Shown: positions 1 to 64,000 of the stretch, piece after piece
Position numbering within the stretch: the first letter of the stretch is position 1
How the letters are laid out: every line of letters begins with the position of its first letter
Assembly: GCF_040807025.1 (NCBI RefSeq)
Contig: NC_090981.1
Coordinates: 40,589,817 to 40,653,816 of the forward strand
Length of the DNA: 64,000 nt
Source: Struthio camelus
Lineage: Eukaryota > Chordata > Aves > Struthioniformes > Struthionidae
Direction: 5' to 3'
Notes under the pieces: generated by a model
Database searches by the model: none
What the model was told of the DNA's origin: nothing
The model's input: the letters and a program-made list of their open reading frames with translations, nothing else
Position numbers and translations under genes: made by a program

Positions 1-837
1 GGCAAGCGCTTTCTACAGAATCTTTCATAAAGTTTTACAACCCTTCTGTTCAGGGAAGGAGGATCACAGAACATGCCCTTCTAGGGCTCACACTTTACAA
101 GCCATTAGAACAGATGGCTACCAATCTTTTAAGCGTAACCATGTTTTAGGTCACTGGAGGATTGTTACTATACAAGAGCACTACTGCTTCCTTAAGAAGT
201 TTACCTTGATAAATACTTTCCATGATTGAGATGGGTGACAGGGAAGACAGAGGAGAAAAAGGCTTCTTTCTTACTCTTCTACATCAGTGCAGATATAGCT
301 GATGTTTCCTTACAGCATGAATAATTCCTTATGTTCTATGAAACATTCAAAAAGAGCTTTCTCACTAGGTCAAATCTCTTACCTCCAAAATACCCTAAAT
401 ACCTTACCTTAAACTATGTAATAAACCCCTCACTCTACATTAGCTTCCACATGTTTAAGAATATACTGGAATATAGCAATTTGCAGTCTAATGACTCAGA
501 AGCAGACCGTTTCCTTTTCAGTACACTAATTGAACCTTTAGCGATCAAAAGCTCCTCAACTGTCATCAGTCATTACAATTTTATAGTTTTGTTAGTGGGG
601 AAATAAAAAGGTTTCATTTCAACCATAAGCTCCAAAGAATCCTCAGTTCCTGAGCTCAGTTCCTGCTGTTAAAGGCAACCATGTCACCTAATCCTTTCAT
701 TCACTGCTTAATTTCTATTCTAGAGTCAGTTCTCCTGTGTGCCAACACCCACCGTTTCAGAGGCTGTTCCAAAGCCTTAGAACTTTGGCTATTATGAAAC
801 TTCTTCTAGTTCCCAGCCAAAACAAACTACAATGAAA
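1..837. other. Left-edge non-coding stretch downstream of AK6
   Basis: No coding exon is supported here. The stretch lies past the AK6 polyadenylation signal and is AT-rich with scattered short ORFs that resemble no family. In mammals TAF9 shares its 5' exon with AK6 and its coding exons lie further downstream, so this may be intronic to a TAF9 transcript running left out of the window. That is inference; no TAF9 histone-fold sequence is visible. Confidence 0.5.
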
Positions 838-843
838 TTTATT
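838..843 (-). terminator. AK6: AK6 polyadenylation signal (AATAAA on minus strand)
   Basis: The plus strand reads TTTATT, which is AATAAA on the minus strand, about 85 bases past the AK6 stop codon. This implies a very short 3' UTR with cleavage near 815-825. It is a hexamer match only. Confidence 0.45.
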
Positions 844-927
844 TCGATTTACCATTAAATAATTATGAATGTCACTTATTAAGCCCCTCCAGGAAGAGAT
901 CTAACAGAGTTACTTTTCCACCAGATG

Positions 928-2568
<1,641 letters not shown>

Positions 2569-2858
2569 GCTGCCGGCGGGGGAGCCGGCGCTGGTCACCT
2601 AGGAGACACGTGCGAGGGGGCCTCCGCCGGCCGCCGCCGCACGCCAATGGCGTCACTCGGCCCGTCCGCGGCTGCTCGCTGGCCGCGAAGGCGCGCAGGC
2701 GCGCTCCGGGCGCCTAAGAGCCGCGGGCGGGGAAGGACCCCTCGGGAGGTCGGCGGCGGGGCCGCGTCCGGCCCGACTCACCTCGCTTCGGCTGCGGGTC
2801 GCGGGCCGGCGGCGGCGGCGCGGAGCCGGGCCGCGCATGGGCTCCCCCAGGGCGGAGG

Positions 2859-5800
2859 ATGTCCGGGAGCTCCGCGGGGAGGCAGGCAGCGCCGGCGGAG
2901 GTGGGCTGCGCGGCGCCGCGCGGGGGGATGCCGGGCCGGGCCGGGCCGGGCCGCAGCCGCCCGCCGGTTCCCGCAGCGGCGGCGAGGAGGCGCGAGGCAG
3001 AAGCGGGTAGGGAGTTGGGGGCTGTTTGGTCAGTTGGGACCGGAGAGGCTGCCAAGCCCTCGGCGGGGGCGGTGGGGCCGTGTGGAGTTTCCTCCGTCCC
3101 CTTTTTCTGCGTACGAGATGTTTATTTTTACTTACTGATGCAATTTATGCAAAAGGAAAAAAACCCCTCACATAGTGGTATCAGCTTTGCCGGTAAATAT
3201 GCAAATTAAACTAAAAATAGTTTCAGTTTGAATAACACTAACAGCTAACTGCAAACGCAAATCTTTGCCAGTTGCTGATGCCTGTCACAGTCAGGCTGTA
3301 TCTGCTAATGATATTTTGTATTAACTTAAAAGTTATATAAGCCGTAGTGTAGCCGTAGACCTTTTTGGAGATGACACAGATGTGCATTCTGTAGCTGCAC
3401 AGTTTCAGCCGTTTGCATAAAGTCCGTTTCAGAATGTGACCCGTTATAGTGCCTCCTCCAACAGCATCCCATGTGGCTGTTATGAGCAAACAGTGCTTGG
3501 ACTACTGCGCCCACCACAGGTAGCCTGAAAAGTGGCTCTGGGGTGTGAGTTTATACATCTGTCATAGCAGACTGTTTCTCAAATCCAAAAACAAATATCG
3601 GCCCTATTAGCAGTTTCATTACTTTTCACTGTCAGGCAGACTTCTGATACGTGTTATAGTTTCCAATTCTAGATTAGTCCATAGTTCCTCACATAGCAAA
3701 CAAATACTAGTATTTGATTTTACTGTGCTGCCTAAATCATTTTTTCCCTGTCACCTATTTCTAACTTTTCAAATGCAAATGCCTACCTTTTAAATGCAAA
3801 GAAGGTGTACTGAAAAACAATGCAGAGATAATGCAAACTTGACCATAACATAAAAAGGATATAAAAGAGCTCAGTCTGTTTTTTCACTCTCAACTCAGTT
3901 TTAATTTTACTCCTTTAATTTGAATATGTTTCAATTTTCAACATGTTCTTGTTTGCCAAATTTGCTGCAAAATATCTAGTCACAAGACTAGAAATAGTAA
4001 CCTTTTTTAATGCTTAAAAAGCTTAGTAACCTTTTTTAATGCTTAAAGAGCTTGTAATTCAGAGATTCAAAAAGAGTAATAAGTGCCAGCATTTGTTGCT
4101 AACTATGAACGCGGCAAGTTAAACAGTTTCTTAATATTAGTGACGTTCTGTCATTATAACGTGAATGACTAATGTAAATGAAAACCACCTGCAAGATATT
4201 CTTGGTACACTCATGAAACAAAGCTCAAATTTTCCATAGACAAATGTACCCAATTTAAAAAGGGGAGGAGAGTGCTACATTAACAGCAAGGTGCTTGTTT
4301 TTTGCCAGGTAACAGGTTGGTTGCCACATTCATTTGATGACTTCTTTGGAAACACAAATATTTCTTCCAGCACAGTTCCTGTGAACGCAGTAGAAGGGAG
4401 CACTAGAAGAAAGCGGCCCCAGAAGAAGAAAGACCTATCATCTTTGCCAGGAAGTAGCAAGGACAAGGTTCTGCCCAGAAAAAGGGCAAAGTCATCCTCA
4501 GTAGACTTATCTTGTAGCCAATCCAGACAAAATCAAAGCCAAGCTCACGATGAGCCATGGGTAGATAAATACAAACCTGAAACTCAGGTATGAGAACTAG
4601 TCTAAAGTGTTAATGTAACAGTGACATTCCAGTGTAACATAAACATGTTGTTCTTCCCTTCGTATTCTGTCTTACTCTGTTTATAAATATATTCTATTTT
4701 ATTAGACCAGTGAAGTATTAGTTTGACTTATCTGCTGCCTGTAGTGAAGCTTTTAATGAGCTACCTATTTATGGAAGATGTACTTTTACCCAGGCTTTCT
4801 GAGGAAATAAAGCTACTGAGATCTTGCTTCCTGTCCATGCACTCCTAAACTTTTGAACCCATTGTCAAATTTCAGCCAAATCTGACAGCTGCAAGTATGT
4901 GAAAATCCACAGCCAAATAGAGGAGAGAGAGAGAGTCCGGTTAGTGCCCTCAACAGGGAAAGACAACAGGAATTACCTTGCATGTTATTTGGCAGCAGCT
5001 AACTGGGTTCTTAGCACACACAGGATACTGGACTAGTTGCAGTGTGTGCTATCTCTTCCCTATTTCAGTGCCATCTTAGGCACCGCGACATGGGTTGAGG
5101 TTACTGTGGTACCTTAGGGCTTAAAGGAGAAAGAATTCAAATCTATGGTAAACTTGATTTCACTGGTTCTACTCATGGAGCAGCTCATGCACCTTGTGTT
5201 TCAAACACGTCAACACATGCTGAGTGTCTCGTAGAGTTGAGTGCTTAGTGATTTGAGTAAGCTAGTGTAGTGTAGTAACTTGTATTCTAGCCTTGTAACT
5301 CAGTTCCTCTCCAGAGATGAACTATTAAAAATTAAATCTAAAACACAAGTAAGCTGCACACAATTTACAGAAGCTCCAAAAATCTATGTAGTATTAGAGT
5401 TGGTATGGCCTTAAAAAGTACAAGCTCCAGCAAGAGCTATAGAGCATACAAATAAAATCAAACAGGCTTATATTGTTGCTACTTTAGGAATGGTGAAGTG
5501 TTTGTTATTTCCCTCCTGCAGGCTGTGGAAAATTGGTGGTTTGAGAAAACAGGCTGTAATGATTATGTGTAGCTGTTACACTTACTCCTGAAAGAGCATA
5601 AAGGCATATCTGTTAACGTTTCAGTCAGTATGTGTTCTGTTCTTGAATCTTAACGTTATAGTCTTAGAAACCAAGAGGTGTGTATATGTGCGTATGCACT
5701 TCATGTATTTTCATCTGGTTTTAGAATGACCTTGCTGTGCATAAGAAGAAAATTGAAGAAGTTGAAGCCTGGCTAAAAAAGCACATATTTCAGAGACAAT

Positions 5801-8800
5801 CAAAGCAGGTAATCTTGCTAAAATTAGCAGATAGAGGTGTAAAACAACATATAACAAGCTGGATTGAATTTTATTTTAATTTCAGAAAAACCCTTAACTT
5901 GTAGTTAGTGATTATATGTCTAGCAGTATAAGAAATCTCTTAAGAACATAGATGAGAGCTTTACATTTCTTTAGAACTCATACTGCTAAGAGCAGCAGAG
6001 CTGGATTCTGTTCTTTGCTCAGCAGTATTACTGTCTAGCATCAAGTCAATGCTTACCTGTTCAGTGTGTGCTTATAATAACTGAATTTTACCTCCCAGAG
6101 ATTAAGTAGCTTGGCAAATTTCCAGTTACACTGACTTGATGTAATAGGGTGTTTTTAACTTCTTGAATGGTAAGAGGCATTCTTCTACAAATGTATCATT
6201 TAACAGTCTCAACCTGTGTTTTTTAGACCTGTTTCTTGAGTCCAGTACATATTATATTGGTAGTCTGAACAATGGGCAATTACCTAAACACATAGATTAA
6301 AAAACTGGAAGCAAGGATTTCAGCGTTCTGATCTAGCTCTCTCTCTCTGAGTACTCAACAGGTGAATTACTAACACAAATTATTTAAGTCATTTTCTTTT
6401 ATTTGGAAAGAAAATCACTGTCACAGAACGTACAGAAGAAATTCAAGGAAATATTTGCCTTCAGTTAACCTGTAGTCTTTATTTATTGTGCTTGGCATTT
6501 TTTTTCTGTTACAGGGTGGCTCTGTTTTGCTGTTAACTGGTCCGCCTGGTTGCGGAAAGACTGCAACTATACAGATATTAGTGAAAGATCTGGGCATTCA
6601 GGTGCAAGAATGGACCAATCCAATATCTTTAGACTTTACAAAAGAAGACTTGAAAAGTATATTTGGCCACGGTAAGTGTTTTGTTTTTGTTTTTTCTTTT
6701 CCCAGCTACTTTTGTAGAATTTGTATTCAGTATTTGGTATTCTTTTGCACCTCTGTCATGTACGAAGTCAGATCCACGTAAGGGTTTTTGAGTAGTGTTT
6801 GATAAGGATCTTTTATTTTTGCCTTGTCTGAAAAGGGATTTAGTGTTTTTTCTGAAGTGATTACTCCAAAACAATATGCAGTTCATGAAAGGATAGCGAG
6901 CTTGTGTAACAACCTGGGAATCATTTGAATCTGACTTAAAATAAGTAGATCAGTGTGTCTTTGATTTGGTCCTCAGTTTTATTCTACCCTTGAAAAATGG
7001 CGTTGTGTTCATAATGTATTTGCCAAAGGGCTTGGCTGCTGGTGTTGAATGGCTATTGTCAGAAAACTGCAAGGGTGGGTATTGGTTCTTGTGGGTATTT
7101 ATATACTACTTACGTAATATAGGATACGTATTTTTAATTAGTTTTCTTTTTCAGACTCAAATTTTCATACGTTTCCAAGTCAGGCCCAAGCAACTCTCTT
7201 TCAAGATTTTCTTTTAAGAGCAAATAAGTATAACAAACTTCAGATGCTTGGGGAGTCCTCAGAAAATGATAAAAAGCTTATTCTTATTGAAGTAAGTGAA
7301 AACTTCTGAAATCTTGTTTGGAAAACAATACATTTTGTTTTAATATTGACAGGCTTAACTAGCTCCATTTAGTGGATTGCAGTTGCTGAAAGCTTATCTA
7401 CTTAACTGCAGATGACTTCTGTATTTCTGAGTCTATACAGGTGGCTAAAACCCAGTCTACCCATAGTTAAACTACATAAGCTAATTGTCAGGGAGAAATT
7501 GGACACTGGTTCATGTACAGAAATAAGTAAGAGTATCAAAAAGTGGATCAAAGCAGTAATGAAAAATCATACCCATATATTTTTATGACTAGCTTTATAG
7601 AACTCTATATGTATGTTTTAAGGAGACAGGAAGAGGAAAGAAATTATACTGTTCTTGTTATTTGAGAAAGCAAGAAGTTACAGAAGATACCTGAGAATGA
7701 GAACAGTCATAATCGAAGCACTTGAAGTTCAGTATTCTCTAATTTTTTTTTTGGGGGGGGGGTGGGGGGGTTGGATATTTTTTGTTTTGAGGGCACAGAT
7801 GTGAACTCTGAGGGTTCCTAAGCCATAACAGGAGGTCCAGGAGAAGACTTTATTTTCACTTATTCGGGAATTTGTTTGACCAGGCTTTCCTGTCTGCTCT
7901 TTTCATTTTTCTGTCATATTAATTTTATGAATTAAGTTTACAGACAATTTGATTATCTTTCAAGAATAGATGGGATAGAAATTCTAGAGAAGTAACGCTG
8001 TAAACTGTAAAACTTAAGAACCATAATTTCCTGTGATTTCTGTTTATAAAGTAAGTTTTCTGTATAGATACTCTTGTATCTCAAGTAGTATATCCTCAAC
8101 TTTTCCTCAGTGAGGATGCTATCTTGAGTGTTTCTCCTTTACTCTTCTCCACGTATGAATAAAACTCTGGCTAACAGGAAATGTAATTACACAAGCTGGT
8201 ACCTTAGGAGATGAGGAAAGACAGAATCTTCTATTACGTATTTTTCCATAATAAAAGAAAGAAAGACCACGAGTTTCTTTTTATTTTTTCTGGTTATCTT
8301 CAGCATTAGCCCCATTCAGATGTGGTTGAAAGCAAGGTACCTAGGAAATAAAAAATGGGTAGCAACATAGTGTGTCATAACAATCAATCTGTTGGAGACA
8401 ATACGTTTGAATGACAGCAGTTCATTTATTTTGAATAGGACATACCTAACCAATTCTATCGAGACCCTAGCAGTTTACATGAAATTCTCAGGTGAGTTGT
8501 AATGGAGTTTTTAATGATTATCCTTAGCCACTGTCAGTAAACTGGAGTTTGATTCTTGTTGTACTTCCTTATTTTTCAATTTAGGAGATTTGTACGTACA
8601 AGTAGATGTCCCCTTATATTCATAATCTCGGATAACTTCAGTGGAGACAGCAACCAGAGGTTACTATTCCCAAAGGAAATTCTAGAAGAGCTCTGTATAT
8701 CTAATATTAGGTAAGATCTCTTATCTCATTAAAACACAATTTTGGTAAATGAGAAATCCGAAACTAATACTTTTTTATTATGAATTTCAACAGTTTCAAG

Positions 8801-11800
8801 CCTGTTGCACCAACAAATATGATGAAAGTTCTTAATCGAATAGCTACAACAGAAGCTATTACGGTAAGCTGTCAAAACTGGCAACTTCCATGCAATGCTA
8901 GGACCAAAAGACTTCAGACTTTTATATCGAAAATATTTATTGATAGCACGTTTTTGATCCTTGATAACAAAACAAAGCCCCCAAACCCAATAACAGAAAA
9001 CAAGGAAAAAGCTGGAAAGAAGTATTGTTTTCAAGATTGGTTCCACTTGATCCATGAGTAAGGATTTGGTCCAAGGCTTGAAGTTACTTCTGGAAATTAT
9101 TCTACCTTTTGCAGCAACCATATACATGCAACAAGTAATAGGAGCAGAGGTCATTTTCAAGGTATTCTTCCAAGCCAGAAGAGGTCGTTAACCTAAAGCT
9201 TATACTATTCCAAAACTGTTTGAATAGCACCAAATGTAACACTGAGTGAATATAACAGTGAATTCCATGTATTATTCTCTATAATACTGCTATATAAAAT
9301 ATGCTTAAATGGATTAAATGTTTTACAGCTAGCAATGTTAGCTGGTGCTAATGTAGCCTGTTCATGGTCTACATCAGAGGTGGGTCCCCACAGCCAACCC
9401 AAAAATGACCTGGGTATTCCCAAAGCTTGTCACGTAATAGCACTCCTAAAAGATTACTGATTATGAACTGATATACTAATGGTTATAAACTGCAAGAAAT
9501 ATCTGAGTTGGAACCTGGAGTTTGACTAATGTCACAAGAATGAAGATGCAGGTGTCCCTTTAATGAAAGAAGTACTGAAGATGTGGGTATTATTGAAGGA
9601 TTGGGTTCCAGCCATGAAGTTCTTGTACTTAGCTTGATGATGTGGGGAAGGGAATCCTCTAAATTGCCTTAAAGAAAAAGTGGCATTAAACCTGGTTTTG
9701 TTTTATTTCTGTATAATTGCATCTAAAGATAGCAGTAGTTTCATTAGAATTTGGATTACAACTCTTTGTCTCTTTTTTTTTTTAACTTTAAAATTTGTCT
9801 AGATTATAGGACGATTGACAAACTGCCAAACTTTCTATTCCTGTGGTATCCGATCCTTGCTACAGAGGTATCAGACCAATCTCCTCGAGCCCAGAAACCC
9901 AAACTCCGGGATGCCCTTCAGGAGGTCACAGATGCTTGCCCCTTAAGCTTCACAGACTAGTTTGAAAGCTGGCAGTGGGTGGCATCAGCATAAGAGATTT
10001 CCCTGGGAAAAGTGCTAGAGTATCATCGTCCTGCAGAACAGCAGTATGGAAGGAGTAGAGTTCAGTTTTAGATGAGCTTCAGCAAGTTTGACAGTTGTGT
10101 TGTGCGTTAACTTTGTGCTCGCATCGTTAGCTAAGTGCACTAAGGTGCATAATAATTTTCAAATACTCAAATACATACTTTTTCTTATTACTTTGGGTGT
10201 TGTAAACTATTGCTTTTCCTTGTAGAATAGAGAAAAGAATTATGCTCCTGATAGAACCTCTCTGGAGTCAATTTGCAGAGGTTGTTCAGGTGATGTAAGA
10301 AGTGCAATAAACAGTCTTCAGTTTTCTTCTATGAAAGGTAATTACCTATGTTTTCAGTGAAAGTAAATGACATTTTGACAGCTTCTGCTGCAAAGGTACT
10401 CTGTTCACTGTTGAAGCTCAGTTAAGTGAGCTGTGCAAAAACATTTCTGACATACTGCTTTGGAGCAGGAATGAAAGGGATAACTTTGGGGGGGGCGGGG
10501 ATTTGAAGCTGAATATGTAAGATTTTATGCCTGTTCATATATAGTCTCAAACTGGCTAATACCAATATTATATTTCTGCTGTGTATATATAGATATAATG
10601 TAATACAATGCCCTTTTTTCTTCTCGGTAGCTCAGTGTCTTTACGAATCAAAGCTTTTGTGATGTGACCTTAATTTGAAAAGGATGTTTTTTACTGCCCT
10701 GTTCTTCAGTACTTCTGTGTCCTAATCTCCACATTTACGTTATTTCTGAAATACCACGTTGACTTTGTGTATGGCATTGCTGAAATGACGGATTTTGCTT
10801 TGCAGTGCCTACAGCTGTTAAGAGTAGGTAAATTGAAATCCTGGGAGGTGACGTGACCTACTATGAAGTTATTGAGGGGATTATACAATAACTTTTGTGA
10901 ATTCTGATCTTTTAGTAGCCTTGGAAGTACTTAGGTGGGCAGAGCTCAAATGAGACTTAGTCTGAGGTTATTATTTTTAATGTTCCAACATAGAAAGAAA
11001 ACAGGAGACTTACTATCATGTTTTCTATAAACACTGGAAGTCAAAACTTCTTAGGAAACTAATATATGCGAGTCACATAACCTGTTCATTGTAAAAGCAA
11101 AAGTCTGACACATGTAGCTCATTCTAAGAACCTTTAGATGGTGTCAGCATAACATTCAACCTAGAAATATGAAGGTAAATTTAGTTGACTTCTGTGGTAT
11201 GTCATAAGACTGATAATGGTGTTGCTGCTTTTATTCAGTTACTCTCCCCTCCACCCTGGAAACAGACAATGTGTTATACAGCTCGTGAAATGCAGGATTA
11301 AATGTTGTTTCAACTCCTTGTTGTAAGAGGGTGTGTTGTAGTTTAGGTTTTGGAATATACTGGAGTGAACTTAGTTGCGTTTGTTATGTTTAATGGGGGA
11401 GAGAGTCATGTTTCTAGATTTAACTTGTAAATGTGGAAACTAAATTCTTCTGGTTTTGCCCTGCTGTCTACTTAGTTTGCATTGTTTTGGGTGCATCAAA
11501 AAATATAAAATTGTTCTCAGTGAAAATGTTTTGATGTTAGTGCCATCAAATGGGTAAAAAGTAGGTTGAGAATAGCAGAAAGGTTAGCTGTAGCCCACTA
11601 GTAGATGGTAAAAAAGTTTGTGCACTGCAGAAAACGTTAATAGACTTAAAATTATCAGTATATACAATTTTAAATAAATTGCCTTGTAAATGTAAGAACA
11701 TAAGAGTTGCAAAGAAAACTTGGGAGAAAACAAAAGTATAAGGTATGACACCTGTACATCTCAGAATCACGTATTCCTATTGTGCATGCTCTTTCACATT

Positions 11801-14414
11801 TTTCTTATTTTTCACTTTTTTGGAGATTAATGAGAAGGGCCGTCTTCATGTTAAATAGAAATTGCTCGGTACAGATGTTTCAGTTAGACAATAGATTGGT
11901 GTCCAGTGATATTTTGTGTAAATTTTGAAGACCTCACTTCCATGCTGACTTCCTGAGTGCTGTCAGAATGCGCTATTAGTTTTTACATACATATATAATT
12001 TTTCCTCTTCATTTGTGTGTGTGGGTGTGTAAGCACAATTGATCATTCATTTTATTAATTCATTTTACTAATAATGGGAAAAATTGATCCATATGGAGAC
12101 ATGGGAGAAGAGACTGATAAATACTGAAAGGATAAGTTCTCTTAGTTGGATAAAGAACACTCACGTGCCACTAAACTGAATTCTGGGTTTAAATTTTTGA
12201 GTATTAAATCAGAGGGGGGAAAAACGGTTTTCAGTCCTTGGAGTTCCGCATCATTGTGGAAATAGTAGGCTGTTTGAAGTCATCTAAGGAAAGCTTTTCT
12301 TCCTCTTCTTATATTTCAGTGAGGACATTACAGATCATGCAAATACAAGAGAGTTTGATAATTGAAATAAACGTGTAACTGAAATATGATTTACATGTAT
12401 TTGCACTTGTACTTTGTTATTTATGAAGGAAGAAATTTAAAAGAAGGGCAAGCGGGCGCATATCAGAGCTAGAACGAGTAAGCAGGAACGGCAACTTCTC
12501 TTTTAGAGCAGATGCTTATTTTCCAAGGAAGGATTTGGCTCCTTACCTAAGGGGTAAAAGTGTAATTTAGGTGACTAATAAATGAGTTTTCTCTTAGCAT
12601 CTCCTGTTTATAAGACCTTTTCTGTTTATTTTTGTTCTTGTTGTTTAGAACATTAACAGTAACAAAATAATAGAGAACCTTTTTTTTTTTTTTTTAAGAA
12701 ATTCATGTGCTTTATCTCGATTGTATTGTTGCTTTTATTGGTAGACTGCTCATTGGAGGACAACTTTCGATCAAGGAAAAAAGGAAGCTCCACACTGAAA
12801 TGTGAGGCAGCAGTATCTAAAGCAAGAAAGAAAAATAAATTGGATACTTCAGAAAACCAGGAGATACAAGCAATTGGTGGCAAAGATGCCTCAATCTTTC
12901 TTTTCCATGCTCTGGGGAAAATAATTTACTGCAAAAGTAAGAAAATCTTGACTTATTCTTCCTTCTCAATGTGAAAAGAATGTCTGCTGCTGGTAATCAG
13001 ATTTGCTAAAGTAAGGCTTAGAGTGATCTCTACTTACATGTTTGGTCATTAATGACAGTATGAAAACAGTAATAAATGCCTTGGGTAACTGAGATTGCAG
13101 CTATCTGTATCCATTAGGTAAATGCACTTTTCAAGATCTGCTATATGTGTGTAATAAAATGACATGGTTCTAGTTGATGAGGTTCACATGCTGTCGTGCC
13201 CACTAACCTAGATATGTAGGCACCAAAATCTGAGATGACATTGTTTTGTACAAAAGCAAAATTTGCTTCTCAGGGAGAATCATACCCAGAACAGAGTTCT
13301 GCAGTAACGTGCCTATTCTTAAAGGTTGCAGAACAGCCCTTCAGCCTCTGAGCTTACTAGTGCTTCCTTTAGTGTGTAGAAGTTTGGTTCCTTCTGCTAT
13401 CTTTTCTTCCCTACCTCTTCTCTCAGCTGTCTGTTTCTCTTTATGTGACGTGCTTGGTGTCTCCTATCTGAGCTGAAAGGGCCCTGCACTTTTCTTTACT
13501 ACCCTGCCTCCCTTTCCACCTCTCCAAAATACTTTCTACCTTACTACTATTGTAAATTTTACTTTATATACATGAAGGTTCTGTAAATTTACTTCTTATC
13601 TGCCTCCTGTGCTTAGTCACAGTACCGGTTTTTATCACTTAAAAAACCTCTATCTTTCATAAGAATCAGTGACTATTATACTGTAGTACCATCTACGCTC
13701 AGCAAAGTCAGGATCTGTTATGCCACTGGCTGCCCACATTTAAGTAATAACTCAACAGTGTCAGTTCCAAAATCAATTGAGGAGAAATAGTGAGATGAGG
13801 GAATATGAAAGTAATGAGATGAGTTTTTGCATCATAATGAGTTTTATGAGTTAAAAGAGAATTTAAACATGTATGTTATAAATAATATAGAATATATATA
13901 TATTTAAATATATTTGTGTTTTGTTATTTAAACTATAAAATGGTTAAAGCAGAGTTTTGCAAGTAAAATATAACTAGTTATGTCTTGTTTACTCTGTAAC
14001 GTTGACTATATAAATACATACTTACACCTGTATCAAGAATTTCCTGTGAACTGAAAACAATGTAACCTACTCGTTAATATATTCAACGGTATCTAACAGT
14101 TGTTTTCAATATATGTGAGAATTACTATTCATGCAGTTCTGCATCTCTGTTCTTGCTCCCATCTCATCTACACTTTAAGTTTGAATATAACATCTGAAAT
14201 TTGTCTCTTTTTTTTTTTCCTGGCTTTTTGGTAGTGTGCAATAATGTATGTAACATTTCTGAGGTTAAAAGATTAAAGATTATAAAAATTGCTTGTAGGA
14301 GAACCATTGTCAGAATCGGAATTTCCTCAGCTGCCTTCTCACTTATCAGAATACCAGCGAGACACCTTGCTTATTCAGCCTGAGGTACATCTTCAGTAAT
14401 TGCTTGATTCCGGT

Positions 14415-14445
<31 letters not shown>

Positions 14446-17400
14446 GTGATTAATACAAATCTTGAGCATAGTCATGTTGTCATTAGTCTTAATACGTGTA
14501 TATTAAATCTATGTAAATTATAGAGTAGATAAGCTGGATGTGGTCCCAGCAGGCTATATTAAAGGCTAGATCAGGTGTCTAGGCCCTTGATCAGTCAAGT
14601 TTTGATTATCTCCAAGAACAGATTTCCCCCACCTGTCTGGACAGCTTGTGGTGAAAGGTGGACTTTTCCCTTGCTGCCAGCTGTGACTGTTGCCTCTCCT
14701 CCTTTTGTTGTGCACTACTGGGAGGAGTCTAAATTCACCCTTCTGTATCCCTCTGTTGAAGAGCGGAAGACACCACTGGGTTCTGCCCCACTTAGCCTAG
14801 TCTTCTCTGGAAGCAAACCAGCCTTCCTTCTGCATATGAGCCTCTACTTGTACATCATGTGCACCAGATCCTTAGCTATCTAAATGTAGAATAACTTTTA
14901 TAGGATATTTTTCCTTTCGCGGTATTTAAAACCTGAGCTGATACTTTTTTTTTTTATTATTAAACAGGAGATCGTAGAAAAATCACATATGTCTGGAAAC
15001 ATGTTTAATTTATACCTTCACCAGAACTATGTAGAATTTTTTGCTAATATAGATGATGTTGTGAGAGCCAGTGAATATCTGAGCACTGCTGATGTCCTGT
15101 GTAGTAACTGGAACGTAAGTGTCCTTTTTTTATGCATATGTAAATTTTTCATACTCTGAAATTGAACTTCTAGATTTTTTTGCAAGTTTTTATGAATAGT
15201 TAAAGGCCATTATTTTCTTATAAATTAGTAAGAATTACACTATATGGCTTCAAACTTCTAATAGGATATATGTGAGAGTGAATTGTTCATGCTAAACTAC
15301 ATCAAACGAAGGAGAGATGCAGGTCAATTGTGTACAGTTATATCAGCATTTTATTGTAATAGATTGTAGCATTTATAAAATATTTTACAAAGTATTTTTA
15401 AGTATCGAGAACTCCTTACCTTCTCCCTGAAGTATTTGAGCTAGCTTTTTCATTCAGTCGCTTTGAGTAAACGTTTCACAGTAATTTAAGTGTGTTCTGA
15501 GAACATCTGTGTCACTGCAGTTACAGTGTGTGTTTTTGGTCAAATAAGACACGCTATAGAGACAATGAGTTCATGTAATGCCCGATTTCTCTCTTTAGTC
15601 ACGATCCGTGATGGAAAAATACAGTGCATCTGTGGCTACACGAGGTGTCATACATTCAAATACAACCAGAGCCTTTGCTCAGTGTCAAGGAGGAATGGGG
15701 TTCCGTCCCTTGCACAAACCCCAATGGTTCCTTATCAGTAAAAAGGTAAATACTTCATGTTTTGAGGCAAGTGTTATACATTACACTTAACGTTTCTTAG
15801 TGAATTGAGTAGTACATGAGAGACTTGCATGCGGCGCTAAACTTGTTAGATATCCTATTTTAAGATAAGCTACTACTTTAAAAAAGAAAAAAAAATTGCT
15901 TGATGAGCTAAAATGCATCAGGGGCCTTTAAATAAAGATCTGTTTCCTGTGCTCAAAAGGTAGCTTATTTCTGGGAGAGTCCTAAGTCCAAGTTTATAGA
16001 GAGATAACCGCTGTTGAAATACTGTCAAGTGTTCCTAAAAGTAAGTTCAAGTTTGTTTGGCTTAAAACAGTTGAAATTGTTGTGTAAGGTTAAGAAATTA
16101 CGGCTGTCATTTTATGTGTTTATCAGCAATTGCTCATTCATGAGACTTCAAAAATTTTTGAAATTTGAATTAATATTTGTCTTAGCGTGTCCAGCAATGG
16201 AATGTTGGCCTGCTTGGATGGGAAACTTGGATGGGAATGATAAAAATTTTCAGGAAACTTTAATGTCCAGTGAAAGGCAAACATTAAAGGAATTACCGTT
16301 TTGTGATCTGTATATGTTAACCCAAGTGTTTATCTCTTTTCTGGACTCATTCTTCAGTAGCTTGTGTGTAGTAATCCAGTAGTAAAAAGCAGTGTGATGA
16401 CCTTGTTTTTGATGGTGCAGAATACTTACATTAACGTTAATTATAGTTTACCATGCTTTTACTCCCCCCCAACAGTATCAAGAAAATTGCCTTGCAGCAA
16501 AATCTCTCTTTTCAAGCTTCTGTTTACCACCAGAGTGTCTTCAGACAGAGCTATTGCCTTATCTTGCTATGCTAGCAAATCCCATGAGAAACCAAGGTAA
16601 TATTGGGGCAACTCCTGCTCTTAGATTCTTTTTATCATTAAAGCATACTGAAAAATGTTTGTAACAGAAATATCAATACTGTTATAATTCTCTTGCCTCA
16701 CCGAGAAAACACGTATGCCACGCACAGATAGCCAGTGTCTAAATATGTTTTCAGTAACATAAGTAAAATTCAAGCTGTCCTGTTAGATTTGAAACAGCTT
16801 CGAGAACATCTTTAAAACTTAAGCAACTGAAAGAATTAAATATGAATAAACTGGACAGGGTCCTGGGCAGCCTGCTGTAGCTGACCATGCTTGAGCAGAG
16901 AGGTTGGACTAGGTAATCTCTAACGGTCTCTTCTAACCTCAACTATTCTATGATTCTGTGACATCGGGATGAATTTGTTTTATAGGATATGTAAACTCAT
17001 AAGTCTACATCATAAATACATAAATGGTAGGGATTTTTTGTTCTGTGTAGGCATGCATAAATATATTATGGTAACATGATAAATACACTTGGATACCAAA
17101 ACAGTTCATATATATTCAAAGATATACATGGGACCACTTAACTAAACTTACGAATTATTTGTTTTCCAGTGTCTTTATTTTTATGTGCGTTATGATCTAC
17201 CCAATATGATACTGGTGATTCTTTGTGTTCTCAGCTCAGATTGCTTTTATCCAGGATGTTGGAAGGCTACCGCTGAAAAGACATTTTGGGAGGTAAGGTT
17301 GAGCTTTATTTTCTTTAAAAACACTTTCTCTGCTAATATATTTTCTAAAAAACGCTTTCGTACTGCATAAATCTTTAATGTATGTCTGTGATGTGAGATT

Positions 17401-19976
17401 TTTCCCTAACTTGCAGCCTGATCACTTTTATATTTTGGATGTTGCAACTTTTTCCAATTCAAATCTATTTAGAATGACAATGTTAGCAGGAAGTATACTC
17501 TTGATTTTCGTCCCTTGTCTAGCTTTCTCTTTCCTTGTATCAAATACTAGTTTTCTATTTTAAACATATATGAATAATTATCCATCGCATAGTCTGGATA
17601 AAGTCTTTTTGATTTTACAATCAAAAAGATTTAAGTGAGAATAAAACCGAATTTAAACGAAGACTGCAGTGTGCTTTGCCCACTGTTTATCATGACATAT
17701 AACATTAATCTGGAACTTTGATAGAACGTTGTACATTTAGATGTAAAATAAGAGGAGTAAAAATGATGATCCAATGGGCAATTATTCTTATTTCCTTTGA
17801 AGCAGTTATACATCAATGGAACTACAAAGAATATTTTAAGGAATGCTTATTCTGAAATTAGATAGCAGCACTGATCTTTATTTTGCGAAAATTTTGCCTG
17901 CCCGACTACTTGGAGTAACTCTTCTTGTTTAGAGTGCAGTTTTTGTAAACCAGTTGTTTTGAGAGCTACGAAAGTTCCTCTGTCTGAGATGTAAGGCTAG
18001 AATGCTGAAATGATACTGTTAAATCTTTTTCAGCTGCAGGACTGTAGTGCTCTAGTTACAGAACGTATAGCGCTTTTGGGGTGACGTGGCATTCGCATGC
18101 TATGACTGTGATTTTGTCGAGCCTTCTGAGCCATATGGTTTACTTATACTTCTAGAGCCTCAGTTATATTTCTAAACCCTTGATATCTCTGAAATCAGAA
18201 AGTATTTTAACTGTGATAGTCTTTTGTGATGAAGGAGAGTGATAACTGGAATGAGATTAACCTTTCCTTAACCAAGAAAGAGTTTGTCCAGGGGATAAGC
18301 ATCTCGTATCTATCACTGCGCTATTGCTATCTGAATTTAATTATGAAATACTGACTGGTATGATAAAGGCTGTATTATCCAAGAACCATCTTGTTCCCCA
18401 ACAGATATATTAAAAGCCATTTTAGTTGCTAGGCAGATCAAGAGGAAGGTACCCCAAAGGGGTGTATTTGTTTGCAACCCCCCCTAGTCTAAGCCAAAAT
18501 GGTTATAGCTCTACAAATTACTTGTAGACTTCCTTACGATGTTACTTTTGTCTGTAGCATACCTTTTAAATATTGGTAAAGTTCTTACACCCCTGACGCA
18601 CTACTGTGGGTAGATAAAACTTACAGTTCTATCTGCTGGATATCTTTCTCCTGAAAAGACTGTAATTAATCCCTTTTTATTTGTTCACTATTTTGGAAAA
18701 GAAGTATGGAGAAATGCAGGCATTTCGGTAAGCATCTGCTTCCTTCAGGAAATCCTAATTAAAAATAATTTATTTTCTATTATTATTTACTGAGCACTCC
18801 TTGAAGTAACTCTAGCTTCACAGATGTACCGCTGTTTCAAAGGAAATATTACTTCATTTATTTTCAGTTGTAGTTACCAATGGGATAGGAATACTGCTTA
18901 GTAAGAAAACTCATTAGGGAGAGCGTATAGTACTTGATAAATTGGAATTGGTGTCAGGATGAGTTTTGTTGATAACTTTGTCTGGAAATTCTTGTTAATA
19001 CCATGTAAAGTGGGGGAAATTGTAACGGAGCATTCGTCGCCTCTTGATAAAGAGAAGCTAGAAAAATTGAGGATCCCAAATGGGAAAATAAATACAAAAT
19101 TAAAAGATTCCTTTCTACTCCTTGCCTGCTCTTAGTTTGTCTGTCTCAATTTAAACTGCTTCCTGTCCTAAAGGACTTAAGTTTTTGCTGGGAAAAAGTC
19201 TGATATACCATGTGCTGTTGTCAGTAAGTTAATTCTTTAAGCGTTCACGCCCTTGATGAAAGCTAAGCAAAAACGCTGCCCTAAGGAAGAAACTTCAGCA
19301 GCAGATGCTGGGGAGCGACGGAACATAAATTTGATTTGATACTTTACTGTTGAAAATATGTCTTGAGGTTATGTAGTGCAGCCCTTTTCCCTGAGGAAAA
19401 GCTTCTATATTTTGTACGTTCTCATGTGAGTTATGTAGTGCTGAGTTTACCCAGTATCCATAATTAGAAGATATGCACAGAGCTGTGAAATGAAATACTA
19501 AAGGTAGCGATATAAGAAAAGAATTTGTGTAGCTTGGACCAACTCTGGTGAATGGAGGTTACTACTGTGAAAATATTTGAAAGTTATTAAGAAGCAGCGA
19601 AGGGAAGAGGCTTATGATACAGGGGCAGTCTTTTCTACTGCAGCTTCTATGTGAGATGGCATGAAACATTTTCTGTGTTAACTTACTGCTGCAATGATAA
19701 TTTTGCAGGTTAAAGCTTGAAACACTCACTGATAAAGATCCTGGAATACCAGACTTATTTGTTAATTATGAGGGGGACCTTGCAGACGTGCATGCTACAG
19801 AGACGGTTGTACAGATGGGAAAAAACAGAACAGATGAGAGTGAATCGGATGGATTTCCTCTTACTTCTAGCCAGTGCAGTGGAAATGAGCTACCTTGCAG
19901 TCAGCCTCAGCCTATTGCAGCTCAAGCAGTCACGGAGGAAGAGGAATTAAAAATAGAGGAATATGATAGTGACTGA
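2859..19976 (+). CDS. RAD17: RAD17, checkpoint clamp loader subunit, 16 proposed coding exons
   Basis: AAA+ ATPase that replaces RFC1 in the clamp loader placing the 9-1-1 clamp on damaged DNA, upstream of ATR-CHK1. Exons: 2859-2900 (proposed), 4309-4587, 5725-5808, 6515-6671, 7155-7291, 8439-8491, 8585-8710, 8794-8863, 10226-10337, 12745-12936, 14299-14384, 14968-15114, 15599-15745, 16476-16596, 17235-17292, 19709-19976. All phases close, giving 692 residues (human 681). Walker A GPPGCGKT is at 144-151 and Walker B LILIED at 229-234. The sensor and lid region SGDVRSAINSLQFSS is in exon 9. The acidic tail ends EEYDSD, like the human tail that binds 9-1-1. An SQ site (SSQCS) in the last exon may match an ATR target serine. 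Exons 2-16 are firm. Exon 1 is a guess: it supplies an in-phase ATG and 14 residues, the same number as human, before the conserved VTGWLPHSFDDF. Confidence 0.93.
3995..4052 (+). repeat. 29-bp imperfect tandem duplication in RAD17 intron 1
   Basis: Two adjacent copies of a unit beginning TAGTAACCTTTTTTAATGC start at 3995 and 4024 and differ by one base near the end (AAAAAGCT versus AAAGAGCT). It is a simple recent duplication in an intron, with no sign of function. Confidence 0.85.
7743..7770 (+). repeat. Poly-T/poly-G tract in RAD17 intron 5
   Basis: Ten T followed by ten G, one T and seven G. The G-runs sit on the sense strand, so the transcript could stack into a G-quadruplex, but there are only two long runs. 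It is also a likely site of assembly or length error. Confidence 0.85.
14422..14445 (+). repeat. Poly-A run (24 A) in RAD17 intron 11
   Basis: An uninterrupted A homopolymer 38 bases after the exon 11 donor. There is no recognisable retroposon body upstream, so it is better called a simple repeat than a SINE or LINE tail. Confidence 0.9.
16851..16961 (+). mobile_element. CR1 LINE 3'-end fragment in RAD17 intron 14
   Basis: The order CTGGACAGGG, CCTGGGCAGCCTG, GGTTGGACTAGGTAATCTC, TCTTCTAACCTCAACTATTC followed by TATGATTCTGTGA is the standard 3' end of chicken-repeat-1 retroposons, including the terminal 8-bp ATTCTATG/ATTCTGTG repeats. It is a severely 5'-truncated copy in the sense orientation of RAD17. 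It is the best single marker in the window that the host is a bird or other sauropsid. Confidence 0.88.
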
Positions 19977-20502
19977 GCACAACAAAATACGGACCACTGA
20001 CTTACTCGAATAGGTTAATGTGCTGCAGAGGCCTGTTGCTAAAGAGGGCATAGTCTGTACAAGAGTATTCCTCCCAACTACTTATTTGGACTTGGCCTTC
20101 TAGCCCACGTATGCTGTGTCAGCATCAAGAAAAGTCTCCTTAGCTTTGCCTTAACTTTGCAGGATAAGCCCTGAACTGAGTACTAAATCACAAACTATTC
20201 CCTGCCTGTCCTGAGCCATGAAAGTAATCTGTCTATTGATTAAACAGAGAGAATAATAAATGACAAACTGAAATAGTTTGAAAGAGACTGTAGATAAGCA
20301 GTATGACTCTTAAGTTATTTTTTACACATTTTAATTTTTCTTTGTGTATGTACAGTATGTTTCCTGAGAACACATTTATTAAGTTGTCAGCATTTGAAGG
20401 TTTCATTAACGTTTATACCTTCAAAAAATTGCTGTTTGCAAGTTTGAACTTTTTGACAGAAGAGATATGTAAAAATGTTTGATATCCAGTACTGATGATG
20501 TA

Positions 20503-20508
20503 AATAAA
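20503..20508 (+). terminator. RAD17: RAD17 polyadenylation signal AATAAA
   Basis: AATAAA lies about 530 bases past the RAD17 stop, followed by T/GT-rich sequence (TTAGTCGTTACTGTTTTGTAC). An earlier AATAAA near 20253 is an alternative. The 3' UTR is therefore about 0.3-0.55 kb. Confidence 0.6.
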
Positions 20509-21129
20509 ACTCTTAATGTATTAGTCGTTACTGTTTTGTACTCTACCACAGATATTTTTATATGTGTTTACAAATTGAAGCATGTGTTGTACACTAGCTT
20601 ATTTCAGATTCCTTTCTGGAAAATATTTTCATAACTTATCAAGGAAAATAGCATTCAAGTAGAAGTCCTTGACCTTTGTATGCTTTTTGAACGTTAATGG
20701 TGTAGTGGGTGGCTTTTCTCCTTAAATTGCCGTTGTGCTGGAGGAAAAAATAGTCCTGTGCTTGCTAAATGACACAGGAAATGTTTTGTATTTGTCTGAA
20801 CAGACTGTTTAATGCTTCAGAGTTTCACTGTAACTGGGTTTGCTCAATGCAAAGCAGTCTAACAAGTCACCAAGGTTAGTGGTAGCGCGGGAATAAGAAG
20901 AAAAAGCTTATTTTGAGTATGTGGTGCATGTTTGCATGTCTGTACTTTAATGTGTAACGCGTGGTGGATAAAAGTATGTATTTATCAAGCATAAGCTTGG
21001 AATTAATGCTGCTGTTAAAAGGTCTAAATATCACCTCGATGAAAGCTGAGGTGTAGTTTTAAAGACTATGGCGATTGTTTGATTTTTTTTTGAAGAGAGA
21101 AAGCTGCATGTTAACTGAGAGAAGGGGCT

Positions 21130-22400
21130 TCGGGCTGTGGCTGCCCCTGGGCACCCGCCTCGGCAGGGGCCCTTGGCCGCCCCTGCTCGCCTTCGGTAGC
21201 GGCTAACTTCCCTTAAGCCTTGCTGCGGTTTAGTATCACTGAACTATCCAACCGCTCCTGCCTTAACAGGGGGCCTAATCCTGCCGGGGTGGTGACAGGG
21301 AGGCGAGCAGGAGGCTGCTGCCGCGCAGCTGCTGGGAGAAGGCAGGCGAGAGGCGCTCCCCTGCCACGCTGTTCCTCAAACGCTGGCTTGCTCTGCTCAG
21401 CCACCCCGTTAAGAGGTCGTTCTGAGTGGTTTGCTTTTTTTTCCCCAAGTCAACGAAGATTAAATTATTTAAAGCCGTCTTTCCCCCCGCCCCGGCCTGC
21501 GCGCTGCCGGGCGGCGTTTCCGGGCGCCGCCGCAGGTGAGGCCACCTGGGCGGGGCGGCGCATGGGCCCTGCGCCGGCGGCGGCCGCGGCGGAGGTGGAG
21601 GTGAGCGCGGCGGGCCGGGGCCGGGGCCGGGACGGCCGAGCCCGCCGGCGGGCGGACATCTTAGAGAGGGCGGCGGGAGCGGTGGCGGCGCGGCTGGGCG
21701 GCGGCCCCCCCCGCTGACCTGCAGCGCTTCCCTCCCCGGCAGGCGCGCCGGAGGCAGGAGAGCCGGGCCGAGAGGCGGGGAAGCGCCGCAGATGGCGTCG
21801 CTGGACGCGGGGGCGCTGCCGCCGCTGCCGCTGCTGCCCCCCTGCGGCCCCGGCTTCTGCCCCAGCGAGGGCCCGAGCGGCCCGGCCCAGCTCAAGCCCG
21901 TGCGGCGATTCATCCCGGACTCGTGGAAGAACTTCTTCAGGGCCAGGCGCCACCACGGCTCCGGCTGGGGCAGCGCCGCCTCCGACGTGCGCTACGTCCC
22001 CGAGGGCGTCGAGTGCTCGCCGCCGCCCTCGCCCGCTGCCCTGCAGCCGCCGCCCGGCTCGGCTGCCGCCTCCTGCCGGGAGGCGCCCGGCGGCTCGGGC
22101 GGGAGCGGCGCCTGGCGGGCCGAGGGCGAGGCCGCGCTGGCCGGCGAGGCCTGCGGCTCCCTGGCCCGCCGCCCGCGCTCCGGCCAGGCCTACAGCGAGC
22201 TGGCCGAGGCCTACCACCTGCGCTACGCCTACATGAAGTCCTGGGCCGGCCTGCTCCGCATCCTCTGCGTGGCCGAGCTGCTCGGCGGCGCCGCCGTGTT
22301 CGCCTGCGTCTCGGCCTACGTGCACAAGGACAACGAGTGGTACAACATGTTCGGATACGCGCAGCCCTACGGCGTCGGGGCTGGCAGTACGTACGGCGGT
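21130..22400. promoter_or_regulatory. CpG island, MARVELD2 promoter and first coding exon
   Basis: Very GC-rich, CpG-dense DNA beginning about 1.2 kb after the RAD17 stop and extending 600 bases into MARVELD2 coding sequence. A probable 5' exon ends at the GTGAGC donor at 21601, and a CCCCGGCAG acceptor at 21742 would open the coding exon. No TATA box is seen. The exact start of transcription cannot be placed by eye. Confidence 0.7.
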
Positions 22401-25400
22401 TATTACTACGGCGGACCTAAGACTCCGTTTGTCCTCGTAGTAGCAGGAGCGGCGTGGGTAGTGACCATAGCGTTGCTGGTGCTCGGCATGTCCATGTACT
22501 ATCGGACCATTCTTCTGGATTCGAGCTGGTGGCCTTTAACTGAATTTGGCATTAACGTGGCCCTGTTCTTCCTGTACATGGCAGCTGCGATAGTGTACGT
22601 AAATGATATCAATCGCGGTGGACTCTGCTATTACCAGCTATTTAATACGCCAATAAACGCATCTTTTTGCCGCGTAGAAGGAGGTCAGACAGCGGCAATA
22701 ATCTTCCTGTTTGTCACAGTGGTAGTCTATCTGATTAGCGCGGTGGTTGCTTTAAAGTTATGGAGACATGAAGGAGCCCGGAGGCACAGAGAATTAATGG
22801 AGCAAGAGGTAAGTCATAAATTACCGTTTCAAATCGAATACGCATGGGATGATGGAAAGCCGCTGGAAGCTCGTCTCGTGCCATGGGCTGAGTCCTGTCA
22901 GGCATGTCTTGCCTGCGGCAGTTCCAAAGCCCGAGCATCAGCCTTTACCCGTCTCACTGGTAAATTTGAGATCACTGAATGAAACGCAGCCCGCACTTTT
23001 TAAGATGCCTGATTCACGTTTCTGTTGCTTTTTTTTTTTTTAATTGACCTCGGTAAGGAATTGCTTCTGTTCTCTTTGCAATATTCAGCTCTCTTCCTGC
23101 ATCAGCTGACGCACTGCTTCCTGGCATGTATTTCCTAAACAAAGGAAGAAGTGAACAATGTGCCTGTTCAGCTATTTCGTAAGGTGGCTTAAAGCCACCT
23201 AGTATTTGAAGTCTGTGCTTTCAGCACGTTAAGCGCTAGTGTGAATGACAATAAAAAGAAGAAATGGTGATTTTTATGTTGCAAACAAAACTCCAAGGTG
23301 CGTCTTGATGTCTTTTTAGCTTTCCTCGTGGTAGTATGGATAATAATAGTAATAACAAAATGGAAATCTGAGACACCACAATCTAGCCAATCAGTTTTAA
23401 TAATTAGAATGAAAAAAGGGTAGGAAAACCTATGTTCTAGGAACCGTGTAACTATCATATATGACATTTGAGAGAAAAAAAAAAAAAAGGCAGATGAGTC
23501 TAAGTCAACTTTCATTAGAGTACTTGTTCGGACCTCTGGTGCCTCCCTTGTTTTTCCTGAAGCAGAGGAGGGAGGGAATCTTGGTTCTTCATAACGAATT
23601 ATTTTAGTGATTGAACAAGGTACACATCGGGGGTTTGGTATAAAACAGGAGGAACAAATATTTTTATGTATTATCTTCTTCCTTTTGTTAAGCTTTTTAC
23701 ACTTCCTTAAAATTCTGCTTTTGAGATAAATTGATCAGATTGATCAAGAAGAACTTGTCTATACACAGTGTAAGCACTGTATCTTGCATAAAACTGGGAA
23801 TCCCCTTTTGATAAGTAACTTGCAGTTCTATTATTAAAATTTTAAAGCATTTTTTAAACTTATGCAAAAATGAAACGAGCGCTGGAATTACACAGAGGGT
23901 GCTCAGTCACTCTTCCCTGCTGTACTCTGTGTTCGTTTATTCCAGTTATTTAAGAAAATCTCTAAAGAGAATGCTTTTACAATGCAAGTTAGGCTTTAAA
24001 GAGTGTCGTGCAAAATAGCTGCTGCTTGAGTTATTGGTTAGAGCACTGAAACGTTTTCTAAGCAATGACCTAGGCCTCAGAGCGTCAGTGAGCTAATGTA
24101 GGTTGGAATGTGCAGTAATAAAGGTGACCGGGTGCACTATTTAATCTGATTTGTTCCTTAACAGCTCTTCCAGGAGATCCTGTTGTTATTTTGGGTTGGG
24201 GTGTGTTGTTGTTGTTCTGCCATTCTTAAATGGTTTTTAAATATACAGATCTGAAAAATATTCCTTATTCTAAATTTGTTCATACCTAAATATACATATA
24301 TAATTATCTGTACAACATGATTTTGAAAAAGTTTAGATTTTAAGAGTCTGTGCATGCTATTTATGCTGAGAATAAAACTTAAAGCTCTTTTTTTTTTATT
24401 TTTTGATAGATGAAAACACAGTTGTCTTTGCCAGAAAAGAAGGTAAGAAACAAATTTATTTTTTGTTTCTTTGCTGTTTTTTTTCCATATGCTTGTTCTT
24501 TTTCTCGTGATTCTTTGTTTTGACTGACTGATTTAGTATTTATCCTTCTAGGAAGAGATTAGGTTTAGTTCTTTAATGCAACCTGGACAACTTGCTTCTA
24601 CTCCGGAGGTTCAGAAGGAGCTCATAAAGTTGCTACCACTGGTTAGGCTAGGTTATAAATTTACAGTGTCAGCAAATCTGATAACTGCCTCTGTGTGCGC
24701 TCTTATCATTTTACATTGACAGACAGGTCCTGCAGCATTTATCACAGTATTTAGCAGACATGGCTGTAACAGCAGAGCATCTCATGTGTTGTAGGTTTTA
24801 GGGTGTTTTTTTTTTTTTTTTGAACTCCTGGTTGCCTGTTTAAATTGGAGGAGAGGCAGTGAAACACAGTGATACATACTGAGTGAACTCACGGTTTGCT
24901 CTTGGGTCTCTGAGACAGCTCCAAAATCCAGCCTGCGAGCTTTGAAATACCAGCAAATGCCAGAATCTGTCATACTGAAGGAGGTTTTTAGTACTTCCAC
25001 TGCACAAAGATGCAGGTGCATACAACAGAAAGATTGTATAGGATCTTAGCGTAGCAGATGTTGATGATTCTCAGAGAACTTACAGTGTATTTCTTTCGAT
25101 CTTAAATGCCTCCCATTAGATATTGTGCACTTCATACTACTGTTTTCTCAGTTACTGACTTCAGTACTGAATCAGGATCCTTTTTTATACGCTGTGGCAG
25201 GACTCCATGCGTTGCTACTTCTGAGTCCAGGGAGAAATTGTGCAATAAGGACAAAGGGGAACTCCGCAGAACGGAATGATGTCCATCAGCAAGCAGTCAC
25301 AGATTAGACAGAAACTCAAGGGAACTTTCTGAAATTACTTAAGACACACGGGAAAAATCTTTTCAAGAAGTATTTATTTGTTACTGGAACAGCTATTTGG

Positions 25401-28025
25401 ACAAATTTAAGATGGTTACTGTGTGAGAAACGTTACTGTAACACTTTCCTAATTTTCTAATTATAATAATGGTCGTAAAGAGTTTATACAATTTGCATGC
25501 ACCTCAGTCTTTGTACCTCTATCTTCAAATTAGTCAGCTATTTTGTGGTTTATGTATGTTGTCTTTGAAGTAAAATTGACTGACTTCTTTTTTTTTTGGC
25601 TTTTGAAACTTAGTATGAGAGTTTTGACCGACCAAGAGGAAAAGAGGTCAGTTATAGACAGCTTAAATCGGTGGAAGTGAAAACTGAACAACTTAATGGT
25701 CATATACCTGCAGGCCACATTCCTAAACCTATAGTGATGCCGGACTACTTAGCGTAAGTGACTTGGCTTTGATGAACAAATTTAATGGAGAATATTTGAA
25801 ACATGTTTTTTTACTCGGTGTTTTTCATATACACGTTTCATGGTTTCTCTGTGATTCTTCATGTGCTGTGGATCTCAGAATCTTAACTGAAGTGAATATT
25901 AGAATAGAGAGGATGAGGGCTGGCGCCAGTGGCATAGAAATAGTAATATAAATGAAGAATCTTAAATTTAAAAAAAACCCACATGTGAAAGCCGACTACT
26001 ATAATGTAGCATGTACAATAATTATTGAAGGAACAGAAGACCATACAGACAAGTTCTTGTCCTTTTAGCCCCTTAAACCTATGTTATCTTGTACTTTCCA
26101 AGTGCTAAATCTATAGCGTACTTCAGTTTCAAGTGGCAAGGCTAGACCTTTCTATGGTGAAGTATGAGATCATAAAAATAATTTGTATAATACTTGACAT
26201 AGATTTCAATGCTTTACATGCATGCACGTTTTGGCAGGCTATGATATTGATGAACAGTAGAGAAATATAGTACCGAAGTCAAGGGTTTGTGTGTGTCTTG
26301 AAGTCCTGTCTCTAATATGAGTCCTTAAAAAATGCTTTTTTAAAGGAAATATCCTGCAATTCAAACAAATGAAATGCGAGACCGATACAAAGCAGTATTC
26401 AATGATCAGTTTGCTGAATATAAAGAACTGTCAGGGGAAGTTCATGCTGTATTGAAGAAGTTTGATGAGCTGGATGCGTTGATGAGAAAACTGCCTCATA
26501 ATCCTGGAAGCATACATGTAAGTACCTGCGAAATGGAAAAGCAGGTATGTTATTAGGCAGTTTCTGACTGTCTTCAGTTATGGCAATGTCCTCTAATGCT
26601 GGCAGTGACTTGGTAGGAGAGAGAGTTTACCCAAGTCTGTTGTTTCTTGTTTAGTCATGAGTTGAGGATGCTAAGTTGCAATTAAATTTTATACAAGTTC
26701 TTCTGTTTTTTTTAATGTTAGTAGCTTTCAAGTTTTGTATGTAGCTTTCCATTTTTTTTCAAGTATTGTCAAGCTACAGTTAATGTATTTTCTCTATTTC
26801 TCAAGTACAAAACCTAAGAGTTAAAATATATTAGAATGGATTTGATTAAAGGAGCAATTGACTTCTGACAACTATTTTGTAAAATTTAACGTGAAGGTAT
26901 GGAGCACACTGATGTGGTTAAAAATGTGCGGTCTCTCCTATTAGGAACAGGAAAGGATATCCAGAGTTTTGCAAGAATACAAGAAGAAGAAAAATGTGAG
27001 TGTTTTGAGTTTTACATTGCTGGTGAATCTAATAAATAGCAAAGAGAGTGTAATTAGGCAGGACTCCTGTCACTAGGTACGATTTGCTAGTTCAGGGTAT
27101 GCTTAGCTATTACAGAGCTTTGTATATTTGTCTTTTAAAACTTTGGTGAAGTTAGGACGCTGCGCACTCTACTCATCATGTCAACAACCTCATTTGAGAT
27201 TAATGATTCTGTTAGACAAACTTGGGGGGAGAATATTTTAATCTTCTGAGAGCATGTCTCATCTCTAGCGTTTTGCTTTCAGGAGATCAGTCACCACTGA
27301 TTATTTTTGGGATACAGTTCATTTGTACTTGCTGACAAAGCCAACACAGCTTTTTTAACAGCAGAAAATATACAGTATTGCCCTTGAAGAGAAGTTTTGT
27401 GTTTTCTTTTTGGCATGGAACTTACATGGACTGTCAAAAATTAATTTTCCCTGTAGTCCAAGAGGTTTTGCTTGGTTGTTTTTAAATGGAGGCAGTAAAT
27501 GTGTACCTTTGTTTCACTAAAAACATTGCAAATATCTGGGTTTTTTTTTTCGTTGCATTCAAATTTTGCATCCTTGTTAGTTAAATTTCATTGCTTTTTC
27601 GGGAGAGGGTTTTATTTGGCATGCCAGAACACACCTGTTTGCATTTGCACATTTATGCTAAAGTTGCTCTATTTACTAAATAACTAAGGCATATCAAAGC
27701 AGAACCTCTCTCTTCAGCCCTTCATGAATGAAGGGGAAACAAGAAAAGGCTGGATGTAAGAAATTGGGGCCAAGCAAAAAAGCTTGTTTTTGAGGAATGA
27801 GGATATTTATATGCTGTCCTTAATCAATGCCATCATTGCTAATGAGTTATTGTTGGAGGAAACTGAAAGTGTAAACATTAATATAAGGAGTTTTTGTATT
27901 TTTGGCAGGATCCTACATTTCTGGAGAAAAAGGAGCGTTGTGAATACCTCAAGAATAAGCTTTCTCACATAAAACAACGAATACAGGACTATGATAAAGT
28001 TATGAATTGGAATGTACACGTTTAG
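21792..28025 (+). CDS. MARVELD2: MARVELD2 (tricellulin), 6 coding exons
   Basis: Four-pass membrane protein that seals tricellular tight junctions. Exons: 21792-22808, 24410-24442, 25614-25753, 26346-26517, 26945-26995, 27909-28025, joining in phase to 509 residues. Human is 558; most of the difference is the N-terminus. Conserved [17 protein letters not shown] is at about 34-50. The MARVEL domain has membrane segments near 152-177, 212-232, 252-270 and 300-323. A Tyr/Gly-rich first loop ([20 protein letters not shown]) and two cysteines in the second loop (GLC, FCR) are present. The C-terminal occludin/ELL coiled-coil domain covers about 397-509 and ends [12 protein letters not shown]. This is MARVELD2 rather than OCLN because the first loop is short and the [15 protein letters not shown] signature is present. 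The ATG at 21792 is the first in frame in its exon; an upstream coding exon is not excluded. Confidence 0.94.
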
Positions 28026-31000
28026 CATCACCTTGACTATGTGGATACTATTTTATATTTTTTTAAATAGAAATGCGTATTTTGAAGTATTTATTTACTC
28101 TCAGAATTTTACATTTCCTGTGGGGAAAACAATTAATTTCTTAATCACTTTGTGACTTATTTAGATACTGTGCATTTCTGAATAGCCTTTGTATACAGGT
28201 CCAATTCCAAATCAATTTAATGAAGTTACCAGATGAGTTTAGAACATCTGTGTTAACGTTCTGCTTTTATTAGACAGTGCACAGCCTGTTCCTTTACGTA
28301 TGCATAGTTTTCTATTTGCAAGTGTTGCATTATTGTTTACCAGAGAGAGCAGTTCTAAATACCATGTCAAAAATGTGCCCAGTTTTTAAATGTAACAATT
28401 TCAGATTTTATTTTATGATATCAAAAAGAGTTGAGTTGATGTTACTGGCTGGGGTTTGGTAGAGTACTTAATTATTCTGAACTGTTTTGACAAGTCAGAA
28501 CTGAGTTTAATACGACTATTTGCATCTTCATGTGCTCTGCTGTATGTCAGAAATTATTGGAAATTTTGCTTAATAAGAGCTGCAAAATAACCTGCTGTTT
28601 AAACAAGCATAGCACAGTGGGTTTTTTGCCTTTGTTTTTTTTGTTTCTGTTTTCAATGCTCCTCTGCAGAGGTGATGTAAAGAACTTATATATGACCTTA
28701 AAGGAATAGAGATACAGGATTAGGCCATGTCCCTGTTCCGCTAGTTTTGACAAAGACTGATATGCTCTGCATGGTTTTTTGGGATCATCCTAGCAGGAAT
28801 TCACGGGCCTAGAAGAAAAACAATTTTTCTTCTTCATGAGCAAGGAACGAGACTTTTTGTTTAGGACAATTTTAACGTTACCTAGTTGCAGGTGCTTGTG
28901 AACTCAGAGATTAAGTAGAACAAAATTAATTCCCAAATGAAATGCTGATAAAGGATCTTCTATAAGGCCAGGTAAAATGTTTCGTTTATAGATACGCTTT
29001 CTAGAGATTCAGTATAAATTTGTGTAATATATCTTGGGATAAATAGGTTTGCATGTGCAAATGTTCTCATAGATCAGGAAATTTTCTTTTTATGTCCTTT
29101 TCCATATCTTTACACTTTTGTACTTACTAAAATTGTTGGAAGCATTGATAGCCATTTCTTTGTACAGTTTTCTACAACTGCTGTTTCACCGGATATCTTG
29201 CTCGGAAATATATTTTAATTTCAAAAAAATCCTAAGCATAAGCATGTTATTCTCTTGTTTTTGGAGGCATTTTATTGGAAAAAAATGCTGATTAAGGTTA
29301 CTTCAAGACTTCTGCTAGTGACTATGTTTTCTTTAGAGGAAAATTTTCAACTTTGGCCTTAATTTAAAGGGAAGAAGTTAGGAAAGCTCTTTGCAGTTTA
29401 GAACAATTATGGCATCTTCGGTAGTGCAAATGCAGTACTGTACTTCACCCTGGCAGTTATTGGCCATCTGATTTTTGAACCCTTATTATTCACACTGCAA
29501 TTCTGATGGCTTCAGACTCGCTCTCATATTTATCAAAAGTTGACATTCCAAGTTAATCAGCCACTTAATTCCAAGAGCTCTAGTGGATGAAGTACGTAAC
29601 ACAAGACACTACAGGAATGCTGAGAGAATTAGAAAACTTGGCAGCTTTTCATTTGAAACAGACTTCAGTCTCATCCACCTGGAAAGTTTCTCAATATCTT
29701 TTTCACTCTGAATTGGGCAAAACTCAGTGCCATCCCTTGTCCTCGCTCTCTTCTCAGTCATCTCTCTGGCTCAAGTTGCCATTCCTTTCAGTGTAAAGGA
29801 AACCTCCCTACTCTGTAAGGGAGCTGCGGCCAAGCGCTTTATAGCTGTTGTGCTGCAGAAACGTTAAAAAAAAAAAAAAAGCTTTTGTTTGTAAGACAGG
29901 TCCTTGTCCAGATCCCTGCAGTTCAAATGCAGGGATTACTGTACGCCCAGATTTCCCATTTGTTCTCAATGGCAGTTCTGGGTGTTGTCAGTTACCAGAA
30001 GAAGATTAATACAAGTTTAAGTATTCCACTCCACCCCCCCGCTTGCTTGTCTGATGTTTTCTGTGGCAGATTTCCCCTTAGTCTCCTGGTGTGGGAAAGG
30101 CCTATTAAGACTTAGAAGACTGAGCTCCAGCCTCCCTTTGACGGTGGTCTGAGCTTCTCCCTCTGAGAAACCGGCTCCTCAGATCAGCCAGCAAGGCATC
30201 TGCAGAACCGTCCAGCTTCTCTTTTCTGGCTGAGTTTCCATCAAAGAGGCTGAGAGAAGGGAATGCTGTGCCTCTTGCTGGAGTGGGGAAAAGACCTGAC
30301 GGGAGACACTGCATGTGGCTTTCTCAGCCTCTCCTGCGAAGATGCCGTGCATGTGGCTGGGCTGATTTCCCAGGGCATGGAGAGAAGATGGGCAGGAACA
30401 CCCTTCTGTGACTGCCGGGGTTTCGGGTAGGAGTGGTGCCAGGCACCGTAGTGACATGTGCTGAGCATCAAACAGCAAGCACAGGAGCCCACTCTGCATT
30501 ATAGGAAATCCAGCCTGGCAACTCATTGCAGCTGTTAAGGTAAATTACTGGCTCAAGCCTGGGTCATGTTACAGACCTCAACACTGCTAAGCAGGTGGGG
30601 GAAGAAGCTGGAGGCTCAGTGTGTACAATTGGCAAGTTGATTTTACTCTAGCCTATCAAGGATGAACTGCTCTAAACACGCAAAAATTAAAAAGTCTAAG
30701 AAACGCTTTAATATCTTGAGGGGGAGATTAATGGAATAGAAATTAGTGCCTGGGAGTCGAAGCCAGTCAAATGCAAGACAAATGAGTCAGTTTAGTCAAT
30801 ACAGTTACAATTAGAAATCTCAAGGAAAGTGGTCTCTTGATGTTCTGAAAGAAATTAAGGTATACGTTGAACAAAACTGAAGTTAATTTTGTACTTAGTA
30901 CAGGAGTATCACAGGCTGGTGAATGTCACCTAGGTCTCCCTGTGTGGTCTCTCTAGTCTGCCCTCTGTGGATCTGCATTGTTGTATGTAAATATAACGTC

Positions 31001-33007
31001 TGCTATGTGGCCTTACTAGTGCGCCTGGGTTTTTGCAGAACGCGAGGATACTCATTTAAAGTTTGCAAATAATATTGCCCTACATGAGAGATTAACATAC
31101 TCTTTCAGTTACAGGTTGTCCTCAGCTGGTGAGCGTATGTAACAAGGGCTTCTTTCCTCCAGTCTTCCTCTTAGGAAATACCTGTTTGGCTCAACAGATC
31201 CATAGAGGCAAACGTCCGAGAGGAACTTGCAGATTCCAAAAATACAACTAGTTTTCAAAGCAGACTTGAGTTCCTAAAAGGGGCTCGTTTGTCTTGATGA
31301 ACAGCTGGATGACTGTGATCAAGATGACTGTGGCAATATCCTCATGTTCCTTGCTAACTTGTGTGTTTATGCAGGGCAAGTAAAGTGCCAAATGAACATA
31401 AGCTGAAGTGTGCATCACATACTAGTGTGGCCTTGGGGTTTGATTCATGACAGCATATCAAGTAAAAGTATTGGTGTTAATGAAAAGTGTAATGGGTTTA
31501 AATGTGTAGAAATAGCTATCCAGCTTTTAGTTTATTAGTCCCAAAATTGTGTTGGGGTTTGAAGCTTTTAGACAATCATCATCTACAAGATTGTATAGCC
31601 TACATTCCTCTACAGAATTACAATTCTTGGTCTTGACAGTAAAAATGATCCCAGTTCTGAAAAAATTTGCTTCTCTCTTCTTCTAATACCATTATCAGCT
31701 TGAACCCATTTCTCTATTTCAAGATCCTATAAATTGGACTTTTTCCTTCTTAAGAAAAGATGGCACGTGACCTAATGGGAGTAGATCAAAGTACAGCTGT
31801 ATTTCCACTCCTAGAAGCGACTCTTGACTTCTTAAAATTAAGAATTTTTTCCATCTTCAGTAGTTTTTATGGCATTCCTCTAGAACAGCTGATTTTTCCC
31901 AGGTGTGTTTAAATTAATTTCTTCTGTTTTGCCTATGTTTATAGATTGCTGCTGCTAAGTGCACCATTTGCATTTAATTGCTAAGTTTCCCACTCCTATT
32001 TAAGGAAATGTACTTTTGTTTAAATGTTTTCTGCCTCATTTCTTGTCTTACTTTGATGCACAGTGACACCCCCTAGAAATGGATGCCTGGCGATTTTCCT
32101 GTAATTCAAGGGGTTGAACCCAGTCTTGGCGCATTTCCACTGTAGCCAGTAAAGTTCTGATTGTGCTGCAAAGAAATTGGCTAAAACTGTTCTAATTCTG
32201 TTGAGCTAATTCTCAGTATGATGCTTGTGAAGTGGAAGCTCTTTCTTTTGTCCTGAAAGACTGCTTATTTCCTAATACTCCTAAAATGTGTGCACTTGCT
32301 AGTAGTCAGTGGCTCTGTTTCTCTGTATGTAAAATACAGTAAATATAGACATTTTCCTTGTCTACCACTGCATGTAGTATTCTGTCCTGCAGATGTGTAA
32401 AAGTTATATATAAGCATGTGGGAGTATAAGGATATACAATTTTTCTTTCACAACAGATATCAGATTTTGGTATTTTTTTTTAAAGCTCCACAGCTCTGAT
32501 CCTGTTTTTCTATTAGAGACTTTGTTCTGGTAACAAATCTGTCCTCCCATTCCCTTCTACTCTTGTATTTGTGCCTTTTCCCTGCTGCCCCGCCTATGTA
32601 AAGGCCAATCTATCCTGCTGCAGCACTTCCTCTTCTTCTCAAGCACTGTGACACTAATCCATACAACTAAAAATATTTAAGCAAATCATCCCCTACGCTT
32701 AGTAATGTGAACTAGTTGCTGTTTAAACTCATGAATGTGGGGAACGTGCTGCACTGCGTGGTATGATCACTTGCCAATTTCTGGGCATGGCTACATGAAG
32801 GTAATAGAATAAAATTACTGTTACAACAGATGATGGTTAAATGTAGTTTTACTCTTTACTACAGTAATTGTGAAAGGTGAGTAGTGAACATCTGCAAATA
32901 TAATATTGCATTTTCAGTGTGAAAAGTGCAACTTCTACCAGCACATCTGGATAATTGAAATAAATTACAAGTGCTTCATATTTTTTTTCTTTAGAGGAAA
33001 CAATAAA
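28026..33007 (+). other. MARVELD2 3' flank, probable long 3' UTR
   Basis: No coding exon is recognised. No AATAAA occurs soon after the stop; the clear ones are at 32808, 32957 and 33002. Either the 3' UTR is up to 5 kb long or it ends at a variant signal such as the ATTAAA near 30685. A more GC-rich patch at about 30100-30560 has ORFs on the minus strand that resemble no family. In mammals OCLN follows MARVELD2; no OCLN exon was found here. Confidence 0.35.
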
Positions 33008-34140
33008 AGCTGCTCTTCCATGTACCTACCAGCCAACAACCTAGTATTTCTACTGGGTGTTTAAACTGTGACTGATTTTCTCCTTGATGCTTTTAGTGTC
33101 CAGTCAGAGTTTTGCGTGTGCACAATATTTCAAAGTGTGTCTGTGATCAATAACGTCAAGTACTGCTGGATTTGAACTGTAGAGTGCTACTTAGGGCTTT
33201 CAGTCTTTTAAATAACTATTATCCTGACAGCCTTTAGAAGTAAATTGTATGCTTGCAAAGACATAAATAGTAATTTCATAGACATCTGAAAAATGGTACT
33301 TGCATGATATTTAGTGAAAAACTGTTTCATTGGGTCTGAGCAATTACCACACCCCACTCGCTGTGAGATGGAACACCTCAACCCACTTTTAAAATGCAAC
33401 TGCCAATTAACTGTTCATAGGTTTATAATGATAGTTTATTAAAAGAAGTCCTAAAAGAAAATTATTGTAGTGAAACAGCTTCCAGCCTGAAAGAGGCAAT
33501 TCTGAAAGGTTTTTTCTACATGGTGGTAGAACTCATGTTCTATGGGATTATTCTATGTAGTTGAAGACATAGCTACATTATTCCACTACTCAGTTCCCTC
33601 CTGTGAGGGCATTTGCTTAGCCACAGAAAATATGCCCTGAACCTTGCAGTAGTTGAGAAATTTCAAGCTGCGCATTTTAGAATGGAGTTGAAGCAGTGTT
33701 TTTGCTATTGGGATAAAGTACAATTATTTTCATGAGGTAACTGATCACGGTAATTATACAATAACAGTCAATATTACGGTGTGTGTAAGTAATGCTCTGT
33801 CCTTTTCCCAGTCCCTTGGGTTCTTCAGTTAATGAAGGGCATACGTAGTCATGTACAAACAGTGTTATAATCTCGCTGAATAGCTTATGCCCTTTGTAAC
33901 AAATCCCCATGCCCACTTTTATGCCCTCCGGTGAACGTTTTGGAAGTCACTGGCCTTGGCTCGTTTGCAGCAGCCACGCCACCTCCGAGGTGTCTTTGTG
34001 AAAGAGGTGAGACACGAGCGGCGGGGGGCTGAGCCGCTCGCTGACAGACGCTCGGCGCTGGAGCCGCCCTGCCGCCTCCGGTTTGTTCGCTGTGCCTTTC
34101 GGCCACGCTGCCTCCCTCTCGAATAATTCGATATATAGCT
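33008..34140. other. Intergenic DNA upstream of GTF2H2
   Basis: AT-rich and unremarkable to about 33900, then rising in G+C toward the GTF2H2 CpG island. I see no exon, known repeat family or conserved motif in it. Confidence 0.5.
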
Positions 34141-34143
34141 ATC

Positions 34144-34167
34144 GATAGATAGATAGATAGATAGATA
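34144..34167 (+). repeat. (GATA)6 microsatellite
   Basis: Six exact GATA units flanked by degenerate GATATA. It lies at the edge of the GTF2H2 CpG island and is probably length-polymorphic. Confidence 0.95.
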
Positions 34168-34179
34168 TTTGTTTAATCT

Positions 34180-34950
34180 TGTATTTCACTGTGGCGGTGG
34201 TGGGGTTTCCCCACGTCTGGGTGAGTTCGCCTTCCGCCAGGGACAGCCTGGCTCCCCCGGCGCCCATTTCGCCTCTGGCGGTGTGCCGGGCGGCAGCTCG
34301 GCGAGGCCCCCGGGCAGCGGCGGCCTCCGCCGGCCCCTCCCCGCCACTCACCCGCCCTCGCCTCGCCCTCTCCGGCCGGCGGGGCCGGGGGGCGAGTCCC
34401 GCCCCAGCGCGGAACGATCGCTCAGCCGCCCTGGCACCGCAGCCGGGAGGGATTCGCGGAAGCACCGAGGAAGAAGCGGGCGGGCGCAGGCGCTTCCGGC
34501 CGCCGCGGCGGGGCCGTTGGGACCGTTGGGCAGGCGGTAGGCGCGGCTCGCGCCGTGTCAGGCTCGCGCGGGCGGCGCGTCCCCCCCTCCCCCCCCCCGC
34601 GCCGGGCGGCGTCGTCCTGCGCGCCCCCCCCCCTTTCCCCCGAGCGGCCGCGGGGCGCGGTGGCCGCCTCGCCCCTCGCGGCGGCCCGCGCAGCCCCGTC
34701 CTCCGCCGCTCTGCGCCCGCGGCAGCGGCCGGCGGGCGGGCGGCTCCACAGCTAGATTGTCCTCGAAGCGGCGGTCGTGCCTCCCTGTCGGGCGTGTGGC
34801 GGGGCACCGGCCCGTCAGCGGCTCAGCCGGCGGCGGGGCCGGGGCGGCTCGGTGGGGCCGGGCGGCCTGTGGCGTTTGGTGGGAAAGGTCTAGTTACAGG
34901 TCTGTCACGGTTGTGGTCCGGCAGCAGCGTAGGTAAGAGCAAAGGCACAG
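34180..34950 (+). promoter_or_regulatory. CpG island, GTF2H2 promoter
   Basis: CpG-dense with long C and G runs, ending just before the GTF2H2 start codon. A possible acceptor (TCTAGTTACAG at 34899) would let a non-coding first exon splice to the ATG-containing exon, as in mammalian GTF2H2; this is inference. Long ORFs in this stretch are by-products of base composition. Confidence 0.7.
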
Positions 34951-34952
34951 AC

Positions 34953-45216
<10,264 letters not shown>

Positions 45217-46850
45217 TGCTTTCTCTTTTTGGGGGTTGTCATATCTGTTTCATTCTTGCATGAATCTGTTGTGTTTATTCAGCCATCGCTTTCACTGAGG
45301 CACATCAAAACAAGAAGGAAGGCCTAGATGAATACAAAAGGATAAACGCTGTCCTGGGAGCAAATTTAATTTTTATATAAGGTGTGAATGATTTTTTTTT
45401 TACTGTTAATATATTCATGGCTCATCTGTATTGGATTTGTTTTCTTTGTTCTTGTTTGAAAGGCTCTGATTTTTTTCTGAGTATTGTGGGTAGCATGTAA
45501 ATTTGTAAATGTAAAAGTGATAAAATTGGTTTGTATGTTAACGCGATGATTTACGTTTGTTTCATTGTTCGTTTAAAAAAAAGCCTTGAAAATATATTTC
45601 ACGCATTAATTATTATAAGCTCTTGTTTTAAGTGGAGGGTGAAGTGTTCTGTTAAATCCTATAGAGCAGAATATTTTTGTATAAAGTTAACAAAGAAATC
45701 GTTGAGCAATTAGTTGGAAGGCATTTCAGAAAGAATTAAAAATACAAGCTAGCAAAAAAGTAACCCCCGACTTATGCAATTCCCCATTTTTTTTTATATT
45801 TACTACATACAAAAAACCCATATTATTTTCCCAGTTTTCACAAGCAGTTTTTGTTTCAAACCCTTTAAATATGCAAATTCTCTCTTGTTAACCTAGCTCC
45901 TTATGTGCTTAGTCTAAGGTTTATGCCCGCTGGCTGGCCAGGAAACAGGAATTCTGCTGTATTTGGGGCTGGGGGGAAGGAGGGTTTCACAATCTGTGTG
46001 TGTTTCTGTGCAGAATGAAACAAAAACCTTTATAAACCCTTTGTGGAATCATGTGATTGCAGTGCCTGTTAGCCTGATGACTGGGTTATTTAGCTGAGAT
46101 GTAGGTAATGCGTATACATAAGGCTGTACCGAAGAACTAGCAGAAAAAGGACAAAAAGGGTTTTGATGTGGTTTCATAAGCCGTTCCAAGCCAGAGGAAT
46201 GCCATAACCATTTGGCTCTTAGTTATTCTGATGTGAGTGACAGTCCCATGGCATGATGTTTTCTAACAGTATTTTTGCCTTCACAATCAGCATTTCCCGG
46301 GGGGAGGAGGAGGTGAGGGAAGGTTTTGACACACAATTTTAATCTATTCTAGCTTTTTCACTTGCCAGATACCAAAGTAATACAATTGGAAGTAAAAGTT
46401 GTGTGTATTGTGCGTGGCTGTATACTCCATTATCTGCTTGCGATCTGCATAATAATTTTGCTTGTCCTTTTTCTCTTGTCTCATTGAATAGAAAGATCAG
46501 TTCAGACTAGGTTCTGAAAAATGACTATCAAGGCGCTATTTCTCTGATATGTAATGAAATTTAGCTGTGGCCTTTGAACTTAAAGCAACATGAGGAAAAT
46601 GTGTCCTCCTTCTGTACTCTTTTCGGGATTCACTGGATCCCGGTTCTGTGCTTGTGGGAAGATACTACCCACTTAATTCTTGTGTATTTCTTCTTTACTG
46701 GATCTGCCACAAGGTTAGTCAATCAGTGAGGTTATTAACAGGCCTATGAGAAATTCTTTTATTTCCTGAAGGTGTTGCATAATCGGGTTCACACAAGAAA
46801 TGTTAAGAGAGGAGGCAAAAAGACAAAAACATCCTGTAGGGCTGGGGGAA
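45217..46850. other. GTF2H2 3' flank and intergenic DNA
   Basis: No coding exon is recognised. The best GTF2H2 polyadenylation candidate is the variant hexamer ATTAAA at 45735-45740; I found no nearer AATAAA. The remainder is AT-rich unique-looking sequence. Confidence 0.4.
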
Positions 46851-46857
46851 AAAATAC

Positions 46858-46935
46858 TATAAAGAGAAGTTTGAAGCTGAAGGCGCATTGGGACAGAGCA
46901 CTGCTGTTCACTGCTATGAGTTGGATTTCTGAAAG
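46858..46935 (+). promoter_or_regulatory. Candidate TATA promoter and non-coding first exon for the NAIP-like remnant
   Basis: TATAAA at 46858-46863 is followed about 70 bases later by a good donor (CTGAAAG then GTAAGG at 46936). Purine-rich sequence lies just upstream. It is in the right place and orientation for a 5' untranslated exon of the decayed NAIP gene. This is a motif-level guess with no homology support. Confidence 0.25.
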
Positions 46936-48175
46936 GTAAGGGCCCTTGCTTTATCGTGGACCTTGAAGGAATAAAAGTTGCAACCTGAATTAAGTCCTAA
47001 CTGATTACCAAGACTATAAATGTTGCAAATATATTTTAATATAAGTAAATGTTTGGTTTTATTTTTGCTTGACAGCCGTAATTCCAAGAATTGGAGTGGG
47101 ATCCCATTCTGCCTAGTGCACCATTAAGAACAGTGTTAATTGTAGCCTGTGCAGACTCCTCACTGAGGGAATGAGGGTATAGGCATCTTACCAAAAAACT
47201 CAACAAATTTGAACTAGAGTCAATGTTTGGTGCTTAAGAAAAGTATATATGATCCCTATAGCGCAATTCTTAAAAGTAATTTTTCAAAATCTAATAGAAC
47301 TTGAAGACTTACTCCTTTGGATTTAGGGGGAGTTTTGCAGCACTTTCTTTTTGTCTAGGGATTTCATAGCCCTTAAATTATTTAACACATATTTTACTAT
47401 GAGAGGGGATTCAGGTAGCGTGATTTCTACAAACAGCAAGAAAGAGTTCAAAACAGCCTGGAAATTTTGAATTTAGGATCATTTGGGTACGTGTTTTAAA
47501 TCCATTCAGGTCCCTCAATTATTTGAGAAAACAAACCAAAGCTCTTTGGAGGTTGGAGGAGAGCAGAAATTGGCTATTACGTATGTCAGAAAACTAAACT
47601 GCAGATATCTTGGCTGCCATCCAAACCATCATGCAGCAAAATGGGACATTCTTACGGTTTTCCTGTCACTGAGTACTAGTAGCAAGAACAAAAAGCTATT
47701 GCTTCTGTAAGAACAGTTAATTTGAGAAGCCAAGCAGAAATGGTAATGCTTTAATAAAGCCACTTTATTGGAGAGAAATATTAACAGTCGAAGTTTGGCA
47801 GTAAATGCCATGGGCAAATTCATTTCATTTTGAGATGATGAAATTCCAGTTCTTTTTGATGAAGGATGATGTAATTTCTGCTAGTCGCTACTTATAATAA
47901 AAATAGTGTATATTAAAATATAATGCAAGAAAACAATTGCTTGCTTCCATTTCTCATTTCCGCTTCACATCTTTCATTTGGAAATGAGTATTTGAATATA
48001 TTTCTAAAATATATTTATTTTTGAATGTGTTTATATTTGGGTGTAAATTTGAAATATGCTAGTAGTATCCAGTCATGGTTTTGGGATGGAAGAACAGAGA
48101 TAGATAATAATGAGGTGTATCAATTTACCTAGGCCGTTCCAGGTTTTCAAGCTATTGCATGAAACTCTTATGTTG
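46936..48175. other. Unassigned DNA upstream of the NAIP-like remnant
   Basis: No exon or repeat family is recognised. Short ORFs around 47480-47820 on both strands do not resemble a known protein. Confidence 0.4.
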
Positions 48176-48262
48176 AGCGACTGACCTGTGTGATCTTGGG
48201 CAAGTCTCCTCACCTGCTCATGCCTCTTCTTCCTCTCTACTGTCCTATCTTCAGTTGTAAAG
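48176..48262 (+). mobile_element. MIR-like CORE-SINE fragment
   Basis: The string GACCTGTGTGATCTTGGGCA followed by AGTCTCCTCACCTGCTCATG and ending near TCTTCAGTTGTAAA matches the order of the MIR consensus (gtgtgaccttgggcaagtc, cttcacctctctgtgcctca, gtttcctcatctgtaaa), with several differences and a C/T-rich expansion. MIR copies occur at low density in birds. Identification is by eye. Confidence 0.6.
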
Positions 48263-48540
48263 GCTTCAAAATAGCATTTTTTGCTTTTTGCACAGAACAG
48301 CAAGGGCAGTGAGCAGCGAGGGTTAGGAGTGGTCTCTATTTGGCCAGTAATATTTAATAATATACCTGTTTATACGGACTCAGCTTATTTTATATTCCTT
48401 TACCTTTTCAGAGTAATGTGGAATCAAGTGCTTATAACTTGGAGAAGTTGCATTGTTAGTGTAATAGATATGATGACTACGTGATATCTAGAAGATGCAG
48501 GTAATACAATTTGGTAGCCTTCCTTGTTTTTTCGGAAAAT

Positions 48541-49160
48541 GTCTGCCAAAGAGAACCCTACAGTGGAGGTGGATGATGATAAAGATATGTGAGCTGAATC
48601 CTTCTGTATTGCAGGCTCATTTCTCTCATCTAAATTTGGATTTTCACAAGTTAGCAAAAAACATGGAGGCAAAATTCCAACAAATCCGTGATCAGCTGCA
48701 AGATGGTTATAACCCTGCCATGAGAAGTGAACGCAATAGATTAAAATCTTTCTTGTCCTATAAAGCTTATTCATGGTCTCAGACAGAAATGGCAGTTGCT
48801 GGGTTTTATCACGAGCGTTGAATCCCATGTGCAGTGTTCCTGCTGTGGATTAGTTTTACTTGCCACCAAAGTTAGATGTTCCCCATATGAACAACACAAG
48901 AGATTTTGTCCCACTTGTGAACTTGTTCTTGGCGAAGAGGTGGGTAATATTTCAAAGTATGGCATACGTGTTCAGAATTTGGCGAAGAACTCAGCAGAGC
49001 ATATGTACTGATACAACGAGGAGGAAGCAAGACTTCAGTCCTTTGATGGGTGGCCGTCCTATGCCAGAGGAACACAGCCCGCTTTGCTTGCCAGAGCTGG
49101 ATTTTTCTTTGCAGATAACTGAAAATGATGCTCAGAAAGATTTCCGTTTTGATTTATGAG
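48541..49160 (+). pseudogene. NAIP: NAIP remnant: N-terminal and BIR1 exon, start of BIR2
   Basis: The stretch GYNPAMRSERNRLKSFLSY matches the start of NAIP BIR1, up to MAVAGFY. A frameshift near 48805 follows, and BIR1 continues in another frame with intact zinc ligands: C-x2-C, 16 residues, H, 6 residues, C (CSCC to HKRFCPTC), then VGNISKYGIRVQNL. An in-frame TGA at 49009-49011 interrupts the next part. Past it, NEEEARLQSFDGWPSY starts BIR2 and stops at TGA 49120-49122 before any BIR2 zinc ligand. An ATG at 48540 opens a 17-codon stretch that might be the old start. Confidence 0.85.
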
Positions 49161-50227
49161 ACAGCGCAGGTTGGCTTACAATATTTAAATGGATGCAACA
49201 GTTGCAGGGTCTGGATTTTTTTTTATAAGCATGTAAAGTCTATATAATAATTTCAATCTCTGAATTTCAGTTCTTTTTTTTTTTCTTTTTTCCCTGGAAT
49301 GGCAGCATTGGCAAGGGCAGAACCTTTATTTTTATTACTCTCACTTACAAATTGTTCATGGCATATGGCTCAATTTGGTTGCCTTTGGTTCATTTCAGCA
49401 ATTTCAGTTCATGTTGACTGATGAAATTTAGAGGCATTTCCCCTCCTACCTGTATAGCCAGGACTACTGGTCGTGCTGTGACTTCATACTTCTGTTTCAA
49501 CATTGAATGGAACAAGAAATTTGTTAGAAGTTACCGTGGTTACAGACGACATAGCTGACCCTGTTGAGAAATATGCTCTGAGCCAGAACTTAGAAACTCT
49601 GGCAGAAGCACCGCTTTAGAGAGCACGGTGCAGAGAGTCTCAATGGCTCTACAGGAAGTTAGCGTGGGTTCAGAAAGGATGTTTAGGTCCAGTTCAACTT
49701 GGCCTAAGTTAACTTGAACTGCAAGTATTGACTTGCAGTCAAGTCTGCATGGTGTAACCTGAATGTCCCTTCACCACCCTCCAAACGACCCTTTTTAGTC
49801 TGCTATCAGACTGAGGATTTATTCATTTATTGATGCTGTGCTGGTATCAACACTAATATTCTTTCCAGACCTTGGAACACTAGGGATCATGGTAGAGAAA
49901 TACCAGAATGTCTCTGCATAGAGTTAGGTCAGGTCCAGCAAGCTTTTTAAAAAGCTCAAGTTTATCACTTAATATATAAGTTTTTTATTTGCTGTACACA
50001 AGCTAACCTCACATATAACCAGATGGGTGCTGAGCCGACTGAAAGGATGATGAAGAGAGGCTGTGGGAGCTGGCTTACCCGGAAGGAGTGGTAGCACTTT
50101 TTGCATTATTTAGAAAATCTCAGGTTCCTATTAGTCCAGTTTAATGGATAGTTGACTGTATCTGACTTTTTGTGTACACAATCAGCAGTTCTGTAGTTTT
50201 GTCATGTTAATGTCATCCCTTCTTCAG
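49161..50227. other. Gap where BIR2 end and BIR3 should lie
   Basis: About 1 kb between the BIR1/BIR2 fragment and the NACHT exon. I could not find BIR2 zinc ligands or any BIR3-like CxxC...HxxxxxxC pattern on the plus strand. A weak stretch at 49176-49215 might be decayed BIR2. The rest looks like ordinary non-coding DNA. Confidence 0.45.
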
Positions 50228-51870
50228 GCATAACACTTGTTGAAAGCCAGTGTCTTCAAGAAGCAAAGAGCTTGACTGAGCAACTTATGAAGGCTTACGA
50301 TGATAGTAGCTTCAGCAAATTGTTCTGCTTTGGAAATACAACCCATTTTGCCATTAATTTTCAAATTACTCTATGGGGACCTGTTAATTGTCTCAAAGCC
50401 AATGACTGGCTGATCATTGGCTGTCAATGATCAGCCGATAGAGCAGCTCTTTCTTCATGAAGTCCTTGAGAACCTCAACTGCACTATTGCTCTAGAAGGT
50501 GAAGCAGGAAGTGGAAAAACTGCATTGCTCAGGAAAATAGCTCTTCCTTGGGCCTCAGGCTGCTGCCTTGTTCTGGCCAGGTTTAAGTTTGTATTTTATC
50601 TCTCCCTGAAGTCAACAAGATCAGATCGGAGCGTGGTTGATGTTATATGCAAGCAATCGGTAGGATTTATGGGATCATTAAAAGAAACAACCCTAAGAGA
50701 CATAATTCAGCCACTGAAAAAACAGGTCTTATTTCTTTTGCATGACTATAGTGATATGAATTCAGTTCCCATAGTTATTGAAGAACTTATACAAAGGAGC
50801 CATCTCTACCAACGTTGGGTGTTGCTGTCTGTACTAACAGGACCAGAGAAATCCACAAGTATGCAAATACTACTCTAAGTATTGTGGAGTTTCCGCTGTC
50901 CAGCAATATATATGTAGTAAAGAAATTGTTCCCGTACACTATCGTCCTTGTGGAGAAGCTTCTCTTTAGGCTGCAGGCCGAAAAGTCCATGCAGACTGTT
51001 CTAAAGACACCACTTTTTATGGTGATTCTTGCTATGTATTGGATACAGCACCCAAAGGGAAATACATTCAGTGATAGGGCTATTTTTAAAGCTTACCTGC
51101 TCTATAACTTCCTAAAGTACAGGGAAGAAAGGGAACGTGTACTGGCTATGTTTTCCTCATGTGGTGAGCTTGCCTTAAGGGATCCGTTTTGACTTCACTG
51201 AATGTGATCTCACTGAAGCAGGCGTTGATGGAGATGAAGCTGTTAAATTGGGTCTACTGAGCAAATTCACTGCCCAAAGGCTTCATCCAGTTTATAAATT
51301 ATTTCATCCCTTGTTCCAGGAGTTTCTTGCAGGGCGAAGAGTGAGCTCCTGGATTCTGATGTAAAAGAAAAACTGGAGAGAGGGCTGCACTACTTGCAGC
51401 AAATCGACACGTTCAGAAAAGCTGCTGGCTGCTGTTATTTTTTGTTAGTTGATGCTTGCAGCTTTCCTTCTAAAGCAGTCCCCCGGATCATATCCTATTT
51501 ATTTAACTTGATCAACTGCAAGAGCTCATTGGAAAATCAGTCAGAAAATGATGAACATCTGCAGCACCATTCAGACCTTGCACTAATGATGTACTCAGTT
51601 GACCAGTTAAGGTTTCTTAGTCCCCAGCTCCTCCTTTCAGTTTTCATTGTGTTTTTACTGAACTTTGCAACCTCTGTAGCTTAAGAGAGTAATACTGTTC
51701 CTGCGTGTGCCCCAATCATTTTTCAGTTCCTAACAGGAGAAACATTTCATTAACTTGATTTGTGTCACCAAATGCATCTGTGTTGAAGTTCCTTGGGGAC
51801 TACCCAGAACGCCTGTCTTTACCCAGTAGTTTTCAGGTCAGGGTACATAGAAGTAAACATGGACGAAAAT
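50228..51870 (+). pseudogene. NAIP: NAIP remnant: linker, NACHT and winged-helix exon
   Basis: It begins after a good acceptor (TCTTCAG) with QEAKSLTEQLMKAYDDSSF, the NAIP pre-NACHT linker. The frame breaks near 50425. The next frame gives LEGEAGSGKTALLRKIALPW (Walker A intact) and VLFLLHDYSD, where the usual Walker B aspartate after LFLL is histidine. Further frameshifts near 50850, 51187 and 51340 split the HD/winged-helix part (NRTREIHKYANTTLSIVEF; SSCGELALRDP; TEAGVDGDEAVKLGLLSKF; ELLDSDVKEKLERGLHYLQ). TAA codons at 51682-51684 and 51751-51753 lie in a frame that still shows homology (SNTVPACAPIIFQFLTGETF). Homology fades near 51870. Confidence 0.88.
50408..50436. repeat. Perfect 11-bp inverted repeat with 7-nt loop at a NAIP frameshift
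   Basis: GGCTGATCATT, loop GGCTGTC, then AATGATCAGCC. The arms are exact reverse complements. The hairpin sits where the NAIP-remnant reading frame is lost before NACHT, so it may mark a template-switch event. Confidence 0.85.
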
Positions 51871-52639
51871 GTAGTATGTCTGTAACATATAGCAGGTGCT
51901 ATAATGTATAGCAGGTGCTATTCCTCACTGGAGGTTCCAATAACTAGTCGGGATTATGCTCCTGCGTTTACACTTCTTAATGACACAGCGCAAAGGATAG
52001 AAACACAGGAAGGTGGAATTAATGGGCTCTCTAATTCTAATTCCCTTTATCTTCCTGTTCCCTAGGTAGTTGACAATCGTGTATTTGTGAATTCTTAGGC
52101 TGTCCTCTCTCATATGTGTTTCAGGTGGCAGGCACTCATTCTATCTTAACAGGTTTCCATTCTGAGCCCTAATTTCAAACTACTAGCCCTAATACTGCTT
52201 TCTGATCTGAAAGGTGTGTGTCACTTGAGAGGCAGAATCACACTTCAGCAGCGGGAACGCTGCTCTATCATTGAACAGCAACAGAGGACAAGCTAATAAA
52301 CGCTGCTGGCTATGTGTTTTCTGCTTGGGGTGCTTTGAGTGAGTCTGCACTGGGCTTTCAAAACGGAGGAATACTGGACAGGGTGCATTGCAGGGGCACC
52401 TGTGGGGTTCTGCCAGGCTGCACGTGTGGGTTGCAAGCAGCAGAAATAGCAGCAGAGGATGAGTTGGCAGGGAAAGGCAACGGTGCCAGCAGGACAGGAA
52501 GCAGGCATCAGAAGGGAAGGGGAGGCAAGGCTGTGGGGAGGTGCAATAGTGAAGCTCAGCTACAAAAAGCTTGGCAAATTGTCAGAGAAACAAACGGATT
52601 AAGCTGATCAAACCAGTTTCATTGTACGTTTGTCTTTGA
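51871..52639. other. Remnant-gene intron with no recognised content
   Basis: The stretch lies between the NACHT exon and the first LRR segment. It contains a short direct repeat of ATAGCAGGTGCTAT (about 51890-51922). An open 97-codon frame at 52314-52607 is GC-richer and resembles no protein I know. The LRR exons of NAIP that should be near here were not found. Confidence 0.35.
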
Positions 52640-52820
52640 TTTCTTCACTGAACTACTTTTTTTCAAATTTGGACAAATTTATCTGCCTGGAGGAACTGTC
52701 AGTGCTCCGATGTGACAATTGCAACATATTTTATAACAATACCTGAGGGCTTCAAAAATCTCTGTAACATGAAGAACTTGTTGATCAACCAAGTGAAGTT
52801 TGAAAACAGTTCTAGGCTGG
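52640..52820 (+). pseudogene. NAIP: NAIP remnant: LRR segment A
   Basis: FFSNLDKFICLEELSV corresponds to the human NAIP LRR stretch FPNLDKFLCLKELSV. A TGA near 52745 ends this frame. Homology resumes one frame over as IPEGFKNLCNMKNLLI and ends at a good donor (GGCTGG then GTAAGG at 52821). The 5' edge of the exon is not certain. Confidence 0.75.
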
Positions 52821-53807
52821 GTAAGGTGCACTTGAAAACTTTTAAGTTCTGTGTTTCATTAGAACTTGTTAATACTTAGTAGCAGTTTTAATTTCTTAAT
52901 AGGTGCGTAACCTCTCTCTGAGCTGACTTCCCTTTGCCTCTGCCTTGCATTTTTTTTGCTGTGATCTTAATCACCCCAACAAAAAAGAGCTGAGTATTTT
53001 AGGGAAATAAATAAACCTTGGGTTTAGTGCTGTAACTTGGGTAAGTCAGTCTGGAGCAATCATCAGCTGCACTTTGCTATTTGTTTCAGCAGAGTGAATA
53101 TTTGTCCGTCTTGGTGCTCACAATCTGCCAAACTTTGGCAGAGAGAGCGAGCACAACTGGGAACTCAGTTCAGACCACGTGCATAGCAGCTCTGATAAGT
53201 CAGTGAGCAGGTCACGACTTCTGTTTCGGCTGTCTTATTCCAGAAAGAAGCTTACTTTTCAGTTCAAGGCCCCTAGGTAACTAATTTTTTGTATGTTGTT
53301 ATAACAATTACCCATCCGTACTGGAAAATGTACATACAGTACAAACCAACAATATTCAGTGAGCTGTACACTCGACATCTGGCCAATTGATAGCACTTTA
53401 CAGTGTACCTAATAACTGCAGGAAGGTGTTTAAAGTGTGTTAGTCACAGTAAATGTTGGAAAAACTATAGAGTGTTTTTCATATGTGAAAGAAAATGGAA
53501 TCTATAGGAATTTGCTTTTAATTTAAGGCCAGAACAATTCATAAGGATTCTTGTTATAAAATAAAAAACATCTGATTTATACAAGTGGTGAATGTAAACG
53601 AAAGAAGATTCTGGTTGCTCTTCTGAGTGATAAGACAGGAATCACGCTGCGGCTTCCATTTGTCTTTGTATCTTTGTATCACACTTTCTTTTGCTGGGAT
53701 GGAAGATGCATCCTTCTGTAGGATAGTTCACCGTATAGCTTTTTTTTTCCCCGATTCTTTATTCACTGTACAATGAATCTTCTGTTTTACAACACTTTGT
53801 TTTGTAG

Positions 53808-53968
53808 CTGAATTAATTGAGAGTTTCCAAGACCTCTGTTTCTCATCTGGACTACTCTGGCTACTTTGATTCTGCATCCTTTCTGGCTGCACTTTCTTCA
53901 TGCAAGAAATTAACAGAAATCAAGTTAATCCGATCGTTTTTTGAGAGAACAATACTTGCTTTCTTTAG
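53808..53968 (+). pseudogene. NAIP: NAIP remnant: LRR segment B
   Basis: It is bounded by acceptor TTTTGTAG and donor TTTAG/GTAGG. It opens as AELIESFQDL in phase with segment A, shifts frame near 53845, and continues SASFLAALSSCKKLTEIKLI, which matches the human SLMTMLVSCKKLTEIKF region. The splice sites survive although the frame does not. Confidence 0.78.
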
Positions 53969-54090
53969 GTAGGACAGCTATTTAATATAAAAAAAAAAAC
54001 AAACCCTAATCTGTTAAATCTTAGTAGTTTAAAGAAACTACTAATTTGAAGTTGCAAGTATGATAATACAGACTTTTTTTCCTCTCCTAG

Positions 54091-54438
54091 CGGTTGCTCT
54101 GCCCAGTTTTGTCCAAAGTGTTAAGATCCAAAGTGTTGGATCTGAACAGTCCATTTTCTGAGAACAAGGAAGCTTCTGAAATTTTTGGTTTGTATCTATC
54201 TTCCTTTTCTGCTCATCTCATTTGTTGCATTGACAGAATTATTTTGTTTCAAATCCTTCTGGAAATCTCATTAAATGCCAGTGCACCAACAATGCTGTCT
54301 TTTGTCCAGCGTGTTTCTCGACTGCCTGGCCTTGTGACAATAGGAATGCTGGGGTGGCTAATTGATGCAGAGGCCCTTAAAATGTTTGATATCATGAAAG
54401 AGCAGCATCCCCAGTCCAGGAGTTTAAAATTATCCTGA
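54091..54438 (+). pseudogene. NAIP: NAIP remnant: C-terminal LRR exon
   Basis: Starts after CTCCTAG with VALPSFVQS, matching human PFVASLPNFIS. A short direct duplication (TCCAAAGTGTT twice, 54112-54138) coincides with a frame change. The new frame gives KVLDLNSPFSENKEASEIF and then jumps to the final LRR and tail, SRLPGLVTIGMLGWLIDAEA, ending MKEQHPQSRSLKLS and TGA. Several LRR exons between these two parts in human NAIP appear fused or lost. AATAAA at 54538-54543 could be the old polyadenylation signal. Confidence 0.82.
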
Positions 54439-55539
54439 CAATGGCTCTTGCTGTTTTCACCAAGTATTCAAGACTAGAAAAGTCTGAAAGTGTTGGGTTT
54501 TTTTCACCTGTATTATGAGTTAGACACCTGCATTGCAAATAAACATATACTGTAAAATTTTAACTGAGATGAAATATGTCAGTCTCTTCTACAGCCGTGT
54601 TTGTTAAGACAATGTGAAAGGATCACAGAACTGAAGATGGGATTAATGTTGGAAAACTTGACTGGCTTTGCAAGTTTATTTATAGATTGCACCTAAGTGA
54701 TAGCTTTCACAGAAGAATGAAGCTTCCTTAACTAGTACAATTTTGCTTAGAGCCCGTTTATTTCTATTGTTTTGCTTGCAATGAAATCAGTGACATGACT
54801 CTTCATCGTGAAATAAAAAAACATAAAACCATTTATAGTCATGATTGCATTAAAAACACTATTGGACACCAGATTTCACTAGCTCTAAAAACCGATGACG
54901 GTGACTTTCTGTAACTTAATGCCAGATACTAGCACATACCTCATTTACAGAGGGACGTTTATGGGAGGGACAATTTATGCTTCTTTCTTTAGCAATTGCT
55001 AAAACTACTAAATAACAGTTGCTGAACTGTTGACTTAGAACCTTTGCATCACTGCAAAGCAGAGCAGTCTTAGTTTACTTTATCTAGGCAATGAAAGAAA
55101 AGCCTTCAACGTGGCTTAGGAGAGTTAAGACTTCAGTTTATGCCTTTCTCTTTTCGCTCGACTATTTGTGGGAAAATTATTCTTCTGAGGTTCACCACCA
55201 CAGGGAAAGGACTGAATACAGCAGAATTCAGGCCCATATTTGGCTAGTTTACCTGAAATGCAAACTGCTGCTGCTGCTAACTAAATCATTGTCTAGTTTT
55301 GTGGCTGCAGCCTTCATTCTACAAGAGTTAAGACTGAAAGGGCTCAGGTATAAATTCATACTTTCTATTACCTTTCCCTAGCCTGATTTTTTCTGTGTTG
55401 GTTTTAGTATGGTACCATAGGAGTAGTTAAAAAGGCCACACAGCAAAAACTTGCTGTCATATTTCAGCAACTCATATAGCAGAAAGACTTTTATGGAAAC
55501 TAAAAAAACAATTACACAAAAAAACCACCCCTAAATTCA
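54439..55539. other. Convergent spacer between the NAIP remnant and SMN1
   Basis: Tail-to-tail interval of about 1.1 kb. An open frame of 96 codons at 55091-55381 resembles nothing known. It is otherwise AT-rich, with no repeat family recognised. Confidence 0.45.
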
Positions 55540-56136
55540 AAGTTTGAAAGTAAACTTTATTCACAGTGAAACAAAGATTAATTTTTCTTGAGTTCAGCTA
55601 TCATTCAGGATTCTGATCCTAACCATAAAAATAGGTATCTCTTTTAATATGGTGGTGTACTATTTTCCAGGTCATTGCCATCAGCGGCTACAGTAACATA
55701 CACTGCTGCCCTACTGTGTCTTGGCAGAAAATACTGTACTTGCTTGTTCTATTGAAAAGCACTGGGATTGTAATTCAGATCAAGAAATTTAGATCAAAAG
55801 TCTAAGGAGTACAAGATAAAATAGTTACAAGAGGTGTTAAATTGAGGAATGAAAGAAATCTAGCAAGTATTTTTTTTTAATTCACATTAGGCTTAAAATT
55901 GTTTCAAGGAGCTAAAGAGCATTTTATTGCTGCAGTACTTACTAAATATACGTTTGACTGGAGGTCTTTAAGAAATAGTCTGTTTCAATGCACATAGAAT
56001 TACTAGTCTCCAGTAATTTGTCTACTAGTTATCACTATTAACAAAACGTTAAGGTTGTCTTGATAAAATTCTGCTCTTCACCATCAACCAATTCACAAGT
56101 GATATACCCCTCTCCGTGGGAGAGATCTGTACCTGG
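55540..56136 (-). other. SMN1: SMN1 last exon (exon 8), probable 3' UTR
   Basis: On the minus strand a strong acceptor (TTTCTCTTTTACAG) precedes 56136. Downstream, AATAAA occurs at 55556-55561 (TTTATT on plus). It pairs with the GTAAGT donor that ends exon 7 at 56826. Human SMN1 likewise puts its stop in exon 7 and leaves exon 8 untranslated. The first 32 codons of this exon are open if exon 7 is skipped. Confidence 0.6.
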
Positions 56137-56854
56137 CTGTAAAAGAGAAACAGAAATTAAGTCAGTACTTTTTTTTTTTTTTTAAACACAAATAACTCAT
56201 CTGCACAGCAATGAGATGATTGTCAAACTCAGAAAAAAACAGTAAGGGACAGAATATAGTTTTGTTCTGTAAGGAACTGAACACATATTGGAGAGTTCTA
56301 AACAAATAACTTTGGATAAAAGCACAGACAAAAGTAACGCGCAGGAAATAATTCAAAATAGCAGGGAATAATTCAATGGAATATATAAATTAAATGTGAT
56401 CTTGTCCTGAAAACAAAACTTAACTAGACTTCCTTCTTCATAAAGAAGTAGTTGTTTCTGAAGATGCGTACATAGCTGTGAAAACTGCATTTCACTTAAC
56501 ATCTTATTTTCAAAATCGCTCATAAACAGATAATTAAGACAGCTACTTTAACTAAGTCAGTCAACTGCCTTGTTAAATCTGATGTAGAGAGATAAGAAAA
56601 CACTTTCCTTCTGTATGGCCAGGAAAATACTATTCCGTTGCTAGTAAGCAAGAAGGGATCAATAGTAGCAGAAACTGAGGCATGAGAGCAGCGGCAATTC
56701 TTGGAGCCCAAAGTGTTTGAATATGGATGTCAAACTCTCTAAGAGCTTGTGACACAAACTGTAATTTCAAACAAATTTATCAGCTAACAGTGTATCTTTC
56801 TATAGCACAAAATTACAATACTTACAATCCTTCAAGGCAGTGATGGATATTCAG

Positions 56855-61362
<4,508 letters not shown>

Positions 61363-61503
61363 GGCCAGGCCTGGCCCGGCCCGGCCGCCCACTGCGCACG
61401 CGCGGCGCCGGCCGCTTCCTGCGCGCGGGCCCCACGCAAGCGCCGCCGAGAGGACGCGCCCGCTACCGCCCCCGGCAGCTTTTTTTTTTTTTTTTTAAAA
61501 AAA

Positions 61504-62744
61504 ACTTGAGCCCCATGTTCTCTCTACTTACAGGATTACATCCCGTTTATAAAAATGCTCCCTCCGGGTAAAAAAAAAAAAACACTGCCACATTCGCTGG
61601 CAACATAAGACTTCTGGTAGCTACATTTACACTCCTGTCAGGTGATGTAACAAAGGGGACCAAGAACCCTAAATTATACTCATTTGGCAACACTCAGGAA
61701 CTGCAAGTCAGCTTTTAGCAGAGGGAGCAATGGCTGTCCCTATCCTGGCACCCCGGGTTAGGGCAGACCGCCCACCCCTGGGCCCTGCAACCCCTCACCC
61801 CAGCACACAGCACTGCAAGGTGAGCATGCACCAGCAGCTCCTCCCAGTCACATCAGCCCCACCAGGACTCAGAGCCACATGGTCCAGCCTTAGAGATGGC
61901 TTAGGGGTACCAAATCAAGCACTACACGAAGCCGCATGAGAGCTCGTCTCAACTACTGTATTTTGCTTAACTCCAGAGTTTTTATAGACTACACTGTATG
62001 AGATACCACACAAACACACTAATAAGTGCTTAATTTCAGTTTTAACTACATAAACTGCAATGCACAGCAGTTTTAAAGAACTAGATGAACTTGCACATAT
62101 GCGTTGCACTTGCATCCTCGAAAACCATCTAAGAAAACCCTGGCAAGCATGAGAGCACGATCCAGAACCAAGCCAGTTAAGAGCAAACAACAAAACTTGC
62201 TTGATTTTTCTCAATCAGCTACAGGTATTGTGTATTGCCAAAACTAGTTACATGCTTCTTGAAACAGCTCAAGCTACATTAGGTCTGTAAAAAATAAATG
62301 CACTTAGGTCCACTTGAGTTTATGCAAGCAGCAGGAGAGAATTCAAAGACTTCCCCTTCAAGAGATTTAAGGCAGCTTACCTCAGTTAGTACACAATATG
62401 CTTAAGCAGTCAACCTGTCCATCAGCAAGCACTGCATTTTCCACTCTCACTAAGTTTTATTCTTGAGAAAGCAGCAAGTTTCAACCATTTTAGTGACAGA
62501 GCAATTTTGCAATCTGTTTACATCTTCAATTCATTAACTTCAAAACCTGTAGCTTCTCTTTAATAGTTTCATGGTCTGCTAAGTACACCCATGAAGACTA
62601 CACATTTTTCTATAGTCCAGACTTAATACCACCAGATTGTATTTCTCCACAATTAAATCCAACTGTTCCTGATGCATTAGTTCATTTCTTAGAATTAACT
62701 TATCAAACATAACCATTTCAATTAGACAGTATTTCATGCAACAT
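61504..62744. other. Intergenic DNA between SMN1 and SERF1
   Basis: Just over 1.2 kb with no recognisable exon. A moderately GC-rich patch at 61730-61940 has an open frame on the plus strand with no known relative. The remainder is AT-rich. Confidence 0.45.
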
Positions 62745-62750
62745 TTTATT
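62745..62750 (-). terminator. SERF1: SERF1 polyadenylation signal (AATAAA on minus strand)
   Basis: TTTATT on the plus strand, about 435 bases past the SERF1 stop on the minus strand. It is the closest clear AATAAA in the right orientation. Confidence 0.5.
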
Positions 62751-63184
62751 GTAAAAATAATTTAAGATGAGATTTACAGTTCAGACCTTTATGTTCAAGC
62801 ACATTTTACAAGTATGTTCCATTCTGAATGGAGTTGTTCTTTTAAGAAGTCAAGAAAAGAAAGTCTGGTCTAACTGCAGATTCAGAAATCCATTATTACT
62901 GGAACCATTAAGTGAAACCAACAATTGCAACAAAGCTGGAGTTAAGCTATTGCTTGGTACCATTACTTATATGCATGCAGAAGAGTACAGTCAGTTTTGA
63001 AATACTTCAGACAACTAAGCCTACACTAACCTGAAAATACTCTAAAGAAATGCAAATTGAACAAGTCTGCAAGTAGAAGATAAACATTTAACCATTTAAT
63101 AGCTGGGCATTTTTATAAATGTCTGATCTTCTAGGCCCTTTAGCTTCATCGATGCACTCATCAGATCTCCTCCATAGAGGCAGT

Positions 63185-63257
63185 TCACTTTGCTCCCGCT
63201 TGCAGAGACTTCCTTTCATTAGCCGCTTTTTGTTTTTGCTGCATGATTTCAGAGTCT
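63185..63257 (-). CDS. SERF1: SERF1, last coding exon only (gene continues past right edge)
   Basis: SERF proteins are small, highly charged and disordered, and accelerate amyloid aggregation in vitro; their normal role is still debated. On the minus strand, acceptor TTTTACAG precedes an exon that reads, after one split-codon base, DSEIMQQKQKAANERKSLQA then GAK and TGA. Human SERF1 ends its short form with DSEIMQQKQKAANEKK, so the match is close. The basic N-terminal half (ARGNQRELARQKN) is not found between here and 64000, so it must lie beyond the window. SERF1 next to SMN1 in the same direction is the mammalian arrangement. Confidence 0.85.
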
Positions 63258-64000
63258 CTGTAAAAGAAAGTAAGTTAGATTTCAGTATTGGCTCGCTGTT
63301 TTTCAAACTAGGGCTTCTCCTGGCTTGTTTTCTACAGCCCTTTAGTAACACCAGTTTCAAAGGAGAAAGTTAGTACTATGTGTATTTGTATAAAACAGTT
63401 AGCTGTTATTAAAGTTTCTATTACCCTGGTCTCTGACGCCAAGGAAGAATTTGTATTTAAGTTGCTTCATTACTAAACATTTAAGTTCCAGATTAAAGGA
63501 CATAATGGATTAACATCTTCAAAATATTGGCAGTCTTTTAAACACTTTTTACCTGGTATTACAGGAAAAGATTAACTCCCCCTCCAGGTCTCACCAAAAA
63601 TGAAGCTGTTATCAGATACAAACCTGCATCCAGTATTTACCCTCTGGGACATAAATGGATCATGAATCAAAGCAAAGCACTTAAACCCTGTTTTGACTAA
63701 GACACTTCATTTCTCCAAACTACTTTTATTCCCATTTTGCTCACTTGGAGTTTGGCTGATTTGAGTGGCTATGGAGCAAGCCTCTACCGATTTGATTAAA
63801 AAAAAATCACTTGATTTAGGTTCAAACTCCTAAATGTTATAGCCAGCAATTTGTTACTATTTCAGCAGATGGAAATCTGACTTTTATCTAAGCTGTAGGA
63901 TTTTTAGTACCCATGGCATCCATATGTCAACCTAGCTTCATATTCAAACCCCAAAGGTCTTACCCTGTATGTAGAGTGTACCAGAGCAGTCTGAACATAC
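63258..64000 (-). other. SERF1: SERF1 intron running off the right edge
   Basis: No exon is seen upstream of the SERF1 last exon within the window. The sequence is AT-rich with no recognised repeat. Confidence 0.5.

Follow-up and report, generated by a model that had tools for sequence, protein, structure and literature searches.

The NAIP sequence in the 64,000-nucleotide stretch of ostrich DNA analysed here (the window) is, with high confidence, the orthologous gene, inactivated in place and now decaying as a unitary pseudogene in an apparent Z/W pseudoautosomal region, with its partner NLRC4 inactivated too. The initial annotation had proposed a unitary NAIP pseudogene at the ancestral locus of a bird-like genome, and this reading is supported by the synteny, by the finding of no second NAIP, by lesions shared between the homologs and by the ZW-like genome.

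With human NAIP as the query (a full-length match to PDB 8fvu_A), the domains of NAIP were matched in order over an aligned span of 48582-54477. In the tblastn search, the block running from the linker through NACHT to helical domain 2 (HD2) gave a summed E value of 4e-70, BIR1 to the start of BIR2 (residues 11-188) a summed 2e-36, and the C-terminus (residues 1336-1402) 2e-13; two LRR exons were matched at residues 1159-1194 (5e-4) and 1088-1118 (6e-4). Matches of residues 185-306 (1e-4) and 305-342 (0.14) were left out of the count as other human BIRs falling on BIR1 DNA. Four of the nine frame pieces contain Pfam domains over cut-off, namely BIR in the BIR1 piece (25.5 bits; cut-off of PF00653, 22.9 bits), NACHT (69.8), the Nlrc4-like winged helix (32.0) and NLRC4_HD (98.2). 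In the PDB search, NACHT matched human NAIP at 3e-39, mouse NAIP5 at 1e-32, NLRC4 at 1e-21 and NLRP entries at 3e-7 or weaker; it resembles NAIP more closely than NLRC4 or the NLRPs, and the winged helix and helical domain are present. Over the trusted codons, 407 of 885 (46%) are identical to human NAIP. Chance similarity was ruled out by the E values and the domain order.

All NAIP blocks lie on the plus strand. A candidate ATG, BIR1 and the beginning of BIR2 occupy 48539..49113 (tblastn, PF00653, frames). The adjoining 49114..50225 is without a NAIP match; the exons for residues 189-392, covering the rest of BIR2 and BIR3, are gone or unrecognisable, and tblastn with human NAIP at E up to 1 gave no match in this stretch. 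A DNA search with 49170-50215, in which very common words were skipped, returned only its own place on the two homologs (two matches). The linker, NACHT, winged helix and helical domain 2 follow at 50226..52020 (tblastn, Pfam, alignment, frames), a block that carries five frameshifts and three stops, all likewise present on the second homolog. LRR exons lie at 52639..52828 (tblastn, frames), with a frameshift at ~52729 and a donor GTAAGG at 52829; at 53808..53969 (tblastn, frames), with a frameshift read by eye at ~53835 and a donor GTAGGA; and at 54091..54185 (alignment, frames), after an acceptor TCCTAG and with a frameshift at ~54150. Human residues ~1229-1332, also from LRR exons, lack a match of their own; residues 972-1087 are unrecognisable. 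The last exon (54271..54477; tblastn, PDB search E 8e-9, frames) contains a premature TGA at 54436-54438; the 3' end had earlier been placed at this stop, but the human C-terminus runs on to the TAG at 54475-54477. The earlier statement that lesions are spread over all domains needs correcting, in that BIR3, part of BIR2 and part of the LRRs are unmatched.

The window is part of C40 (70.4 Mb), and C41 (89.9 Mb) carries the same locus. By tblastn, the order is GTF2H2 (+), NAIP (+), SMN1 (-), SERF1 (-), exactly as first annotated; it retains the ancestral arrangement GTF2H2-NAIP-SMN1-SERF1, a mirror image of human 5q13. Together with the intron-separated blocks, this synteny backs the view that the locus is the original one and not a stray copy; a processed copy was ruled out by the same blocks and the kept neighbours. 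The upstream neighbour, GTF2H2 (34953..45213, plus strand; tblastn exon chain), shows no lesion: in both settings described below, the spliced aligner placed 386 codons at 90% identity with 0 frameshifts, 0 stops and GT-AG at 14 of 14 introns, and the Ssl1 domain was found in one exon. Downstream, SMN1 (57801..61401, minus strand; tblastn exon chain, E 3e-56; SMN_Tudor, 100 bits) likewise shows no lesion, with 62-65% identity and 0 frameshifts and 0 stops in both of these settings; in the stricter one, seven of its eight introns are GT-AG and 18 human residues are unaligned. One exon of SERF1 was seen at 63188..63259 (minus strand; tblastn, E 2e-8). In a genome search, the DM domain gave a cluster of three matches on C41, two matches on C8 and none on C40. 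We infer that C40 is the W and C41 the Z, sharing a long pseudoautosomal region in the pattern of a ratite-type bird. The NAIP locus appears to lie in this region, on Z and W chromosomes that are large and little differentiated.

Lesions were called with a frame-aware spliced aligner in two settings, a looser one and one with introns held close to GT-AG, the latter being run because a broken frame can be hidden by the aligner inside a called intron. In the looser setting, introns other than GT-AG number 12 of 21 in NAIP and 5 of 11 in SMN1. Over the whole NAIP protein, the looser setting called 9 frameshifts and 7 stops and the GT-AG-strict setting 8 and 11, respectively; because many of these calls fall where homology is poor, lesions were counted in trusted blocks only, which hold 7-10 frameshifts and 5 stops. 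Frameshifts near 48810, 50323, 50807-50838, 51178, 51341, 51745 and 52729 (n = 7) were called in both settings, that at ~54150 in the looser setting only, and those at 48585-48592 and ~53835 were read by eye. The stops are at 49009 (TGA), 51682 and 54436, and those at 50411 and 51756 sit within inserted stretches. A perfect 12-bp inverted repeat with a 5-base loop (50408..50436, plus strand) is found inside an insertion of ~24 bases that carries a TGA. This is the sole such repeat (arms of 12 or more, loop of 3-12) in the 64 kb, against 0.06 expected from base composition, and the insertion looks like a template-switch insertion.

Mammalian NAIP is functional, and a working gene would encode three BIRs, NACHT and LRRs in a single open frame that can be spliced. 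The frames here are broken and incomplete, whereas GTF2H2 and SMN1 are clean under the same aligner, which confirms the original observation of a pseudogene. The annotation had also named lesions vanishing in a better assembly as refuting its reading; here, the second homolog carries the same ones. The surrounding 25-mer is identical on C41 at 15 of 15 trusted lesion sites, and the frameshift positions agree between C40 and C41 at 9 of 9 in the looser setting and 8 of 8 in the GT-AG-strict setting.

Over 27,944 columns, identity between the two homologs is 99.62%, with 46 substitutions and 16 indels. Lesions found only on C40 are a frame-shifting 19-bp tandem duplication (51888..51906, plus strand; homolog alignment, frames) and, at 50741, a Walker B change that alters the first aspartate. 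Such lesions, confined to one homolog, suggest that the decay of NAIP is continuing. The loss is placed at ~40 My ago, a poorly constrained date with an interval of 8-115; the remark that the loss was recent enough to be still readable is reasonable, but this interval is wide. Of the 147 sites at which human NAIP and NLRC4 are identical, 136 were scored and 92 of these (68%) are kept in the NAIP remnant, as are 52 of 75 sites of the same kind in the NLRC4 remnant. This retention lends no support to a very recent loss, and it is unreadable as an age without a functional sauropsid NAIP.

The initial annotation had asked for NLRC4 in the same genome, and it is present as a pseudogene on C3 (C3:102726711-102730431, minus strand; CARD, 66.9 bits), with YIPF4 adjoining. 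The NLRC4_HD search alone would suggest that NLRC4 had vanished altogether, a reading rejected since a weak C3 match of the NAIP protein proved to be the remnant. In both aligner settings, it carries frameshifts at residues 112, 131 and 244 and a stop at residue 186 (one haplotype). Residues 395-927 have no match at the C3 locus, so that the middle is gone and no helical domain is left; in the remainder, 249 of 451 codons (55%) are identical to human NLRC4 (8fw2_A), and the CARD exon is open over 112 aa. BIRC6 was seen nearby by eye only, with 0 Pfam families. A search of ~126 kb around the remnant did not find SLC30A6, which flanks human NLRC4 on the side away from YIPF4.

An intact NAIP whose lesions arose in sequencing or assembly is extremely improbable. 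Long-read assemblies typically err by frameshifts, and several of the indels between the homologs fall in tracts made of one or two letters. However, all 15 trusted sites agree on both homologs, which ruled this reading out as a working candidate, although their independence would be incomplete if one had been polished with the other; substitution stops and missing exons are a different kind of fault, and the adjoining GTF2H2 and SMN1 show no lesion. NAIP occurs in tandem duplicates in mouse and human, and the remnant could accordingly be a decayed duplicate of a working NAIP at another locus. This is highly improbable, given that the neighbour order is ancestral, that NLRC4 is dead too and that the search proposed earlier for an intact NAIP returned none. 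In 1.45 Gb, the whole protein gave 19 matches: 10 fall at this locus (five on each homolog), 8 lie in BIR genes other than NAIP (C1, C11, C18) and the NLRC4 remnant accounts for the last. NLRC4_HD gave 2, both at the NAIP locus on C40 and C41. Within the assembly, these searches found no functional copy elsewhere, and a second one was ruled out on that basis; a functional gene might lie in unassembled DNA, even though the GC content at the NAIP locus is just 40-42%. The BIR family search (10 matches) missed the window's own BIR1, and a decayed BIR elsewhere could thus be missed. That search also gave matches on C6 and at C3:146.9 Mb, and the NACHT search gave others on C22 and C26; these, too, count against the main reading.

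Reduced function might also have been kept, as a short protein or a non-coding transcript. As annotated at the outset, Walker A is intact in the N-terminal NACHT frame, which is open for 154 aa, and the 112-aa CARD frame of NLRC4 is a further candidate. On the other hand, Walker B has an altered first aspartate on C40, and open runs of such length are expected when lesions are few. Such a kept function is very unlikely.

For the unitary pseudogene, the consequence would concern the whole pathway. A functional NAIP binds flagellin or the type III needle or rod protein and seeds NLRC4, which in turn recruits caspase-1; with both genes dead, the NAIP-NLRC4 route is predicted to be inoperable in the animal, and it appears to have been lost at both ends. 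Loss of either gene would remove selection on the other, and the second loss would therefore follow. It is conceivable, though somewhat doubtful, that the inflammasome still worked in the most recent common ancestor of extant birds and far along the ratite-type lineage, and that several bird lineages then lost it independently. This genome would in that case be a late, still decaying example of sensor and partner being lost repeatedly and together. Scoring the lesions in other bird orders could date the loss and show whether sensor or partner went first. The result is also relevant to avian tolerance of gut bacteria that carry flagella and type III secretion, and to the identity of the sensor upstream of caspase-1 in birds.

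Among the literature matches listed, as far as their available text extends, no report of NAIP or NLRC4 remnants in birds was found. According to the accessible part of the survey of Laing et al. (2008), NAIP and NLRC4 were not found in chicken, one of the genomes used. That absence came from searching early assemblies, whereas the dead genes themselves are seen here, and the chicken negative becomes a positive record that both genes were once present in this bird lineage and were lost in place. Compared with human NAIP (PDB 8fvu_A), the remnant has the same neighbours but broken frames and missing exons, and the counterpart of human NLRC4 likewise has broken frames and missing exons. The available portion of a study of Canidae (PMC8411117) describes NAIP/NLRC4 loss in which, as in the ostrich, sensor and partner are both missing or pseudogenes in one lineage. 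Unlike that mammalian case, as far as the portion describes it, the present one concerns a bird-like genome in which both remnants are legible, NAIP stands at its ancestral locus and some lesions are confined to one homolog.

By searching the window with human NAIP (a query that matches PDB 8fvu_A end to end), plus-strand matches were obtained in order to residues 11-87, 87-188, 393-416, 433-583, 579-971, 1088-1118, 1159-1194 and 1336-1402; those to residues 185-306 and 305-342, in which other human BIRs fall on the same BIR1 DNA, were left out. Residues 189-392 (the rest of BIR2, and BIR3) and about 1229-1332 have no separate match in the window, and the region of residues 972-1087 is past recognition. 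Four of nine frame pieces exceed the Pfam cut-off (BIR, NACHT, Nlrc4-like winged helix and NLRC4_HD), and the NACHT piece ranks human NAIP (3e-39) ahead of mouse NAIP5 (1e-32) and NLRC4 (1e-21) among PDB entries. The order GTF2H2 (+), NAIP (+), SMN1 (-), SERF1 (-) proposed in the initial annotation holds, in mirror image of human 5q13. The Walker A motif is intact, as had been claimed, and several splice signals remain (donors at 52829 and about 53970, acceptor before 54091). On the other hand, the gene end placed at 54438 is a premature stop; the reading runs to the TAG at 54475-54477, as in human NAIP.

In a looser run of a frame-aware spliced aligner, NAIP shows nine frameshifts and seven stops, at the same residues on the two homologous contigs that carry the locus, C40 (which holds the window) and C41. 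Because the aligner can disguise a frame break as an intron (GT-AG borders were found in 9 of 21 NAIP introns on C40 and 6 of 11 in SMN1), a second run penalised other introns heavily, giving eight frameshifts on each contig and 11 (C40) or 10 (C41) stops, plus two in insertions. GTF2H2 and SMN1 in the same window have no frameshift or stop in either run. Since homology is weak at some of the NAIP calls, counting was restricted to trusted blocks, which span 885 codons and are 46% identical to the human protein. These blocks contain seven frameshifts common to both runs, one at about 54150 from the looser run only, two read by eye from the reading frames (48585-48592 and about 53835), three stops created by substitution (49009, 51682 and 54436) and, within inserted sequence, two more (50411 and 51756). 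All 15 sites lie in 25-mers identical between C40 and C41.

The initial annotation had proposed looking for an intact NAIP and for NLRC4 in the same genome, and only the latter was found, as a remnant. Of 19 genome-wide matches to the NAIP protein, ten are at the NAIP locus, with five on each homolog; contigs C1, C11 and C18 hold eight more, in other genes that carry BIRs, and the last is on C3. Both NLRC4_HD matches fall at the NAIP locus. NACHT matches number 12 and include some on C22 and C26; seven of the 12 have an open frame of 586-666 aa, so a search of this kind does pick up NLR genes that are still intact. The BIR family search (10 matches) missed BIR1 of the window itself, and genome searches are therefore limited for decayed exons. 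Its matches at C6:12464619 and C3:146926702 are absent from the NAIP protein results.

The C3 match belongs to NLRC4 with broken frames (C3:102726711-102730431, minus strand). The remnant retains an open CARD exon (58% identity; CARD 66.9 bits), most of the NACHT (52-57%) and a late exon of residues 928-1018 (49%), with no match there to residues 395-927. Three frameshifts (residues 112, 131 and 244) and a stop (residue 186) in the NACHT part come out of both aligner settings, and V stands opposite the human initiator methionine. Next to the remnant, on the plus strand, comes YIPF4, recognised from four exon matches to a human fragment (87-98% identity; one exon has a Pfam match of 14.1 bits, under the cut-off of 28.6). 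A BIRC6-like first exon nearby was recognised by eye only, with zero Pfam families. On this side the arrangement is that of human. About 126 kb beyond the other end of the remnant (C3:102600001-102726000) yielded no SLC30A6, which adjoins NLRC4 in human, and gene order may be rearranged there. With three frameshifts and one stop in 451 trusted codons for NLRC4, and 7-10 frameshifts and three substitution stops in 885 for NAIP, lesions are about as dense in one remnant as in the other.

The genome comprises 1.45 Gb in 262 contigs, with the NAIP locus on C40 (70.4 Mb) and again on C41 (89.9 Mb). Across window 36084-64000 the two are 99.62% identical in a pairwise alignment of 27,944 columns, differing by 46 substitutions and 16 indels. 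Inside the NAIP remnant 17 sites differ (14 substitutions, 3 indels), and none across 53990-56167; a (CT)18 microsatellite at 43228-43263 is five units shorter on C41. Window stretches rich in GC (48-55%) lie at 2001-4000, 20001-24000, 34001-36000 and 60001-62000; the last two coincide with the starts of GTF2H2 and SMN1, and the others may be promoters of other genes. Three of the five DM-domain matches in the genome fall at C41:9.28-9.38 Mb and the other two on C8, which leaves C40 without any. Since DMRT1 is Z-linked in birds, we infer that C41 is Z, C40 is W and the NAIP locus is pseudoautosomal. Ratites are reported to have large W chromosomes and large pseudoautosomal regions (PMC11036779).

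Two changes occur on C40 only, a 19-bp tandem duplication at 51888 and replacement of the first Walker B aspartate at 50741 (human D551); judged from the human sequence, both are probably derived, which suggests that NAIP decay is still under way. The insertion bearing the TGA at 50411 contains a perfect 12-bp inverted repeat with a 5-base loop (50408-50436). No other perfect inverted repeat in the window combines arms of at least 12 bp with a 3-12-base loop, and base composition alone would predict 0.06 of them. A template switch would leave such a trace and is a possible origin.

Random substitutions create a stop in trusted NAIP codons in 3.6% of cases, and three stops in 885 codons thus correspond, by hand calculation, to about 0.03 neutral substitutions per site accumulated after the gene was lost, with a Poisson 95% interval of 0.0065-0.092. 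With a rate borrowed from kiwi, reported as 8.0e-10 per site per year (PMC9550048), the loss would date to about 40 My ago, within an interval of about 8-115 My. Emu and tinamou lineages are reported to have parted about 62 Mya (PMC11036779), so the point estimate favours loss after the palaeognath radiation began; an older loss lies within the interval.

When NAIP binds cytosolic flagellin or a type III needle or rod protein, NLRC4 is triggered and caspase-1 recruited. The NAIP-NLRC4-caspase-1 step has been described (PMC7157566). Because both genes are broken, the route is predicted to be absent. Surface flagellin sensing through TLR5 may remain. Since flagellin still set off IL-1beta release in red foxes, reported to lack NAIP and NLRC4 expression (PMC10741141), a substitute sensor would be possible in principle. 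Chicken reportedly also lacks PYCARD and GSDMD (PMC13076529); NAIP and NLRC4 loss would therefore be in keeping with a broader depletion of inflammasome components in birds. Laing et al., who had chicken among their genomes, did not find these genes in that bird. Among the matches listed from the open-access literature, no paper describes remnants of either gene in a bird. In Canidae, NAIP and NLRC4 are both reported lost (PMC8411117); likewise, sensor and partner are both broken here, in a bird-like genome, and the window and C3 loci represent a coupled unitary loss of a kind already known.
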